Assembly (NCBI GenBank): GCA_002011615.1
Contig: MTOH01000011.1
Span: forward strand, 1-64,000
DNA from: Candidatus Hydrothermus pacificus
Lineage (GTDB): Bacteria > Hydrothermota > Hydrothermia > Hydrothermales > Hydrothermaceae
Direction of reading: 5' to 3'
Length of the DNA stretch: 64,000 nucleotides
Shown here: positions 1 through 64,000 of the stretch, in pieces
Layout: each line of letters opens with the position of its first letter
Numbering within the stretch: position 1 is the first letter of the stretch
Notes under the pieces: generated by a model
What the model was told of the DNA's origin: nothing
The model's input: only the letters and a program-made list of their open reading frames with translations
Databases searched by the model: none
Translations under genes and position numbers: made by a program

Positions 1-1836
1 CAGAGTAAAACAACACAGAATCCTGTTCCTGATGCAAGGGTATGTATAATGGACACAAACGACATCGTTTATGTATACGGTGAAACTGATGACTCGGGCC
101 AGGTCAGTCTGGACATCCCTCAGGTAGATCCCTGCACCCTTTATATAACAGTTACAAAGCCAAATTACCTGGCCTTTGAAGGAAATATCTATGCTTTACC
201 CACGAATATGGCTTATATTCTCTATTATAAAGATTCGATAATTGACCAGAATGCAAACGGTTTTATAAATCCACAGGAAGATATTGATATGTATATATGG
301 CTTAAGAATATAGGTGACTCAACTGCTTACGAAGTAAGTGGAATTATTCAGACAGATGATAGCCTTGTGACAATAATTGACAGCAACGATTATTTTGGGG
401 ACATAAATCCTCATGATACAATTATGGGACAGAATGGGTTTAAATTCAAATTTTCATCCTATTGTGAGGATAATTATATTATAACATTAAAGCTCCTTGC
501 CATTTCATCGCAAGGTGATACATGGTTGAGTTATATTAATAAAAGAGTTTATTCAACGGATATGGAACTTGTTAGATTTCAGATAAGTGATAGCCCAGGT
601 AACGGAAACGGATTTGTTGAACCAGGAGAAAATTTTGAAATTATTGCAACAGTTGCGAATCAGGGCAGTGAAATTTCTCTTAATACTCTCGGGAAATTAA
701 GTTCACAGGACTCAGGTATTGTTATAATGGACTCCATTTCTGATTTTGGTAATATAAATCCCGGAGATAGTGTAACAAATACAACAGACCCTTTCAAAAT
801 ATATGCTGATTCAACAATTCCTAATGGAACACACGTAGATTTTAAATTGATAATCTTCTCACAGTATGAAATTGACACTTTTAATATCAATGTTACTATT
901 GGTAAGAAACACTACTTTGTATGGGACCCGGATAGCAATCATTCCTCAGGAACAGTAATCGATTCATTACTCACAGAATCAGGATACACGGGTGACTACA
1001 GCACAGACCTTTCAAATTTTTCAGAAGATAGCTATATGGCTCTATTCATCTGTGTAGGAGTGTATCCTTACAATTATATAATCCTTGAAAATTCACAGGA
1101 AGCGCAAACAATAGAAAACTTTGCCCAGTCCGGCGGAAGATTATATCTTGAAGGTGCCGATGTCTGGTACTGGGACCCGCAATCAAGCGGTCATAATTTC
1201 TGTCCTCTTTTTGGTATTAATGCTGTTGCTGATGGCACAAATGATTTAGGTCCTGTTCAGGGGTTAACAGGGGCATTCACACAGGGCATGAACTTTAACT
1301 ATTCAGGTGAAAACAACTGGATTGACCACATACAGGCATCTGGTGCTGGTGCGTTCAACATATTCTATGACTCTAACAATAACTATTACTGCGGTGTTGC
1401 AAATGATGCAGGAACTTACAGAACCGTTGGTATGTCTTTTGAACTGGGAGGACTGAATAATGGGGCCCCACCCTCAACAAAGAAAGCGCTCCTTGATTCA
1501 ATAATGCACTTTTTTGGAATACATGGAGTGTCAGTTAAGGAAAGAAACGTTTTTTTACAGGGATTGCCAAAGGTTACAAAATTACTTGGTGCTATTCCCA
1601 ATCCTTTTTTCAAAAATACAGGAATACTTTTTGACCTTGCTAAAAAGCAAAGAGTCAGTCTTTTAATCTATGACGCTACAGGCAGGTGTGTTCAGAAGTT
1701 AATTGAAAATAAGTTTTTAAAACCGGGGAATTACAAGATTGAGTGGAATACAAAAAACATTTTTCAGGGGGTTTACTTTATAGAACTTAAAACAGAAAGT
1801 TACAGGGGAGTTAAAAAGGGAATTGTTTTAAAGTAA
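1..1836 (+). CDS. C-terminal part of a secreted T9SS cargo protein, gingipain (C25)-like
   Basis: The reading frame is open to the first base, so the gene begins left of the window and any catalytic domain is missing. The first visible residues (PVPDARV, then SGQVSLDI and YITVTKPNYLAFEG) resemble the immunoglobulin-like domain that follows the catalytic domain in C25 gingipain-type cysteine proteases. Two NGFxxPxE-type beta-sandwich repeats follow, then a roughly 200-residue segment containing FGI and GANDLG-like turns. The end is a typical type IX sorting domain: a PNPF motif, YDATGR, and GVYFIEL shortly before a basic stop region. The protein should therefore be carried across the outer membrane and surface-attached or released. 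The family call rests on a remembered domain pattern and could be another multidomain T9SS protein. Confidence 0.6.
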   Translation, partial: QSKTTQNPVPDARVCIMDTNDIVYVYGETDDSGQVSLDIPQVDPCTLYITVTKPNYLAFEGNIYALPTNMAYILYYKDSIIDQNANGFINPQEDIDMYIWLKNIGDSTAYEVSGIIQTDDSLVTIIDSNDYFGDINPHDTIMGQNGFKFKFSSYCEDNYIITLKLLAISSQGDTWLSYINKRVYSTDMELVRFQISDSPGNGNGFVEPGENFEIIATVANQGSEISLNTLGKLSSQDSGIVIMDSISDFGNINPGDSVTNTTDPFKIYADSTIPNGTHVDFKLIIFSQYEIDTFNINVTIGKKHYFVWDPDSNHSSGTVIDSLLTESGYTGDYSTDLSNFSEDSYMALFICVGVYPYNYIILENSQEAQTIENFAQSGGRLYLEGADVWYWDPQSSGHNFCPLFGINAVADGTNDLGPVQGLTGAFTQGMNFNYSGENNWIDHIQASGAGAFNIFYDSNNNYYCGVANDAGTYRTVGMSFELGGLNNGAPPSTKKALLDSIMHFFGIHGVSVKERNVFLQGLPKVTKLLGAIPNPFFKNTGILFDLAKKQRVSLLIYDATGRCVQKLIENKFLKPGNYKIEWNTKNIFQGVYFIELKTESYRGVKKGIVLK

Positions 1837-1990
1837 AAATTTTATTAACAATATTTGTTGAAATGTGAATATTTTAAATTTATGGTATTGTGAACTCAAA
1901 GATGCAAAATAAAAGTGCAAAAAGGGTTATTGTGAAGGGAAAAGAGCATTATAAAAGCCGTAATAAAAAATAAAAAAAAGGAGATAGAAC

Positions 1991-4681
1991 ATGATAGGGT
2001 TTATCATATGTCTGATCCTGGGAATGGAATTAACTGTTCCCGGAGTATATAGGGAAATTAAAACCATAGAAGGCAAGCTCTGTGAAAGACATTATATTTA
2101 TACAGGAAAGGAATACATAGGGATAAATGATTTTTCCCCTGCTGTACCAGAGATTCCTGAGTGGTCCGACACAGCTGTTTTATGGGTTGACAGAAATCAT
2201 CAGTATGCAGTTGCTGAAAATGTCCGAATATCTGATGATGGCATGTATATTATCGCAGGGTGGTGGTTGAACAATGAAAGAGTTTCCCTTTATAGAACAA
2301 CAGGGAATGAGTTTCCTGCATGGTCATACTCCACTCCAGATGCTCAGTGGCAGATATATACAGGTATTTCTCAAAACGGGAATTCAATTTCTGCACAGAG
2401 TAATGGAACACCTTTATATAAATGGAATAAGCAAAATCAAATTCCCGAATGGGTATATGAGTACACAGGTGGTCTTATGGTCGTTGGGAGAAAAACAACC
2501 GCTGTTTCTTTTGACGGAACCACTGTTGCATCTATTGCATCAGGAGGTGCTACTGGAAGACTTTTTGTATTTGATGCTTTAACAGGAAATCTTTTATATA
2601 CTGCTGATTTTGACCCCACAAACGGTCTTTACGGAGTTGATATTTCTGATGACGGTTCTGTGGTATGTGTAACAACATATAACATGATTTATGTGTATGA
2701 AAACGGAAATTTAAGAGGAACGATTCCCCACTATGGACAGACTGATGCAAGAATTGATGGAACAGGCGGCCATCTTGTAAAAGGAGATTTTCAGGGATAT
2801 GTGAGAGTTTATGAGTGGGATGGTTCAAACTACAACCTTTTATGGCAGGCTTATATAGGCGGTCCATGGGTTACAGGAGTTGATATATCGAGAGACGGTT
2901 CAACAATAATGGCAGGAACAGGATACAGTAATGGAACTGTTTACATGTGGGATATATCCTCATCCACTCCATTATGGTCCTACCAGAATTATGGCTCTTA
3001 TGGTGCGTATATATACGAGGTTGCACTGTCAGGAGATGGTTCAAGAGGGATTGTTGCATCATGGGGCGATACTGCAAGCACCGGAAACTTTTATGTCATA
3101 ACGGTTCATGATAAAGATTCTGCAAATCCTGTTATAGGCGTAACAAGAAATGAAGAGCCCGGTTCAATATTTTCCTGTGATATATCAGATGATGGAACAT
3201 TTGCAACTGCCGGAGGAAAGGCTGTTCATGCTTATGTGGGAGGCAATGGAGGTGAAGTTTATGCAATAATTGTGGGTAGTGCTCCTTCTCTGAATGTGGG
3301 AACGGTTTCAATTGATGCCCCCGGCAAATTTATCCAGGTGGGACAGAATATTGTTCCAACAGCAACATTTACAAATTATGGAGATAATCCTGAAAGTTTT
3401 GATGTTTACTTTGAAATAGAAGACTCAACAGGTTTGATTTATGCTGATACCCAGTCAATAAGTAATCTCCCGCCAATGCAGACCCAGCAAGTTCAATTTT
3501 TAAACTGGTCACCTGACCACTATGATTATTATCTTACAAAAGCCTTTACTGCTCTTCCAGGAGACCAGTATCCAGGAGATGACACAATTTCTCTTAAAGT
3601 TAAGTGTTTTCACGATGCAGCAGTTTCAAAAATTGTAAATCCCTTTGATACAGTTACAATAAACCAATCTACCCCTGTAAGAATTGAAGTTTTTAACAAC
3701 GGCTCCTATACAGAGTCTTTCACAGTAATTGCAGAAATCTTTGATTCATCCAGTAATTCTGTATATATAGAAACACTTTCAACACCCAATCTTTCTCCTG
3801 AAAATTACTATAATGCCAATTTTTCAAACTTCTATCCTTCTTATAATGGAAGATATGTAATTTCATCAATTGTAATTCTGACAGATGATTTTGACCCTTC
3901 CAATGACACTTTACTGAAAAATTTTTACTCATCATACGAAATTATATATGATAATGGTGACCCGGAAGCATGGTACTGGGTAGGGAGTCTTGACAATGAT
4001 AAGTTTGCAGTGAGATTTACCCCCACTCTCGACCCGCCCTTTTATATAACCGGTGGAAGAATAATGGTAAATGCTACAGCACCCTTTGACTATGTTATAA
4101 TATGTGAAGGAACAGGTCTTCCTGACACTGCAAATCCTATAGACACAGTCTATAATGTTTCAGCCTCTTCTGCACCCGGATGGGCTTTATTTACATTTGA
4201 CCAGCCAATACAGAGAAATGATACAAACGATTTATGGATAGTTATTCACTGGCCTGATAACTCTCCTGTTCTTGGTGTGGGCGCTGATAACACCTATCCC
4301 ATTGATAACAGGTCATTCTGGTATAATAACTCTCAGGGATGGAATGCATGGACAGGTCATGACTGGATGATAAGACTTGTTCAACAACCGGGTACAGATG
4401 TTAAAGAAAAATTTGTCAGAAAAGATATATTTAAAGTCTTGATAACCAACATTTTAAATAAAACTCTTAATCTAAAACTTATCCTTCCCCAAAAAGATAA
4501 AATTAAAATAAATCTTTTTGATGTTGCAGGCAGGAAAAATATCCTTTATTCAGGATTCGTTCCTAATGGCACAACAGAACTCAGTTTTAATTTGAGAGAG
4601 AACTTTAAAAATGGAGTATATTTTATTGAAATACAAGGGGATAAATTTAAAAGCATGAATAAGGTCCTGTTGATTAAATAA
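1991..4681 (+). CDS. Secreted beta-propeller protein with T9SS sorting domain
   Basis: This 896-residue protein starts with a short hydrophobic signal segment (IGFIICLILGMEL) and has a good ribosome site (AAAGGAG, 7 nt before ATG). Residues of about 60-420 hold repeated blades with the pattern DISxDGS...G..G.V.MWD, as in WD40/PQQ-like propellers. About 430-640 contains two CARDB-like beta-sandwiches (VGQNIVPTATFTNYG is typical). A further beta-rich region precedes a T9SS C-terminal domain (VAGRKN, then GVYFIEIQGD). It is a surface or secreted protein with no visible catalytic motif, so adhesion or ligand binding is possible but not shown. It follows the other T9SS protein on the same strand across a 154-bp gap with no clear terminator. 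Confidence 0.72.
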   Translation: MIGFIICLILGMELTVPGVYREIKTIEGKLCERHYIYTGKEYIGINDFSPAVPEIPEWSDTAVLWVDRNHQYAVAENVRISDDGMYIIAGWWLNNERVSLYRTTGNEFPAWSYSTPDAQWQIYTGISQNGNSISAQSNGTPLYKWNKQNQIPEWVYEYTGGLMVVGRKTTAVSFDGTTVASIASGGATGRLFVFDALTGNLLYTADFDPTNGLYGVDISDDGSVVCVTTYNMIYVYENGNLRGTIPHYGQTDARIDGTGGHLVKGDFQGYVRVYEWDGSNYNLLWQAYIGGPWVTGVDISRDGSTIMAGTGYSNGTVYMWDISSSTPLWSYQNYGSYGAYIYEVALSGDGSRGIVASWGDTASTGNFYVITVHDKDSANPVIGVTRNEEPGSIFSCDISDDGTFATAGGKAVHAYVGGNGGEVYAIIVGSAPSLNVGTVSIDAPGKFIQVGQNIVPTATFTNYGDNPESFDVYFEIEDSTGLIYADTQSISNLPPMQTQQVQFLNWSPDHYDYYLTKAFTALPGDQYPGDDTISLKVKCFHDAAVSKIVNPFDTVTINQSTPVRIEVFNNGSYTESFTVIAEIFDSSSNSVYIETLSTPNLSPENYYNANFSNFYPSYNGRYVISSIVILTDDFDPSNDTLLKNFYSSYEIIYDNGDPEAWYWVGSLDNDKFAVRFTPTLDPPFYITGGRIMVNATAPFDYVIICEGTGLPDTANPIDTVYNVSASSAPGWALFTFDQPIQRNDTNDLWIVIHWPDNSPVLGVGADNTYPIDNRSFWYNNSQGWNAWTGHDWMIRLVQQPGTDVKEKFVRKDIFKVLITNILNKTLNLKLILPQKDKIKINLFDVAGRKNILYSGFVPNGTTELSFNLRENFKNGVYFIEIQGDKFKSMNKVLLIK

Positions 4682-6559
4682 TCACTCTACAACATAAAAT
4701 CGCACTTTTGCAAAGGGTTTGAGGTGAACAAAATAAACCCCGGGGGTCAGTTTAAGAGGTATTTTAAAAGACTTTAAAGGTATTAAATTGAGTTCTGTTT
4801 TCAGGAATCTTCTCCCTGATGTATCATAGATTTTCAGATTTGAGTTCATTTTTCTATCTCCAGAATACTTTATGAAGAGCGTTCCATTAAGATAGTTCAC
4901 TTTAAACATGCTTTTTTTACCTGAAACAACAACCTCCTCTACCCCGAGTTCCTGAACTTCTTTTAAAACCCAGTTTTCAGGGTCAAAGAGTAAATCTGCA
5001 GGTTTTTTGTTCACATAAATCTGAAATCCCTGTGTATCCAGGGAGTCCCAGACAAAGGTTTTAAGTGTATCTCCCTGATTTGAAATTATCCATATATCAA
5101 TCGGCATTTTATAAGTGGGAACATTGTTTTGATGGGACTGGACCTGATATATTCCCAGATTAACCCTGAAAGAATCAGGACCAAGGGAGTCATAACTCCA
5201 TGAAAATTCATACTCAGGATGACCCGGTAGATATACCCATTCATTAAAAAACCACCACAAATCCTGTCCGCTTACAGACTCAAAAGCCGCTCTTAAATCC
5301 TCGGTTGCTGCTGAAGAGTAAGAAAAACTTTGAAGATATGTCCTTATTGCACTGAAGAAAGTGGAATCCCCCACAACATGTCTTAGCATGTGAAGAACCG
5401 ATGCCCCTTTTCTGTAAACAACAGCAAAGTGGAAGAGTATGGGCGGGTCGTAAATTGCAAAGGGAGGCTGGGGCTCATTGCTTATGTAATAATCCATCAT
5501 GCCGGCCATGTATGTATGATAGGCCTGCTGACCATCTCTTTCTCCAAACCAAAGTGCCTCACAATAGGAGGCAAATCCTTCATTAAGCCATATATCTTTC
5601 CATGTCTTGCATGTGACCCAGTCACCGAACCAGTGATGAGCAAGCTCGTGAGCAACAACCCAGTCCCAGTCATTACCCCACCCTGCATGAACATTTATAA
5701 AGGTATTTGTCTGGTCTTCCATTGCACCACCAATAGGAGCATGAACATGGGCATACTTCTCTGTTATGAATGGGTATGTTCCAAATGTGTCAGAGAAAAA
5801 TTCCAGCATCCACGAAATTTTCTGAAATTTGTCCTTTGCAAGAAGTGTATCCTGAGGATATACCATATTATAAACAGGCATATTATAAGTTCCGTATACA
5901 AAACTGTCCTTCACATTAATAAAATAAGGAGTAGCAGCAAAAACAACAAGGTATGTTGCAATCGGATAACTTTCTTTAAATATATGGGTGACCTCATTTC
6001 CTGAAACTGTTGAATCTATCTTAACACCATTTGCTATCACTTTATACCCGGATGGGACTTTTATACTCATATCCAGAAATGCCTTATCAGAAGGGTCATC
6101 AAAACAGGGATACCACCTCTTGGCTCTCCAGGGTTCATTATCAGCATAAATGAGACTGTCTTTAAAGTAAAGTCCACCAGAAGGATAACCAGAATAAAAA
6201 ATCTGCACTTCAGTGGAATCGTTTAAGTTTAAAGGAGGAGAAAGGACTATTTGTATCGTGGTATCAGTATAAGTGTAATTCTGTGGGGTTCCGTTTCTCA
6301 GAATACTATCAACATTCATATTTCTCAGATTTATTTTAAGGGTTTCAAGAACAGATACAAGAGATTTAAATCTAACAGTGCTTTTGCCCTGAAGAAAGTG
6401 GGTTTGATGGTCAGGTGAAAGTTCCAGAAAATAGTGAAGTATATCAAAGGTGGTATCTATTCTCATTTCCCGTGAGAGAACAACATCTTTACCGAGAAGA
6501 TTTGCTTTAACCTCCTCGGATGGTATCTGCACAATAAAGAATATCATTAAAGTTTTCAT
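4682..6559 (-). CDS. Secreted M1-family zinc aminopeptidase with T9SS domain
   Basis: The zinc motif is complete: HELAH at residues 304-308 and the third ligand Glu327 in WLNEGFA, exactly 18 residues later. The substrate-binding GAMEN motif appears as GGAMED about 30 residues before. A signal peptide (MKTLMIFFIVQI) opens the protein. An M1 beta-saddle occupies the first 200 residues and the catalytic domain runs to about residue 470. A linker leads to a T9SS sorting domain (YDTSGRR, GVYFVHL). It would remove N-terminal amino acids from peptides outside the cell. It is the last gene of a four-gene minus-strand operon and its start overlaps the preceding stop by 4 nt. The secreted form with a sorting domain suggests peptide scavenging. 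Confidence 0.9.
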   Translation of the reverse strand: MKTLMIFFIVQIPSEEVKANLLGKDVVLSREMRIDTTFDILHYFLELSPDHQTHFLQGKSTVRFKSLVSVLETLKINLRNMNVDSILRNGTPQNYTYTDTTIQIVLSPPLNLNDSTEVQIFYSGYPSGGLYFKDSLIYADNEPWRAKRWYPCFDDPSDKAFLDMSIKVPSGYKVIANGVKIDSTVSGNEVTHIFKESYPIATYLVVFAATPYFINVKDSFVYGTYNMPVYNMVYPQDTLLAKDKFQKISWMLEFFSDTFGTYPFITEKYAHVHAPIGGAMEDQTNTFINVHAGWGNDWDWVVAHELAHHWFGDWVTCKTWKDIWLNEGFASYCEALWFGERDGQQAYHTYMAGMMDYYISNEPQPPFAIYDPPILFHFAVVYRKGASVLHMLRHVVGDSTFFSAIRTYLQSFSYSSAATEDLRAAFESVSGQDLWWFFNEWVYLPGHPEYEFSWSYDSLGPDSFRVNLGIYQVQSHQNNVPTYKMPIDIWIISNQGDTLKTFVWDSLDTQGFQIYVNKKPADLLFDPENWVLKEVQELGVEEVVVSGKKSMFKVNYLNGTLFIKYSGDRKMNSNLKIYDTSGRRFLKTELNLIPLKSFKIPLKLTPGVYFVHLKPFAKVRFYVVE

Positions 6560-7233
6560 GGTCTTACATCCTGGAATAAATAGTTTATTTTCCTTTCACT
6601 GAACTTTTTATTCCATAAAAAGAAAGGCGGAAAATCTCCTATCCCGAATTTTATTCCACCTATCCCATAATAAGAATGGTTAAAATTTAAATTTTTTTCG
6701 ATTCCAAGAAAAACAGAAGATGCAAGAATTCCTGAGAAATATCTTACTGACAGAACTGTGGAAAGTGATTGAGGATTTATATTTTCAGGATAAAACATGT
6801 TTTTATACTGTATATCAATTACGAATTCAAATTCAGAAACATATTTTGACCTGTTAATACCTATGATAAAACCTGATGGAAATGTTCTTTTAAGGTCAGG
6901 AGTTCCCATTTCCAGAGATAACAATGCTCCCGTATAAACAGAGATATCTTTAAAGGTTCTTCTAAAAGAGGCTTCAATAGCAGGAAGAAGATAGGAAAAG
7001 TCTGCAAAAGAAAATATCGTAGTATGAACTAAAATATAATAGTTATTATCAATTTCAATTTCAGTTCCTGCACCTGTCTCATTGAAAGAATAAAAAATAT
7101 AATGAGATGAATCCTCTTCAATTATATTGGAGGAAGCATAAAAGGTATCCTCAACAGGCTGAAATTTAAGATTTAAATACCAGTAAGGTTTTAAAGTCAC
7201 TGAGTATAAAATAAAAGATATAAGAATAATCAT
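6556..7233 (-). CDS. Unknown exported protein, possibly a small outer-membrane barrel
   Basis: I do not recognise this 225-residue protein. It begins with a hydrophobic stretch (MIILISFILYSV) that can serve as a signal peptide. The rest alternates polar and aromatic residues (many Tyr and Phe), as in outer-membrane beta-strands, and it ends in polar residues without a T9SS domain. Its start overlaps the stop of the upstream TPR lipoprotein (ATGA) and its stop overlaps the start of the M1 peptidase. It is therefore translated with them and probably shares an envelope role. Confidence 0.5.
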   Translation of the reverse strand: MIILISFILYSVTLKPYWYLNLKFQPVEDTFYASSNIIEEDSSHYIFYSFNETGAGTEIEIDNNYYILVHTTIFSFADFSYLLPAIEASFRRTFKDISVYTGALLSLEMGTPDLKRTFPSGFIIGINRSKYVSEFEFVIDIQYKNMFYPENINPQSLSTVLSVRYFSGILASSVFLGIEKNLNFNHSYYGIGGIKFGIGDFPPFFLWNKKFSERKINYLFQDVRP

Positions 7234-7682
7234 TTTTTACCTTCTTTAATCATCTTTTCAACCTGTTTTCTTGCACCATAGTCAGGATTCAATTTTAAAC
7301 CTTTTTCCAGATAAGGGACTGCCTCTTTTTTCCTTCCATAAATGTAAAGAGCAACACCAAGATTTATATAAGGTTCCCACAGGCTGGAATCAATTTTTAT
7401 TGCAGATTTGTATTCTTCTATCTCTTTTAAAATATAACTTGTATCCTTTGTTTTTTCAAAAAACAAATGATATATGGTTCCCCTCATATTATAAGCATAA
7501 GGATTTTTTGGCTCCACTTCAATACCCTTATTAACATAGAAAAGAGCACTATCAGGATTTTTTAAGACGAGAAAGTCATAGGATTTTGAAAAAAACTTAT
7601 TCGCTTTTTTCTTATGATTACACGAAACTAAAAGATAAAAACACATGATAAAGCCAACAATAAGATTATTTTTTAAGGACAT
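7230..7682 (-). CDS. TPR lipoprotein
   Basis: The N-terminus has a short basic region, a hydrophobic core and the lipobox LLVSC, so Cys20 or so should be lipidated. The remaining part holds about three tetratricopeptide repeats (ALFYVNKGIEVEPKNPYAY and AVPYLEKGLKLNPDY are characteristic), a scaffold for protein contacts. It lies between a TPR ATPase, with which it overlaps by 17 nt, and an exported protein, with which it overlaps by 4 nt. The partner is unknown. It could help assemble an envelope complex, but nothing in the sequence shows which one. Confidence 0.7.
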   Translation of the reverse strand: MSLKNNLIVGFIMCFYLLVSCNHKKKANKFFSKSYDFLVLKNPDSALFYVNKGIEVEPKNPYAYNMRGTIYHLFFEKTKDTSYILKEIEEYKSAIKIDSSLWEPYINLGVALYIYGRKKEAVPYLEKGLKLNPDYGARKQVEKMIKEGKK

Positions 7683-9915
7683 ATTTGTTCCTATAAGTCA
7701 AATATCTTTCCTTTACAATTTCCTTCTGTTCATCATTAAAATCATTCAGAATGATAGAGGAAAATTTGCTCAGATAAAGCAAATTTATTATTTTCTTTTT
7801 TTCCTCCAGTTCATCAAGTTTTTTTAAAATGGATTCCCTATCAGTTCCTATAAGATGGGAATAGAGGGCACTGTAATAAGCCAGAAAAATTCTATCTTCC
7901 TCACCTATATCCCTTGATATAAGTAACCTTATATAATAATTTATATCGCCCAGATTGGAATTTAACAGATTAAATTCTATTTTGTGCACAAACAGAGCAT
8001 TCTCCCATGAATAAACATAGTTTTCTCTTAAGAAATTGTCAAACTTATCAAGTATCTTTTTTGCTGTTTCCACATTCTTTTTATAAATTCCTTCTATTGA
8101 AAACCTGAGAGAAAAATAATAAAACCACCCATCAAGAAACTCATATCTCTGACTCATATTCAGGTACTTTTCAAGATATCTTTCAGTGGTTTCTATATCT
8201 TCTTTATATACAAGATTTAAAAGACAGGCATTCATATATGCTGACCTGAGAGATGGCCCCTTTGTTTTCATTAATTCTTCAATTATATTCTCACACTTTG
8301 ATATTTCTCCTGTGTTTAAATATAGAGTCGCAAGATTATTTTTTAGTATATTACTTACCTCCAAATTTCCAATTTCATCAAAAAGTTTTATGGCTCTTTT
8401 ATAATCTTCCCCTGCCTCTTTAAATCTGAGATATCTTCTATGCACTATTCCTCTAAGGTTGTAAAGAGAGGCCTTGAGCCTGTTATACCATTTCTTCTCA
8501 TGTTCTTTTTTTAAATATTCTACGGGGAACTTTTCAATTAATTCTATAGCTGTTCTAACAATATCTTCTGAATCTTTTTCGGTTTTTACATTCATATTTA
8601 CAAGGGCATAGTAATAGTACCACGTAAGTTTCTCTCTTCCCAGAAGCTTATCAGATATATCTTTTAAAATTTTGTAACATTCTTCATATTTCCTTTTTTT
8701 ATACAAATATATGGCATAACAGAGAGAAAGAGTGGGAATTTCATTGATTTTGTTCTTACCGATTTCCTCAAAAAGCCTTTCGACAAATGGGTACCTGCCT
8801 TTATCCATCAGGTCAAAAATTGAATAAAACAGGTATTTAGAAGCATCTTCATATTTAAGGGCCTTTACAGAGTGATAAGCTGCACTGGCAAAATCTTCTT
8901 TTTCTGAAAAATATTCAGCACCTTTTGAATGAATTAAAAAGTATATAATCTCCCCTCCTTTTAAACTGAATATATAATCATCAATCGCCTCTTTAAAGGT
9001 AGGGTTAAGAGAATAAAAAATTCTGTTGTTTTCTTCTCTCTTCTCAATGTAAAGTCCTTTCCTTTCCCATCTCCTGAGAATATCGTTAAGATTTTTGATT
9101 CCAAAAAGGTCATAAACTAATCTATCATCAAACTTAACAAATTGAGAAATTGCATACAGAAGTCTTTTGTCTTTTTCTTCAAGTGTCTCAATAACATGAG
9201 AAAGTAAATCTTTAAATATCTCTTTTTTTCTGATAAAGTCTTCTAAATTCAGCCCTTCTTTTATCTTGTTTAATATCAGAATTATGGGTAATATCCACCC
9301 ATCAGTAGCCTTAATTATTCTCCACATCTCATTGGGATTTAGTGTTACTTTATGAAACTCACAGAGCCTTTCAAGTTCTTTCTCTCCAATTTTTAAATAA
9401 TCGTAACCGTACTTTTTAAAATGAGAAGGTATATATTCAGGATTTTCTTCATATCCCACAAGGATGACTCTTTTCTTCGGCATAACCTCAAACAACGGGA
9501 TTAGATAATTACTTATAATCTCACCAGTATTTTCTTCGAGCTGGTTGATTTTAAAAAATATATAGGTATAATCAGATAAATCCAGTTTTTTAAAAGCATT
9601 ATTCAAGCCTTTGAAAAGGGGTTTTAAAGAAAAATTTTTCACCTCTTCATAATATTCTCTGAACCTATCTGATTTATTTGAAATCACCTCTCCAAAAGTT
9701 TTTAAAAGATGGTATGGGTCTTTATCATCGGGCTCCATCTCCATAAAAATAAAGTTTCCTTCTTCTACTTCTTCAAGTTTTAGCAGGAGAGTGGTTTTAC
9801 CCGACCCGGGAGGTGCTCCTATATAGATATACTGGTTCTCCTGCTGTTGAATTTCTCTTAATAGATTATCAAAACAAAAACAGATTTCTCTTTTTTCCTG
9901 GCGACTCTCTTTCAT
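7666..9915 (-). CDS. STAND/MalT-like ATPase with TPR solenoid, no visible effector domain
   Basis: Residues of about 32-45 contain a Walker A loop (GAPPGSGKTTLL), followed by a Walker B-like hydrophobic strand (YIFFKI) and RVILVGYEE as in sensor strands. A helical winged-helix-like region follows, and the C-terminal 400 residues are TPR-like helical hairpins (DYKRAIKLFDEIG, LATLYLNTGEISKCE). This is the layout of STAND ATPases such as MalT, but no LuxR-type helix-turn-helix, TIR or nuclease domain can be seen, so the output is unknown. It heads a four-gene operon. The start ATG lies 10 nt after a -10 element, so the mRNA would be almost leaderless. The start region is partly duplicated upstream. 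Confidence 0.6.
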   Translation of the reverse strand: MKESRQEKREICFCFDNLLREIQQQENQYIYIGAPPGSGKTTLLLKLEEVEEGNFIFMEMEPDDKDPYHLLKTFGEVISNKSDRFREYYEEVKNFSLKPLFKGLNNAFKKLDLSDYTYIFFKINQLEENTGEIISNYLIPLFEVMPKKRVILVGYEENPEYIPSHFKKYGYDYLKIGEKELERLCEFHKVTLNPNEMWRIIKATDGWILPIILILNKIKEGLNLEDFIRKKEIFKDLLSHVIETLEEKDKRLLYAISQFVKFDDRLVYDLFGIKNLNDILRRWERKGLYIEKREENNRIFYSLNPTFKEAIDDYIFSLKGGEIIYFLIHSKGAEYFSEKEDFASAAYHSVKALKYEDASKYLFYSIFDLMDKGRYPFVERLFEEIGKNKINEIPTLSLCYAIYLYKKRKYEECYKILKDISDKLLGREKLTWYYYYALVNMNVKTEKDSEDIVRTAIELIEKFPVEYLKKEHEKKWYNRLKASLYNLRGIVHRRYLRFKEAGEDYKRAIKLFDEIGNLEVSNILKNNLATLYLNTGEISKCENIIEELMKTKGPSLRSAYMNACLLNLVYKEDIETTERYLEKYLNMSQRYEFLDGWFYYFSLRFSIEGIYKKNVETAKKILDKFDNFLRENYVYSWENALFVHKIEFNLLNSNLGDINYYIRLLISRDIGEEDRIFLAYYSALYSHLIGTDRESILKKLDELEEKKKIINLLYLSKFSSIILNDFNDEQKEIVKERYLTYRNKYVLKK

Positions 9916-9925
9916 AGAATTTTAA

Positions 9926-9955
9926 ATTTTAAAGAAACACAGGTGGATTTTGCAA
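9926..9955 (-). promoter_or_regulatory. Promoter of the TPR ATPase operon
   Basis: On the minus strand, TTGCAA (9955-9950) and TAAAAT (9931-9926) are separated by 18 bp. The ATG follows 10 nt after the -10 element with no Shine-Dalgarno sequence, which implies a leaderless or nearly leaderless transcript. A second copy (TTGTAA-N18-TAAAAT) lies 86 bp upstream in the tandem repeat. Confidence 0.5.
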
Positions 9956-10028
9956 AAAAATGTCATTATAATTAATCTCTTCTCAGGCTACTTTCTTTTA
10001 TAGAATTTTACATTTTAAAGAAACATAA

Positions 10029-10058
10029 TTGAATTTTACAAAAAAATGTTATTATAAT
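10029..10058 (+). promoter_or_regulatory. Promoter of the M16 peptidase pair
   Basis: TTGAAT (10029-10034) and a perfect TATAAT (10053-10058) are separated by 18 bp. The ATG of the peptidase is 16 nt downstream in an A-rich stretch without a Shine-Dalgarno match. The equivalent place in repeat copy 1 keeps TATAAT but has lost the -35 match. Confidence 0.5.
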
Positions 10059-10074
10059 TAATCTCTTAAAAAAA

Positions 10075-11340
10075 ATGAAAATAGTTTTAATTTACCTTCT
10101 TAATAATATAATAAATTTTACTCTGAATAACGGGTTAGAGGTTTTTCTTGTTAAAAACGATATAGTCCCTCTTGTTGCGGTTGAAATTGCATTCAAGGCA
10201 GGTTCGAACTACGAGGATGAAATAACAAATGGGCTTTTTCATCTTTATGAACATATGCTTTTCAAAGGCAATAGAAAATATACAACCCAGAAAGAGTTCA
10301 GAGAAAGGGCAAGAGAGCTTGGCATAAACTGGAATGGTTCCACTTCAACTGAAAGAGTTCAATATTACTATGTTTGCCCCAAAGAAAACCTCTATGAAGC
10401 AATGGATTTATTAAAGGAAGCAATAGTTCATCCTCTTCTTGATTCTACAGAACTTGAAAAGGAAAAAACAGTTGTTCTGGATGAATATAAAAGAGACTTC
10501 TCATATCCCATAGAAAGATTTTATCACAACATTGGGAAAGTATTTTATGGAAAGGATTTTGTGAGAAAAAATGTAATCGGGGACAGTAATGCGATTAAAA
10601 ATGCAACAGTTGAGATTATGAGGGAAATTAAAAACAGATTTTATAATCCTGAGAATGCTTTTCTCGTGATTTGTGGAGACATAGATGTAGAAGATACGAA
10701 AAAAATGGTTTATGAAATCTGGGGAGATTGGGAAAATGTTAAAAAACCAGGTCATTTTTATCCTGTAAAAAGCATAAAAGAAAATAAAATTATAGAACTT
10801 TATGATAAAAATATACAAAATGCTTATATGGAAGTGGTTCTAAGAGGACCTGATACTGATAGCGACAGAAAAGCAACATATATTGCAGACCTCTTGAGTG
10901 AAATTCTGAATTCTAAAAGCTCGTTTTTTAAGAAATTCTTTATTGAAAATGGACTTGCAAAAAATGCATCTTTCAGTTATTATACCCAGAGATATGGAGG
11001 GGAATTATCCTTCCACTTTGAAACTGACAAGGAAAAAATAAATTCTCTTAAAAAAGGGGTTCTGGAATTTATGAGTAAAATTGATGACCCTGAGGATTAT
11101 TCCCTGAAGGAAATTGAAAAAGCCAAAAAAGCATTGGAGATTGAGACAGAAAAAGACAAAGAACATCCTCTTGATCATGCTCTTTCTATAAGTTTTTTCC
11201 TGTGTACAGCAGATTTTGAATATTATAAAAATTATATAAAGGAAATAAATAAAGTTAAAAAGCAAGACCTGTTAGAGTTTTTAAGAAACTATATAAAAAA
11301 CAATCCTTTTCTTATGGGAACTTTTGTGCCGGAAAAATGA
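10075..11340 (+). CDS. M16 family zinc peptidase, catalytic subunit
   Basis: The inverted zinc motif HXXEH is present as HLYEH at residues 56-60, and Glu137 lies at the usual 76-residue distance as third ligand (VVLDEYKRD). The protein has 421 residues, the size of a two-domain M16B subunit such as PqqL- or processing-peptidase-like bacterial enzymes. The opening residues (MKIVLIYLLNN) are only weakly hydrophobic, so export is uncertain. The stop overlaps the start of a second M16 gene lacking the zinc residues, so the two products probably form an active/inactive heterodimer that degrades peptides. Confidence 0.88.
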   Translation: MKIVLIYLLNNIINFTLNNGLEVFLVKNDIVPLVAVEIAFKAGSNYEDEITNGLFHLYEHMLFKGNRKYTTQKEFRERARELGINWNGSTSTERVQYYYVCPKENLYEAMDLLKEAIVHPLLDSTELEKEKTVVLDEYKRDFSYPIERFYHNIGKVFYGKDFVRKNVIGDSNAIKNATVEIMREIKNRFYNPENAFLVICGDIDVEDTKKMVYEIWGDWENVKKPGHFYPVKSIKENKIIELYDKNIQNAYMEVVLRGPDTDSDRKATYIADLLSEILNSKSSFFKKFFIENGLAKNASFSYYTQRYGGELSFHFETDKEKINSLKKGVLEFMSKIDDPEDYSLKEIEKAKKALEIETEKDKEHPLDHALSISFFLCTADFEYYKNYIKEINKVKKQDLLEFLRNYIKNNPFLMGTFVPEK

Positions 11341-12605
11341 GAAAATCAATAATTGCAATTTTTATAATAATAGGGGCCATTAAAGGGAAGGACATCAAAG
11401 AATTCAGGATTTCAAACGGTATTTTGTGTCTTTATCTGCAAAAGGAAGCCCCAACATTTTCACTCGCCATACTTATAAAGGGCGGTGTGACCAAGCTGTC
11501 AGAAGCTCAGGATGGAATTGAATATCTTACTCTGAAAACAATAATCAAGGGGACAAAAAAAATACCCTACCCTTTTCTGTATGATACCCTTGAAAACTAT
11601 GGAATAGAAATAAGAACTTCTTCATTTTCTGATTATTCTCTGATAAACTTTAAGTCCATAAAGAAGTTTATTCCAGAAGCAATTAAACTGGCTGGTGAAA
11701 TATTAAAGGAACCTGAATTCAGTCAAAAAGCTTTTGAAAGAGCAAAAGAGGAAATAATTACAGAAATACAAAAACAAAAAGAAGACCCTGATGAAGAAAT
11801 ATGGGACATGCTTAACAAAGAGTTCTATAGGAAGCATACCTATATTATAAAACCAGAAGGAAAGATTGAGACAATAGAAAAGTTATCTCTTGAAAAAATA
11901 AGAGAATATTATAAAAATCATTTTAACAGCAATGAAATCATTATAGGATTTGCAGGAGATGTTGAAAAAAATGAAATTCAAAAACTTCTGGAAGGAAATT
12001 TCAGTGAAATAAAAAAAGGTGATTACAAGGACAGAGAAGTTCCTTCACTTATTTTAAGAGAGGGGAAAATAATAAAAAACATACGGGAAGATTTACAGAC
12101 CTCCTATATGGCATGTAAATTCCCTGCGCCCCCACCTTCCCATAAAGAATATCCTTCTTTATACCTTCTTATGAGAGTTCTGTCTCATAGATTATGGAGC
12201 ACATTGAGAACAGAACATGGGTTAACATACTCCACCTATGCGGGACTTTCAAGAAGAAAAGTAAACTATGGGTATATGTACTTCTCCTCAGTATATCCGG
12301 ATTCTGCCTTTGAACTCTTAAATAAAGAGATTGAAAAGATTAAAAGCGAAAAAGTATCACTGGAAGAGATTGGAAAAACCATAAATTCTACAAAAACTTC
12401 TTTTTACAATAGAATTGCATCCGTAGATAGACTCACAGAAACAATCCTTTCTGATAAATACCTGACAGGTGATTCAGAGTATTCTTTTAAAATTTTTGAA
12501 AGAGTAAAAAAAATATCTCCCGAGGAACTTGTGAAAATGGCACAAAAATATTTAAAAAAACAAAACTTTTTCATTGCATTTTTAATTAAAAAGACTTTAA
12601 AATAA
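11337..12605 (+). CDS. M16 family peptidase, non-catalytic partner subunit
   Basis: This protein is homologous in layout to its upstream neighbour, but the HXXEH motif is replaced: the His, Glu and His positions read Tyr63, Leu66 and Lys67. The R/Y pair typical of the partner subunit's substrate loop is visible (RTEHGLTYSTYAG). A signal peptide (MRKSIIAIFIIIGAIKG) is clear, which argues that the pair works in the periplasm. It is translationally coupled to the catalytic subunit by an ATGA overlap. Paired catalytic and non-catalytic M16B subunits are well known in bacteria. Confidence 0.85.
   Translation: MRKSIIAIFIIIGAIKGKDIKEFRISNGILCLYLQKEAPTFSLAILIKGGVTKLSEAQDGIEYLTLKTIIKGTKKIPYPFLYDTLENYGIEIRTSSFSDYSLINFKSIKKFIPEAIKLAGEILKEPEFSQKAFERAKEEIITEIQKQKEDPDEEIWDMLNKEFYRKHTYIIKPEGKIETIEKLSLEKIREYYKNHFNSNEIIIGFAGDVEKNEIQKLLEGNFSEIKKGDYKDREVPSLILREGKIIKNIREDLQTSYMACKFPAPPPSHKEYPSLYLLMRVLSHRLWSTLRTEHGLTYSTYAGLSRRKVNYGYMYFSSVYPDSAFELLNKEIEKIKSEKVSLEEIGKTINSTKTSFYNRIASVDRLTETILSDKYLTGDSEYSFKIFERVKKISPEELVKMAQKYLKKQNFFIAFLIKKTLK
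12574..12603 (+). promoter_or_regulatory. Possible promoter of the kor-hdr operon
   Basis: TTGCAT (12574-12579) and TAAAAT (12598-12603) are separated by 18 bp and lie at the 3' end of the M16 gene. A transcript from here would have about a 20-nt leader with the strong AAGGAGG before korD. Read-through from the M16 genes is the alternative. Confidence 0.4.
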
Positions 12606-12632
12606 AAATAATTTTTATTTAAGGAGGAACAA

Positions 12633-12926
12633 ATGGAAGAGGTAAACTCCAAGGGGTTCTGGAGAAAACCCCTGGATATTGAAAAAATAGAGATAAAAAA
12701 AGGAAATGTCTTCATAGATGAGGAGTTATGTAAAGGATGTGGCTTCTGTATAGAATTTTGTCCTGGAGGAGTTCTTGAAAAACAGGATAAGCTGAACTCA
12801 AAAGGTTATCATCCTCCTTATGTCAAACACCCTGAAAAATGCACAGGATGCGGATTTTGTGAAAGAGTTTGTCCTGAATTTGCTATAGTGGTGGAAAAGA
12901 CAATTGAAAAGGAGAGTGTGAAATGA
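12633..12926 (+). CDS. korD: 2-oxoacid:ferredoxin oxidoreductase, ferredoxin (delta) subunit
   Basis: The 97-residue protein has two complete 4Fe-4S sets, Cys33/36/39/43 and Cys70/73/76/80, each followed by Pro, as in bacterial-type ferredoxin subunits of KGOR/VOR/POR enzymes. It should pass electrons from the TPP enzyme to ferredoxin. A strong AAGGAGG ribosome site precedes the ATG. It leads an operon with the alpha, beta and gamma subunits and three heterodisulfide-reductase-like genes, with 4-nt overlaps. Confidence 0.9.
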   Translation: MEEVNSKGFWRKPLDIEKIEIKKGNVFIDEELCKGCGFCIEFCPGGVLEKQDKLNSKGYHPPYVKHPEKCTGCGFCERVCPEFAIVVEKTIEKESVK

Positions 12927-14071
12927 GTGCTAAAATACTTACAGGAACCCATTATATGCTGGGTGACCATGCATGTGCAGAAGGTGCAATTGCAGCAGGA
13001 TGCAGATTCTTTGCAGGATATCCAATCACACCTTCAACCGAAATTGCAGAATGGATAACAAGGAGAATGCCTTTATTCGGTGGTATATACATACAGATGG
13101 AAGATGAACTTGCATCAATGGCTGCCCTTATAGGCGCTTCCTGTGGAGGTGTCAAGTCAATGACAGCAACTTCAGGGCCCGGTTATGCTCTGATGCTCGA
13201 AAACATAGGTCTAGCGGTTATGATGGAAGCCCCGTGTGTGATTGTAAATATTCAGAGAGGTGCACCGTCAACAGGACTTCCTACCCTTGTGGGTCAGGGA
13301 GATGTAATGCAGGCAAGATGGGGTTCTCATGGAGATTATGAAATAATAGCCTTTTCACCAAACTCCTGCCAGGAGATGTTTGACCTTACAATAAAGGCAT
13401 TCAACTTTGCAGAAAAATACAGAGTGCCTGTCACCCTTCTTGCTGACGAAGCCATAGGTCATTTAAGAGAAAAGGTTGTTATTCCCCCGCAGGATGAAAT
13501 CGAAATTATAAACAGAGAAAAACCTGATATTCCACCTGATGAATACTGGCCGTATGTGCCAAAAGAAAATCTTGTGCCACCTATGGCTATTGCAGGTGAG
13601 GGTTATCATGTGCATATGACGGGTCTTACCCATGATGAAAGAGGCTATCCTGATATTACAGGGTCTGCCCATGAAAAACTTGTGCGAAGGCTTATTGATA
13701 AAATTCAGAAAAATAAAAAAGATATAATAGAATACGAAGAAGTTATGCTTGATGACGCAGAAATCGCTGTTGTTTCTTTTGGAATCACAGCAAGAAGTGC
13801 ATTGAAGGCAGTAAGGATTGCCAAGGAGAAGGGAATTAAGGCAGGACTTTTAAGGCTTAAAACAATCTGGCCCTTTCCTGAAGAGAAAATTGCTGAAATT
13901 TCAAAGAAAGTTGAAAAGTTTGTTGTTGCGGAAATCAATCAGGGTCAGGTAAGAAGAGAGGTAGAAAGAGCAAGAGTTAATGGTGTTCCTGTTAAAGGAG
14001 TCCATAAACTCGGGGGCGATTTGATAACCCCTGATGAAATTATGGAGGGAATATGGAAAAAACAAAATTAG
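12923..14071 (+). CDS. korA: 2-oxoacid:ferredoxin oxidoreductase, alpha subunit (KorA-like)
   Basis: This is the pyrimidine-binding plus C-terminal domain subunit. GYPITPSTE at residues 32-40 and the later TSGPGYALM and NIQRGAPSTG segments are signatures of KorA/VorB-type chains. At 382 residues it has the length of KorA from four-subunit enzymes. The enzyme decarboxylates a 2-oxoacid with CoA to give an acyl-CoA and reduced ferredoxin, or runs in reverse. 2-oxoglutarate is the likely substrate by family, but a branched-chain oxoacid cannot be excluded from sequence alone. The start overlaps korD by 4 nt. Confidence 0.87.
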   Translation: MSAKILTGTHYMLGDHACAEGAIAAGCRFFAGYPITPSTEIAEWITRRMPLFGGIYIQMEDELASMAALIGASCGGVKSMTATSGPGYALMLENIGLAVMMEAPCVIVNIQRGAPSTGLPTLVGQGDVMQARWGSHGDYEIIAFSPNSCQEMFDLTIKAFNFAEKYRVPVTLLADEAIGHLREKVVIPPQDEIEIINREKPDIPPDEYWPYVPKENLVPPMAIAGEGYHVHMTGLTHDERGYPDITGSAHEKLVRRLIDKIQKNKKDIIEYEEVMLDDAEIAVVSFGITARSALKAVRIAKEKGIKAGLLRLKTIWPFPEEKIAEISKKVEKFVVAEINQGQVRREVERARVNGVPVKGVHKLGGDLITPDEIMEGIWKKQN

Positions 14072-14901
14072 TAGAAAAAAAAGTTCATCCTCTGGAAGAA
14101 TATTTCAGAAAGGAGCGTTTTCCTCATATATGGTGTTCAGGATGTGGTCTTGGTATAGCAATGACCTCATTCCTTTATGCCTTAAAAGAACTTGAAATAC
14201 CTCCTGAGAAAGTTTCTGTAATATCAGGGATAGGATGTTCAGGGAGAGTTGCGGGATATGTGAAAGTTGACTCATACCACACCACTCATGGAAGAGCAGT
14301 TCCTTTTGCAACGGGCTTAAAACTTGCAAAACCCGATTTGAATGTTGTTGTTTTTTCAGGAGATGGTGATATTGCAGCAATTGGAGGAAATCATCTTATC
14401 CACGCTGCAAGAAGAAATATTGATTTAACGATTATATGTGTCAATAACTTTAACTATGGAATGACAGGAGGCCAGTTCGGTCCGACAACTCCATTAGAAG
14501 CAAAGACAACCACAACCCCTTACGGGAATTTTGAACATCCCTTTAACCTCCCCTACCTTGCTTACTCTGCAGGCGCAACATTTGTTGCAAGATGGACAGT
14601 TTTACATGCATACCAGTTAAGACAATCAATTAGAAAAGCACTGTCAAGAAAAGGATTTAACTTTATAGAGGTTATTTCTCCGTGCCCAACAGGCTTTGGA
14701 AGACCCAATAAAATAGGTGATGCATTGGAAGAAATGCAATACTACAGAGAAAACTCTGTGATAAGGAATGAAATTAATCCAAAAGATGCAGAACTTTCAT
14801 TCAGAGGAAAAATAATTGTTGGAGAATTTGTGGAAGAAGATAAACCTTCTTATCTTGAAATTTATCAAAAATTTCTTGAAGAAAGGGGGATTAAAAGATG
14901 A
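14053..14901 (+). CDS. korB: 2-oxoacid:ferredoxin oxidoreductase, beta (TPP-binding) subunit
   Basis: The thiamine diphosphate motif runs from GDGD at residues 103-106 to NN at 131-132. Cys28, Cys31, Cys62 and a later Cys in SPCPTGFG match the ligands of the proximal 4Fe-4S cluster in KorB-type chains. The protein has 282 residues, the usual length. It begins inside korA (19-nt overlap) and its stop overlaps korC. Together with KorA it forms the catalytic core, with electrons leaving through KorD. Confidence 0.9.
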   Translation: MEKTKLVEKKVHPLEEYFRKERFPHIWCSGCGLGIAMTSFLYALKELEIPPEKVSVISGIGCSGRVAGYVKVDSYHTTHGRAVPFATGLKLAKPDLNVVVFSGDGDIAAIGGNHLIHAARRNIDLTIICVNNFNYGMTGGQFGPTTPLEAKTTTTPYGNFEHPFNLPYLAYSAGATFVARWTVLHAYQLRQSIRKALSRKGFNFIEVISPCPTGFGRPNKIGDALEEMQYYRENSVIRNEINPKDAELSFRGKIIVGEFVEEDKPSYLEIYQKFLEERGIKR

Positions 14902-15461
14902 GAGAAATCCAGTTTGCAGGTTTTGGTGGACAGGGAATAGTTTTAGCAGGTTATATTCTTGGACACGCCATAACTGTTCATGATAAGAAAAATTCTTCAA
15001 TGACCCAGAGTTATGGTCCTGAGGCAAGAGGCGGTGCATGCTCTTCAGGTGTTGTGATATCAGAAAATCCTGATGAACTTGTTGATTATCCAAAAGTTAT
15101 GAATCCTGATGTTTTTGTATGTATGTCTCAGGAGGCATATCATACCTATGCTAAAAAATTAAAAAAGGGCGGAATCTTTATATACGATGAAGACCTGTTG
15201 GAAACCCATGACGTGCCCAAAGGAATAAAGACATATCCTGTGCCTGCAACAAGACTCGCGGAAAAAGAAGCAGGAAATAAACTAACTGCAAATGTTATAA
15301 TGCTTGCTGTTCTTTCAGAACTCACAGGAGTTGTCAATCAGGAGTCCCTGAAAAAATCTATCACAGAGACAGTTAAAAAAGATTATGTGGAAGTAAATTT
15401 AAAAGCTTTTGAAATAGGTGTAAATTATGCAAAAAAATTAAAAAGTGAGGTTAAAGTATGA
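14898..15461 (+). CDS. korC: 2-oxoacid:ferredoxin oxidoreductase, gamma subunit
   Basis: The N-terminal GFGGQGIVLAG and the following SYGPEARGGACSSGVVIS are diagnostic of the gamma domain of 2-oxoacid:ferredoxin oxidoreductases, which helps bind CoA. The length of 187 residues is typical. It overlaps korB and hdrC by 4 nt each, so the oxidoreductase and the heterodisulfide-reductase-like subunits are translated as one coupled series. Confidence 0.9.
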   Translation: MREIQFAGFGGQGIVLAGYILGHAITVHDKKNSSMTQSYGPEARGGACSSGVVISENPDELVDYPKVMNPDVFVCMSQEAYHTYAKKLKKGGIFIYDEDLLETHDVPKGIKTYPVPATRLAEKEAGNKLTANVIMLAVLSELTGVVNQESLKKSITETVKKDYVEVNLKAFEIGVNYAKKLKSEVKV

Positions 15462-15928
15462 AAGTTTCTCATGAATTTAGAAAAGAGGTTATGAAGTTTT
15501 TTGAAGAAAGCAAGCTGAACATGTGTTATCAATGTGGTAAATGTTCTTCTTTTTGTCCTGTTTTCTGGCAACACCCTGAAAAATTTAATCCCAGGAAAAT
15601 AATTGAAATGGCAAGCATAGGAATTGAGGACATCATCAAAAAACCCGATATATGGAGATGCACAACATGTTATGAGTGTGTTGAAAATTGCCCTCAACGG
15701 GTAAGCTTTGTTGAGCTTATATACGCTTTAAGGAACCTTTCTATCAAAAAGGGTTTCGCACCCAAAGAAGCACTTGACGAATTTGAATCAATCAAAAAAT
15801 ATGGGTTTATTATGACTGCAACTGACAGAATAAAGAAGATAAGGCAGTCTCTTGGAATTGATTCCGAGATAGAGGATAAAAAAGAGATTATTGAAAAGAT
15901 ACTTGCAAAAACAGGAGGAGAGAAATGA
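15458..15928 (+). CDS. hdrC: Heterodisulfide reductase subunit C-like iron-sulfur protein
   Basis: Two CX2CX2CX3C clusters are present, Cys23/26/29/33 and Cys68/71/74/78, in the HdrC spacing (CYQCGKCSSFCP and CTTCYECVENCP). At 156 residues it lacks a membrane anchor, so it belongs to the soluble HdrC type. It should move electrons between HdrA and the CCG subunit HdrB. It sits directly after korC and before hdrB with 4-nt overlaps. Confidence 0.88.
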   Translation: MKVSHEFRKEVMKFFEESKLNMCYQCGKCSSFCPVFWQHPEKFNPRKIIEMASIGIEDIIKKPDIWRCTTCYECVENCPQRVSFVELIYALRNLSIKKGFAPKEALDEFESIKKYGFIMTATDRIKKIRQSLGIDSEIEDKKEIIEKILAKTGGEK

Positions 15929-16788
15929 TAACTCTTTATCCAGGCTGTTTGATTGAAAGAAGATATCCTGGTTTTGAAAAGTCTGCGATTTCTGTGATGA
16001 AGAATCTTGACATAGAGTTTTCTCAGATAAACGATTTTACATGTTGTCCCGACCCTGTATGGGTGAGGTCATACGACGCAGAAATCTGGCTTAAGATGGG
16101 TTCAAGAAATATAGCAATTACTGAAAAAGAAGGAAATTCCCTTGTAACCCTATGCAATGGCTGTTTTGAAACCTTGAATACTGTAAATAAAATTTTGAAA
16201 AATGATGAGAAGAAAAGAACTCTTGTGAATCAAACATTTTCAGAAGAAGGTATCACTGTAGAAGGTAAAATAGATGTGTACCACCTTCTTTATTTCCTCT
16301 ACAAAGAAATAGGAATTGATAGAATAAAGGAAAAAGTCAAAACCCCTCTTGAAGGGCTTAAACTCGCACCCCATCCTGGATGCCATTTTTCAAGACCCTC
16401 TGAATTTGCAGAAACCGATGACCCATTAAATCCTCAGATACTTGATGAGATGATAAAAGTTCTGGGGGCTGAAGTTCTTGAATACCAGGACAAAACAGAA
16501 TGCTGTGGTCTACCTGTGTTTGTGAGTGATAGAGAGATATCCCTTTCAATCGCAAATAACAAACTGGATAAACTTTTAGAGACTGACGGCGTTGTTGTCA
16601 TATGCCCATCCTGTTTTATGCAGTTTGAGAATGCTCAGATTCTTGGTAAAAGAGAAAACAAAATCCCTGTTTTTTATTATTTTGAACTCCTCGCCCTTGC
16701 AATGGGCGAAAAACCTGAAAATCTGGGACTTAACTTTCACAGAGTTAATGTCCTGGATGTTTTAAAGAACAAGGAGAGGGTACCATGA
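15925..16788 (+). CDS. hdrB: Heterodisulfide reductase subunit B-like, two CCG domains
   Basis: The protein carries two cysteine-rich CCG-type motifs. The first has Cys8, Cys40-Cys41 and Cys77/Cys80; in it CC is followed by Pro rather than Gly. The second has Cys153, Cys193-Cys194-Gly and Cys227/Cys230. In HdrB these hold the noncubane 4Fe-4S clusters that reduce a disulfide. The physiological disulfide in this bacterium is unknown. The neighbours suggest it accepts electrons tied to the 2-oxoacid oxidoreductase through HdrA. Confidence 0.87.
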   Translation: MITLYPGCLIERRYPGFEKSAISVMKNLDIEFSQINDFTCCPDPVWVRSYDAEIWLKMGSRNIAITEKEGNSLVTLCNGCFETLNTVNKILKNDEKKRTLVNQTFSEEGITVEGKIDVYHLLYFLYKEIGIDRIKEKVKTPLEGLKLAPHPGCHFSRPSEFAETDDPLNPQILDEMIKVLGAEVLEYQDKTECCGLPVFVSDREISLSIANNKLDKLLETDGVVVICPSCFMQFENAQILGKRENKIPVFYYFELLALAMGEKPENLGLNFHRVNVLDVLKNKERVP

Positions 16789-19268
16789 ATGAAAATGAAG
16801 AAATCAGAATAGGTGTTTATGTCTGCCATTGCGGTCTTAATATAGGTGGAATTGTAGATGTAAAATCTGTTGCAGAATTTGCCTCTACCCTTCCCAATGT
16901 TATCATAGCAAAGGAATATAAATACTCCTGCTCTGACCCTGGACAGGATATGATAAAACAGGACATTAAAGAACATAAATTGAACAGGGTTATTGTTGCA
17001 GCATGCACTCCAAGAACCCATGAACCGATTTTCAGAAAGGCAATTGAAGAAGCCGGTCTTAATAAATATCTTTTTGAAATGGCAAACATAAGAGACCAGT
17101 GCTCGTGGGTTCATCTTTATGAGAAGGAAAAGGCAACTGAAAAGGCAAAAGACCTTGTAAAAGCAGCTGTTTACAGGGCAAATTTCTTAAAACCACAGGT
17201 TGAGTCAAAGGTGCCTATAAGAAGAACCGCTCTTGTTATAGGTGGTGGAGTTGCAGGCATTCAAGCTGCACTTGATCTTGCGGATACAGGATATAAAGTA
17301 TATCTTGTTGAAAAGGAACCTACAATAGGCGGTAGAATGGCTCAGATTGACAAAACATTTCCCACAATGGATTGTTCAATATGTATACTTGCACCGAAAA
17401 TGGCAGAAGCAGGAAGACATCCAAACATAGAGATTATTACAAATTCTGAAGTAAAGGAAGTTACCGGGTATATAGGAAACTTCAATGTAAAAGTTCTTGA
17501 AAAGGCAAGGTATGTCACAAAAGATTGCACCGCCTGTGGTGATTGTTCAACAGCATGTCCTGAGGTCAATCCCAATGAATTTGATGTGGGTCTCAAAGCA
17601 AGGAAAGCAATCTATATTCCCTTTGCACAGGCAGTCCCTACAAGATATATAATAGATAAAGACCTGTGTTTGAACCTTAAAAAAGGAACAATTGTATGTG
17701 AAGAGTGCCTGAATGCATGTGAAAAGAAAGCAATAGACTTTAGTGATAAAGATGAGGTCGTGGAACTTGAGGTTGGAACAATAATAATAGCAACCGGAAT
17801 GGATGTCTATGACCCGATGAAAAATCACGATTATGGATATGGAATCTATGAGAATGTTATAACATCAATGGAGTTTGAAAGACTTATAAACGCAGCAGGT
17901 CCTACAGAAGGACATCTTGTAAGACCATCAGATGGCAAAATACCAAAAACTGTTGCCTTTATCCAGTGCGTTGGTTCAAGGGAGATGAAAAATGGTGGAA
18001 AATACTGTTCAAATGTATGCTGTATGAACACAATAAAGGACACTCTTTTAATAAAGGAACACTGGCCTGATGTTCAGCAGTATGTGTTCTATCAGGACAT
18101 AAGGGCATTCGGTAAAGGATTTGAAGATTTATTTAGAAGGGCAAAAGAAGAAGGGGTCGTTTTTATAAGGGGACTACCTTCAAAGATTGAGGAAACCCCT
18201 GATAAAAAACTAATTATTCACGCAGAAGATACTCTTCTTGGAGAAAAAATAACCATGGAAGTTGATATTGTAATCCTTTCAGTTGGTTTAATCCCCAGAA
18301 AGGATGCTCCTGAAATCCAGAAAGTTCTTGCTCTTGCAACCACTGATGATGGTTTTTTCCTTGAGGCTCATCCAAAATTACAGCCTGTTGATACAGCAAT
18401 AGGTGGAGTATTTCTTGCAGGATGTGCTGAGGGACCAAAAGATATAAAAGATTCTGTGACACAGGCATCAGCCGCATCAGCGAGAGCAGGTATTTTAATG
18501 GCTCAGGGAGAAGTGACTGTGGAAGCTTTAACCCCTGTTTTAGATGCTGATGTATGTAAAGCCTGCGGTATGTGTGCCAACGTATGTCCCTACTATGCAT
18601 GGCTCTGGAGCAAAGAAGAAAGGAATATCCCAAAACTTGTTGAAGCATCCTGTGCAGGATGTGGTGGATGTGGTGCAGAATGTCCGTCAGAAGCAATTGA
18701 AATGAGACATTTCCCGGATGAAGCAATCTATGCACAGATTGATGCGCTTCTTGAAGAAAAACCTGAAGAAAAAGTCATTGTGTTTGCCTGTAACTGGTGC
18801 TCCTATGCGGGAGCCGACCTTGCAGGAGTTTCAAGATTCCAGTATCCTCCTGTTGGAAGAATAATAAGAACCATGTGTTCTGCAAGGATAAGATCCGATT
18901 TTGTAATGTATGCGTTTATGAAAGGAGCCGGTGCAGTTCTCATGTCAGGATGCCATATAGGAGACTGCCACTATAACTATGCCAATAAACATACCTTAAG
19001 AAGATACGAAATTTTAAAGAAAAGAATTGAAAGACTTGGAATAAGACCTGACAGGCTTCAGTTGAACTGGTTCTCAGCAGCAGAAGGAATACTATTCGCA
19101 AACAAGATGAAAGAACTGGAAGAATTTTTAAAAACAGTAACAAAGGAAGAGGTGGAAAAGACAAAAGAAATTCTTTCTCAGAAATGGAAAAAACCCAGGA
19201 AACTTGAAAGATGGCTTGAGACGAGAGAAAAACTATTTGCAGCAGTTGCAGGAGGCGGTTCAAAGTAG
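16785..19268 (+). CDS. hdrA: HdrA flavoprotein fused to an MvhD-like domain
   Basis: This 827-residue protein has an FAD-binding Rossmann loop (VIGGGVAGIQAAL, from residue 151) followed by the HdrA motif GGRMAQIDKTFPTMDC. 4Fe-4S sets lie at Cys248/251/254/258, Cys591/594/597/601 and Cys623/626/629/633, with further cysteines near residue 290-310. The last 160 residues (FACNWCSYAGADLAG, SGCHIGDCHY) form an MvhD domain, normally a separate 2Fe-2S protein linking HdrA to hydrogenase or formate dehydrogenase. HdrA is the flavin electron-bifurcating subunit in methanogens. The fusion would provide its own electron entry. It starts with ATGA overlap on hdrB. Confidence 0.9.
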   Translation: MNENEEIRIGVYVCHCGLNIGGIVDVKSVAEFASTLPNVIIAKEYKYSCSDPGQDMIKQDIKEHKLNRVIVAACTPRTHEPIFRKAIEEAGLNKYLFEMANIRDQCSWVHLYEKEKATEKAKDLVKAAVYRANFLKPQVESKVPIRRTALVIGGGVAGIQAALDLADTGYKVYLVEKEPTIGGRMAQIDKTFPTMDCSICILAPKMAEAGRHPNIEIITNSEVKEVTGYIGNFNVKVLEKARYVTKDCTACGDCSTACPEVNPNEFDVGLKARKAIYIPFAQAVPTRYIIDKDLCLNLKKGTIVCEECLNACEKKAIDFSDKDEVVELEVGTIIIATGMDVYDPMKNHDYGYGIYENVITSMEFERLINAAGPTEGHLVRPSDGKIPKTVAFIQCVGSREMKNGGKYCSNVCCMNTIKDTLLIKEHWPDVQQYVFYQDIRAFGKGFEDLFRRAKEEGVVFIRGLPSKIEETPDKKLIIHAEDTLLGEKITMEVDIVILSVGLIPRKDAPEIQKVLALATTDDGFFLEAHPKLQPVDTAIGGVFLAGCAEGPKDIKDSVTQASAASARAGILMAQGEVTVEALTPVLDADVCKACGMCANVCPYYAWLWSKEERNIPKLVEASCAGCGGCGAECPSEAIEMRHFPDEAIYAQIDALLEEKPEEKVIVFACNWCSYAGADLAGVSRFQYPPVGRIIRTMCSARIRSDFVMYAFMKGAGAVLMSGCHIGDCHYNYANKHTLRRYEILKKRIERLGIRPDRLQLNWFSAAEGILFANKMKELEEFLKTVTKEEVEKTKEILSQKWKKPRKLERWLETREKLFAAVAGGGSK

Positions 19269-19270
19269 GT

Positions 19271-20041
19271 ATAAAATTTCATAAATTCACAGGTTCTGGA
19301 AACGATTTTCTAATTTTTGATTACAGATATTTAAGGAATATAATTCCGAAAATCAAATCTCTGTGTAATAGAAAATTCGGCATAGGTGCTGACGGAGTTT
19401 TATTTTCAAAAAAGGAAAAGAGGTGCGATTTCAGGATGATTTATTACAATTCTGATGGTTCAAGAGCTGAATTCTGTGGAAATGGTGCGAGATGTCTTCT
19501 GTTCTATAATTTTTTAAAAACAGGAAAAAAGAAATTTAAATTTATTGCTGATGATGGAGTGCATGAAGGTTATGTTTTAAACAAAAAAGGACTTATAAGG
19601 GTAAGTCTAAAAATTCCTGAAAATCCGGAACTTGATTTTAAAATAAAGGGCATAAAATACAATCTCTGTTTTGCAAATTCAGGCGTTCCTCATACAATAA
19701 TCTTTCTGAAAAATATAAAAAAAATTGATATAAATAGAATTGCACAAAAGATAAGGTTTCATTCTCATTTCAGCCCTTCAGGCACAAATGTTGATTTTGT
19801 TAAAAGGGAGCGAAAAAATCTAATTTCAATAAGAACTTATGAAAGGGGCGTTGAAGATGAGGTGCTTGCCTGTGGAACAGGAATTACCGCTTCTGCATTT
19901 TTAGCAAGAGAAAAATTTAAAATAAAAGAAAATGAAATTTTTGTAAAAACAAAAGGTGGAGAAGTCTTAAAGGTTCTTTTTGGAAAAGATAAACTGTTTT
20001 TAGAAGGGTATGTCAAAAAGATTTTTGAGGGGGTCATTTAG
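19271..20041 (+). CDS. dapF: Diaminopimelate epimerase, apparently starting at ATA
   Basis: Both catalytic cysteines are visible in their motifs, EFCGNGARC and LACGTGITASAF, so the enzyme should interconvert LL- and meso-diaminopimelate for lysine and peptidoglycan. The family begins MKFxKxxGxGNDF. Here the matching residues IKFHKFTGSGNDF are encoded just after the hdrA stop with no ATG, GTG or TTG in frame upstream before the homology begins. The codon in the Met position is ATA at 19271, 13 nt after AGGAGGCGG at 19250-19257. GTA at 19265 is the only other nearby choice. An internal ATG at 19436 would delete about 55 conserved residues. Confidence 0.85.
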   Translation: MKFHKFTGSGNDFLIFDYRYLRNIIPKIKSLCNRKFGIGADGVLFSKKEKRCDFRMIYYNSDGSRAEFCGNGARCLLFYNFLKTGKKKFKFIADDGVHEGYVLNKKGLIRVSLKIPENPELDFKIKGIKYNLCFANSGVPHTIIFLKNIKKIDINRIAQKIRFHSHFSPSGTNVDFVKRERKNLISIRTYERGVEDEVLACGTGITASAFLAREKFKIKENEIFVKTKGGEVLKVLFGKDKLFLEGYVKKIFEGVI

Positions 20042-21245
20042 AAGGATTTATAACCCTCCCTAAGAACAAAATTGTTCCATATTTTTTCTCATAAATTATA
20101 AAAACAAAGGGATGGTCAGCACGAAAAGTTTTTACAGGTTTTACCATGGTGAGTTCCATAACCACTCCTGTTGCAGCAGCTGCTTCTGTTCCCTCTTCAT
20201 TAACTTCAACAAATGCTTTATGAATAACTTTGCTTATAAAAAGGTCTTTTTTACCTGTAATTTCTGAAAAATCCGCAGCTGTTGTGAAGGCATCTTTTAT
20301 CCCCATCTCTTTTAATGTTTCTTTTAAAAGATACTTTGTTTCTATTTTAAACCTTGGGAGAGAAACATTTACCTCTTCCCTTTTAAAACTCCGTATTATT
20401 TCTTCTATATTTTCAGGGGTTAGATATTCATCAAGAATACTTAAATCAAATAATTTTGGCAAAAATATAATCATTGATGCCTCTTTTCCATCATAGGGAA
20501 TTTCAAGAACCTGTATTTTTTCATCCTCATAATAATTAAACATTTCCCCTTCCATATGCATCATGGGGACTTTAACTTTATCATTTTCAGAAATCCAGAA
20601 ATCTTCCTCTTTTGTTTTTTCTTTATCAAATTCTTTAAGCCATTTCCCTTTAAAATATATTGCATTTGTTATGATTAATCTCGTAAGCGGACCAATTGCG
20701 TCTTTTGAAATCAAATCTTTAATCTTGTCCTTTGTTTTTTCTAAAACCCATGAATTTATAATATTAACCGAATTCTCAGGCTCTTTTACAAAATCAAGAT
20801 TTTGAATTTCAGCCATATAATAATCTTTTACAATCTCCATATAATCTTTTAAAATTTTGAAACCTTCCTGGACCCATAAAGCATTTGCAGTATAAAGAAC
20901 ATACTTTTTGTCCTTTTTATTAATTTCCCTATAAATCTTTGCAAAGTTTGACCTTGTTAAATTTTTATCCTCTGGTAAATAAAAAACTTTTTCTATCTCT
21001 TCCTCTGTATTTTCTTTTGCTCCTTCATAAACAATTAAAAAGGCATTCTGTATGCTTAGAGGTGAAAAAAATATATTGTTTTTCTCTTCCTTTAATTTGA
21101 AATATAATTCAAAGGCAAATTTATTATTAGCAACACTTATTGTCCGCACTCCTTGTTCACTCCAGCCTTTCTCATCAGTTTTATTTGTATCACCTTTAAC
21201 CATCCCCATGAAAAAAACACACAATAGTATATTTATTTTTCTCAT
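20034..21245 (-). CDS. Secreted serpin protease inhibitor
   Basis: The whole serpin fold can be followed: NAIYFKGKWL (s6A-s3A region), the hinge EEGTEAAAATG at residues 350-360, and the conserved C-terminal ADHPFVFII and LFLGRV. Small residues in the hinge indicate an inhibitory serpin that can insert its reactive loop. Counting from the hinge glycine places the scissile bond near Thr366-Met367. A signal peptide (MRKINILLCVFFMGMVKG) directs it out of the cytoplasm. A GGAGG ribosome site precedes the ATG. It converges on dapF with an 8-nt overlap of the coding ends. Target proteases are unknown. Confidence 0.93.
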   Translation of the reverse strand: MRKINILLCVFFMGMVKGDTNKTDEKGWSEQGVRTISVANNKFAFELYFKLKEEKNNIFFSPLSIQNAFLIVYEGAKENTEEEIEKVFYLPEDKNLTRSNFAKIYREINKKDKKYVLYTANALWVQEGFKILKDYMEIVKDYYMAEIQNLDFVKEPENSVNIINSWVLEKTKDKIKDLISKDAIGPLTRLIITNAIYFKGKWLKEFDKEKTKEEDFWISENDKVKVPMMHMEGEMFNYYEDEKIQVLEIPYDGKEASMIIFLPKLFDLSILDEYLTPENIEEIIRSFKREEVNVSLPRFKIETKYLLKETLKEMGIKDAFTTAADFSEITGKKDLFISKVIHKAFVEVNEEGTEAAAATGVVMELTMVKPVKTFRADHPFVFIIYEKKYGTILFLGRVINPSK

Positions 21246-21286
21246 TTTACCTCCATCTCATACAAAAAAAAGCAATAAAGAAAAAT

Positions 21287-21316
21287 TTGAAAAACCATAA
21301 GTTTTTATATTATAAT
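21287..21316 (+). promoter_or_regulatory. Promoter of the thioredoxin-fold T9SS gene
   Basis: TTGAAA (21287-21292), an 18-bp spacer and TATAAT (21311-21316) form a near-consensus sigma-70 promoter. The expected transcript has a leader of about 27 nt with a strong AAGGAGGTG before the ATG at 21350. Confidence 0.65.
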
Positions 21317-21349
21317 AACAACAATAGTAAAAAGCAAGGAGGTGTTAAA

Positions 21350-23149
21350 ATGTTCAAAAGAGTATGGGTAACTGCAGGTATAATACTACTGAGTAGCAGT
21401 TTCTCTTACTCTGCTCAGAGAATAATAGTTGCTGAGGAATTCACAGCCACCTGGTGCACATACTGTCCCGGTGCTGCAAGAGGTCTTGATGAACTCTATG
21501 AAAGGGTATACGACTCAGTAGTTGTTATTGCTTATCATTCCTCAACTTCTGACCCCTTCTACACATCAGAATCTGCACAAAGGGCAAGTTATTACAATCT
21601 AAGCGGATATCCTACAACATGGTTTGACGGCATTCTAAGTGAAGTAGGAGGGGTGCACACAGGAACAATGTTTCCATTCTATCTGAGAGACTTCAACCAG
21701 AGAAAAATAATACCTTCTGACTTAAACATTACTGTTACTTCAAATTATGACTCTGTATCAAATACTGGAACAGTAACTGCTGTTATACAGAATACCTCTT
21801 CTTCAAATATAACAGGAACACTTCATTTTGTAATAGTCGAAAACAACATACCCTATAACTGGCAGGGAATGACAGAACTTGATTTTGTTGTAAGAGACAT
21901 GCTTCCCAATGCAAACGGAGAATCAGTCACAATACCTGCAAATGACACAATAATAAGATCCAGGAATTATACGATAAATTCATCATGGAAAGAGAAGGAC
22001 TGTCATATAGTCGTATTTGTCCAGGCGTCAAATAAAGAAATTTATCAGGGAGGAGAAACAGGTGTAATTCCAGGGCCCGAACCTTTGTGGTATAATTATA
22101 CTTTAAATGAAACATCAGGTAACAACAACGGTTTTGCAGAACCAGGCGAAAGTGTGGAACTAAAAGTTCTTGCAAAAAATATGGGAACAGGAGATTATTC
22201 AGGAGGTGGAACAATCTCAACAGGTGATACCTATGTCACAATTACAGCTCAAACACCTTATTCTGTAACTGTTGCTCCAGGAGATATTGATACAATTTTA
22301 AGTTTTACCTTTGATATATCCTCAAACTGCCCGAATGACCACATTGCTGAATTTGAAATTACAGCAGGAGGCATAATCGATACAATCCCGTTTATGATAA
22401 CCACAAATCCGGGATTCTCTGATGATATGGAATCCGGTGTAAACGGCTGGACCCATTCTGGTATAAATGACAACTGGCATCAGACAACCCATAGATATAA
22501 TTCCGCGACCCATTCATGGTATTCTGGTGTTGAAGGAAACTGGCAATACACAAATGAAAATGTTACAAGACTTGTATCCCCTTATTTTGTAACAACTCCA
22601 GGAGAAAACCTTTACTATTACACCTATTATTCTATTGAACAGGACTGGGATTATGGACATTTAGAAGTAAACAATGGTTCTCATTTCTGGTGGATTTTAG
22701 ATACATATACAGGAAACCAGACTTCATGGATTCAAAAGGTTTACCCGATGGATAACTTTCACGGTAAAACAACGCGTGTATGTTTCAGATTTATAAGTGA
22801 TGCTTCTGTAGTTCAGGAGGGATGGTATGTGGATGATGTATATGTTCCCTTTTATGTTTCTGCTTCTGAAAAAAATCTCTCTGAGACAAAACTTATTTTC
22901 AATGTACATCCCAGAATTTTCAGAGAGAAAGCGTCTATTTCTTTCAGTGGCATCAGGGACAAAGACGCAACCCTTAAAATATTTAATTCAGCGGGACAGA
23001 TTGTGAATGTTTATAAACTTAACTCATCAGGCAAAATTCTCTGGAATGGTGAAGACCTTTATGGCAAAAAACTTCCTTCGGGTGTTTATTTTATAAAAAT
23101 TGAAGCAAAAGGAGTAAAGAAAAATACAAATGTAATCCTTTTAAGATAA
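21350..23149 (+). CDS. Secreted Omp28-like thioredoxin-fold protein with T9SS domain
   Basis: The start was placed at 21350 because AAGGAGG lies 7 nt upstream and a clean signal peptide follows (MFKRVWVTAGIILLSSSFSYS); the frame also extends upstream without an ATG-SD pair. Residues of about 25-60 hold EEFTATWCTYCPGAA, a thioredoxin-fold CXXC site as in Omp28-family proteins. A CARDB-like domain with the NGFAEPGES repeat, a lectin-like beta-sandwich (SGVEGNWQYTNEN) and a T9SS sorting domain (FNSAGQI, GVYFIKI) follow. It is 599 residues long. Surface thiol chemistry or adhesion is possible. Confidence 0.78.
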   Translation: MFKRVWVTAGIILLSSSFSYSAQRIIVAEEFTATWCTYCPGAARGLDELYERVYDSVVVIAYHSSTSDPFYTSESAQRASYYNLSGYPTTWFDGILSEVGGVHTGTMFPFYLRDFNQRKIIPSDLNITVTSNYDSVSNTGTVTAVIQNTSSSNITGTLHFVIVENNIPYNWQGMTELDFVVRDMLPNANGESVTIPANDTIIRSRNYTINSSWKEKDCHIVVFVQASNKEIYQGGETGVIPGPEPLWYNYTLNETSGNNNGFAEPGESVELKVLAKNMGTGDYSGGGTISTGDTYVTITAQTPYSVTVAPGDIDTILSFTFDISSNCPNDHIAEFEITAGGIIDTIPFMITTNPGFSDDMESGVNGWTHSGINDNWHQTTHRYNSATHSWYSGVEGNWQYTNENVTRLVSPYFVTTPGENLYYYTYYSIEQDWDYGHLEVNNGSHFWWILDTYTGNQTSWIQKVYPMDNFHGKTTRVCFRFISDASVVQEGWYVDDVYVPFYVSASEKNLSETKLIFNVHPRIFREKASISFSGIRDKDATLKIFNSAGQIVNVYKLNSSGKILWNGEDLYGKKLPSGVYFIKIEAKGVKKNTNVILLR

Positions 23150-23298
23150 ACCAAAAGAAGGCAGAAAGAAAAGAACTCAGGATATTGAAGTAAGTTAGAT
23201 TTCAAAAAAATTAGAATAAAGAATTCAGATTTCGTGATGCGAATGGGGGACCTGTTTTGTGTATTTAAAAAACTCAATCAACAAAAGAATTTAATACC

Positions 23299-24183
23299 TC
23301 ATAAAAATTTTATCAACTCCTCTATCCCCTTTAATTTTGCTTTTTTAGAAGAGTAAAAAACTGCTTTTTCACATGCTTTAACAGGATTTTTTGTTTTTAA
23401 ATAAAAGACAAGAAATACCGCACCGAATACATCTCCACAACCCGTGACATCACCTTTATAAATTTCCGGAGGTTCAAATTCCCTTTTAATTAATTTATCA
23501 TTCTCTTTAAAATAAAGAACCGTTCCTTTTCTTCCCAGTGTGAGATTTAAAATTTTCGGTCCTGAATTTAGAATTAAAAGAGCAACTAAATCAACACCTT
23601 TTGACGGTTCAAGACCTGTAAAGTATTTCATCTCCTCAAGGTTCATCTGTATTACATCACAGCACCCTGCATATTCCTGCCATCCTGAAAGATAATAGGG
23701 AGTTAAATCACCTTTAATTTCTTTTCTTACAAGACTGTGAACATCTATATAGATTGGACCATTAAAATTTTTCCTCAATCTTTTTAATGTGAAAAGGGAT
23801 ATATCCATCGGAGAGATAAAATTTATAAAAAAGGCATCAGAATCAAGATTTTCCTCAACCCTTGAATAATTGACTTCTTCAACATGAAACTCAATTTTTT
23901 CTTTTCTCTCATCAGGATTATAGTATTTTAAAACATTTCTTGTTGTCTTTTCACTCTCTTTTATATAATCGGTTTTTATGTTTTTAAAGTTTGAAAGAAC
24001 TTCAAAAAAAAGAGGCTTTTCTCTCCTGCCTATGTTTATAATCGGGGTAATTTCGTAATCAGGGAAAAGCTTTGCAAGGGTTAAAATGGTATATGTAACT
24101 CCTCCAAAAGAAGAAAAATATTTCCCTTTAAAGGGATAAACTATATCGTAGTTAACAGAACCTATAACAGATATCTTGTTCAC
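23299..24183 (-). CDS. PfkB-family carbohydrate/nucleoside kinase
   Basis: The C-terminal signature GDVTGCGDVFGAVF contains the catalytic Asp and anion hole of PfkB kinases. The N-terminal GSVNYDIVYPF and GGVTYTIL match the sugar-binding start. I place the start at the GTG of 24183, which overlaps the thiolase stop as GTGA and gives MNKISVIGS, because the longer frame adds a basic Cys-rich stretch coded by thiolase codons. At 294 residues it is of usual size. The substrate cannot be read from the sequence. Coupling to thiolase may be only transcriptional. Confidence 0.82.
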   Translation of the reverse strand: MNKISVIGSVNYDIVYPFKGKYFSSFGGVTYTILTLAKLFPDYEITPIINIGRREKPLFFEVLSNFKNIKTDYIKESEKTTRNVLKYYNPDERKEKIEFHVEEVNYSRVEENLDSDAFFINFISPMDISLFTLKRLRKNFNGPIYIDVHSLVRKEIKGDLTPYYLSGWQEYAGCCDVIQMNLEEMKYFTGLEPSKGVDLVALLILNSGPKILNLTLGRKGTVLYFKENDKLIKREFEPPEIYKGDVTGCGDVFGAVFLVFYLKTKNPVKACEKAVFYSSKKAKLKGIEELIKFL

Positions 24184-25358
24184 ACAAGCTCTATGCTCAT
24201 TCCAACAGCACCGCCTCCTCCAAGGCAAAGGGATGCAAGTCCCCTTTTAAGTCCTCTGTCCTTCAATGCATACATAAGCGTTACAACTATTCTTGCCCCG
24301 GATGCGCCTATGGGATGACCCAGAGCAACAGCACCACCATTAACATTTAACTTATTCATATCTATCTCAAGTTCCTTCACATCAGCCAGAACCTGTGCCG
24401 AGAATGCCTCGTTTATTTCTATCAAATCAAAATCATTGGGATGTTTTAATCCTGTTTTTTCTGTAACTTTTTTAATTGCACCGATTGGTGCAAAGAATAA
24501 ATCTTTTGGTTCAACAAAATTTGAGCCGTATGCCATTATTCTTGCAAAGGGTTTTAAATTCCTTTCCTTAACAAATTTCTCAGACGCAATGACCACTGCT
24601 GCTCCACCATCAAAAATCCCAGGAGCATTACCTGCAGTAACTGTTCCATCTTTCACAAAAGCGGGTCTGAGTTTTGCAAGCTTTTCAAGGGATGTATCGG
24701 GTCTGGGTCCTTCATCTTTATCAACTGTTAATGTCTCCTTTTTTGTTCTTACCTCAAGGGGAACAATCTCATCCTTGAATTTGCCCTCATTTATTGCCTT
24801 CACAGCCTTCATATGAGAATTGTATGCAAATTCATCCTGCATTTCCCTTGTAATCCCTGCTTTTTCAGCAGTATATTCTGCAAGGTTACCCATATGCTGA
24901 TTGTTAAAGGAGCACCATAATCCATCGTATATCATATGGTCAATAAACTTTACATCACCAAATTTTGTCCCTGCTCTTAAAAAAGACATGTGAGGGGCAT
25001 TTGTCATTGATTCCATTCCTCCTGCAACAATAACATCAGCATCACCGAGTTTTATTGCCTGAACACCCAGCATTATTGCTTTCATTGCAGAACCACAGAC
25101 CTTGTTAACAGTAAAAGCAGGAATATTTGACGGGATGTCACCTTTTATTGCAGCAATCCTTGCAGGTCCCTGACCCACACCTGCCTGAAGCACACAGCCC
25201 ATTATCACCTCATTTACATCCTCGGGTGAAATATTTGCTCTTTTAACTGCTTCTTTAATCGCTACAGCACCCAGATCAGTGGCAGAAAATCCTGCAAGAC
25301 CTCCAAGAAGTCTACCCATTGATGTTCTTGCACCACTCAGTATAAAAACTTCCTGCAT
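24180..25358 (-). CDS. Acetyl-CoA C-acetyltransferase (thiolase)
   Basis: The nucleophile Cys88 lies in VNKVCGSAMK, the base His in GHPIGASGARI, and the second Cys in CLGGGGAVG near the C-terminus, so all thiolase active-site elements are present. At 392 residues it has the typical length of biosynthetic or degradative thiolases that condense or cleave acetoacetyl-CoA. AAGGAGGAG precedes the ATG. It shares a transcript with the downstream PfkB kinase. An acyl-CoA synthetase is encoded divergently 296 bp away, consistent with fatty-acid or acyl-CoA metabolism. Confidence 0.92.
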   Translation of the reverse strand: MQEVFILSGARTSMGRLLGGLAGFSATDLGAVAIKEAVKRANISPEDVNEVIMGCVLQAGVGQGPARIAAIKGDIPSNIPAFTVNKVCGSAMKAIMLGVQAIKLGDADVIVAGGMESMTNAPHMSFLRAGTKFGDVKFIDHMIYDGLWCSFNNQHMGNLAEYTAEKAGITREMQDEFAYNSHMKAVKAINEGKFKDEIVPLEVRTKKETLTVDKDEGPRPDTSLEKLAKLRPAFVKDGTVTAGNAPGIFDGGAAVVIASEKFVKERNLKPFARIMAYGSNFVEPKDLFFAPIGAIKKVTEKTGLKHPNDFDLIEINEAFSAQVLADVKELEIDMNKLNVNGGAVALGHPIGASGARIVVTLMYALKDRGLKRGLASLCLGGGGAVGMSIELV

Positions 25359-25615
25359 ATCTCCTCCTTGTTAAAGAAAATTTAATTATAACCTTTCAGG
25401 CGGGTCAGAATCAATTTGTTGCCAGTGAGTAACAGTTGAAAGATTCAGGTGCTGATTCCTGAGTTTATCTGATTTATGCTGTTTGGATTTCAACCATCTC
25501 GAAATAACTTATGGTTTATAATCATTAATACCGGTTTTATTCAATATATCGTGAGTTTTGCATTGTGACTCCTTTCCTCTGTTTGTTTGTGATCTGTCAT
25601 ATCCAGGTCGTTTAT

Positions 25616-25645
25616 TTGACTTAAGCTCAAACAATCTTATATAAT
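25616..25645 (+). promoter_or_regulatory. Promoter of the acyl-CoA synthetase gene, leaderless type
   Basis: TTGACT (25616-25621), an 18-bp spacer and TATAAT (25640-25645) stand only 9 nt before the ATG, and no Shine-Dalgarno sequence is present. The rest of the 25359-25615 gap between the divergent genes shows no gene, repeat or hairpin that I can support. Confidence 0.7.
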
Positions 25646-25654
25646 TCAAAAATT

Positions 25655-27373
25655 ATGAAAGGCAAAGACATACCTGTTGGTAGTTATAACAAAATTACAG
25701 ACGGTGTAATATTCTCTGCAAAAACAAATCCTGATGGCATTGCACTGAAAATACGAAGAAAGGATGGATTCTATGAAGTAAGTTATGCACAACTTCTGGA
25801 AAATTTGAGAAAAATAGCAGGTTATTTAAAGTCAAAGGGGTTTGAAAAAGGAGACAGAGCTGCAGTTGTTGGAGAGAACTGTCCTGAATGGGCAATGTCT
25901 CATCTTGGTATCTTATGGGCAGGTGGAATCGTTGTGCCCCTTGATTCAAGAGCAACTCCCTCAGAATGGGCTCACATATTGAGACACTCAGAATCCAGGT
26001 TTTTATTCACATCCAGCAGATTTTACGATGATATAATAGAAATAAAGGACCAAGTTGAAAATCTTGAGGAAGTAATCTCTTTTAGTTCAGAGAATCCTGA
26101 ACCAAATCTGGATTACATCCTTTCAAATGCTGAACCTATTGAAAATCCAGTAGAGTTAAAAAGAGAGGATATTGCAATAATTCTTTATACATCAGGCACA
26201 ACAGGACTTTCAAAAGGTGTTATGCTCACTCATAACAACATACTTTCAAACATAGACATGATGTTAAAAGTCCTTGAGATTGACCAGACTGATACATTTT
26301 TCTCTGTCTTACCAATTCATCATGTATTTGAAGGAACCTGTGGTTTTTTAACACCATTGACAATAGGGTGCCTGATATTTTTTGCAAGGTCATTAAAACC
26401 CAAGGAACTTTTAGAGGATTTGAAAACAGCACGACCAACAGTCTTTCTTGCAGTTCCCCTGCTCCTTGATAAATTGCTTATGGGTATAAAAAAGAATTTA
26501 AAAAAAGCACCACCTGTTAAAAAGGGTTTGTTTTACTCTCTTAAATCAATTTCCAAACTTTTTTCAATGATAGGTGGTAAAAAAGCATCAACAATCCTGT
26601 TTAAACGAGTAAGAGAGCAACTGGGGCTTGAAAAGCTTAAATATCTCATATCAGGAGGTGCAGCACTTCCCAGGTGGATTTCAAAGGAATATGAACTGAT
26701 GGGATTCCCGATTTTTCAGGGTTATGGTCTTTCAGAGACATCTCCTGTTGTAAGCGCAAATCTTCCTGATAAGTGCAAGAATGAATCTGTTGGTCTTCCT
26801 CTTCCCGGAGTTGAAGTCAGAATACTTGACCCTGACCCTGATGGAATAGGAGAAATAGCTGTTAAAGGTCCCATCGTTATGAAAGGATATTACAAAAATG
26901 AGGAGGCAACAAAAAAGGTTTTCAGAGATGAATGGTTTTTAACGGGTGATATGGGGAAAATTGATAAGGATGGTTTTCTTTATGTTACAGGTAGAAAAAA
27001 ATCTGTAATAGTTACAAAGGGAGGTAAAAACATCTATCCTGAGGAAATTGAAGAAGAACTTTTAAAATCTCCTTTTATAAAAGAAATCCTCGTATTTGCA
27101 AGGATACATCCCCGAACAAAAACCGAAGAAATTCATGCAATAATACACCCTGATTTTGAATTCCTTGATGAATGGGCAAAGGAACAGGGTATTGAGATAA
27201 CCGATGAAAAAGTGAATGAAATTATGGAAAAGGAAATTGATAAAGCAAATGAGAGTCTTGCGGACTACAAAAGGGTAAGAAGCTTTAGTTTAAGAGAAGA
27301 AGAATTTCCAAAAACAACAACTCAGAAGATTAAAAGATATTTATTTGAACAGGGAGGAGTTGAAATAAAATGA
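25655..27373 (+). CDS. AMP-forming long-chain acyl-CoA synthetase
   Basis: The adenylate-forming P-loop YTSGTTGLSKGVMLTHNN lies near residue 178. GYGLSETSP and the hinge region LTGDMGKIDKDGFLYVTGRKK also match the FadD/AAE family, and the C-terminal Lys region (TTTQKIKR) matches the acylation lysine segment. At 572 residues it resembles bacterial long-chain acyl-CoA ligases that activate fatty acids with ATP and CoA. It appears to be read from a leaderless mRNA and overlaps the downstream OmpA-like gene by 4 nt. Confidence 0.9.
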   Translation: MKGKDIPVGSYNKITDGVIFSAKTNPDGIALKIRRKDGFYEVSYAQLLENLRKIAGYLKSKGFEKGDRAAVVGENCPEWAMSHLGILWAGGIVVPLDSRATPSEWAHILRHSESRFLFTSSRFYDDIIEIKDQVENLEEVISFSSENPEPNLDYILSNAEPIENPVELKREDIAIILYTSGTTGLSKGVMLTHNNILSNIDMMLKVLEIDQTDTFFSVLPIHHVFEGTCGFLTPLTIGCLIFFARSLKPKELLEDLKTARPTVFLAVPLLLDKLLMGIKKNLKKAPPVKKGLFYSLKSISKLFSMIGGKKASTILFKRVREQLGLEKLKYLISGGAALPRWISKEYELMGFPIFQGYGLSETSPVVSANLPDKCKNESVGLPLPGVEVRILDPDPDGIGEIAVKGPIVMKGYYKNEEATKKVFRDEWFLTGDMGKIDKDGFLYVTGRKKSVIVTKGGKNIYPEEIEEELLKSPFIKEILVFARIHPRTKTEEIHAIIHPDFEFLDEWAKEQGIEITDEKVNEIMEKEIDKANESLADYKRVRSFSLREEEFPKTTTQKIKRYLFEQGGVEIK

Positions 27374-28002
27374 AATTGCGAGAAATCATTTTAATATTGA
27401 TTATTGCTCTTATTCTTGGAGCAGGATTTTTATATCATAAATTATATGTATCTCCATTAAAAAACTATATAGAGGAATTAGAAAAGGAAAGAGAGGTGCT
27501 TAATAAAAAAATAGCCGAAAAGATGGACTCCCTGATTTCAGGGACAATACCTTCGAGTACAAAAGAGAGCCTTCCTCCTGTTTTTGAGGAAGCAAAAAAG
27601 AGCCTTTCCAATGATTTTCTGTTAAAAGAATCCGAGAATCAGATAGAGGTTGAAATTTCAACTGATGAAATTTTTGAAAAAGGTGGTTACCAGCTATCAA
27701 AAAAGGGGGAACAGAAACTGGATAAATTTTTTGAATTTCTAAAAAAAATAGATTTTAAGGAAATTGAAGTTGAGGTACATACTGACAGGATACCGATAAA
27801 GACAAAAAAAGAGCTTTTTCCAAGTAACTGGGAACTTTCAGCAAGGAGGGCTACTGAAATTGTCAGATACCTTATATCAAAGGGGGTAGAATCTGCAAAA
27901 ATCTTTGCTTCTGCTTACGGATATTCCAGACCTATTGAAAAATCCTTAAAAGCAGAACTTCAGAAGAAGAACAGAAGAGCAGTTTTTAAAATTATCTTTT
28001 AA
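27370..28002 (+). CDS. OmpA/MotB-domain protein with N-terminal membrane anchor
   Basis: Residues 4-25 (LREIILILIIALILGAGF) are a single transmembrane or signal-anchor helix, followed by a charged coiled-coil-like stretch. From about residue 95 the OmpA C-terminal fold appears: EIFEKGGYQLSKKG, EVEVHTDRIP, NWELSARRATEIVRYLISKG and FASAYGYSRP, with the residues that hold peptidoglycan diaminopimelate. It probably links the inner membrane to the cell wall. A MotB role is possible, but no motA-like gene is nearby. It is coupled to the acyl-CoA synthetase by ATGA. Confidence 0.78.
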   Translation: MKLREIILILIIALILGAGFLYHKLYVSPLKNYIEELEKEREVLNKKIAEKMDSLISGTIPSSTKESLPPVFEEAKKSLSNDFLLKESENQIEVEISTDEIFEKGGYQLSKKGEQKLDKFFEFLKKIDFKEIEVEVHTDRIPIKTKKELFPSNWELSARRATEIVRYLISKGVESAKIFASAYGYSRPIEKSLKAELQKKNRRAVFKIIF

Positions 28003-28211
28003 CTAACTTTAACCCTTCTTGTTTTTTTCTTTTCTTTCTTTTTCTCCATACGGGTTATCCCCTCATCAACAAGTGACTTGAAAGCAAGCATAACTTCCTT
28101 AACCGCATTTCTCACATGTTCTTTTGTTTCATCAGGGAATGTCCCTTTTATATCTTTAACAAAACTTTCAACAGCCTTGCCCAGATATATAACCCATTCT
28201 TTTTCTTTCAT
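27999..28211 (-). CDS. Small unknown protein with basic tail
   Basis: This 70-residue protein is not one I recognise. It is predicted helical and amphipathic (WVIYLGKAVESFVKDIKG) and ends in a Lys/Arg-rich tail, which suggests nucleic acid or acidic-partner binding, but no family motif is visible. A strong GGGAGGTGA ribosome site precedes the ATG, and a TATAAT promoter lies about 60 nt upstream, so it is likely real. Its end overlaps the OmpA-like gene by 4 nt in convergent orientation. Confidence 0.6.
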   Translation of the reverse strand: MKEKEWVIYLGKAVESFVKDIKGTFPDETKEHVRNAVKEVMLAFKSLVDEGITRMEKKKEKKKTRRVKVS

Positions 28212-28227
28212 ATTTCACCTCCCTCAC

Positions 28228-28242
28228 TCCGACTTTGTCGGA
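28228..28242 (-). promoter_or_regulatory. Hairpin in the leader of the small gene
   Basis: TCCGAC and GTCGGA form a perfect 6-bp stem with a 3-nt loop a few bases upstream of the Shine-Dalgarno sequence of the 70-residue protein gene. It is close enough to affect ribosome access or message stability. No poly-T tract follows, so it is not a terminator. Confidence 0.4.
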
Positions 28243-28273
28243 ACATATACAGCTTATAGCAAATAGTATAATA

Positions 28274-28302
28274 ATTATACTTGAAATTGTAAAAGAAATC
28301 AA
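28274..28302 (-). promoter_or_regulatory. Promoter of the small gene, overlapping a palindrome
   Basis: On the minus strand TTGATT (28302-28297) and TATAAT (28279-28274) are 17 bp apart, with the -35 element inside the end of asnS. A perfect palindrome with 8-bp arms (AGTATAAT and ATTATACT around one base, 28265-28281) covers the -10 element and could be an operator. Confidence 0.5.
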
Positions 28303-29594
28303 GGGTACATCTTTTCGAGTAAACGCGGGAAGGGGATGGTTTCTCTTATATGATGAACTCCTGCAATCCATTGAACAGTTCTTTCCAGTCCCAGTCCAAA
28401 GCCTGAATGCGGAACAGAACCGTATTTTCTCAAATCAAGATACCATTTGTAATCATCAACAGGCATATTCAATTTTTTCATCCTTTTCAAAAGTTTATCG
28501 TAGTCATCTTCTCTCTGGCTACCACCTATTATTTCACCATAACCTTCAGGTGCCAGCATATCCATACATAAAACCACATCCGGGTTATCAGGGTCTTCTT
28601 TCATATAAAAAGCCTTTGCCTCTTTCGGGTATCTATGAACAATAACGGGTTTTTCATAGGCTTCAGATATTTTTGTTTCATGAGGGGTTCCAAAGTCTTC
28701 TCCCCAGGGGAAATCCTTAAATCCATTCTTATGGAGAAAATTAACCGCTTCTGTATATGAGACCCTGTGAAAAGGTTTTTTTACGGATTCTAACCTGGAT
28801 ATATCCCTCTCAAGAATTTTGAGTTCCTCTCTCCTCTGCTCCAGAACCCTCTCAATGATATATAATATAAAATCCTCTGATAATTCCATTATATCATCAA
28901 GATTTGCAAAAGCAATTTCAGGTTCAATCATCCAGAATTCCATTAAATGTCTTCTCGTCTTACTTTTTTCTGCTCTAAATGTGGGACCAAAACAATATAC
29001 CTTTTTAAAGGCCATACAGGCAGCTTCCATGTAAAGTTGTCCCGACTGAGAAAGATATGCCTTCTCATCAAAATACTCGGTTTCAAAAAGGGTGGTTGTG
29101 CCCTCACAGGCAGAAGGAGTGAGAATAGGAGCATCTATAAGGATAAACCCTCTTGAATCAAAGAAATCCCTTATTGCTTTTATAACAGTATGCCTGAGCC
29201 TCATAAGAGCCCATTGTTTCTTTGACCTGAGCCAGAGATGCCTTATGGGAAGCAGAAACCCGACACCATGCTCTTTTTTTGAAATCGGGTAATCTAAGGT
29301 CTTATGTACTATTTTTATGCTTTCCACATCCATTTCATAACCAAAAGGAGAACGCTTGTCTTCCCTTATTTTTCCTGTTACCTCAATAGAACTTTCAAGG
29401 GTAAGTTCATCATACAGGTCAAAAATTTCGGCTCGTACATATTTCTTTTCTACTATTGCCTGAATATAGCCGGTTCCATCTCTTATGATGAGGAAGTGAA
29501 TTTTACCTGATGACCTCTTGTTGTAAAGCCAGCCCTTTATTGTAACGATTTTCCCTACATATTTTGAAACTTCCCCTATATCTATTTCCATCAT
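28299..29594 (-). CDS. asnS: Asparaginyl-tRNA synthetase
   Basis: Class II aminoacyl-tRNA synthetase motifs are clear: [21 protein letters not shown] (motif 2 region) and the C-terminal [15 protein letters not shown] (motif 3). An N-terminal OB fold ([24 protein letters not shown]) binds the anticodon. The overall spacing and the ending ([11 protein letters not shown]) fit AsnRS rather than AspRS. It charges tRNA-Asn directly, so the organism need not rely only on the amidotransferase route. It is the last gene of the divIVA-punA-TPR operon and overlaps the TPR gene by 4 nt. Confidence 0.93.
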
Positions 29595-30445
29595 TTTTTG
29601 AGTTCCTTTATTCTTTTTCTTGCTTTTTGTGGTAATCCTGTTTCCCTGGCAGGATTTAATTTTATCACATTATAAAAATTCTGAACCGCTGAAAGGGTAT
29701 CTCCTTTCAGAAGCATTATTTCTGCTTTAATATAATAAGCTTCTGCTAATTTTATAAGAGGTTTTTTTACCTGCATAAATTTTTCAATATAAAAAAGAGC
29801 TGAATCTGCTTTTTCTCTCTCATAATAAATTTTGCCTATTTCAAAGAAAGCTCCACCAATAATCGCATTTACCTCATCGGTTAAGTATTCTTCTGGTATG
29901 GAATCCTTAAGTTCAATTATCTCTGAATAGCTATTTTCTTCTTCAAGTAGATTCAATAAATTCAAAAGGCTTTCATAATTCTTCTCTCTTTCCCATATTT
30001 TTTTGAATACATTTTCAGCCTCAATCATTTTCCCTTTTTTAACATATTTTTCTCCGAGGAACATATAAATTTCCTTCTCATAATAATCAGGTGAAATTAT
30101 TGTAATTAACTCTGCTGAGTTATAAGCGATTTCCTGAGCAGAATATTTTGTTTTATCAAAAATGTACTTGAGGTCATTAATCAATTCGTCTTTATATAAA
30201 TCTTTTTGAGGTATTTTCCTGAAAGTATAAATAGCTTTATAATATTCTCCCTTAGTAAGATAAACTTCACCCAGTAAAAAAATTGCACGAGAATCCATCT
30301 CGTTTTTGCGCACATGACTCTCAAGCAGAAATTGAGCCTCCTCCACTCTACCTTCTTTTAAGAATCTCTCAGCTTTTTTCACTCTGTTCTCTCTACAGGA
30401 TAAAGACAGAAATAACAGAGCAAAGATTATAATTTTTTTATCCAT
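29591..30445 (-). CDS. TPR lipoprotein
   Basis: The start [17 protein letters not shown] is a lipoprotein signal with the lipobox cysteine at about residue 17. The remaining 265 residues are tetratricopeptide-like helices ([43 protein letters not shown]). This is a protein-interaction scaffold anchored in a membrane facing the periplasm. Its start lies inside the end of punA (19-nt overlap), and its stop overlaps the start of asnS. The arrangement looks like operon packing rather than shared function. Confidence 0.7.
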
Positions 30446-31239
30446 TTTATTAAAATTTTACCCAGTAGTTCCGATGATTTCTCTGCAACTCTTATAACAT
30501 CTTCATGGGAATGGGGAGTAATTTCTCCTATCCCCATATTTGTTATTATTGAAATTCCAAGAATCTTCATGTTAAGATGCTTTCCCGCTATCGCTTCTGG
30601 AACTGTAGACATACCCACTGCATCGGCTCCTATTATTCTTAGAAATCTGTATTCTGCTTTTGTCTCGAGATTGGGTCCCTGCCAGCCAGCATAGATACCT
30701 TCTTTAATATTAATTCCATCTTCACTGGCAGAATCAATAAACACTTTACGAAGCAATGGGTCATAGGCATTTATCATTGATGGAAATCTGGGTCCTATGT
30801 TTTCATCATTTTTACCTCGTAAGGGATTTTCAGGAAATAGATTTATATGGTCAGTAATGACCATTATGTCACCGGGCTTAAAAGATGGGTTGAGTCCACC
30901 CGCTGCATTTGTAAGAACCAGGACTTCTGCACCCAGAAATTTTGAAACCCTGACGGGTAAAACCACATCTTCCATAGAGTACCCTTCATAATAATGAAAT
31001 CGCCCACAGAAGAACGCAACTTTTTTATCTCCTGTATGAGAAAAAATTATCCTGCCAGTGTGCCCTTTCACTGTTGATACGGGAAATCCCGAAATTTCTG
31101 AATAGGGTATCTCAATTTTTGGCGTAAAATGCTCCATTATCTTTGAAATCCCTGTCCCAAGAACAACACTGATGCTTAAGTCTTTTACACCTTTACTCTT
31201 CAAGAACTCAGCTATTTCAAATGCTTTCTGAAAACTCAT
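30427..31239 (-). CDS. punA: Purine nucleoside phosphorylase
   Basis: The 270-residue protein shows the trimeric PNP-type signature TNAAGGLNPSFKPGDIMVITDHINLFP, the phosphate-loop VLGTGIS, KGHTGRI and GRFHYYEGYS. GMSTVPEAIAGKH carries the purine-side residues. It would cleave inosine/guanosine-type nucleosides with phosphate. MTAP-type specificity cannot be fully excluded. It starts with an ATGA overlap on divIVA. Confidence 0.9.
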   Translation of the reverse strand: MSFQKAFEIAEFLKSKGVKDLSISVVLGTGISKIMEHFTPKIEIPYSEISGFPVSTVKGHTGRIIFSHTGDKKVAFFCGRFHYYEGYSMEDVVLPVRVSKFLGAEVLVLTNAAGGLNPSFKPGDIMVITDHINLFPENPLRGKNDENIGPRFPSMINAYDPLLRKVFIDSASEDGINIKEGIYAGWQGPNLETKAEYRFLRIIGADAVGMSTVPEAIAGKHLNMKILGISIITNMGIGEITPHSHEDVIRVAEKSSELLGKILIKWIKKL

Positions 31240-31691
31240 GCTTCTTTCTCAAGCATTGCATCAACCCATTTCTTCTGAGTCTCTATAATAGACCTGAATT
31301 CCATTAAAAGAGATTTTCTTCTTGCTTTTAAATCTTCTATTTCCTGCTTTAATCTTTTCAACTCTTCTTTTGTCTCTTCAACCATTTTCTCTGCTTCTAT
31401 TTTAGCATTTCTCATAAGGAGTTCAGCCTCCTTTTCCGCATTCCTTTTTAATTCATCTGTGGTTTTCTGTGCTGTAAGAAGGGCTTCTTTCATTATATTT
31501 TCCATTCTTCTATAGTCTTCAACTTTAAGGTCAAGGTCCTTAATTCTTTCTGAAAGAGAGATATTCTCTCTTATAAGTTCCTCCATTTGATCTGCTACTG
31601 TCTCAAGAAAACTCTTTACTCTTTCAGGGTCAAAACCCCTGAATATTTTTGGAAACTCTGCATTTCTTATTTCAATAGGAGCTATCTTCAT
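31236..31691 (-). CDS. DivIVA-domain coiled-coil protein
   Basis: The N-terminus IAPIEIRNAEFPKIFRGFD matches the DivIVA membrane-curvature domain, and residues of about 30-140 are a continuous coiled coil rich in Glu and Lys. Proteins of this type mark poles or septa and organise growth or division. This one is short (151 residues), like the DivIVA/GpsB-like proteins seen outside Firmicutes. It leads the minus-strand operon to asnS and has the ribosome site AAGGAGG. Confidence 0.82.
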   Translation of the reverse strand: MKIAPIEIRNAEFPKIFRGFDPERVKSFLETVADQMEELIRENISLSERIKDLDLKVEDYRRMENIMKEALLTAQKTTDELKRNAEKEAELLMRNAKIEAEKMVEETKEELKRLKQEIEDLKARRKSLLMEFRSIIETQKKWVDAMLEKEA

Positions 31692-31721
31692 TTTTCCTCC
31701 TTTTTAATTTTTTAGAATATT

Positions 31722-31751
31722 ATTATTAAGGCAACACCTTAGTTTTATCAA
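31722..31751 (-). promoter_or_regulatory. Possible promoter of the divIVA-punA-asnS operon
   Basis: On the minus strand TTGATA (31751-31746) and AATAAT (31727-31722) are 18 bp apart, about 30 nt before the divIVA start with its AAGGAGG. The -10 element has one mismatch to TATAAT. Confidence 0.45.
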
Positions 31752-31755
31752 GTTT

Positions 31756-32847
31756 TTAAAGGGTTTTTAAAATTTTTTTCACTTCTTCCATGGACAGGAA
31801 AATATCAACAAGTTCAGGGTCAAACTGTTTGCCTTTATTTTTTAAAAATTCTCTTACTATTTTTTTAGCAGGTAAAGCCTTCCTGTAAGGCCTATCTGAT
31901 GCCATAGCATCAAATGCATCCACTATGCTTATTATCCTTGCAATAAGAGGTATCTCCTGCTCTTTTCTACCTTCTGGATAACCTTTTCCATCGTATCTTT
32001 CGTGATGATAATAGATGCCCGGAATCACATCTTCTATACCTCCTATAGGCTCAAGAATCTCCTTTGAATAAATCACGTGTCTTTTAACTATTTCGAACTC
32101 TTTTTTTGTCAATTTATCAGGCTTTCTCAGTATCCTGTCAGGAACACCTATTTTACCCACATCATGAAGTATACCCGCAATTCTTGCTATTCTAAGGTTT
32201 TCGCCTCTTAAGCCTGATTTCCTGGCAAGTAAATAGGAAAGGGCTTCAACCCTTTCTACATGTCCTGATGTATAAGGGTCTTTTGCTTCAACCGCTCTTG
32301 CAAATGACCTTATAATTCCTAAAAACATATTTTCCAGTCTTTCAAAGAGTATTGCATTCTCAAGGGCAAGGCTGATAAAGGGGGAAAGAAACCGACATAT
32401 TTCGACATCTCTCCTGGTAAAAATTCCCCTTTTTTTATTTATCAATTCGATAACCCCGTACTTCCTGCCTTTTAACTTCAAAGGGAAAGCTAAAATAGAA
32501 CGAGTTTTAAATCCAACAGCCTGATCAACCAGAGAATAAAAATGCTTATCTTTTTTTACATCCTTTACAATTACAGGTAAACCTCTTTTATAGGCATAGC
32601 CCACCACTCCCTTGCCGAGCGGGATTTCCATTCTTTTTAGTTCTTTTTCTCCCTTAGAAAACACAAAAAATTCAAACACATTTTTATCTTCTTTCTTTTT
32701 AAAAATAGAAACTCTTTCCACTTTTAGTCTTTTTTCAAGAGTATCTGTTATTTTTTGTAGAACTTTTTTTATGTCAAGAGTAATAAAAAAATCCGATATC
32801 TCTCTTATTAAATTTTCCTCGTTAAGTTTCTTAATTTTTCTTTTCAA
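31756..32847 (-). CDS. GAF plus HD-GYP cyclic-di-GMP phosphodiesterase-like protein
   Basis: A GAF domain occupies about residues 15-160 (VSIFKKKED, GKGVVGYAYKRGLPVIVKDV, RSILAFPLK). The HD-GYP domain follows with the metal residues in GHVERVEAL, ILHDVGKIGVPD and YHHERYDGKGYPEG, so the phosphodiesterase centre looks intact. HD-GYP proteins hydrolyse cyclic di-GMP; GAF ligands vary. No ATG precedes the homologous region, and the frame starts at TTG (32847), only 7 nt from the tRNA-Leu gene with no Shine-Dalgarno. It is probably transcribed with the tRNA. Confidence 0.82.
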   Translation of the reverse strand: MKRKIKKLNEENLIREISDFFITLDIKKVLQKITDTLEKRLKVERVSIFKKKEDKNVFEFFVFSKGEKELKRMEIPLGKGVVGYAYKRGLPVIVKDVKKDKHFYSLVDQAVGFKTRSILAFPLKLKGRKYGVIELINKKRGIFTRRDVEICRFLSPFISLALENAILFERLENMFLGIIRSFARAVEAKDPYTSGHVERVEALSYLLARKSGLRGENLRIARIAGILHDVGKIGVPDRILRKPDKLTKKEFEIVKRHVIYSKEILEPIGGIEDVIPGIYYHHERYDGKGYPEGRKEQEIPLIARIISIVDAFDAMASDRPYRKALPAKKIVREFLKNKGKQFDPELVDIFLSMEEVKKILKTL

Positions 32848-32853
32848 GGTTTA

Positions 32854-32937
32854 TGGGCGCGAGAGGACTCGAACCTCCACAGGATTGCTCCCACTGGGTC
32901 CTGAACCCAGCGCGTCTACCAATTCCGCCACGCGCCC
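32854..32937 (-). tRNA. tRNA-Leu (anticodon CAG)
   Basis: The acceptor stem GGGCGCG pairs with CGCGCCC, the anticodon stem CTGGG/CCCAG encloses the loop TTCAGGA (anticodon CAG), and the T loop reads TTCGAGT. The long variable arm typical of tRNA-Leu is present. The 84-nt gene ends in discriminator A, and CCA is not encoded. A TATAAT on the minus strand at 32956-32951 could be its own -10 element. It lies between mltG and the HD-GYP gene on the same strand. Confidence 0.95.
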
Positions 32938-32968
32938 TTAAAGTATATTAATTATACAACAAGAGATT

Positions 32969-33991
32969 TCAGAAATTCCACCTTTTCCTGTAAATGAATT
33001 TCTTCTTTTTATGCTCTTTAAAACTTTTTGAAAAGTAATGGGTACCGTCACCTTTTGCAACAAAATAAAGGTACTCAGTATCTTCAGGGTACAAAACCGC
33101 TTTTAAAGACGATTTTCCAGGAGAACAAATGGGTCCCGGTGGCAAACCCTTATGTCTATAAGTGTTATAGGGTGATACAACCTCTATATCTTCAAGGGTC
33201 AACCTCCCTTTTTTAATTCCAAGAGCGTATTTAACAGTGGGGTCTGCCTGCAAGGGAATACCCTTTTCTAATCTATTAAAGAACACAGATGCAATTATTG
33301 GCTTTTCAAAATCAAACACTGCTTCTTTTTCAACAATTGAGGAAAGTGTTAGAATTTCATGTAAACTCATTTTATTCTTAAGCGTATCATAGCCAAGGTC
33401 CTTTAGAATTTGTTTAAGCTTTTCAACTGCCCTTGATGCTATCTCATAGGGTGTTGTGCTTGATGGCAATATATATGTGTCAGGGAAAATATACCCTTCA
33501 AGTGTTGGGGCAGGCTCTATACCATATTTTTCAAAAATGGGTTTTATTTTCTCCTTTGAAGTAAGAAAAGAATAAATGGAATCAAAGGGAATATCAAATT
33601 TCATGGAAACTAACGATGATATTTCTTTTAAACTATAACCTTCTGGTATGGTTATCTTTAACGAGGGTGACAGAGCAAACTTGAATCTTATTGATTTAAA
33701 GCACATAAGTTCATTCATATTTTTCTTTAAAAAGTATAATCCTGATGGGATTCTGTGTTCCTCTCTAGTGAGAATTGATAATGCAGTAAAAAGAGAAGGA
33801 TTTTCTATAATCTTATACTTTTTTAAATTTAAGGAAATCTGGTTAACACTCTCTCCTCTTGTAACCCTGAATGGAGTAAATCCCCTTTCCGGATTTGGAG
33901 GAAAAGAATAATATAAAAATCCATATAGATAAAGGATAAGTAACAAGAATATGGCTATAGAGATTTTTTTAAAAGGTAAACTTCTCTCCAA
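32969..33991 (-). CDS. mltG: Endolytic murein transglycosylase
   Basis: A single N-terminal transmembrane helix (ISIAIFLLLILYLYGFLYY) is followed by a LysM-like region and the YceG catalytic domain. ASIVEKEA appears as SSIVEKEAVFDFEKP with the catalytic Glu, and FFNRLEKGIPLQADPTVKYALG and YNTYRHKGLPPGPICSPG are signature blocks. It cuts nascent glycan strands and helps end peptidoglycan polymerisation. It starts at TTG with AGGAG close upstream and overlaps the preceding Tic20-like gene by 23 nt. Confidence 0.92.
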   Translation of the reverse strand: MERSLPFKKISIAIFLLLILYLYGFLYYSFPPNPERGFTPFRVTRGESVNQISLNLKKYKIIENPSLFTALSILTREEHRIPSGLYFLKKNMNELMCFKSIRFKFALSPSLKITIPEGYSLKEISSLVSMKFDIPFDSIYSFLTSKEKIKPIFEKYGIEPAPTLEGYIFPDTYILPSSTTPYEIASRAVEKLKQILKDLGYDTLKNKMSLHEILTLSSIVEKEAVFDFEKPIIASVFFNRLEKGIPLQADPTVKYALGIKKGRLTLEDIEVVSPYNTYRHKGLPPGPICSPGKSSLKAVLYPEDTEYLYFVAKGDGTHYFSKSFKEHKKKKFIYRKRWNF

Positions 33992-34304
33992 AGTCTCCTA
34001 TCAAAGGTAACTTTTGCATTTTACCCTGAACAGAATTTATTATACCCATTATTGCCAGAACAATAGGGAATATCCATGCCACAAGCAGTATTAAAAGTCC
34101 AAGAATAGGGATAAAGCTCAGAATCAATCCAACTATGTAGAGGACTATCCATGCAATTAATAGTGCAAGTCCCTGCTTTACGTGAAATTTTGTATATGGA
34201 TTATCTTTTTGGACAAGTAATGGAACCAGAAGGAGTATACCCAGATAGGAGAGCCATGCTATTGATTTACCTTCATCTATATGTTCTTTCTTAATTTCTT
34301 CCAT
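33969..34304 (-). CDS. DUF4870/Tic20-like small membrane protein
   Basis: This 111-residue protein has three to four hydrophobic helices: SIAWLSYLGILLLVPLLVQ, LALLIAWIVLYIVGLILSF and ILGLLILLVAWIFPIVLAI. The amphipathic pieces NPYTKFHVKQGL and INSVQGKMQKLPLIG are typical of DUF4870. The family has no settled function in bacteria. A strong AGGAGGTA ribosome site precedes the ATG. It sits between yjbQ and mltG in an operon led by purD. Confidence 0.8.
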   Translation of the reverse strand: MEEIKKEHIDEGKSIAWLSYLGILLLVPLLVQKDNPYTKFHVKQGLALLIAWIVLYIVGLILSFIPILGLLILLVAWIFPIVLAIMGIINSVQGKMQKLPLIGDFGEKFTF

Positions 34305-34321
34305 TTTTACCTCCTGTTTCT

Positions 34322-34720
34322 TTATCTTTCTTCAAAAAATTTTAAATAAACTTTTCTTTTTCTTGGACCATCAAACTCACAGAAAAATATTCCCTGCCAT
34401 GTCCCAAAAACAGGTCTACCTCCTTCAAGGAATATAAAAGTTGTCTGACCTGTAATTGTTGATTTAATATGAGAATCAGCATTCCCTTCAGTATGTTTAT
34501 AAAAATTTCCTGGTGGAACAAGTTTTTTTAAATTGTTGGATATATCATCACCAACAGAAGGGTCGTAATTTTCATTAATTGTGATACCTGCGGTGGTGTG
34601 AGGGACATATAAGAAAAGTATACCATTTGTCCATTTCTCTTCTTTCACAACATTCATAATCTTAGAAGTTATATCTATGAGCTCTTCTCTTTTACCCGTA
34701 GAAACCTCTATAACTTTCAT
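34322..34720 (-). CDS. yjbQ: YjbQ family (UPF0047) protein
   Basis: The family pattern is complete: VPHTTAGITINENYDPSVGDD, EGNADSHIKSTITG and GTWQGIFFCEFDGPRKRK. The conserved His, Asn and Asp residues form a putative metal site. Members are sometimes annotated as secondary thiamine-phosphate synthases because overexpression replaces ThiE in E. coli, but their true role is not settled. The 132-residue size is normal. The start overlaps the purD stop by 4 nt. Confidence 0.88.
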   Translation of the reverse strand: MKVIEVSTGKREELIDITSKIMNVVKEEKWTNGILFLYVPHTTAGITINENYDPSVGDDISNNLKKLVPPGNFYKHTEGNADSHIKSTITGQTTFIFLEGGRPVFGTWQGIFFCEFDGPRKRKVYLKFFEER

Positions 34721-35994
34721 ATGAGTTCCTCCAGAGATTTAAATCCTTTTTCTCCTATATCTTTTCTATAATGCATATTTTCAAAACTGATTTTCTGAAC
34801 TCCCTCATAAGCTCTGCTCTTTGCCTGCTTTAGAGTGTTTCCGTAAGCGGTGACACCAAGAACTCTTCCACCATTGGTAAAAATTCTGTTATTTTCTTTT
34901 CTGGTCCCCGCATGAAATACATAAATGTTATCAGTATCTACGATTTGTTCCAGCCCTTTTATTTCCTTGCCTTTCTCGTATTCGCCAGGATACCCTCCTG
35001 ATGAAAGCACCACACAGAGGGCATAACCATTTTTCCAGTTGAGCTCAATAGAGCCAAGTTTAAATTCCTTTGTTTTTTCAATAATCAGTTCAGGGTCTGT
35101 ATTTAGCAGATAAATAAGGGGTTGAGTTTCAGGGTCACCAAACCTCACATTGTACTCCAGAACAAAAGGACCTTCTTTTGTTATCATCAATCCTGCATAA
35201 ACCGCACCCTGAAAATCAAAATTTTTTCTGACAAATCCCCTCACTGTTCTTTTTATAATCTCATTTTCTATTTTTTCCAGGAGTTCATTGTTAACAAAAG
35301 GTAAAGGAGCATACGCTCCCATCCCTCCTGTATTAGGTCCTTCATCATTATCATAAATCGGTTTATGGTCCTGAGAGGGTAAAAGCATAACATACTCATC
35401 TCCTGCAACAAGTGCTATGATTGAGCACTCCACTCCCCTGAGAAAATCCTCTATCACCACAATATCACCTGCTTCTCCGAACACTCTTTGTTCCATTATT
35501 TTTTTAACCGCGTCATGTGCCTCGTTTTCTGTTCTGCACACAATGCTACCTTTACCTGCAGCAAGACCTGATGCTTTAACAACACAGGGCATTTTTCTTT
35601 CATTCAAATGCTTATGAGCTTTTTCAGGGTTATCAAACACTGCATATCCTGCTGTCGGAACACCTGAATCAGTCATAAACTCCTTTGCAAAGGCTTTACT
35701 TCCTTCAAGATAAGCCTCTTTTGAAAAAGGTCCATACACAAAAAAGTCTTTACCGAGTTTATCCTTTATTCCTTTCACAAGAGGTTCTTCAGGACCGGGT
35801 AAAATAACATTAACTTTTTCTTTTTCAGCAATCTGTCTGACTCCATCAAAGTCTAAAGGGGAACAGGGGTATACCTTCCCAATATCATTTATGCCCGGGT
35901 TTCCTGGAACCCCTATCACCTCGTGCCCAAATTTAGCAAACCAATAGGCAAGAGCATGCTCTCTACCACCCGAACCTACAATTAAAGTTTTCAT
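34717..35994 (-). CDS. purD: Phosphoribosylamine--glycine ligase
   Basis: The GARS fold is clear: GSGGREHALAYWFAK at the start, the ATP-grasp segment PCVVKASGLAAGKG, GPNTGGMGAYAPLPF, and MITKEGPFVLEYNVRFGDPETQPL near the magnesium site. At 425 residues it has the family length. It makes GAR from phosphoribosylamine, glycine and ATP in purine synthesis. No other pur genes are adjacent. It is the first gene after a strong promoter only 8 nt before the ATG. Confidence 0.95.
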   Translation of the reverse strand: MKTLIVGSGGREHALAYWFAKFGHEVIGVPGNPGINDIGKVYPCSPLDFDGVRQIAEKEKVNVILPGPEEPLVKGIKDKLGKDFFVYGPFSKEAYLEGSKAFAKEFMTDSGVPTAGYAVFDNPEKAHKHLNERKMPCVVKASGLAAGKGSIVCRTENEAHDAVKKIMEQRVFGEAGDIVVIEDFLRGVECSIIALVAGDEYVMLLPSQDHKPIYDNDEGPNTGGMGAYAPLPFVNNELLEKIENEIIKRTVRGFVRKNFDFQGAVYAGLMITKEGPFVLEYNVRFGDPETQPLIYLLNTDPELIIEKTKEFKLGSIELNWKNGYALCVVLSSGGYPGEYEKGKEIKGLEQIVDTDNIYVFHAGTRKENNRIFTNGGRVLGVTAYGNTLKQAKSRAYEGVQKISFENMHYRKDIGEKGFKSLEELI

Positions 35995-36002
35995 TATTTT
36001 AC

Positions 36003-36032
36003 ATTATAAAGCATATATTATTTGACTTTCAA
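36003..36032 (-). promoter_or_regulatory. Promoter of purD operon, leaderless type
   Basis: On the minus strand TTGAAA (36032-36027), 18 bp and a perfect TATAAT (36008-36003) lie 8 nt before the purD ATG with no Shine-Dalgarno. Its -35 element overlaps by one base the -35 element of the opposite promoter, so the two may compete for polymerase. Confidence 0.7.
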
Positions 36033-36050
36033 AACAAAATATAATATAAT
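36022..36050 (+). promoter_or_regulatory. Promoter of the PorV-like gene and ribosomal operon
   Basis: TTGACT (36022-36027), 17 bp and TATAAT (36045-36050). The transcript would have a leader of about 36 nt and a ribosome site AAAGGGTG before the ATG at 36093. Confidence 0.6.
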
Positions 36051-36092
36051 TAAAAACTTAAATTTATAAAAAACTTGCAAAGGGTGAAAATT

Positions 36093-37100
36093 ATGAAAAA
36101 GTGGATAGGTGTGTTATTTTATTGTGGAATTTTATTAGGTTCTACCAATGATGCGACAATGGTATTTCTGACAATTTATCCTGGTGCCCGTGCAGTTGGA
36201 ATGGGTGGTGCTTTTGTATCCATAGGTGATGATGCAACTACTCTTTATTATAATCCAGGAGCCATTGGATTTTTTGAAAAAAATGAAGTCTTATTACAGC
36301 ACTCAAACTGGTTAACGGGCTTATGGCCTGACATGTATTACGAATTTCTCGGATTTATAAAACCCATTTTGCCCTATGGTAATATAGGAATTCAAGGGAT
36401 ATACCTGACAACCGGTGAAACAGAAGCAACCCTTGAAGACGGTTCTACAATTGCAAGATTTAGAAATTTTGACTTCGCCACAGGAGTTAGTTATGGAACA
36501 AAAATAGGAGAAAACATGGGTCTGGGTATAAGTGCCAAAATAGTATACAGTTTTCTTGCCCCTGACTGGCTTGTAAGAAAAATATATCCTGAAACAGGAG
36601 GAGGAGGTTCTGCATTAACCTATGCCTTTGATTTTGGAATGCTTTACAAATTTAAATTTCCCAGAGGACTAAACTTCGGTGTCTCTCTTTTGCATGTAGG
36701 ACCATCAGTAAAGTTTACTAAAAGAGGTGGGGATGCAGACCCACTACCCTATACCCTGAAAACAGGATTTTCATACAGACCCTTTTATACAAAAGCTCAT
36801 AAGCTAACAGCTGCTTTTGAAATAACAAAGGTAATAGTCAATCTTTTTCAGGACTGGCGAGATGAAGGTTTTGATTATGTGTGGGAAGATACATGGAAAA
36901 ATGTGGGTATTGAATATACCTATTATGATTTCATTTCAGCCAGGGTTGGCTATTTTGAGGACAGAGCAGGTGACAGAACAGGGTTCACATTCGGAGGAGG
37001 TGTTAGTTTTAAGTCATTTATATTTGACATAGGCGTTGATTCAAATATTTACTCATTTGAAACTGATAATTACAGGATTTCCTTGGGATATAGATTTTAA
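36093..37100 (+). CDS. PorV/PorQ-family outer-membrane barrel protein
   Basis: After a signal peptide ([17 protein letters not shown]), the segment [19 protein letters not shown], with [15 protein letters not shown] just after it, is the conserved opening of PorV/PorQ-like barrels. The rest is amphipathic beta-strand ending in an aromatic residue (GYRF), as in outer-membrane proteins. In Bacteroidetes, PorV carries T9SS cargo to the attachment complex, which fits the sorting-domain proteins in this window. Paralogues with other roles exist, so PorV itself is not certain. The ATG at 36093 was chosen over a TTG 18 nt upstream because it has the ribosome site. It precedes rpmJ by only 13 bp. Confidence 0.75.
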
Positions 37101-37113
37101 AAGGGGAGATTAT

Positions 37114-37227
37114 ATGAAAGTTAAATCTTCAGTTAAAAAAAGATGTGTAAAATGCAAGATAATTAAAAGGAAAGGTAAAGTAATGGTTATATGTGAAAAT
37201 CCAAGACATAAACAGAGGCAGGGTTAA
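37114..37227 (+). CDS. rpmJ: 50S ribosomal protein L36
   Basis: This 37-residue protein ([20 protein letters not shown], then [13 protein letters not shown]) is L36 of the zinc-binding type, with the ligands Cys-X2-Cys...Cys...His present. A GGGGAG ribosome site precedes the ATG. It lies two bases from rpsM in the standard order of the alpha operon. Confidence 0.95.
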
Positions 37228-37229
37228 AA

Positions 37230-37610
37230 ATGGCAAGAATTGCAGGAGTTGATTTACCGAAAAATAAAAAAATTGAAATAGCACTGACCTATATATTTGG
37301 AATAGGGTTATCCACATCAAAAAAGGTGTTAAAAGAAACGGGTGTGAGTCCGGACAAAAAGGTAAAAGACTTAACTCCTGAAGAGGTTAGTAAATTGCAA
37401 TCAGAAGTTGATAAGCTTAAAGTTGAAGGTTTTCTAAAAGCAGAAATTCAGAGAAATATAAAAAGACTTATGGAAATAGGTTGCTATAGAGGATTGAGGC
37501 ACAGATCAGGCATGCCTGTACGAGGTCAGAGAACAAGACATAATGCAAGAACCAGAAAAGGTCCAAGAGGAAATGTTTTTAGAAGACTGAGACAGAAGAA
37601 AGGAGAATAA
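37230..37610 (+). CDS. rpsM: 30S ribosomal protein S13
   Basis: The sequence [20 protein letters not shown] and the C-terminal basic [20 protein letters not shown], followed by RTRKGPR, are standard S13 hallmarks. The length of 126 residues is typical. S13 contacts the P-site tRNA and the bridge to the large subunit. It is followed 2 bp later by rpsK. Confidence 0.97.
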
Positions 37611-37612
37611 AA

Positions 37613-38005
37613 ATGGCTAAAAGAAAAGTTAGAAGAAAAAAAGAAAAAAAGAAGGCCAAGGAACCTTTTGCAATAGCATATATTCAATCTACATTTAATA
37701 ACACGATAATTACGATTGCAGACAAAAGCGGAAACACTCTTACATGGGCTTCCTGTGGTTCAGCAGGATTCAAGGGGACAAGAAAAGGTACCCCCTATGC
37801 TGCTTCAAAAGCTGCCGAAGCTGTTGCAAAAAAAGCAATTGAAATGGGGGTAAAAGAAATTGAGATAAGAGTAAAAGGTCCCGGTCAGGGAAGAGAAGCG
37901 GCAATAAGAACTCTTCATGCAGCAGGGCTTAAGGTGGTGGCAATAAGAGATATAACTCCTATACCACACAACGGATGCAGACCACCTAAAAGGAGGAGAG
38001 TATAA
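37613..38005 (+). CDS. rpsK: 30S ribosomal protein S11
   Basis: Conserved blocks [33 protein letters not shown] and the ending [18 protein letters not shown] identify S11. An extra lysine/arginine-rich run at the start ([16 protein letters not shown]) is common in this family. It ends one base before rpsD. Confidence 0.97.
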
Positions 38006-38635
38006 ATGGCAAAATACACAGGACCCGTTTGCAGACTGTGCAGAAGAGAAGGAGAAAAGCTTTTTCTTAAAGGAGAGAGATGTCTGACAGATAAATGTGC
38101 CTTTGAGAAAAGGAAATATCCTCCAGGAATTCATGGTCCCACCGCGAGAAGAAAATTATCAATATATGGTATTCAGCTAAGGGAAAAACAAAAAGCCAAA
38201 AGAATCTATGGAATTCTGGAATCTCAGTTTAAAAGATATTTTGATATGGCAAGAAAAATGTCTGGTAATACAGGAGAAAATCTGCTTTCTCTTCTGGAAA
38301 GAAGGCTGGACAATGTAATATACCATTTAGGGTTTGCAGCATCAAGAAAAGCGGCAAGACAGCTGGTTGCTCATGGCCATGTAATCGTTAATGGGAAAAA
38401 GGTGGATATACCTTCCTATCTGGTTTCTGAAGGAGATGTCATAAGTATAAGAGAGAAATCCAGAGAAAACGTATTCATAAAGGAAAACTTTGAGAAGAAA
38501 AATGTGGACGATTTACCATCCTGGTTATCTGTGAATAAGGAAACATGGGAAGGGAAAGTTTTGAGAATCCCTGTAAGGGAAGACGTATCACACCCAATTA
38601 AAGAAAGTTTAATTATTGAGCTTTATTCAAAATAA
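38006..38635 (+). CDS. rpsD: 30S ribosomal protein S4
   Basis: The N-terminus has the four-cysteine zinc type (CRLCRREG ... [11 protein letters not shown]) and the S4 RNA-binding domain is clear ([20 protein letters not shown] and [18 protein letters not shown]). At 209 residues it is full length. S4 starts 30S assembly and in many bacteria represses the alpha operon, so autogenous control is likely but not visible here. Confidence 0.97.
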
Positions 38636-38663
38636 AATTCAAAGAAACAAAAAGGAGTGAAAA

Positions 38664-39716
38664 ATGTATAAAAAAGACATTATTTTACCTGAAGGTGTAG
38701 AGATAGCAGAGGAAAAGGGGAATTATGGCAAATATATCCTCTCCCCTTTGGAAAGAGGTCTGGGCATTACAATAGGTAACAGTTTGAGAAGAGTTCTTTT
38801 ATCAAGTATTCAGGGTTCAGCCATATTTGCCGTAAGAATTGATGGGGTATCTCATGAATTCTCAACAATAAAAGGTGTTCTGGAAGATGTCCCGATTATA
38901 ATTTTAAATCTGAAAAAGGTAAGAGTTAAATATACAGGGGATTCACCTCACATGAATATGCCTCTGTCTGCCAGTGGAGATGGGGAAGTGTCTGCAAAAG
39001 AATTTCGCCCGCCTGCAGAAATTGAAATTCTAACACCTGACCAGAAAATTGCCACACTGACAATGAAAACCGCAAAAATAGCCATGGAAGTATGGGTAAT
39101 GAACGGAAGAGGTTATCTTCCTGTCGAGGAACTAAAAACAGCAGTAATAGATAAGAGGTTATTCCCTCATGATACAATATTTATAGATGCTGATTTCTCT
39201 CCAATAAGAAAAGCGAACTTTATTGTGGAAAATATAAGAGTGGGACACAGAACAGACTATGAAAAACTTGTGATGGAAATAGAAACAGATGGTTCAATTA
39301 CCCCCTTTGCTTCTCTTCAGGAAGCCAGGGAAATCCTGATAAAACATTTTGAAAAAGCGGGAATCAAGAAAGAAAAAAAGGAAGTTATAGAAAAACCCAA
39401 ACCCAGGCCAAAGAAGGAAAAAGATTCAATGAAAATACTATTACTGAGCGAACTGGATGCTCTTGACCTTCCTCCCAGAACAATAACAAATCTTCAGGGA
39501 GACAAAATATATATCGTTGCCCAGCTTGTTCAGAAAAAAGAAGAGGATATTCTTAAGATAAAAAATCTCGGCAAAAAAGCTATGGACGAAATAAAGGAAA
39601 AACTCTCGGAGTTCAACCTCTCTTTTGAAATGGATGTATTTGAATATGTGACCAAGGAGGAGATAAATGAGGCACAAAAACAAACTAAAAAAGCTGGGAA
39701 GACCAAGAGCGCATAG
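38664..39716 (+). CDS. rpoA: RNA polymerase alpha subunit
   Basis: The N-terminal dimer domain (GNYGKYILSPLERGLGITIG, NSLRRVLLSS) and C-terminal domain (LLLSELDALDLPPRTITNL, IKNLGKKAMDEIKEKL) are present, separated by a Lys/Pro-rich linker. The length of 350 residues slightly exceeds the usual 310-330 because of this linker and a basic tail. A GGAGTGA ribosome site precedes the ATG. The last 50 nt overlap rplQ. Confidence 0.96.
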   Translation: MYKKDIILPEGVEIAEEKGNYGKYILSPLERGLGITIGNSLRRVLLSSIQGSAIFAVRIDGVSHEFSTIKGVLEDVPIIILNLKKVRVKYTGDSPHMNMPLSASGDGEVSAKEFRPPAEIEILTPDQKIATLTMKTAKIAMEVWVMNGRGYLPVEELKTAVIDKRLFPHDTIFIDADFSPIRKANFIVENIRVGHRTDYEKLVMEIETDGSITPFASLQEAREILIKHFEKAGIKKEKKEVIEKPKPRPKKEKDSMKILLLSELDALDLPPRTITNLQGDKIYIVAQLVQKKEEDILKIKNLGKKAMDEIKEKLSEFNLSFEMDVFEYVTKEEINEAQKQTKKAGKTKSA

Positions 39717-40023
39717 AAAAGCTCTTCTTAGAAATCAACTTATTTCATTTTTCAAAAAGGGAAGAATTAAAACTACTCTTGTCAAAGCCAAGGAAACCAG
39801 AAAACTGGTTGAAAGGCTTATAACCCTTGCAAAGGAAGACAATCAGGCAAGTAGAAGACAGGTATTTAGGGTTCTTCAGGACAAAGAAGTTTCAAAAAAA
39901 TTATTTGAAGAAATCGCACCAAAATTTAAGGATAGAAGTTCGGGTTATACCCGCATCTTAAAACTTGGCAAAAGAATAGGAGATGGAGCCGAGGAAGCTG
40001 TTCTTCAACTTATAGAAGTTTGA
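39667..40023 (+). CDS. rplQ: 50S ribosomal protein L17
   Basis: L17 begins MRHKNKLKKLGRPRAHRKAL, the family start, so the ATG at 39667 is correct even though it lies inside rpoA. An AGGAGAT ribosome site is coded within rpoA. The 118-residue protein ends with SGYTRILKLGKRIGDGAEEA, also typical. The gene closes the ribosomal part of the operon. Confidence 0.95.
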   Translation: MRHKNKLKKLGRPRAHRKALLRNQLISFFKKGRIKTTLVKAKETRKLVERLITLAKEDNQASRRQVFRVLQDKEVSKKLFEEIAPKFKDRSSGYTRILKLGKRIGDGAEEAVLQLIEV

Positions 40024-40532
40024 AACACCATCTTTTGCTAACAGGTCTTCCACGAGCAGGTAAAACAACTCTTATTGAAAAAGCAGTCCAGAATCTAAAA
40101 ATTAGATTCATAATAGATGGCTTTATAACAAAAGAAATAAGAGAACGCGGGGAAAGGACAGGATTTGAAATATCAGGAATAAAAGGCACAAGAAAAATAT
40201 TATCCCATAAAGATTTCCAAAGTCCTTACAGAGTGGGGAAATACGGAGTAAACTTAAAAAACCTTGAAGATATAATAGATAAGATTGAATCTAAAAATTG
40301 TGATATACTCGTGATTGATGAGATAGGTAAAATGGAGCTTTTATCCAGAAAGTTTTTTGTATGGGCAATGAATTCTTTAATCAAGGAGAAACCTCGTATT
40401 CTGGGCAGTATAGGAGAGAAAGTTTTACACAGTTTAAAAAGAGAAAACGATTTTTCAAAATGCAAAATAATAAGGGTAACCCATAAAAACAGGGATTTTC
40501 TTTTAGAGGAAATCTTAAACTTTTACTCATAA
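40020..40532 (+). CDS. THEP1-type nucleoside-triphosphatase
   Basis: Walker A is GLPRAGKTT at residues 9-17 and Walker B is DILVIDEIGKMEL. GFITKEIRERGERTGFEI is the family signature of the archaeal/bacterial THEP1 (DUF265) NTPases found mainly in thermophiles. The start is TTG at 40020, overlapping the rplQ stop as TTGA. The physiological role is unknown; in vitro such enzymes hydrolyse several NTPs. Confidence 0.88.
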   Translation: MKHHLLLTGLPRAGKTTLIEKAVQNLKIRFIIDGFITKEIRERGERTGFEISGIKGTRKILSHKDFQSPYRVGKYGVNLKNLEDIIDKIESKNCDILVIDEIGKMELLSRKFFVWAMNSLIKEKPRILGSIGEKVLHSLKRENDFSKCKIIRVTHKNRDFLLEEILNFYS

Positions 40533-40541
40533 AATCCACCC

Positions 40542-40570
40542 TTGACAGATTTAAAAAAAACCTGTATTAT
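40542..40570 (+). promoter_or_regulatory. Promoter of the metal-response operon
   Basis: TTGACA (consensus, 40542-40547), 17 bp and TATTAT (40565-40570, one mismatch). It is followed immediately by a palindromic operator-like sequence. Confidence 0.75.
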
Positions 40571-40594
40571 ATACACTATACATGTATATTGTAT
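40571..40594 (+). promoter_or_regulatory. Palindromic operator, likely for the CsoR-family repressor
   Basis: A 24-bp dyad has 11 of 12 base pairs symmetric around 40582/40583. The core TATACATGTATA is perfect and the arms are ATAC..GTAT with one mismatch. It begins right after the -10 hexamer and so covers the transcription start, where bound repressor would block initiation. The csoR-like gene lies two genes downstream in the same operon, which supports autoregulation. The binding protein has not been shown. Confidence 0.65.
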
Positions 40595-40620
40595 ATATTT
40601 TACCAAAAAGGAGGTGAAAA

Positions 40621-41013
40621 ATGAATGCAATATTACTGATAGGAAGGATAATAGTGGGGTTATTCTACATAATGACAGGTATACCTCACTTCACAAAGCT
40701 ATCCATGATGAGTCAGTATGCAGCCTCAAAGGGAGTTCCTCTTGCGCCTGCAGCAGTTGTATTGACTGGAATTTTACTTCTAATTGCAGGAATCACAATA
40801 ATTCTTGGATTCTATCCTGAAATAGGTGTAATAGCACTCGTAATCTTTTACCTGCCCGTGACATTTATGATGCACAACTTCTGGTCTGTTGAAAATCCAA
40901 TGGCAAGAATGGCTGAGCAGACAAACTTTATGAAAAATATGGCTCTTATGGGTTCTGCACTCATGTACCTTTTCATAAGAAAACCCTGGCCACTGAGTTT
41001 GATGAAGGAATAA
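40621..41013 (+). CDS. DoxX-family membrane protein
   Basis: Four hydrophobic helices are visible (ILLIGRIIVGLFYIMTG, VVLTGILLLIAGITIILG, IGVIALVIFYLPVTFMM and MALMGSALMYLF). IVGLFYIMTGIPHFTK and HNFWSVENP match DoxX proteins. The family is membrane-bound and linked to redox or thiol stress; the exact role is open. A perfect AAAGGAGGTG ribosome site precedes the ATG. It is the first gene of the csoR-copA operon, an unusual position. Confidence 0.82.
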   Translation: MNAILLIGRIIVGLFYIMTGIPHFTKLSMMSQYAASKGVPLAPAAVVLTGILLLIAGITIILGFYPEIGVIALVIFYLPVTFMMHNFWSVENPMARMAEQTNFMKNMALMGSALMYLFIRKPWPLSLMKE

Positions 41014-41023
41014 AAAACATACC

Positions 41024-41047
41024 GGGGGAAGGAATGTGCTCTCCCCC
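41024..41047 (+). other. Small hairpin between doxX-like gene and csoR
   Basis: GGGGGA and TCCCCC form a 6-bp GC-rich stem with a 12-nt loop. No U-tract follows directly, so it may be an mRNA stability or partial attenuation element rather than a full terminator. Confidence 0.35.
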
Positions 41048-41076
41048 ACCTTTAAAGTTTAGAAGGAGGTTTTAAA

Positions 41077-41352
41077 ATGAGATTGAATGAAAAAACAAAA
41101 CAGGAAATAATTCCCAGAATAAGGAGAATTAAAGGACAGATAGAGGGAATAGAAAGAATGATAAATGAAAGAAGATACTGTGTTGATATCATAAATCAGA
41201 TTACAGCAGTGAGAAGAGCCCTTGAAAAGTTAAGCCTTATAATAATGGAATCCCATATCAAGACCCATGTTGTTGAAGCAATAAAATCGGATGAAAAAAC
41301 TGAGGAGATGATAAAAGAACTGACAGAAACAATCTTCAAATTCATAAGATAA
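41077..41352 (+). CDS. csoR: CsoR/RcnR-family metal-sensing repressor
   Basis: The 91-residue all-helical protein has the family core RIRRIKGQIEGIERMI. The metal residues are Cys35, His60 and His64 (RYC and ESHIKTH). The Cys-His-His set replaces the Cys-His-Cys of mycobacterial CsoR and resembles RcnR or Thermus CsoR. The adjacent copper-type ATPase argues for Cu(I) sensing, though Ni/Co is possible. It has a GGAGG ribosome site. A palindromic operator sits at the operon promoter. Confidence 0.87.
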   Translation: MRLNEKTKQEIIPRIRRIKGQIEGIERMINERRYCVDIINQITAVRRALEKLSLIIMESHIKTHVVEAIKSDEKTEEMIKELTETIFKFIR

Positions 41353-41355
41353 AAC

Positions 41356-43551
41356 ATGGAGAAGAAAGAGAAGATAAAAATAAAGGGTATGACCTGTGCA
41401 GCCTGTGTCAGGACAATTGAGAATTCTGTAAAAAGGCTTGAAGGTGTAAAGGAAGTTTATGTTAATCTGTCAACTGAAACCGCTCTTTTAAAATACGACC
41501 CTGAAAAAATAACTCCTGAGGATGTTGCAAAAAAGATTGAGGAGGTGGGATACAAAGTTGTAAGACAGGAAAAGGAAGAAGGAGAAGAGATAAGAGAGTT
41601 AAAAAATAAGGTGTTTACAGGTTTTTTCACAGGTATTATCCTTCTTTTTCTGGGATATTCCCGTTTTTTAAAAATCCCTCTTTATAAATTGCCTTTTTTT
41701 CTCTGGATTCAGTTTTTTATTGCAACTCCTGCCCTCTTCTATATCGCTATTCCAATATTCAGAAAGGCGTTAAAATCCCTTTTAAATAAAAATTTGAATA
41801 TGGATGTGATGTATTCAATGGGTATAGGAAGTGCTTATCTTTCAAGTTTTCTCTCAACCATAAAAATTTTGCCTGAAGAATATGTATTCTATGAGGCATC
41901 TGTCTTACTTGCAAGTTTTTTAATGCTCGGAAGATTACTTGAAAGTATTGCAAAGGGAAAAACATCCAGTGCAATAAAAAAACTGGTTGAACTTCAGGCA
42001 AAGGAGGCAACTTTAATCAAAGACAGTAAAGAAATAAAGGTTCCTGTTCAAAATCTTAAAGTAAACGATGTTGTGCTTGTAAAACCCGGTGAAAAAATAC
42101 CCGTTGATGGAGAGGTTCTGGAAGGTGAAAGTTATGTTGATGAGGCAATGGTAACAGGAGAGCCAATCCCGAATTTAAAGAAAAAGGGTGACAGGGTTAT
42201 AGGTGGGACAATAAACAAAAATGGTTTTTTGAAAATAAAGGCTCAAAAGGTGGGAAAGGATACATTTCTTGCCCAGGTAATAAAAATGGTTGAATCAGCA
42301 ATATCATCAAAGCCAAAAATACAAAGAGTCGCAGATAAAATCGTTGCCTATTTTATTCCCGTGGTTCTTTTAATTGCAACAGGTTCTTATATATTCTGGG
42401 CATTTTTTGGTAACCCTGAGATTATGTCACCAAAACTTTTTGCTTTCATCTCATTTATTTCTGTGCTTGTAATTGCCTGTCCCTGTGCCTTTGGTCTTGC
42501 AACTCCAACAGCAATAACAGTGGGAATGGGTAAAGGAGCAGAAAATGGAATACTCATAAGAAATGGTGAGGTTCTTGAAATTTCAAGAAAATTAACCACA
42601 TTCATATTTGACAAAACAGGAACCCTTACAGAGGGAAAGCCAGAGGTTCAGGATTTAATAAGTTATGGCATTAAAGAAGATGAGTTAATTTTTTACATAG
42701 CATCCTGTGAGAAGAATTCCACCCATCCTGTTGCGAATGCAATTATAGAATATGCAAATAAATTCAAAAGGATAAAATTAAAAGACCCTGAGGAATTTGA
42801 GGAGATAAGTGGAAAGGGTATAAGGTGTAAATTGAATGGAAAAGAAATTGTTCTGGGAAAGGCAAAATTCTTGGAAGAAAATGGAATAAAAATAGATGAA
42901 AGGGTAAAAAGGGATATTAAAAAATTTGAGGAACAGGGTAAAACTGTAATCTGTGTTTCAATTGATAGAGAAATTAAAGGAATTTTAACAATATCTGACA
43001 GCATAAAGAAAAATGCAAAAGAAGTGATAGAAGAACTTAAAAAAAGAGGTAAAAGGACGGTTATGATAACAGGGGATAGTAAAAAAACAGCCCTTGAAGT
43101 GGCAAAAAAGATAGGTATAGATGAGGTTATTGCCGGGGTTATGCCCCAGGATAAGGCTAAAAAAGTAAAAGAATTAAAAGAAAAGGGAGAAGAGGTTGCC
43201 TTTGTGGGAGACGGAATAAACGATGCACCCGCACTTGCAGAAGCAGATGTCGGAATAGCAATAGGCTCTGGAACGGATATTGCAATAGAGACAGGAGATA
43301 TAATACTGGTCAGGAATGATTTGAAAGATGTTATAAGGGCAATAAATTTGAGCGAGAAAACTTTTTCAAAAATAAAACAAAATATTTTCTGGGCTTTATT
43401 TTACAACATAATTTTAATACCCTTTGCAGCAGGTCTTTTTTACTCGCTATTTAAAATACCTTTCAGACCTGAATGGGCTGCAGGGGCTATGGCTTTTAGT
43501 TCAGTATCAGTTGTTACAAATTCACTTCTTTTAAAAAGACATAAAATTTAA
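41356..43551 (+). CDS. copA: Copper-translocating P-type ATPase
   Basis: One N-terminal HMA domain carries the metal motif MTCAAC (Cys14, Cys17). The transmembrane Cys375-Pro-Cys377 ([13 protein letters not shown]), the phosphorylation Asp419 in DKTGT, and [20 protein letters not shown] are complete. The sequence fits the P1B-1 copper-export group. At 731 residues it is normal for one HMA. It should pump Cu(I) out of the cytosol. It begins 3 bp after csoR. Confidence 0.93.
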
Positions 43552-43563
43552 AAGGAGGGTAAA

Positions 43564-45036
43564 ATGAGGGTTAAAACATTTATCCTTGCTTTCCTCGTTT
43601 TAACCTTAACAGCATCAAAAAATATTTATTCTCAAAAAATGAGTGAGTATACCGAAACCTGCATAGGTTGTCATGAAAGTGTGACACCAGGAATTGTGGC
43701 GGAATGGAGGAAAAGTCTTCATTCTAAAATCTCACCCTCTCAGGCACTTAAAAAACAAAAGATAAAAAGGAGAATAAGTGCTGAAAAAATTCCTGAAAAT
43801 CTTTTAAAAAATGTGGTGGGATGTGCAGAATGCCATACATTGAACCCTGAAAAACATAAAGACACTTTTGAACATGCGGGTCTCAGGGTTCATACTGTGG
43901 TAACACCCCTTGACTGTGCTGTATGTCATCCCCAGGAGGTCAGGCAATACGATGAGAACTTAATGTCAAAAGCACACCCGAATTTATCAAAAAACCCTGT
44001 CTATCATACACTGCTTTCAACATCTCTTGGTCCTCAAATTTTTGAAAATGGAAAACTTGTTTATCAGGAAACACCTCCTGAAGTAAAAATGGATGCCTGT
44101 TTTTACTGCCATGGAACACAGGTAGAGGTTGAGGGATTTGAAGAAAGGGAAACCGATTTCGGTAAAATGGAATTTCCTGTTTTAAAGGGATGGCCGAATC
44201 AGGGAGTCGGGAGAATAAACCCTGACGGTTCTTCGGGTTCCTGCACTTCCTGTCATACAAGACACGCCTTTTCCGTAGAAATGGCGAGAAAACCCTACAC
44301 CTGTTCTGAATGCCATAAAGGACCTGATGTTCCTGCCTACAAGGTTTATATGGTCAGCAAACACGGAAATATTTATCTCTCTCATTCTGGTGAATGGAAT
44401 TTCAAAAGTGTTCCCTGGACAGTTGGTAAAGATTTCACAGCACCTACCTGTGCCACATGTCATGCAAGTCTTGTGGTGGATGAAGAGGGCAATGTAATTG
44501 CAGAAAGAACCCACAGATTTAATGACAGGCTTCCATGGAGAATATTCGGCTTGATATACGCACATCCTCATCCTGAAAAACCTCTAACAACCATAATTAA
44601 AAACAAAGCTGGTCTGCCCTTACCCACAGAACTTACAGGAGAATTTGCCTCAGAATATCTCTTAGATGAAAAGGAAATGGAAAAAAGGGAAAGCAGGATG
44701 AAAAAAATATGTCTTGCCTGCCATTCCACATCATGGGTTGAAGGTCACTTTGAAAGGTTTGAAAAAACGATTTACGAAACAAACGATGCCACCTTCAATG
44801 CAACAAAAATTATGCTCAATGCATGGAAAGAGGGTATTGCAAAAGATGAGAATCTTTTTGATGAAGCGATAGAAAAAATATGGGTTGAAACATGGCTTTT
44901 TTATTCAAACTCAGTAAGATTTTCATCTGCAATGGCAGGTGCTGATTATGGAACATTTGCATTTGGAAGATGGTATTTAAACAAAAGCCTGCAGGTTTTA
45001 AAAGACTGGTATGAGTTTAAAAGGAGTAAAAGATGA
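43564..45036 (+). CDS. Octaheme c-type cytochrome, hydroxylamine oxidoreductase-like
   Basis: A signal peptide is followed by eight CXXCH heme sites: CIGCH, CAECH, CAVCH, CFYCH, CTSCH, CSECH, CATCH and CLACH. SCTSCHTRHAFSVEMARKPYT and a later SKHGNIYL/APTCATCHA resemble HAO-family octaheme cytochromes. Tyr462 in AGADYGTF is in the region of the catalytic crosslinking Tyr of N. europaea HAO, but alignment is needed; many HAO-like enzymes lack it and reduce nitrite or hydroxylamine instead. It lies between two metal ATPases, with ATGA overlap to the second, so it seems part of the metal or redox stress operon. Confidence 0.82.
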   Translation: MRVKTFILAFLVLTLTASKNIYSQKMSEYTETCIGCHESVTPGIVAEWRKSLHSKISPSQALKKQKIKRRISAEKIPENLLKNVVGCAECHTLNPEKHKDTFEHAGLRVHTVVTPLDCAVCHPQEVRQYDENLMSKAHPNLSKNPVYHTLLSTSLGPQIFENGKLVYQETPPEVKMDACFYCHGTQVEVEGFEERETDFGKMEFPVLKGWPNQGVGRINPDGSSGSCTSCHTRHAFSVEMARKPYTCSECHKGPDVPAYKVYMVSKHGNIYLSHSGEWNFKSVPWTVGKDFTAPTCATCHASLVVDEEGNVIAERTHRFNDRLPWRIFGLIYAHPHPEKPLTTIIKNKAGLPLPTELTGEFASEYLLDEKEMEKRESRMKKICLACHSTSWVEGHFERFEKTIYETNDATFNATKIMLNAWKEGIAKDENLFDEAIEKIWVETWLFYSNSVRFSSAMAGADYGTFAFGRWYLNKSLQVLKDWYEFKRSKR

Positions 45037-46919
45037 GTCAGTGCGAAAAATGTGAAATAGGAAAAGAAGAGAAAAGTTTTAATAAGAAAAAAGAGATTTT
45101 TTTAATTCTTGCAGGTTCAGTTTTTTTTATCACAGGTCTTTTATTTGAAAAAAAACTCCACAACTTTCCTTTTTTTGAATACCTGGTCTTTTTAACAGGA
45201 TACCTGATAACAGGACATAAAGTTCTTTTAAAGGCCGGAAAAAATCTAATAAAGGGGAAAGTTTTTGACGAAAACTTCCTGATGAGTATAGCCACAATTG
45301 GTGCAATTGCAATTCACGAACTACCAGAGGCTCTTGGTGTAATGCTTTTCTTTATGATAGGAGAGTATCTACAGGAATTATCTTTACAGAGGTCAAGAAA
45401 AAGAATAAAATCACTCCTTGAAATAAAACCCAATTTTGCAAATTTGAAAAAAGGAGGCAGGATATATAGGGTAGCGCCTGAGGTAGTAAAACCCGGTGAT
45501 ATAATTTTGGTAAAGCCAGGAGAAAAAATACCCCTTGATGGAAAAGTTACCAAAGGAAAATCCTTTGTTGATACATCCCCTTTAACAGGTGAACCTGTGC
45601 CCAAGAGGGTAAAAGAAAAAGACGAAGTCCTTGCAGGAATGGTAAACAAAGAAGGTTTAATTGAGGTAAAGGTTACAAAACCCTTTGAAAAATCTCATAT
45701 TTCAAAAATTTTAAAATTAATAGAAACTTCGGAAAAAAAGAAGGCAAAAACAGAAAGGTTTATAACACAGTTTGCAAGATACTATACACCAGCAGTTATT
45801 CTTCTTGCCTCAGGGATTGCGATTTTACCGCCAATTCTGGGAAATGGAAATTTTTCAGAATGGATTTATAGAGCACTTGTTCTCCTTGTGATTTCCTGCC
45901 CTTGTGCCCTTGTTATAAGCATCCCTTTATCCTATTTTGTAAGCATAGGTTCCCTTGCGAAAAAGGGAATACTTGTAAAAGGAGCGAATTTCATAGATGC
46001 TCTAAAAGATGCTAAAATATTTATATTTGACAAGACAGGAACATTGACAAAGGGAGTGTTTGAGGTAAGAGAAATAAAAACCTACAATGGATTTGAGAAA
46101 GATGAGTTGCTTAAAATATCTGCACATGCTGAATATTATTCAAATCATCCAATAGCACTTTCCATAAAGAAAAAATACCAGGGGAAAGTTGACCTCTCTT
46201 TAATTAAAAATTATAAAGAAATTGCGGGTCTCGGTATAATGGCAAATATAAAAGGAAAAGAAGTATTTGTCGGAAACGACAGGTTCTTGCACGAAATGGA
46301 AATTGAACACGAAGTATGCAGAGGAGAAGGAACAACAGTTCATGTTGTAGTTGACAAAAAATATGCAGGATACATATTGATTTCCGATGAGATAAAAGAA
46401 GATGCTGAAAAGGGAATAAAAGAGTTAAAAAATCAGGGTGTAAAGGTGGGTATGCTGACAGGTGATACAGGGTTCTTTGCAAAAACAATTGCAAAAAGGC
46501 TGGGAATAGATTTCTACAGAGCAGAACTCCTTCCCCATGAGAAGGTTCAGGAAATAGAAAATATTATGGAAAAATCAAAAGGGAAAGTTGCATTTGTGGG
46601 TGACGGGATAAACGATGCAGCGGTTATAAAAAGGGCTGATGTCGGAATATCAATGGGCAATATGGGCTCTGATATTGCTATAGAAAACTCTGATATTGTT
46701 ATAATGACCGATAAGCCTTCAAAAACCGCTTTGCTTTTAAAAATGGCAAGGAAGACAAGGAAAATAGTATGGCAGAATATAATATTTGTTATGCTTGTTA
46801 AACTCTTTTTCATAACTCTTGGCTCTGCAGGAATTGCGGGTATGTGGGAAGCAGTATTTGCTGATATGGGGGTAGCACTCATAGCCCTTTTTAATGCAAT
46901 GAGAATAATTAAAATTTGA
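45033..46919 (+). CDS. Zinc/cadmium-type P1B ATPase without HMA domain
   Basis: Cys289-Pro-Cys291 (SCPCALVISIP), Asp333 in DKTGT and GDGINDAAVIKRADVGISMG are complete. SCPCALVIS and the Asp in the last helix region MWEAVFADMG are the pattern of the ZntA-type (P1B-2) pumps rather than CopA. No HMA domain precedes the helices; instead the first 20 residues hold CEKC, which may load metal. The gene is coupled by ATGA to the octaheme cytochrome gene. It would export Zn, Cd or Pb; the true ion is unknown. Confidence 0.85.
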   Translation: MSQCEKCEIGKEEKSFNKKKEIFLILAGSVFFITGLLFEKKLHNFPFFEYLVFLTGYLITGHKVLLKAGKNLIKGKVFDENFLMSIATIGAIAIHELPEALGVMLFFMIGEYLQELSLQRSRKRIKSLLEIKPNFANLKKGGRIYRVAPEVVKPGDIILVKPGEKIPLDGKVTKGKSFVDTSPLTGEPVPKRVKEKDEVLAGMVNKEGLIEVKVTKPFEKSHISKILKLIETSEKKKAKTERFITQFARYYTPAVILLASGIAILPPILGNGNFSEWIYRALVLLVISCPCALVISIPLSYFVSIGSLAKKGILVKGANFIDALKDAKIFIFDKTGTLTKGVFEVREIKTYNGFEKDELLKISAHAEYYSNHPIALSIKKKYQGKVDLSLIKNYKEIAGLGIMANIKGKEVFVGNDRFLHEMEIEHEVCRGEGTTVHVVVDKKYAGYILISDEIKEDAEKGIKELKNQGVKVGMLTGDTGFFAKTIAKRLGIDFYRAELLPHEKVQEIENIMEKSKGKVAFVGDGINDAAVIKRADVGISMGNMGSDIAIENSDIVIMTDKPSKTALLLKMARKTRKIVWQNIIFVMLVKLFFITLGSAGIAGMWEAVFADMGVALIALFNAMRIIKI

Positions 46920-46971
46920 TTTTGTTAATTACTTAAATGTATCCTCCACCTCTAACTTTTTGTCAATATTT

Positions 46972-47652
46972 TTATTCCTCTATCTTATACCCGACTCCTC
47001 TAACATTTTTTATGAGTTCACCTGCAGGACCCAGTTTTTCTCTTATGTTCTTTATATGAACATCAACAGTCCTGTCGATCACAAATTTTTCCTCATAAAT
47101 TGCTTCAAGAATTTGTCTTCTTGTAAAAACCCATCCTCTTCTCCTGGCAAGAAGACTCAAAATTTTAAATTCAGTGGGAGTCAGATTGATTTCTTTTTCC
47201 TTTACATAAATTTTATAACCTGTTAAATCTATTTTTAAAATCCCTCCTATTTCCAAAAAATCTTTCTCTGGTTCAGGGACTTTTCTTCTTCTCAAAACCG
47301 CTTTGACTCTTGCCACAAGTTCTCTTGGCGAAAATGGTTTCACCACATAGTCATCAGCACCCAGTTCGAGCCCGAGGACCCTGTCAGTCTCATCTCCTCT
47401 TGCAGTGAGCATTATAATTGGAACATGTTTAAATCTCTCTTCACTTCGCATATACTTACAGAGCTCAAAGCCATCACCATCAGGAAGCATTAAATCAAGA
47501 ATTACAAGGTCAGGAACATTTTTTTCAAGGAATTCAAGAAAATCAGTAGTTTTTAAAAATCCCCTTGCTCTGAATTTTTCTTTTTCAAGGTTATGGGTAA
47601 GCACTTTTATTATTTCAGGTTCGTCATCCACTATAACAATCAGCTCCTTCAT
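46972..47652 (-). CDS. OmpR/PhoB-type response regulator
   Basis: The receiver domain has Asp9/Asp10, phosphoacceptor Asp53 (LVILDLMLPDGDG) and Lys105 (VVKPFSP). A winged-helix DNA-binding domain follows (LTPTEFKILSLLARRRGWVF and VDVHIKNIREKLG, ending in VRGVGYKIEE). I chose the ATG at 47652, which overlaps the era stop (ATGA), instead of a longer frame running into era. No histidine kinase lies beside it, so it is an orphan here. It may respond to a kinase elsewhere. Confidence 0.9.
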   Translation of the reverse strand: MKELIVIVDDEPEIIKVLTHNLEKEKFRARGFLKTTDFLEFLEKNVPDLVILDLMLPDGDGFELCKYMRSEERFKHVPIIMLTARGDETDRVLGLELGADDYVVKPFSPRELVARVKAVLRRRKVPEPEKDFLEIGGILKIDLTGYKIYVKEKEINLTPTEFKILSLLARRRGWVFTRRQILEAIYEEKFVIDRTVDVHIKNIREKLGPAGELIKNVRGVGYKIEE

Positions 47653-48548
47653 GATATATACCCTATTTCCTTTAAAAATGCTCTGTCCTGTCGCCAGCCT
47701 TCTCTTTGTTTTACCCATAAGTCAAGATACACCTTTTTCTTTAAAAAATTCTCTATATCCTTTCTTGCAGAGATGCCCACATTTTTAATTTTTGCCCCTT
47801 TTTGACCTATTATAACAGCCTTTTGAGAGGATTTCTCAACATATATAATTGCCTTTATATAAATTAATTTTTCTTCTTCTCTCCATTCGTCAATTTCAAC
47901 AGCAGTGGAATAGGGTATTTCCTCACCATAAAATAAAAAAATCTTTTCTCTTATTATCTCTGCAACAAAAAATCTCTCTGTTCTGTCTGAAAGCACATCA
48001 TCAGAGTATAGAGGTTCTCCTTCAGGCAGACTTTTAATAATTGCAGAAATTACTCTATCTATACCATCCCCTTTGCTTGCTGATATGGGAATTATTTCAA
48101 TAAAATCATATTTTTTTGAATACATATCAATTAGAGGTAAAACCTCTTCTTTTTTCACAGTATCCACCTTATTTATCAGTAAAATTGATTTCCGAGAATT
48201 GTTTTTTAGCCTTTCTATAATCATATTCTCAATATCTCCGGGGTCACGGGGAGGAACCATAAACAAAATAAGGTCAGAGTCTCTTATAATTGTATCTATA
48301 CTTTTTACCATCTGTTTGTGGAGTTCATATTTTGTTTTATCAAGCATTCCAGGGGTATCCATGAACACTATTTGATAATCAGGTTCACTCAAAATACCAA
48401 GAATTGGAACTCTTGTGGTTTGAGGTTTCGGGGTAACTATTGATATTCTTGCTTTTAAGATCTGATTTAATAAAGTTGATTTCCCAACATTGGGCCTTCC
48501 TATGATTCCGACTATTCCGGCTTTAATCTTTCTTAATTCCGATGCCAA
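47649..48548 (-). CDS. era: GTPase Era
   Basis: G1 is GRPNVGKST (residues 17-25), G3 is DTPG and G4 is NKVD. The C-terminal KH domain reads IIGQKGAKIKNVGISARKDI, ending in LWVKQREGWR, the Era signature. It acts in 16S rRNA maturation and 30S assembly. At 299 residues it is full length. It overlaps the upstream barrel gene by 26 nt and the response regulator by 4 nt in a mtnA-led operon. Confidence 0.95.
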   Translation of the reverse strand: MASELRKIKAGIVGIIGRPNVGKSTLLNQILKARISIVTPKPQTTRVPILGILSEPDYQIVFMDTPGMLDKTKYELHKQMVKSIDTIIRDSDLILFMVPPRDPGDIENMIIERLKNNSRKSILLINKVDTVKKEEVLPLIDMYSKKYDFIEIIPISASKGDGIDRVISAIIKSLPEGEPLYSDDVLSDRTERFFVAEIIREKIFLFYGEEIPYSTAVEIDEWREEEKLIYIKAIIYVEKSSQKAVIIGQKGAKIKNVGISARKDIENFLKKKVYLDLWVKQREGWRQDRAFLKEIGYIS

Positions 48549-49776
48549 TCCCTACCTCTCTGTTTAAAGTATAATTATTATAATACTTTACAGGGTTTTT
48601 AAGCCATGTTAAAAATCCTTTCAGATATATCTTTTTGTGTAAAAATATATAAACATCAAATTTATAAACAGGCTCTTTAAATTTAAAAGAATATAAAAAC
48701 CCGAAGCATGGCTTTACAATCTTAAAATCATAACCAATATTTAAACCTATTCTGTTTTTCCAGTAATCTTTAAAATCATCGGAATAAAGATATAGATAAT
48801 TTAAATAAAACTTAAATTTGCTGAACTGGTATTTTATAATCCCTTCAAATCTATTCGTCTTTATATGTTCAAAAATCACCTGTCTCCATATTGAATCCTT
48901 ATCAAAAAAGGTAATGGTATCATAAACTCCCCATGTATATTTTAATTTCATATAAATTTTCTCAAACCATCTACCCTGATACAAAAAAATTAATTCATTT
49001 TTAAAAGACATTAAATTGCGAAGTGAATCTCTGAATGGGAAAAAAGGCAGGAAGGTATCATAAACTTCAGGAATAAGACTCAAAAAATTTCTCTTTTCAT
49101 AAGAGAATGTAAGAATATGATATTTATATGGCGTATATGAAAATGAAAAACCCGGATAAAATTGATTTTCAACCACATCAAAATAAATTTCCGGATAAAT
49201 ATAAAACAGATTTTTAAATTCAAAAATTCCAAAAACATATGGAGACACAAAAAAATCTCTGGTTTTAGCGTATAGAAATTCATGAATAAAACCCGCCCCT
49301 ATAAAACCGAGACCTGCTTCTGTTTGAACATAATTCATAAAATAATTTTCCTGTCCTGTAAAAAGAACTCCTGTGTCTTTTATAAAAACTTTAAAATATT
49401 TCTGTTTCCTCATAAAATTTAATTTAAAAGGTGCAAAAATTTGTGCTCTTTCTCTGTCATAATTCCAGATGTTTCCTTTAAAAGTTAAAAGGGTTTCAGG
49501 AAAAAAAGGATAAAATGTAAATATATTTTCACTACAGGTATATCTCCTTTTTTCAGGAAATATAAGATAATTGTTTGATTTTATAAAATACTTTTTTTCA
49601 AAAAAATCAAATTTAAAACGGTTTAAAGAACCACCTGTTATTTCAACTTCTTTTCTTTTCTCAGGTAAAATCATAAAAAGACTTTCAGAAGGATTTTCCA
49701 TTTTTTTAAAAATTTTAAAAGGGTCAAGTTTTGAGGGATTATAAATTTGAAAAATTAAAAAATAAAGTATAATCAT
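48523..49776 (-). CDS. Unknown exported protein, probable outer-membrane barrel
   Basis: The 417-residue protein begins with a hydrophobic signal-like stretch (MIILYFLIFQIYN). The rest is extremely rich in Phe, Tyr and Lys, with alternating strands such as YKFDVYIFLHKKIYLKG and FKFYLNYLYLYSDDF, as in an outer-membrane barrel. I recognise no family. It starts on the mtnA stop and ends inside era, so it is translated within that operon. Confidence 0.5.
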   Translation of the reverse strand: MIILYFLIFQIYNPSKLDPFKIFKKMENPSESLFMILPEKRKEVEITGGSLNRFKFDFFEKKYFIKSNNYLIFPEKRRYTCSENIFTFYPFFPETLLTFKGNIWNYDRERAQIFAPFKLNFMRKQKYFKVFIKDTGVLFTGQENYFMNYVQTEAGLGFIGAGFIHEFLYAKTRDFFVSPYVFGIFEFKNLFYIYPEIYFDVVENQFYPGFSFSYTPYKYHILTFSYEKRNFLSLIPEVYDTFLPFFPFRDSLRNLMSFKNELIFLYQGRWFEKIYMKLKYTWGVYDTITFFDKDSIWRQVIFEHIKTNRFEGIIKYQFSKFKFYLNYLYLYSDDFKDYWKNRIGLNIGYDFKIVKPCFGFLYSFKFKEPVYKFDVYIFLHKKIYLKGFLTWLKNPVKYYNNYTLNREVGIGIGIKKD

Positions 49777-50759
49777 AATCTAAAAGGCGGTTTTAAAACA
49801 CCTTTCTCTGTTATGTAACCTGATATGAGTTTTGACCGGGTTATATCAAATGAATAGTATATTGCCTTTGTTATGTCAGGTGCAATTCTTTTTCCATAAA
49901 CTTTTTTCACTTCCTCCGGGTTTCTTTGTTCAATAACAAAATCTTTTCCGCTTTTTGCATTCAAATCAAAAGTAGAAACAGGGGCAGCAATATAAAATGG
50001 TATTTTAAAATAATTTGCAAGAACTGCAAGGACAAGGGTCCCTGTTTTATTAGCAGTATCACCATTTTTTGCAATCCTGTCTGCACCGGTAATGACGATG
50101 TCAACCATCCTGTTTTTCATCAGCACACCTGCTTCAAAATCAAAGATTAACCTGTGAGGGATTTTTGCCTTATGAAGTTCATAGGAAGTGAGTCTTGCCC
50201 CCTGGAAATAGGGTCTTGTTTCTGTAAATATAACTTCTTTAATCTTCTTTCTTGCTTTGTAGATAACTCCGAAGGCTGTGCCTATACCACCTGTTGCAAG
50301 AGCACCTGTATTGCAATGAGTTAAAACCCTCATTCCCTTCCTTATCAGTTTGCTTCCCACTTTCCCTATCTTTTCACATCTTTTAATTTCTTCCTGATGA
50401 ATCTTTATTGCTATATCTTCATAAGCTTTAAAATCTCTTATCCCTTTATCCACAAGCTCCCGAATTCTTCTTGTGACATAAAAAAGATTATATGCAGTGG
50501 GTCTTGTATTTTCAAGAGCACTCAGTCTTTTTTTCAAAACCTCTTTAAAATCTTTTCTTTTTAAAATTTTCTCAAGACCGATTAAAAAACCATATCCTGC
50601 AGTTATTCCTATTAAGGGTGCTCCCCTTACTGTCATATTTTTTATTGCATTTAAAAGCTGATTAAATTTTTTAATTTCAATATAAATTTCCTTAAAAGGA
50701 AGTTTTCTCTGGTCAAGAAGGAAAAGTTTCTCTTTTTTATAAATTACTGGCTGAATCAT
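49773..50759 (-). CDS. mtnA: S-methyl-5-thioribose-1-phosphate isomerase-like (MtnA)
   Basis: MTVRGAPLIGITAGYG, the cysteine in HCNTGALATGGIGTAFG and the aspartate in ITGADRIAKNGDTANKTG are the active-site blocks of the MtnA/aIF-2B-related isomerases. At 328 residues it has the usual length. It should convert methylthioribose-1-phosphate to methylthioribulose-1-phosphate in methionine salvage. No mtnB, C or K gene is nearby, so ribose-1,5-bisphosphate isomerase activity is an alternative. The start follows a leaderless-type promoter. Confidence 0.85.
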   Translation of the reverse strand: MIQPVIYKKEKLFLLDQRKLPFKEIYIEIKKFNQLLNAIKNMTVRGAPLIGITAGYGFLIGLEKILKRKDFKEVLKKRLSALENTRPTAYNLFYVTRRIRELVDKGIRDFKAYEDIAIKIHQEEIKRCEKIGKVGSKLIRKGMRVLTHCNTGALATGGIGTAFGVIYKARKKIKEVIFTETRPYFQGARLTSYELHKAKIPHRLIFDFEAGVLMKNRMVDIVITGADRIAKNGDTANKTGTLVLAVLANYFKIPFYIAAPVSTFDLNAKSGKDFVIEQRNPEEVKKVYGKRIAPDITKAIYYSFDITRSKLISGYITEKGVLKPPFRL

Positions 50760-50767
50760 AAATTAAA

Positions 50768-50797
50768 AATATAATGCTTCAAGAATTTATTTTTCAA
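50768..50797 (-). promoter_or_regulatory. Promoter of the mtnA operon, leaderless type
   Basis: On the minus strand TTGAAA (50797-50792) and TATATT (50773-50768, one mismatch) are 18 bp apart and 8 nt before the ATG, with no Shine-Dalgarno. Confidence 0.6.
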
Positions 50798-50838
50798 GCG
50801 GTTTACTTTATAATTAAATTTTAAAACAGGAGGTTTAA

Positions 50839-51228
50839 ATGAAATTGCCTTATGGTAAAATAGAGGGTAATGTTTTAAAGATGTCCTTCTCAACCGCAGA
50901 CTACTCAATTGCAACCGTTCTTTCCGCATTAAAGGAACACATTGATGTGATAAAGGAAATGGGAGTTAAATTTCTGGGCGCCCAGACAGAAGTTTCTGCT
51001 CAGCCCGGAGTTTTTCAACCTGTCCCGATTGTTATTATATTTGAATATGAAGGAAAAGAAAAAGCAGAAAATATTTTAAAAAAGGTCTATGAACTCGTAT
51101 GGGAAGGTATGGTTTCAACATTTCCTGATGAATCGGTATGGAGTGAGGCAAAGGCAAACTTTGCGGAATTTATATTTGCACAGGCAGACCTTTTGAGAGC
51201 AAGAGTTGAATCAATGAAAACTGAATGA
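50839..51228 (+). CDS. Unknown 129-residue protein, first gene of the radical SAM operon
   Basis: I do not recognise this family. The protein has no signal peptide and no cysteine. It mixes alpha and beta segments (MKLPYGKIEGNVLKMSFSTA, VPIVIIFEYEGKEKAENIL), ending in a long helix rich in Ala and Glu. An AGGAGG ribosome site precedes the ATG and a TATAAT lies 24 nt further upstream at 50809-50814. It overlaps by ATGA the gene for the Cys/His-tailed membrane protein, so it is likely made together with that product. It could be a soluble accessory factor. Confidence 0.6.
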   Translation: MKLPYGKIEGNVLKMSFSTADYSIATVLSALKEHIDVIKEMGVKFLGAQTEVSAQPGVFQPVPIVIIFEYEGKEKAENILKKVYELVWEGMVSTFPDESVWSEAKANFAEFIFAQADLLRARVESMKTE

Positions 51229-52751
51229 GAAAAATTTTATTTTTCATCTTAATTCCTTTAACGCTTTTTTCCTTAAATGTAAGTCTTAAATGGTGTGAAG
51301 TTGATGTTTCTCTTTTAAAAAATGGAAAGGCAATTCTTGTTTATAAAGTAAATTTTGAAGTGAAAAGAGGAAGTCTTCACGGGTTCTATTTTCAGGACCC
51401 TGATATAGAATACAGAATTGTTAAGGATAGTTCTTTTGCAATTTACGAAGGGAATAAAATTCCTCTTGATATAAAATATCTGGGAAATGGCAAATTTGAT
51501 GTTGTTCTTGAAAAAGGAAAAGCAATATCAAGGGGTGAAATTATATATGTGCTTTTAATGACAGCAGACTTTTTAAAGGAAGGTTTGCTCGGTATTACAA
51601 AAAGTGAATTCGGAAATTTAATTTACTTTGATTGGGAACCTGTTTTATGGGGATATCCGATGGAACACGAGGCAATTTATATTCATTTTCCAATTGAAAC
51701 GCAAAAGGATACATTGACTTTTGAAGAATTTACTTCATACGGAATAAGAACCGAAAAATTTATGAACCAGAATTACAGGATGTTTTATTATGGTCAGCAA
51801 TACAGGGGTAAAAAATATCTTTCAATGGGGATATACAAAAGGTTTTTAAAAATACAAGAGGGTATGCCTGTAAAGCTTTATATTCCTGAAAAGTATTTTG
51901 TTTTGGGCAAGGCTTTAAAGGAAATTGAAAAGAAGAAAAAAACAGAAAAAGTTTTGAAATTAGCTCCTTATCTTGTAATTTTCCTGATAATAGCAGGAGT
52001 TTTTATCACCTATATTTCAATTAAATCAGAAAATATAAAAAAAGCCAAAAGAGAAATAGAAATCATGGATTTATTTAAAGAGGAATGGGTTCCACCACGA
52101 ATAAATGTAATGACATATAGAAAAACAGGGAAAATTGCTGAACTTGATTTCGTTGAAGCTCTGTATATTACAGAAACTTCTTTAAATGAAATATTATCTT
52201 TTATTGCTAAAAGTCTGGTTCATAAAGGTTTTATTTACATCATATCACTATCACCACCCAGATTTAAACTTATTGAAGGCAAAAATCTTCAGAATCTTAA
52301 ATATTATGAAAGGCTTTTCATATCAGCGATTGAGCCTGACGGTTCTTTAAATCCTGAAAAAGTTAAGAATTTATTTATTAAGATGACTGACGAAATTTAC
52401 AGAAAATCATGGGATTGTGACATTGAGGCAACAAAGAAGTATTATAGTGAAAAAATCAAAAAGGGAGCCAAATCTTTTGAAAAAGAAAGAGCAACTCCAT
52501 ATTACTATTGGTATTTATGGAGACGAGATGAAGAATACATAGCAATGAAAAAGAGTTTTAGTGAATTCAATGAAAGGTTTGAAAACTTCTCCTCTTTTAT
52601 AAAATCCGATGCATGTCATTCTGCATGTTATGTCCATACTGCATGCCATGACGCCTGTCATTCTGCCTGCCATTCTGCGTGCCATTCTGCCTGTCATTCT
52701 GCCTGCCATTCTGCGTGTCATTCTGCATGTGTATCAGGAGGTGCTCATTGA
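51225..52751 (+). CDS. Membrane protein with a Cys/His repeat tail, putative radical SAM substrate
   Basis: The 508-residue protein has a signal peptide (MRKILFFILIPLTLFSL), a beta-rich extracytoplasmic part of about 225 residues, one transmembrane helix at about 247-266 (APYLVIFLIIAGVFITYIS) and a cytoplasmic part of about 240 residues. The last 45 residues hold ten cysteines at 464, 468, 474, 478, 482, 486, 490, 494, 498 and 502, six of them in perfect HSAC units, then VSGGAH. The order resembles DUF2207-type membrane proteins that also end in low-complexity tails. The next gene encodes a radical SAM/SPASM protein whose ribosome site lies in the last codons. The tail is thus likely its substrate or a metal-binding element. 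Confidence 0.72.
   Translation: MRKILFFILIPLTLFSLNVSLKWCEVDVSLLKNGKAILVYKVNFEVKRGSLHGFYFQDPDIEYRIVKDSSFAIYEGNKIPLDIKYLGNGKFDVVLEKGKAISRGEIIYVLLMTADFLKEGLLGITKSEFGNLIYFDWEPVLWGYPMEHEAIYIHFPIETQKDTLTFEEFTSYGIRTEKFMNQNYRMFYYGQQYRGKKYLSMGIYKRFLKIQEGMPVKLYIPEKYFVLGKALKEIEKKKKTEKVLKLAPYLVIFLIIAGVFITYISIKSENIKKAKREIEIMDLFKEEWVPPRINVMTYRKTGKIAELDFVEALYITETSLNEILSFIAKSLVHKGFIYIISLSPPRFKLIEGKNLQNLKYYERLFISAIEPDGSLNPEKVKNLFIKMTDEIYRKSWDCDIEATKKYYSEKIKKGAKSFEKERATPYYYWYLWRRDEEYIAMKKSFSEFNERFENFSSFIKSDACHSACYVHTACHDACHSACHSACHSACHSACHSACHSACVSGGAH
52659..52730 (+). repeat. Six 12-bp tandem repeats coding HSAC
   Basis: The unit CATTCTGCNTGY is repeated six times without gap. The third bases of Ala (C, G or A) and Cys (C or T) vary while CATTCT stays constant, so the amino acid pattern is kept while DNA has diverged slightly. 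Four further cysteines stand upstream at less regular spacing. Confidence 0.9.
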
Positions 52752-54022
52752 GAAATCTTTTATGGATTGATGAATTTATCAGGTCAATTAAAAGATATAT
52801 GTTCTTAAGGGAAGAAGATAATGTTATGATAATTATTCCAAATCAGGTTTACTCTTTGAATAAAACAGGATTTAAGATATTAAAATTTTTGCTTTCAGGT
52901 GGTAAAATAAATGAGATTGAGAAATTTGTTGACGATAAAAAGAAAAAGGAGTTATTTTATTTTTTCTGTGATCTGAGAGCAATTTTAACAGGTTGTTTAA
53001 AAGAAAACGAAAAAAGAGAGACAATAAACTATCTTGAATACAATGAAGATTTTTTCAGATACCCTGTTATATCAGAGTTTGCAGTGAATTATAGATGTAA
53101 TCTAAATTGTAAATTCTGTTATGCAGGTTCTCAAAACAAAGACAAAGAGTTAAATACAAAGGATATAGAAAAGATTCTTGAAAAGATAAGGTATCAGGCA
53201 AAGGTTCCTTTTGTGAGTTTTACAGGGGGAGAACCCCTTTTAAGAAAAGATATATTTGAATTAATTTCTTTTGCACAAAAAATCGATTTGAAGACAAATT
53301 TAATAACAAATGGAACTTTAATAAATGAAAAAATTGCCCGAAAATTAAGGAACTCGGGATTAGAATCAGCCCAGGTAAGTCTTGAAGGTCCTGAGAGCAT
53401 TCACGATACCCTTACAGGAGTAAAAGGCTCTTTTCAGAAAACAATTACGGGAATAAAAAATTTAAAAAGAGAGGGAATAAGGGTTCACACAAATACAACT
53501 CTAAATAAGGTAAATATACCCCATGTCTTTGAACTGATTGATATAATAAAATCAATCGGGCTTGATAAGTTTTCAATGAATCTTGTAATACCCTGTGGAA
53601 GTGCTGATAAAAACAAAGATATATGGGTAAAATACTCTGAAATAGGCAAAGTAATTAAAAAAGTAAAAAATTACTCAAATAATAAAGGACTGAAATTTAT
53701 ATGGTATTCTCCTCTACCCTTCTGTATTTTTAATCCTGTTAAACAAGGTCTTGGAGGTAAAGGATGTGCAGCACTCAAAGGACTCTTAAGCGTGGACCCC
53801 GAAGGCAATATCATTCCCTGTTCAAGTTTTTATGAACCTGTTGGAAATTTGCTCGAACAAGACTTTGAAAGTATCTGGTTCTCAAGTAAAGCTGAGTTTT
53901 ACAGAAAAAGGAAATTTGCAGGCAGTGAATGCAAAAAATGCGAACTTTTTGAAAAATGCACCGGGGCATGCATTTTATATTTCAGAAAAATGGGTTATGA
54001 AGAAATCAAAAAAAGAATTTAA
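52748..54022 (+). CDS. Radical SAM/SPASM protein with N-terminal PqqD-like domain
   Basis: I set the start at TTG (52748), which overlaps the preceding stop as TTGA and stands 6 nt after AGGAGG; the longer frame is only the repeat read in another frame. Residues of about 18-90 (VMIIIPNQVYSLNKTGFKIL) resemble PqqD-type recognition domains that bind leader peptides. The radical SAM motif is Cys117-X3-Cys121-X2-Cys124, with GGEP at 160-163. The SPASM set is Cys340, Cys358, Cys395, Cys398, Cys404 and Cys408. Such enzymes modify ribosomal peptides, often forming thioether or carbon-carbon links. The adjacent Cys-rich tail is the obvious candidate target. Confidence 0.87.
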   Translation: MRNLLWIDEFIRSIKRYMFLREEDNVMIIIPNQVYSLNKTGFKILKFLLSGGKINEIEKFVDDKKKKELFYFFCDLRAILTGCLKENEKRETINYLEYNEDFFRYPVISEFAVNYRCNLNCKFCYAGSQNKDKELNTKDIEKILEKIRYQAKVPFVSFTGGEPLLRKDIFELISFAQKIDLKTNLITNGTLINEKIARKLRNSGLESAQVSLEGPESIHDTLTGVKGSFQKTITGIKNLKREGIRVHTNTTLNKVNIPHVFELIDIIKSIGLDKFSMNLVIPCGSADKNKDIWVKYSEIGKVIKKVKNYSNNKGLKFIWYSPLPFCIFNPVKQGLGGKGCAALKGLLSVDPEGNIIPCSSFYEPVGNLLEQDFESIWFSSKAEFYRKRKFAGSECKKCELFEKCTGACILYFRKMGYEEIKKRI

Positions 54023-54926
54023 AAGTTTCTATATACTCCCTGACTTAAATCTTACTTTAAGAATAATTATAACATTTATTTTAATAATAATTGCGGTTTT
54101 CATGCAATTTTATTTTGACAGAACAATACCCGGATTTATAATTTTCTTTTTAGCCTCAATTTTTAATATTATCAGAAATGTTGGGTATGAGGCAAATCCT
54201 TCCCAAAGGAGAGAATGGAAAGAAGTTACAGCAGAAGAATACAGAAAATTTATAAAAAGAATGGAAAAATTTAAAAAATTACAGGGGGTTGGATTTGCAG
54301 GGAAATTCACGGTTATTTTTATTTCAATTTTCCTTTTCATCTTTTTCGGACCTTTAATAACAAAAATTTTCCTGTTAAATAAAAACTTAACCATCCTCAT
54401 AATTGATTTTCTGGTTCTTTTTCTTCCAATATTTTTGTCAGGTAATAAGTTTTTAAAAATTGAAAGCGAAGATGATGCTTTTATAAAGGTAAAAAATCTT
54501 TCATATCTTATGAACTTTCCTGAATTAAAAACCAGAAAATACGATTTAATGCCCTATTTTGAAATCTCAGAAGTTGAAAATAAGGGTAAAATTCCTGTTG
54601 ACGCAAAGGTCATGGTAAAAGCAAAGGATTCACCGCCAGAACTTCTCGGGATTCAATTTCAGGTGAGTATAAACAGGGTTCAGAGCAGAAAATATCCCTA
54701 TTTTTATGGAGTAATAATAGCAAAAAAGAGTTTTAATCTATTTGAAAAAACAGGAAAATTAAAGAGCAGGGATAATATAAAGTTTGAATTATCAGAACAG
54801 GAAGATGTTGATGTAATAGTTATAAGGCAGAAAACAACAAAAAGGAGTGGTTATTATACAGATAAAAATGTAATAAAAAAAATAACTTTGATATCCCTTG
54901 AAACTTTTGAAAAAATAAGGAGGTGA
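53997..54926 (+). CDS. Unknown polytopic membrane protein of the radical SAM operon
   Basis: The ATG at 53997 lies inside the radical SAM gene (26-nt overlap) and gives a 309-residue protein with hydrophobic helices ITFILIIIAVFMQFYF, GFIIFFLASIFNII, FTVIFISIFLFIFFGPLI and IIDFLVLFLPIFL. About 150 hydrophilic residues follow, rich in Lys and Glu, with beta-type pattern (KIPVDAKVMVKAKDS). No transporter or protease motif is seen. The hydrophilic part probably lies in the cytoplasm. Its genomic coupling suggests a partner in the modification system. Confidence 0.62.
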   Translation: MKKSKKEFKSFYILPDLNLTLRIIITFILIIIAVFMQFYFDRTIPGFIIFFLASIFNIIRNVGYEANPSQRREWKEVTAEEYRKFIKRMEKFKKLQGVGFAGKFTVIFISIFLFIFFGPLITKIFLLNKNLTILIIDFLVLFLPIFLSGNKFLKIESEDDAFIKVKNLSYLMNFPELKTRKYDLMPYFEISEVENKGKIPVDAKVMVKAKDSPPELLGIQFQVSINRVQSRKYPYFYGVIIAKKSFNLFEKTGKLKSRDNIKFELSEQEDVDVIVIRQKTTKRSGYYTDKNVIKKITLISLETFEKIRR

Positions 54927-54930
54927 AATT

Positions 54931-56151
54931 ATAAATATTTTTATATTATTTCTCCTGTTTCAAATAAAAATCGGTCCTTATTTAAACTGGGATGATTCAA
55001 CTTCCACGAGCATAAGAATCAACTGGAGAACAGAAAACACTGATTCAAGTATTCTTTTATATGGTGTAAACTCCTTAACAGATACATTGAAAGATACTAC
55101 TTTAAAACAGATTCACTCATTTAAACTTACAGGACTCGCACCCAATCAAAAATACATCTATAAAATAGAAGGTACAGGATATTCATCTCCTGTTTACAAT
55201 TTTTGCACCTCTCCTCAATCTGCGGACTCCATAACATTCGTAATTTTTGGTGATACAAGGTCAGATTCTATAGCGCACCAAATGGTTGTTGATTCAATAA
55301 CGGGTAGAAATCCGAAATTTGTAATTCACACAGGTGACCTTGTAGCTGACGGGGGAAATATAAGTGAATGGCAAACCTTTTTTAATATAGAGAAAAATCT
55401 ACTGCCAGTAACACCTTTTATGCCCTGTATCGGGAATCACGAATCTCCATTTGACCTTTATTTTGAATTTTTTTATTTACCTGAAAACGAAGAATATTAT
55501 TCCTTTGAGTACGGAAACATGTTTTTTATTGTATTAAACACCGAAGATGTTTTATCCTATTATACACAGAGACTTTATCTTGAACAAAAACTGAATCAGG
55601 CAGCACAGGACAGCACAAAATGGATAATCGTTTATTTTCATCAGCCTCCTTACAGTGCAGGAGGACATGGTTCAAATTTACTGGTCAGAGAAGCATGGTG
55701 TGATATTCTTGAAACTTATCAGGTTCCTGTAGTATTCAACGGGCATAATCATTTTTATCAGAGAACAACTTCTATAAATGGTGTAACCTATATAATAACA
55801 GGTGGAGGAGTCGCCCCTCTTTATGAACCTGACTCCACAGAATGGATAGCATATTCTGAGAAATGCTATCATTTTTGCCTTTTAACTGTGACAGATGTAA
55901 AGTTGTGTGTAAAAGCCATAAGGACAATTGACGGAATGGCAATAGACTCTGTATGTTTTGAAAAACCATGGATTTATGTTAAGGAGAGCAGAATTAAATA
56001 TGCCAAAAAAATAAAATCTCTTAAAACCCCAGGAATATATGATATAAGTGGAAGAGTTATTAGTAAAAACATTTCTTTTCTGCCAAACACAGGGATTTAC
56101 TTTGTATCTGATAAAGATAAAAATATAAGAAAAATATTAATTTTAAAATAG
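54931..56151 (+). CDS. Secreted purple-acid-phosphatase-like metallophosphoesterase, apparent ATA start
   Basis: Calcineurin-type motifs are present: FGDTRSD, HTGDLVADGG, CIGNHES, YFHQPPYS and NGHNHFYQ, so a two-metal phosphoesterase site is intact. A fibronectin-like domain (NWDDSTSTSIRINWRTEN) precedes it and a T9SS sorting domain ends the protein (YDISGRV, GIYFVSD). The signal peptide NIFILFLLFQIK lies upstream of any ATG, GTG or TTG. The codon in Met position is ATA (54931), 7 nt after AAGGAGG at 54917-54923. ATT at 54928 is the alternative. TTG at 55087 would remove the signal peptide and the start of the first domain. Confidence 0.82.
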   Translation: MNIFILFLLFQIKIGPYLNWDDSTSTSIRINWRTENTDSSILLYGVNSLTDTLKDTTLKQIHSFKLTGLAPNQKYIYKIEGTGYSSPVYNFCTSPQSADSITFVIFGDTRSDSIAHQMVVDSITGRNPKFVIHTGDLVADGGNISEWQTFFNIEKNLLPVTPFMPCIGNHESPFDLYFEFFYLPENEEYYSFEYGNMFFIVLNTEDVLSYYTQRLYLEQKLNQAAQDSTKWIIVYFHQPPYSAGGHGSNLLVREAWCDILETYQVPVVFNGHNHFYQRTTSINGVTYIITGGGVAPLYEPDSTEWIAYSEKCYHFCLLTVTDVKLCVKAIRTIDGMAIDSVCFEKPWIYVKESRIKYAKKIKSLKTPGIYDISGRVISKNISFLPNTGIYFVSDKDKNIRKILILK

Positions 56152-56209
56152 CAAATGATTTGCAAGGCAAAGGATTAAAAGTTAGAGGCTGTAAATTAGA
56201 GAGAAAAAT

Positions 56210-56533
56210 TGAATGAAGAAGCGCTTTGGATGGGGCATTAAAAAAAGCCAAAGGAGTGGGACACTTACATCTGATAATACAGGAATAATCTTCTTAATAT
56301 TTTCAGGCAAGAATTGAACAGAAAAGCTATTATTTACATAAGGCAATCAAAATATTTAAAAAACTGGATACTCAACTTGATTTAGAAAAGATATATTTTT
56401 AATTACGGTCAGGTTCGTAAAAAAATGGGTAAAGCAGGAAAATATATGAATAAATCAAAAGAATTTTCAAAAAATTGTGGCAAAACCATGGGTTAAAAGA
56501 GTAGAAAATGAATTTGTAGAAGTTGTCAAATAA
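56210..56533 (+). pseudogene. Decayed TPR-protein gene fragment
   Basis: This 418-bp gap between genes has no intact ORF, but pieces of a TPR-like protein can be read in shifting frames: ALKKAKGVGHLHLIIQ, then YYLHKAIKIFKKLDTQLDLE, YGQVRKKMGKAGKYMNKSKE and PWVKRVENEFVEVVK, with stops and frame changes between them. The pattern is that of the helical C-terminal part of TPR regulators. The parent gene is unknown. Confidence 0.5.
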
Positions 56534-56552
56534 ATTAAGAGTTCTTTATAAT
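56523..56552 (+). promoter_or_regulatory. Promoter of tRNA-Lys
   Basis: TTGTCA (56523-56528), 18 bp and TATAAT (56547-56552) stand 17 nt before the tRNA 5' end. The cutA gene 10 nt after the tRNA probably uses the same transcript. Confidence 0.65.
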
Positions 56553-56569
56553 ATTTAAACTTTAAATGT

Positions 56570-56642
56570 GCGCCGCTAGCTCAACAGGCAGAGCATCGGA
56601 TTCTTAATCCGAGGGTTCCAGGTTCGATTCCTGGGCGGCGCA
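56570..56642 (+). tRNA. tRNA-Lys (anticodon CTT)
   Basis: The acceptor GCGCCGC pairs with GCGGCGC. The anticodon stem TCGGA/TCCGA encloses TTCTTAA (anticodon CTT, reading AAG). The T arm CCAGG/CCTGG holds TTCGATT. The gene is 73 nt with discriminator A and no encoded CCA. Confidence 0.96.
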
Positions 56643-56652
56643 AAATTTTTAT

Positions 56653-56991
56653 ATGGAAGAAAACTTAATTTTGGTAATTTGCACTTTTCCTGACAGAGAG
56701 AGTTCTCTGAAAGTTTCTAAATTTTTAATAGAGAATAAACTTGCTGCTTGCGTCAATATATTTCCTTGTGAGTCGATTTTTTTCTGGGAAAATAAAATAA
56801 ATGAAGAGAAGGAGTATATAGCATTCATAAAGACACGAAAAAAACTGTTTGAGACAGTGAAAAATGAAATTGGGAAAATGCATCCTTATAGCACTCCTGA
56901 GATAATTTCCTTTAAAATTGAAAATATAAATGAAAAATATTTTAAATGGGTTTTAAAAGAAACAAAAAAAACAAAGGAGGGTAATATATGA
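56653..56991 (+). CDS. cutA: CutA divalent-cation tolerance protein
   Basis: The 112-residue protein shows the CutA1 core KLAACVNIFPCESIFFWENKI and the later HPYSTPEIISF. The trimeric family binds copper and other ions, and its role beyond E. coli is unclear. It follows tRNA-Lys by 10 nt and its end overlaps the next gene by 4 nt. The ribosome site is weak. Confidence 0.92.
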   Translation: MEENLILVICTFPDRESSLKVSKFLIENKLAACVNIFPCESIFFWENKINEEKEYIAFIKTRKKLFETVKNEIGKMHPYSTPEIISFKIENINEKYFKWVLKETKKTKEGNI

Positions 56992-58673
56992 ATAAAACAA
57001 TAAAAGGAGGATTATTCCTCCTGATAGTAACAGGTCTGTATGCCCAGTTTCAGACTCCCTATACAGGTGATAGATTCCAGTCCTTCAGATTTCTCTCAAC
57101 CTCAAACATACTGGAAGATGACCTTGACTATATCCTGAATCCCGCAACAATGACATGGGTGAAACAAAGATTGCTTTTTACATCTCTCTCTAATTTCGCA
57201 ACCAATAACGATGCTCTTTTTGGAAATATCTCCTCCGGGTATTTCATGATAGGAACAAAACTGAATTTCCTGGGTAATCTAATGATTGCACCTCTATATG
57301 ACAATTATATGTTGAAATCTCCTGAATTTAATGGAATAGATACTGGCTATACAGAAATAGAAACAATCACTCACATGGATGCTGATAGCAATGGAACATT
57401 TGAAACTCAGATCACAGAAAAGGAATCAAGGGAAGCATACAATGAATGGAACACTTCTGATATCTATATAGGTGCAGGAAAAGACATGGGAACATTCAAG
57501 GCAGGACTTTTCTTCCTCATGACAAGTTCAGGATTCAAAGAGATTGTAGCTGGTTCTCCTCAGGACATATATGGTAATTTTGAATACAGTTACGAAATCT
57601 ATGACAATGAACAGGGACAGAGGCTGCAAACTGAAACATGGGATGGCACTCAGGATGCAAATTACGGAACAACAAAGAATATATTCGCCTTTTCCCTCTT
57701 ATATGAGCCCTATGACTTGATGTTTCTCAATGTAATGGGCGGATTTGGAATTCTCTCTTTTGATAGCACATGGTCTGCAAATACAGATTACCGCCTTGAT
57801 TGGGCACCTGATGACCCTGTAAATAACTATGAATCGTCTAATTACACCGATGAACTTGACCTTTCTAACTCAGGAACACTAATGTTTGCAAGACTCTATG
57901 GTAAGAGAAAATGGGAGTATGGTGGTGAGACCTACTTTTATCTTGACTGGAGAAGAGAAGGACTTTCTCAAAAAGATGGAACAAAGGATTCAAATGTGTA
58001 CTATGAAAGAAGAACAAATCTTGGAGCCTTTGATGAAATCCTCATCTCAAATTCTCAAACTCACCAGGATATTACAAATGACGGCAACAACAATTCATGG
58101 CTCCTCGGTGTCAAACATGTAATTCCTGTATTTGAGAGAACTTTTCTGGGAATAGGATTTGCAATCAGAAATAGAACCGGTGATAGAAGTTTTGAAATAG
58201 ATGAAACCTACACTTTTAATGAAACCTATGATGATGGAGACGGTGTTCCTGATGTGGATGACTATACACTTACTGCAACGAGTTCAAGAACCTATGAAGA
58301 TTTAAATTCTTTTTATCAATGGGATATAATGGTTCCTGTGGGTTGCGAGATAGAACTCAGAAAAAACCTTTTCTTAAGGCTGGGAGCAAATTCCCTCATA
58401 AGAATGAGAGAAGACCAGAACACAATAAATCCCCTCTCATCCACTCCACTTGTTACGACAATTGTAAATGGTCTGGGCGATACAACAACCACCTATGATA
58501 CACTTATTGTTGATGATGGTTCAACCACAATCAAAAAAACAAAAGAAACAATCACAAACTACTCTTTTGGTCTGGGCTGGAATGTGAACAAGAATATAAC
58601 CCTTGATTTTATGGGATTTACAAATCTCGTAAATCTGACAAACTGGAGATTATCTCTTAAAATTAAATTTTAA
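56988..58673 (+). CDS. Unknown exported protein, probable outer-membrane barrel
   Basis: A signal peptide (TIKGGLFLLIVTGLYAQF) opens a 561-residue protein with long amphipathic beta-strands and repeated Asp/Asn turn regions (DDGDGVPDVDDY), ending in LSLKIKF with an aromatic last residue, as in outer-membrane barrels. The strand motifs FLGIGFAIRNRTGDR and YSFGLGWNVNKNITLDFMGF support this. I recognise no family. AAAGGAGGG lies 8 nt before the ATG. It is followed 13 bp later by a lipoprotein gene, so the two may act together in the envelope. Confidence 0.6.
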   Translation: MNKTIKGGLFLLIVTGLYAQFQTPYTGDRFQSFRFLSTSNILEDDLDYILNPATMTWVKQRLLFTSLSNFATNNDALFGNISSGYFMIGTKLNFLGNLMIAPLYDNYMLKSPEFNGIDTGYTEIETITHMDADSNGTFETQITEKESREAYNEWNTSDIYIGAGKDMGTFKAGLFFLMTSSGFKEIVAGSPQDIYGNFEYSYEIYDNEQGQRLQTETWDGTQDANYGTTKNIFAFSLLYEPYDLMFLNVMGGFGILSFDSTWSANTDYRLDWAPDDPVNNYESSNYTDELDLSNSGTLMFARLYGKRKWEYGGETYFYLDWRREGLSQKDGTKDSNVYYERRTNLGAFDEILISNSQTHQDITNDGNNNSWLLGVKHVIPVFERTFLGIGFAIRNRTGDRSFEIDETYTFNETYDDGDGVPDVDDYTLTATSSRTYEDLNSFYQWDIMVPVGCEIELRKNLFLRLGANSLIRMREDQNTINPLSSTPLVTTIVNGLGDTTTTYDTLIVDDGSTTIKKTKETITNYSFGLGWNVNKNITLDFMGFTNLVNLTNWRLSLKIKF

Positions 58674-58686
58674 AAGGGGGTGAAAG

Positions 58687-59943
58687 ATGAAAAAAGCAGG
58701 ACTTTTAATAGTTGTAATATTCCTTTTTACATGTTCAAGGAAGGATATACCTCTTTCTCTTGGCAAAGATATCGGGTCTGATGCAGGAAACAAAGAAAAA
58801 TATGCTCCTTTTGTAACAGATGCTTTTGACTTTTCAGGAAATCATGTATTTGAGGACCTTGATAATGACCCATCCAATGGTTACCAGGATGTTATAAGAG
58901 TCGTATTCTCAGAAAGAATGAATTCTAACACAATAAACTCAACAAATATAAAGGTTCACAGAGTTGTAAATGGACAGATTCAGGGAGCAATTCCTGGAAC
59001 AATCAATTACTATGATGATTTAAATATGGCAGAATTTGTTCCATCAGATGGATTTGAAAACGCGGATTCTGTTAATTATATGATTTTTGTCTCATCAGAA
59101 GTTACGGATATTCATGGTAACAAACTTGACCAGAACCAGAACGGAACATCTGAAGGTTCTCCTTTTGATGACTTTAATGACCCTGCTTTCAGGTGCCCTG
59201 CATCCAACAACACCCAGCCTGACTTTACTCCTCCTTTTCTTATGGGATATTCGCCTGCTTACGGTTCAAACGATGTGAGCACAACTCCTGATATAAGCGT
59301 GTCCATTTTTGGAACAGATGTTGATACATCCACAATTGAATCAGGTGACATAGAACTTAAAGAATACGAGACAGGACTTTCTACTTCCTGCAATCTTGAC
59401 TCAGTTGTAATTACAGGGGTTGGAGCAACCGCATGGTTTTCTCCTCAAAACTCACTTGATTATGGAAAGGTATATCAGTTGACCATTAAAAACACTATAC
59501 AGGATTCTGCAGGCAACTACACCGATATTGATGGGAATGGCACTCTTGAGATGGACGAAGATACTGTAATACACTTTGCAACTCAACTTTCTTCAGGAGA
59601 CCCTGTTGAATTCCCAGAAGTCGCAAGTGCAGACCTTGACCCTGATTTAAAACTAATCCATGTAAGATTTACCAAAGAAATGAATACATCTGACTTTACC
59701 TTTACAAATATAAAAGCTTTCAAACAGAGAAATCCCTATCCTGCTGATTTTATTTCAGGAATAATAAGAGCGGATTCTGATAACAAAGGATTTACCTATT
59801 CCCTTACAGAATGGGATGGCACATACCCTGTTTACATCTTTATATCATATGCAGTAAAAGATGCTGATGGCTTTAAATTAGATGGAAATGAGGATGGTGT
59901 TGGAGGTATAAGAGAAAAGGACAACTACTGGCACGCTTTCTAA
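58687..59943 (+). CDS. Lipoprotein with bacterial Ig-like domains
   Basis: The start MKKAGLLIVVIFLFTCSRK has a lipobox with Cys at about residue 16, so the protein should be lipid-anchored. At least three SbsA/Big_5-like beta-sandwich domains follow, with VRVVFSERMN-type edges (IRVVFSERMNSNTINSTNIK, FLMGYSPAYGSNDVSTTPDI, IHVRFTKEMNTSDFTFTNIK). Such domains span cell envelopes and carry no enzyme activity. It has a GGGGGTGA ribosome site and follows the barrel gene in one operon. Confidence 0.72.
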   Translation: MKKAGLLIVVIFLFTCSRKDIPLSLGKDIGSDAGNKEKYAPFVTDAFDFSGNHVFEDLDNDPSNGYQDVIRVVFSERMNSNTINSTNIKVHRVVNGQIQGAIPGTINYYDDLNMAEFVPSDGFENADSVNYMIFVSSEVTDIHGNKLDQNQNGTSEGSPFDDFNDPAFRCPASNNTQPDFTPPFLMGYSPAYGSNDVSTTPDISVSIFGTDVDTSTIESGDIELKEYETGLSTSCNLDSVVITGVGATAWFSPQNSLDYGKVYQLTIKNTIQDSAGNYTDIDGNGTLEMDEDTVIHFATQLSSGDPVEFPEVASADLDPDLKLIHVRFTKEMNTSDFTFTNIKAFKQRNPYPADFISGIIRADSDNKGFTYSLTEWDGTYPVYIFISYAVKDADGFKLDGNEDGVGGIREKDNYWHAF

Positions 59944-59983
59944 AATAAAAATTTAAAATTTTTTTCTTGAAAGGAGGTTAAAA

Positions 59984-60988
59984 ATGATAAAGGTGGGTAT
60001 AAATGGTTTTGGAAGAATTGGGAGACAGGTTCTAAAAGAAGGATTTAAAAGAAAAAATCTTGAATTTGTTGCTGTGAACGACCTGGCAAACCCTGAAACA
60101 CTTCTTCACCTTTTTAAATATGACAGTGTATTCGGCAAATTTGACGGTGAATGTGAAATGAAAGACGGCAATTTCGTGATAAACGGAAAAGAGATAAAAG
60201 TATTCTCTGAAAAAGATCCCGGCAAATTACCATGGAAGGACCTGGGTGTTGACTATGTTGTTGAAGCAACAGGTGTTTTCAGGTCAAAGGAAAAAGCACA
60301 GCCTCACCTTGATGCAGGAGCAAAAAGGGTTGTTATAACAGCACCAGCAAAGGGAAGCATAGATTTAACAGTTGTCCTCGGAATAAATGAAAATCAGTAT
60401 GACCCTTCAAAGCACTTCGTAATTTCAAATGCATCCTGCACAACAAACTGTTTTGCTTTTCTTGTAAAAATTCTTCATGAGAACTTCAAGATAAAGATGG
60501 GCGAAATGACAACAATCCATTCCTATACCAATGACCAGAGAATTCTGGATTTAATCCATAAAGATTTAAGAAGAGCAAGAGCTGCTGCAATGAATATTAT
60601 CCCCACATCCACAGGTGCTGCAAAAGCAATAGAACTTGTTTATCCTGAATTAAAAGGGAAAATAAAAGCGGTTGCAATAAGGGTTCCAACGCCTGATGTC
60701 TCAATTGTTGATTTCTCTGCACTTGTTGAAAAAAGCACGAGCAAGAAAGAGGTAAATGCAGCATTTAAAAAGGCTTCAGAAGGAGAACTTGGAAAATATC
60801 TGGGTTATACCGAAGAACCTCTCGTATCATCAGATTTTATAGGGAATCCAAAGTCAGCAATATTTGATTCTACATTAACAGAGGTTGTTGAGGGAAACCT
60901 GGTAAAAGTTCTCGGATGGTATGACAATGAATGGGGATATTCTGTAAGGGTGGTTGACCTGCTTGAATTTATGGCAGATAAAGAATAA
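59984..60988 (+). CDS. gap: Glyceraldehyde-3-phosphate dehydrogenase
   Basis: The Rossmann start [11 protein letters not shown], catalytic Cys152 in [10 protein letters not shown], and [13 protein letters not shown] and WYDNEWGYS are canonical. At 334 residues it is full length. It oxidises glyceraldehyde-3-phosphate with NAD(P)+. AAGGAGG precedes the ATG. pgk follows 38 bp later, the next glycolytic step. Confidence 0.97.
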
Positions 60989-61026
60989 TTACTGGTAATT
61001 TTGTTTAAATAACTCCTAGAGGAAAG

Positions 61027-62187
61027 ATGAAAAGTGTAAAAGATATTGAAATAAAAGAAGGAGAAAAAATTTTCCTTAGAGTTGATTATAATGTCCCTTT
61101 AAAAGAAGGAAAAGTTGCAGATGATACAAGGATAAAAAGAACAATCCCGACCCTTGAATATCTCCTTGAGAAAAAGCCGATTTTAATCCTCTGCTCTCAT
61201 CTTGGAAGACCAAAAGGAAAGGTTGTTCCCGAACTCTCTTTAAAACCAGTCGCAGAAAGGCTTTCTGAGATTCTGGGGAAACAGGTTAACTTTTCAGGAG
61301 AGATTATCGGAGAAAATGTTATAAATAGAATAAGTTCTTTAAAACCCGGTGATGTTCTTTTACTTGAAAACATAAGATTTCATCCCGGAGAAACAAAGGA
61401 TGATGAGGAACTTGCAAAAAATTTGAAAAATCTTGCTGACACCTATGTGAATGATGCTTTTGGTGCATGCCACAGAAAACACGCAAGTGTTCATAGCCTT
61501 CCGAGATTTTTTGATAAAAAAGCTGCTGGATTTTTACTATTTGAAGAGATAAAAAACCTCAAAAAGGTGCGAGAAAATCCTGAAAGACCAGCAATTGCCA
61601 TTCTGGGTGGTGCAAAAATTGAAGACAAAGCTGGAATAATAGAGGGTCTTCTTGAAATAATGGATAAAATCCTCGTAGGCGGTGGAATGATGTTCACCTT
61701 CTGGAAAGCCATGGGCAAGTCCACAGGGAAATCTCTTTTAACAGAAGATTTTATCCAGAAGGCAAAAGAACTTATTGAAACCGGAAAAATAATCGTTGCT
61801 GAAGATGCCCTATGTGCAGAAAGTCTTGAATCAAAAGACGCTAAAAATTTATCTAAAATCCCTGAAAATATGGCAGGTTATGACATAGGAGAAAATTCAA
61901 TTGAAAGGTTTAAAAAGGAAATATTTTCTGCAAAAACCATCTTCTGGAACGGTCCAATGGGTGTTTTTGAAAATAATAATTTCAAAAAAGGAAGTATGGA
62001 AATTGCAAAATCCATTGCTGAAGCAACAGAAAAAGGTGCATTTTCGCTCGCAGGTGGAGGAGAAACTGTATCAGCTATAAAGCTTGCAGGAGTTAAAGAA
62101 AAATTTTCCTATATCTCAACAGGTGGAGGCGCCTCCTTAGAATTTATGGAAAAGGGAACTTTACCCGGAATTGAAGCCTTAACTTAG
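61027..62187 (+). CDS. pgk: Phosphoglycerate kinase
   Basis: The N-terminal LRVDYNVPLKEGKVADDTRI, HLGRPKGKV, the ATP-side GGAKIEDKAGI and the end GGGETVSAIKLAGV, followed by FSYISTGGGASLEF, define PGK. At 386 residues it is normal for bacteria. The pair gap-pgk is a standard order. Its ribosome site is AGAGGAAAG close to the ATG. Confidence 0.97.
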   Translation: MKSVKDIEIKEGEKIFLRVDYNVPLKEGKVADDTRIKRTIPTLEYLLEKKPILILCSHLGRPKGKVVPELSLKPVAERLSEILGKQVNFSGEIIGENVINRISSLKPGDVLLLENIRFHPGETKDDEELAKNLKNLADTYVNDAFGACHRKHASVHSLPRFFDKKAAGFLLFEEIKNLKKVRENPERPAIAILGGAKIEDKAGIIEGLLEIMDKILVGGGMMFTFWKAMGKSTGKSLLTEDFIQKAKELIETGKIIVAEDALCAESLESKDAKNLSKIPENMAGYDIGENSIERFKKEIFSAKTIFWNGPMGVFENNNFKKGSMEIAKSIAEATEKGAFSLAGGGETVSAIKLAGVKEKFSYISTGGGASLEFMEKGTLPGIEALT

Positions 62188-62192
62188 TTCAT

Positions 62193-62220
62193 AAAGTTAC
62201 ACACATCATATTGTAACTTT
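62193..62220. terminator. Inverted repeat between convergent pgk and PEBP genes
   Basis: AAAGTTACA and TGTAACTTT form a perfect 9-bp stem with a 10-nt loop just after the pgk stop. Because both flanking genes end here, it may serve as a two-way terminator, though a clear T-run is absent. Confidence 0.45.
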
Positions 62221-62276
62221 GAGATAAAATAATACATCAAATATAAGTTATAGGACTCTGTCGCAGTTGATGCCCA

Positions 62277-62837
62277 TTATCTCTTATACTTTCCCATTAA
62301 CTCGCCTTTTGCGAGTATATGTCCTTCCATGGCTTTCAGAAGTTCCTCTTTTGTGGCACCGGGGTCAAGGTCAAGCGTTTTATCAATAGCGTATATCTTA
62401 AAGAAATACCTGTGAGTGCCACCAGGGGGACACGGACCACCATAACCAATCCTGCCCCAGCTGTTTTTGCCCTGTTTTGCACCATTTTCAAGGACATCGT
62501 TTGCAGGTATATTCTCCGGTAATTCACGAGTGTCAGCAGGCAGGTCATACAGAACCCAGTGAACCCATGTTCCCATTGGTGCATCAGGGTCATCGCATAT
62601 AATCGCTATACCTTTTGCATTTTCAGGCACTCCCTCCCATTTCAGAGGTGGTGAAATATCGTCACCGTCACAGGTATACTTCACAGGTATCATACCCTCA
62701 TGTTCAAAGGCAGGACTTGTTATTTTTATCTCCATTTTCATCTCCTCCTTTTTTACCTCTTTTTTCTCAGTCTTTTTTTCTCCTTGCTGACAGAAAAGAA
62801 AAAGAACCATTAAAGAAAGTATACCCTTTAAAAACAT
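62277..62837 (-). CDS. YbhB/YbcL-type PEBP lipoprotein
   Basis: The mature sequence has the phosphatidylethanolamine-binding-protein fold blocks [39 protein letters not shown] and [20 protein letters not shown]. The N-terminus [16 protein letters not shown] is a lipoprotein signal with Cys16, followed by a Lys/Glu-rich linker, so this member is exported and lipid-anchored. The ligand is unknown. GGGAGGTGG precedes the ATG. Confidence 0.92.
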
Positions 62838-62863
62838 CTTTCCACCTCCCGCTTTATATGAAT

Positions 62864-62893
62864 ATTATAAAATCTTTATAATAAAAAATTCAA
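62864..62893 (-). promoter_or_regulatory. Promoter of the PEBP lipoprotein gene
   Basis: On the minus strand TTGAAT (62893-62888), 18 bp and TATAAT (62869-62864) precede a leader of about 20 nt with GGGAGGTGG. Confidence 0.5.
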
Positions 62894-62894
62894 T

Positions 62895-63992
62895 ATGAAT
62901 ATGAGAGAACTTTTCCCTATAAAGAATAAATTTATCTATTTCAATTCTGCTTCTACAGGTCCTCTACCAAAACCTGCTTATAAAAAGATAAAAGAGATGG
63001 CAAGGTATACCTGTTTTGATGGAGAAATTGAATACTTTAATATTCTCAAGCCCGTGGTTGAGAGTTTGAGAAAGAATATTGCCTTTTTCTTTGGTTGCAA
63101 AAAAGATGAGATCGCTTTATGTAAAAATACATCTCACGGGATTTTGCTTTCTCTTCTGTCAATACCTTTTAGAAAAACAGATAATATAATTGTTCAGGAG
63201 GATGCGTTTCCTGCAATAAAGGTTCCAGCAATTTACTCAGGTCAGGAAATAAGATTCTGTGATTTCTCAAAAGACCCCTTAAAAAATTTAAAAAAGAAAA
63301 TTAACAAAAATACAAAAGCAGTTATAATTGACTGGGTTCACTTTTATAAAGGGTATGTTCTGGATTTAAAAGAAATAGGAAATTTTTGTAAAGAAAGGGA
63401 TATTTATTTGATTGTAGATGGAATTCAGGGAGCAGGTGTTATTCCACTAACCCTGAATAAAACTCCTGTAGATTTCTTTATGGCTCATTCGGCAAAATGG
63501 CTCTTAGGACCTCAGGGGATAGGTTTTATGTATATAAACCCAGATACTTTTAAAAAGATAAATAAAAAATATGCAGGCTGGATTTCCCTTGACTGGAGAG
63601 ACTTTTCAGATTTTGAAGAATTTCCACCCTTGAGAAAAGGAACACAACTCTTTGAAGAAGGGACCTTTAACTCTCTCGGGGCTTTTGGCTGGAATGAAAG
63701 TATAAAAATATTTGTGAAAATGGGTAAAAGGGAAATTTATAAGAAAATAAGAAATTTAATACTTCATCTGAGAAATATCTTTAAAGAATTAAAATTTGAG
63801 ATTTTACCTGAAGAAACTTCTTCAGTTTCAGGAATAATATCCTTTAAAACACCGGAGCCTGAAAAACTTTATAAAAAACTTTTAAAAAATGATGTTATTG
63901 TCTCTTTAAGGAACGGTTTTATAAGAGTGTCACCTCACTTTTTTAATGATAAAGAAGAGATAAAAAAATTTGAAAAAATTATTCGTGACTGA
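62895..63992 (+). CDS. Class V aminotransferase / cysteine desulfurase-like protein
   Basis: The PLP lysine is Lys201 in HSAKWLLGPQGIGFMYI. NSASTGPLPKPAYKK at the start, LCKNTSHGILLSLLSIPF, and VIIDWVHFYKGYVLDLKEIG with the later DGIQGAG (PLP-side Asp) match the class V fold. No SufS-type active-site Cys is apparent, so it is probably an aminotransferase or lyase of unknown substrate rather than a proven desulfurase. The ATG at 62895 (a second ATG is at 62901) is 12 nt after TATAAT (62877-62882), with no Shine-Dalgarno. The gene ends 9 bp before the window edge. Confidence 0.8.
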   Translation: MNMRELFPIKNKFIYFNSASTGPLPKPAYKKIKEMARYTCFDGEIEYFNILKPVVESLRKNIAFFFGCKKDEIALCKNTSHGILLSLLSIPFRKTDNIIVQEDAFPAIKVPAIYSGQEIRFCDFSKDPLKNLKKKINKNTKAVIIDWVHFYKGYVLDLKEIGNFCKERDIYLIVDGIQGAGVIPLTLNKTPVDFFMAHSAKWLLGPQGIGFMYINPDTFKKINKKYAGWISLDWRDFSDFEEFPPLRKGTQLFEEGTFNSLGAFGWNESIKIFVKMGKREIYKKIRNLILHLRNIFKELKFEILPEETSSVSGIISFKTPEPEKLYKKLLKNDVIVSLRNGFIRVSPHFFNDKEEIKKFEKIIRD

Positions 63993-64000
63993 TTCTCTCT

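Follow-up and report, generated by a model that had tools for sequence, protein, structure and literature searches.

A membrane protein with a Cys-His repeat tail (P0001) and a radical SAM/SPASM enzyme (P0002) are encoded side by side in a window of 64,000 nucleotides from Candidatus Hydrothermus pacificus (contig MTOH01000011.1), and tail and enzyme co-occur, in both directions, in every genome examined where the contig permits judgement. A sequence-only reading of this DNA had put forward such co-occurrence as a check on its proposal that the tail undergoes a RiPP-style modification, and the check was passed. We infer, with a probability of about 0.8, that P0002 modifies the P0001 tail; no modified tail has been observed, and the modification itself is an inference. 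The co-occurrence, the RRE of the enzyme and its RiPP-maturase fold support the proposal, while the chemistry that came with it (thioethers, -2 Da per link) remains inferred, as does the role of a surface element, cross-linked or metal-binding. Neither linkage nor co-inheritance is proof of the tail being the substrate.

Gene Organization and Layout of the Tail Protein

The enzyme gene directly follows the tail gene, as had been noticed at first sight, and overlaps its stop by 4 bp; it starts at the TTG at 52748 and not at the GTG at 52679 of the mechanical ORF list (table 1). Elsewhere in the window, an 86-bp unit occurs as a tandem pair (9900-10067; 87% matches), largely between two divergent ORFs.

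Table 1. Features of the tail-enzyme module and their positions in the window
Feature	Position	Strand	Basis
129-aa protein, no known family, overlaps P0001 gene by 4 bp	50839..51228	+	homologues in 21 loci
P0001 tail protein, 508 aa, DUF2207-type membrane protein, proposed substrate	51225..52751	+	PF09972 in 16/40 homologues; AF2 model
P0001 signal peptide / N-terminal hydrophobic helix, aa 1-17	51225..51275	+	sequence; AF2 helix 2-15; hydrophobic segment
P0001 extracytoplasmic beta domain, aa 18-221	51276..51887	+	AF2 pLDDT mostly >93
P0001 single internal transmembrane span, about aa 243-262	51951..52010	+	hydropathy 2.52; AF2 long helix 230-282
P0001 winged-helix-like domain, aa 305-416, probably cytoplasmic	52137..52472	+	AF2; family-member profile matches
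P0001 Cys-His repeat tail, aa 461-508, proposed modification site	52605..52748	+	sequence; conservation; AF2
Shine-Dalgarno-like AGGAGGTG for P0002, within last P0001 codons, 4 nt before TTG	52736..52743	+	sequence
P0002 radical SAM/SPASM enzyme, 424 aa, TTG start	52748..54022	+	sequence; Pfam; AF2; fold search
P0002 RRE (PqqD-like) domain, aa 18-80	52799..52987	+	AF2 bbb-aaa; orthologue PqqD matches; SuiB full-length alignment
P0002 radical SAM CX3CX2C motif, C117, C121, C124	53096..53119	+	invariant in 58 orthologues
P0002 SPASM region, seven invariant auxiliary-cluster Cys: C326, C340, C358, C395, C398, C404, C408	53723..53971	+	Pfam; 58 orthologues
309-aa membrane protein, third core-module member, overlaps P0002 gene	53997..54926	+	homologues in 57 loci

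The C-terminus of P0001 is ...FIKSDACHSACYVHTACHDACHSACHSACHSACHSACHSACHSACVSGGAH. Its ten Cys (464, 468, 474, 478, 482, 486, 490, 494, 498, and 502) follow a CX3C spacing throughout with a single CX5C exception, and six HSAC units stand in tandem as (HSAC)6, exactly the regular array that the sequence-only reading had described. The tail is predicted to be unstructured, the AF2 model giving pLDDT <50 at residues 467-491 and 493-505. The single span and cytoplasmic tail claimed earlier are supported but not proven, and the location of the tail is inferred from a mixed positive-inside signal: the rule favoured a cytoplasmic tail in 38 of 56 relatives and disfavoured it in 14, and P0001 itself carries 7 K/R before the span and 5 after it. 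Its probable cytoplasmic location spoke against reading the tail as a heme c tail (CX3CH), and that reading was dropped.

Tail proteins range from 500 to 930 aa across the family. PF09972 (DUF2207) was matched by 16 of 40 family members (best 5.2e-5), which bears out the suspected DUF2207 resemblance, and the tail protein of one genome (G110) scored above the cut-off. P0001 has no PF09972 match of its own, and its membership rests only on homology to matching relatives. Counterparts of the winged-helix-like domain in other family members matched DUF2207_C or TIGR04222. In the fold search, P0001 gave only low TM-score matches confined to the beta domain (M1 aminopeptidase N-domain and ribophorin I-like in Foldseek, about 0.27 over the whole chain).

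Taxonomic Distribution and Pairing of Tail and Enzyme

A DNA pattern scan for (HSAC)3, taking one genome per species and biased to the most regular tails, returned at least 80 loci. Among the matches listed, 77 of 80 loci were genuine tails, C-terminal wherever the protein end was available; the other three (L085, L091, and L124) were rejected, the reasons being HRAC repeats, a stop codon in frame, and an unrelated short frame. These listed tails came from at least roughly 20 bacterial and archaeal phyla, with record labels including Thorarchaeota, Heimdallarchaeota, Thermoproteota, Chloroflexota, Myxococcota, Acidobacteria, Planctomycetota, Spirochaetota, Aminicenantes, Elusimicrobia, Omnitrophota, Sumerlaeota, Clostridia, Desulfobacterales, and others. 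The confinement to WOR-3 and related genomes that was implied at first underestimated this spread, and the family is pan-prokaryotic. When 150 related genomes were searched by homology, P0001 proved to have homologues in 22 others of the phylum, mostly with 33-38% body identity. The tail was shared by all homologues whose contig reaches the C-terminus; in G140 the contig stops inside it.

The pairing was computed directly from these loci. An enzyme orthologue was present on the examined DNA in 89 of 98 listed tail loci (in 86 of them downstream and on the strand of the tail gene, in 3 upstream), usually overlapping the tail gene or at most 440 nt downstream. No enzyme was seen at L083, L099, and L135, where the contig or the examined DNA ends; L077 has a Thorarchaeal arrangement beyond reach of the examined DNA, and at L131 the gene order is tail, membrane protein, enzyme. 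Gaps of 100 N directly follow the tail at L038, L045, and L114, the last apparently from the same genome as L045, and L061 is a second tail copy without enzyme in a genome that also has the full set. Whole-genome searches recovered one strong enzyme orthologue (480-633 bits) in 12 of 13 genomes, with no second hit above 154 bits; in the thirteenth (L069) only part of the enzyme is present, at a contig end.

The same held in the 150 related genomes, where the set with the enzyme at E<=1e-60 equalled the set with the tail protein except at contig breaks. In G128, which appeared to have an extra enzyme, the contig ends inside the HSAC tail, and in G139 the enzyme is cut at the contig start. In G110 and G106 the scaffold places the enzyme away from the tail gene, and N gaps close to each of the two sites suggest mis-scaffolding. 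It is often at the HSAC array, or right behind it, that assemblies break (L038, L045, L205 (G128 C54), and L209 (G140 C102)), so tail gene and enzyme may appear unlinked in draft genomes.

Distances between tail-protein bodies correlated with those between enzymes (Spearman 0.765; 0 of 2000 permutations as high), which fits co-inheritance, although shared ancestry alone would also give it. The window enzyme groups with Aminicenantes and the pair is absent from the other same-class genomes examined, suggesting horizontal transfer or loss.

Domain Composition of the Enzyme

The domain make-up of P0002 was likewise computed. Radical_SAM (PF04055, 2.9e-29) and SPASM (PF13186, 2e-8) both exceeded their Pfam cut-offs. 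The AF2 model (pLDDT 93.6, pTM 0.92) places three strands and then three helices at residues 18-80, which is the RRE topology; Pfam PqqD was matched by 33 of 58 orthologues (best 6.6e-11), though not by P0002 itself, and the PqqD-like N-terminal segment recognized earlier was in this way upheld. The top PDB fold matches, nearly full length, were SuiB (E 2e-18, with and without peptide) and SkfB (1.8e-17). P0002 scored far under the cut-off for every NCBIfam maturase model listed, so it is not shown to belong to any named subfamily. The best NCBIfam scores, those of AhbD and NirJ/NirJ2, would indicate a heme-pathway enzyme, an identity that was rejected because the scores are far below cut-off, an RRE is present, and the fold is nearer to RiPP maturases.

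Ordinary DUF2207 Proteins and a Second Tail Class

Ordinary DUF2207 proteins served as controls. PF09972 hits occurred in 51 of the 150 genomes; what was hit in G110 is the tail protein. Each of the 23 complete ordinary DUF2207 proteins examined in the phylum has a Gly-rich end (mostly ...GGGGGW) without Cys in its final 60 residues, and about 1.5 kb of flank of the 23 genes showed no radical SAM motif. The enzyme was present in only 2 of the 51 genomes with DUF2207 hits, both of which have an HSAC tail protein. The dependence of the pairing on the tail is thus a computed result: because tail-less DUF2207 proteins lack the enzyme, the enzyme accompanies the tail and not the DUF2207 body. The Gly-rich, usually Trp-ended C-terminus of these ordinary proteins (L210-L239) is itself strongly conserved and unexplained.

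A second tail class, CACACACAGCACACAGGGR, was found in six genomes, in DUF2207-like proteins of about 550 aa ending in SGGGCACACACAGCACACAGGGR or close to it. Their enzymes form a separate radical SAM/SPASM clade (support 100/100), adjoin the tail gene where the contig allows, and mark exactly those six genomes (L053, L054, L055, L056, L057, and L052, the last being G060, cut at a contig end). On the enzyme tree, tail class required 8 changes versus 41 when shuffled. A small membrane zinc-ribbon protein lies upstream in most CACACACAGCACACAGGGR loci.

Possible Chemistry of the Proposed Modification

We propose that P0001 would be exported via its signal peptide and anchored by the single span, so that the C-terminal domain and the Cys-His tail stay on the cytoplasmic side. 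The RRE of P0002 may dock onto this cytoplasmic part, and the radical SAM/SPASM core could then carry out repeated radical modification of the HxAC units. The most likely product would be cross-links within the protein, joining Cys sulfur to a nearby residue in the manner of sactipeptides and ranthipeptides. By analogy, such Cys-donor cross-links are favoured over other radical chemistry at perhaps even odds, and thioether chemistry on the tail, inferred on the same ground, is given slightly less than an even chance; SPASM enzymes catalyse several kinds of chemistry, which makes thioether formation a guess. The modified tail may remain part of the membrane protein and serve in the cytoplasm as an element that is rigid, metal-binding or redox-active. 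No peptidase family was seen among the recurrent module neighbours; with neither a leader peptidase nor an exporter recognisable in the module, the product would remain attached and unreleased.

Across 770 CX3C units, position 1 was His (96%), position 2 Ser (85%) or Asp (10%), and position 3 Ala (97%). Position 2, being the least conserved, is the least likely acceptor, and His, Ala, and Cys are the candidate positions. It remains a real, if minority, possibility that the tail is modified without thioethers, through a different radical change such as epimerisation, C-C linkage or desaturation, leaving Cys free for metal or disulfide chemistry. SuiB, the best fold match, forms a Lys-Trp C-C bond, and the near-equal conservation of His and Ala with Cys would also suit such chemistry. 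However, ten regular Cys beside a SPASM enzyme look most like Cys-donor cross-linking, for example by PapB, which makes multiple thioether cross-links on a repeated CX3D motif (PMC9413430); this argument is analogy only.

Module Partners and Other Potential Targets

Homologues of the 129-aa protein lie just 5' of the tail gene, mostly in WOR-3 relatives and Thorarchaeota. The 309-aa membrane protein, for which a family search gave nothing exceeding the cut-off, has homologues nearly always at position +2. In a Chloroflexota/Myxococcota branch a coiled-coil protein replaces it. This protein, of about 400 aa with a conserved C-terminus, stands beside the pair at L060, L068, L093, L102, L103, L111, L116, L118, L121, and L125, and a membrane zinc-ribbon protein is present in half of these ten loci. 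These partners (membrane protein, or coiled-coil and zinc-ribbon proteins) point to the cell envelope.

That the +2 membrane protein is so frequent a module member (57 loci) leaves some room for a different arrangement, in which the enzyme targets that protein, a cofactor or another nearby thing and the Cys-His tail merely binds metal or a cluster, its dense Cys and His being suited to metal binding; the heme enzymes AhbD and NirJ2 among the best, far sub-cut-off, scores of P0002 lean the same way. We nevertheless consider this unlikely: where the +2 gene is swapped for the coiled-coil gene, tail and enzyme are retained, the enzyme carries a peptide-binding domain (the RRE) and has the fold nearest to RiPP maturases, and tail class tracks enzyme clade.

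Selection on the Tail and Its Significance

The tail is kept letter for letter across genera and nearly so across phyla. An identical 46-residue tail was found in at least 25 loci (22 distinct DNAs), one of them from Sumerlaeota. Among these, third codon positions differed at a mean of 25.5 of 46 (range 14-35), and the few differences at first or second positions were also synonymous, the protein being identical. Identical tails despite so many changed third positions indicate strong selection on the tail, a result computed from the codons themselves. Tandem Repeats Finder calls a 12-bp array inside the tail (52634-52730), but that the tail is functionless low-complexity DNA, expanded by slippage beside an unrelated enzyme gene, can be given almost no credence, as it is contradicted by this synonymous pattern, by the constancy across genera of repeat number and non-repeat letters (YVHT, HDAC, VSGGA), and by the C-terminal recurrence of the tail in many phyla.

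Conservation this extreme suggests a role basic to the cell and a product of defined chemistry, the role itself being inferred. We regard as evenly balanced the broader hypothesis of a hyperconserved modification in bacteria and archaea, including Asgard, that yields an unreleased, multiply modified RiPP-like Cys-His element acting as a cytoplasmic protein cofactor or sensor. RRE-bearing radical SAM/SPASM enzymes are mainly known as makers of small peptides, and P0002 instead appears to serve solely the tail of a large membrane protein. The DUF2207 family is widespread and its function is unknown; our results offer a handle on it, suggesting that the tail type (Gly-rich, HSAC or CACACA) decides which enzyme, if any, acts. 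As a protein modification the system looks widespread and undescribed.

Comparison with Known Systems

No Pfam or NCBIfam model names the tail-enzyme system, and it was not found described in the literature on DUF2207, HSAC/CHSAC, CXXX repeats or radical SAM targets, most subscription papers being outside the search; no experimental data on it were found there. A DUF2207-ovothiol gene neighbourhood was rejected as an explanation, its authors having found no conserved link.

The NCBIfam entry TIGR04117 (Cys-Xaa-Xaa-Xaa repeat radical SAM target protein) shares CX3 Cys repeats with the HSAC tails. It was matched weakly by 9 of 40 tail proteins (best 5.3e-5) and not by P0001; its cut-off of 50 bits was unmet, as in the repeat-only matches of L092 (13.6 bits) and L061 (9.6 bits). 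The model describes a small target of 98 positions, whereas the HSAC repeat is the tail of a membrane protein of 500-930 aa. SuiB and SkfB have the RRE, radical SAM and SPASM architecture in common with P0002, at about 20% identity, and act on short peptides with leaders. RRE-dependent SPASM maturases normally work on a short precursor with a cleaved leader, in contrast to the large membrane protein that is the candidate substrate here. PapB and the ranthipeptide maturases resemble the system in the repeated Cys motif of their substrates, but P0002 reaches 95.5 bits against a PapB model cut-off of 340, and Asp/Glu, the acceptors used by PapB, are a minority in the HSAC tail.

The TIGR04222 membrane proteins with Cys-rich C-termini are proposed substrates of an iron-dependent MNIO; their tails are Ser/Gly-rich with scattered Cys, predicted to be periplasmic, and mostly from Actinomycetota (PMC12452194). 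The likeness lies in a membrane protein with a Cys-containing low-complexity C-terminus and a modifying enzyme alongside; the enzyme there is an MNIO, whereas the recurrent partner of HSAC tails is a radical SAM enzyme (no systematic MNIO search was made). TIGR04222 was matched weakly by 9 of 40 tail proteins (best 4.7e-8, 32.9 bits versus a cut-off of 43) and not by P0001. Finally, DUF2207 proteins (PF09972/PF20990) share their N-terminal extracytoplasmic and C-terminal domains with part of the tail family, and the ordinary DUF2207 proteins of the phylum, with Gly-rich tails free of Cys and without radical SAM neighbours on the flanks searched, differ from the HSAC tail proteins in precisely these features.
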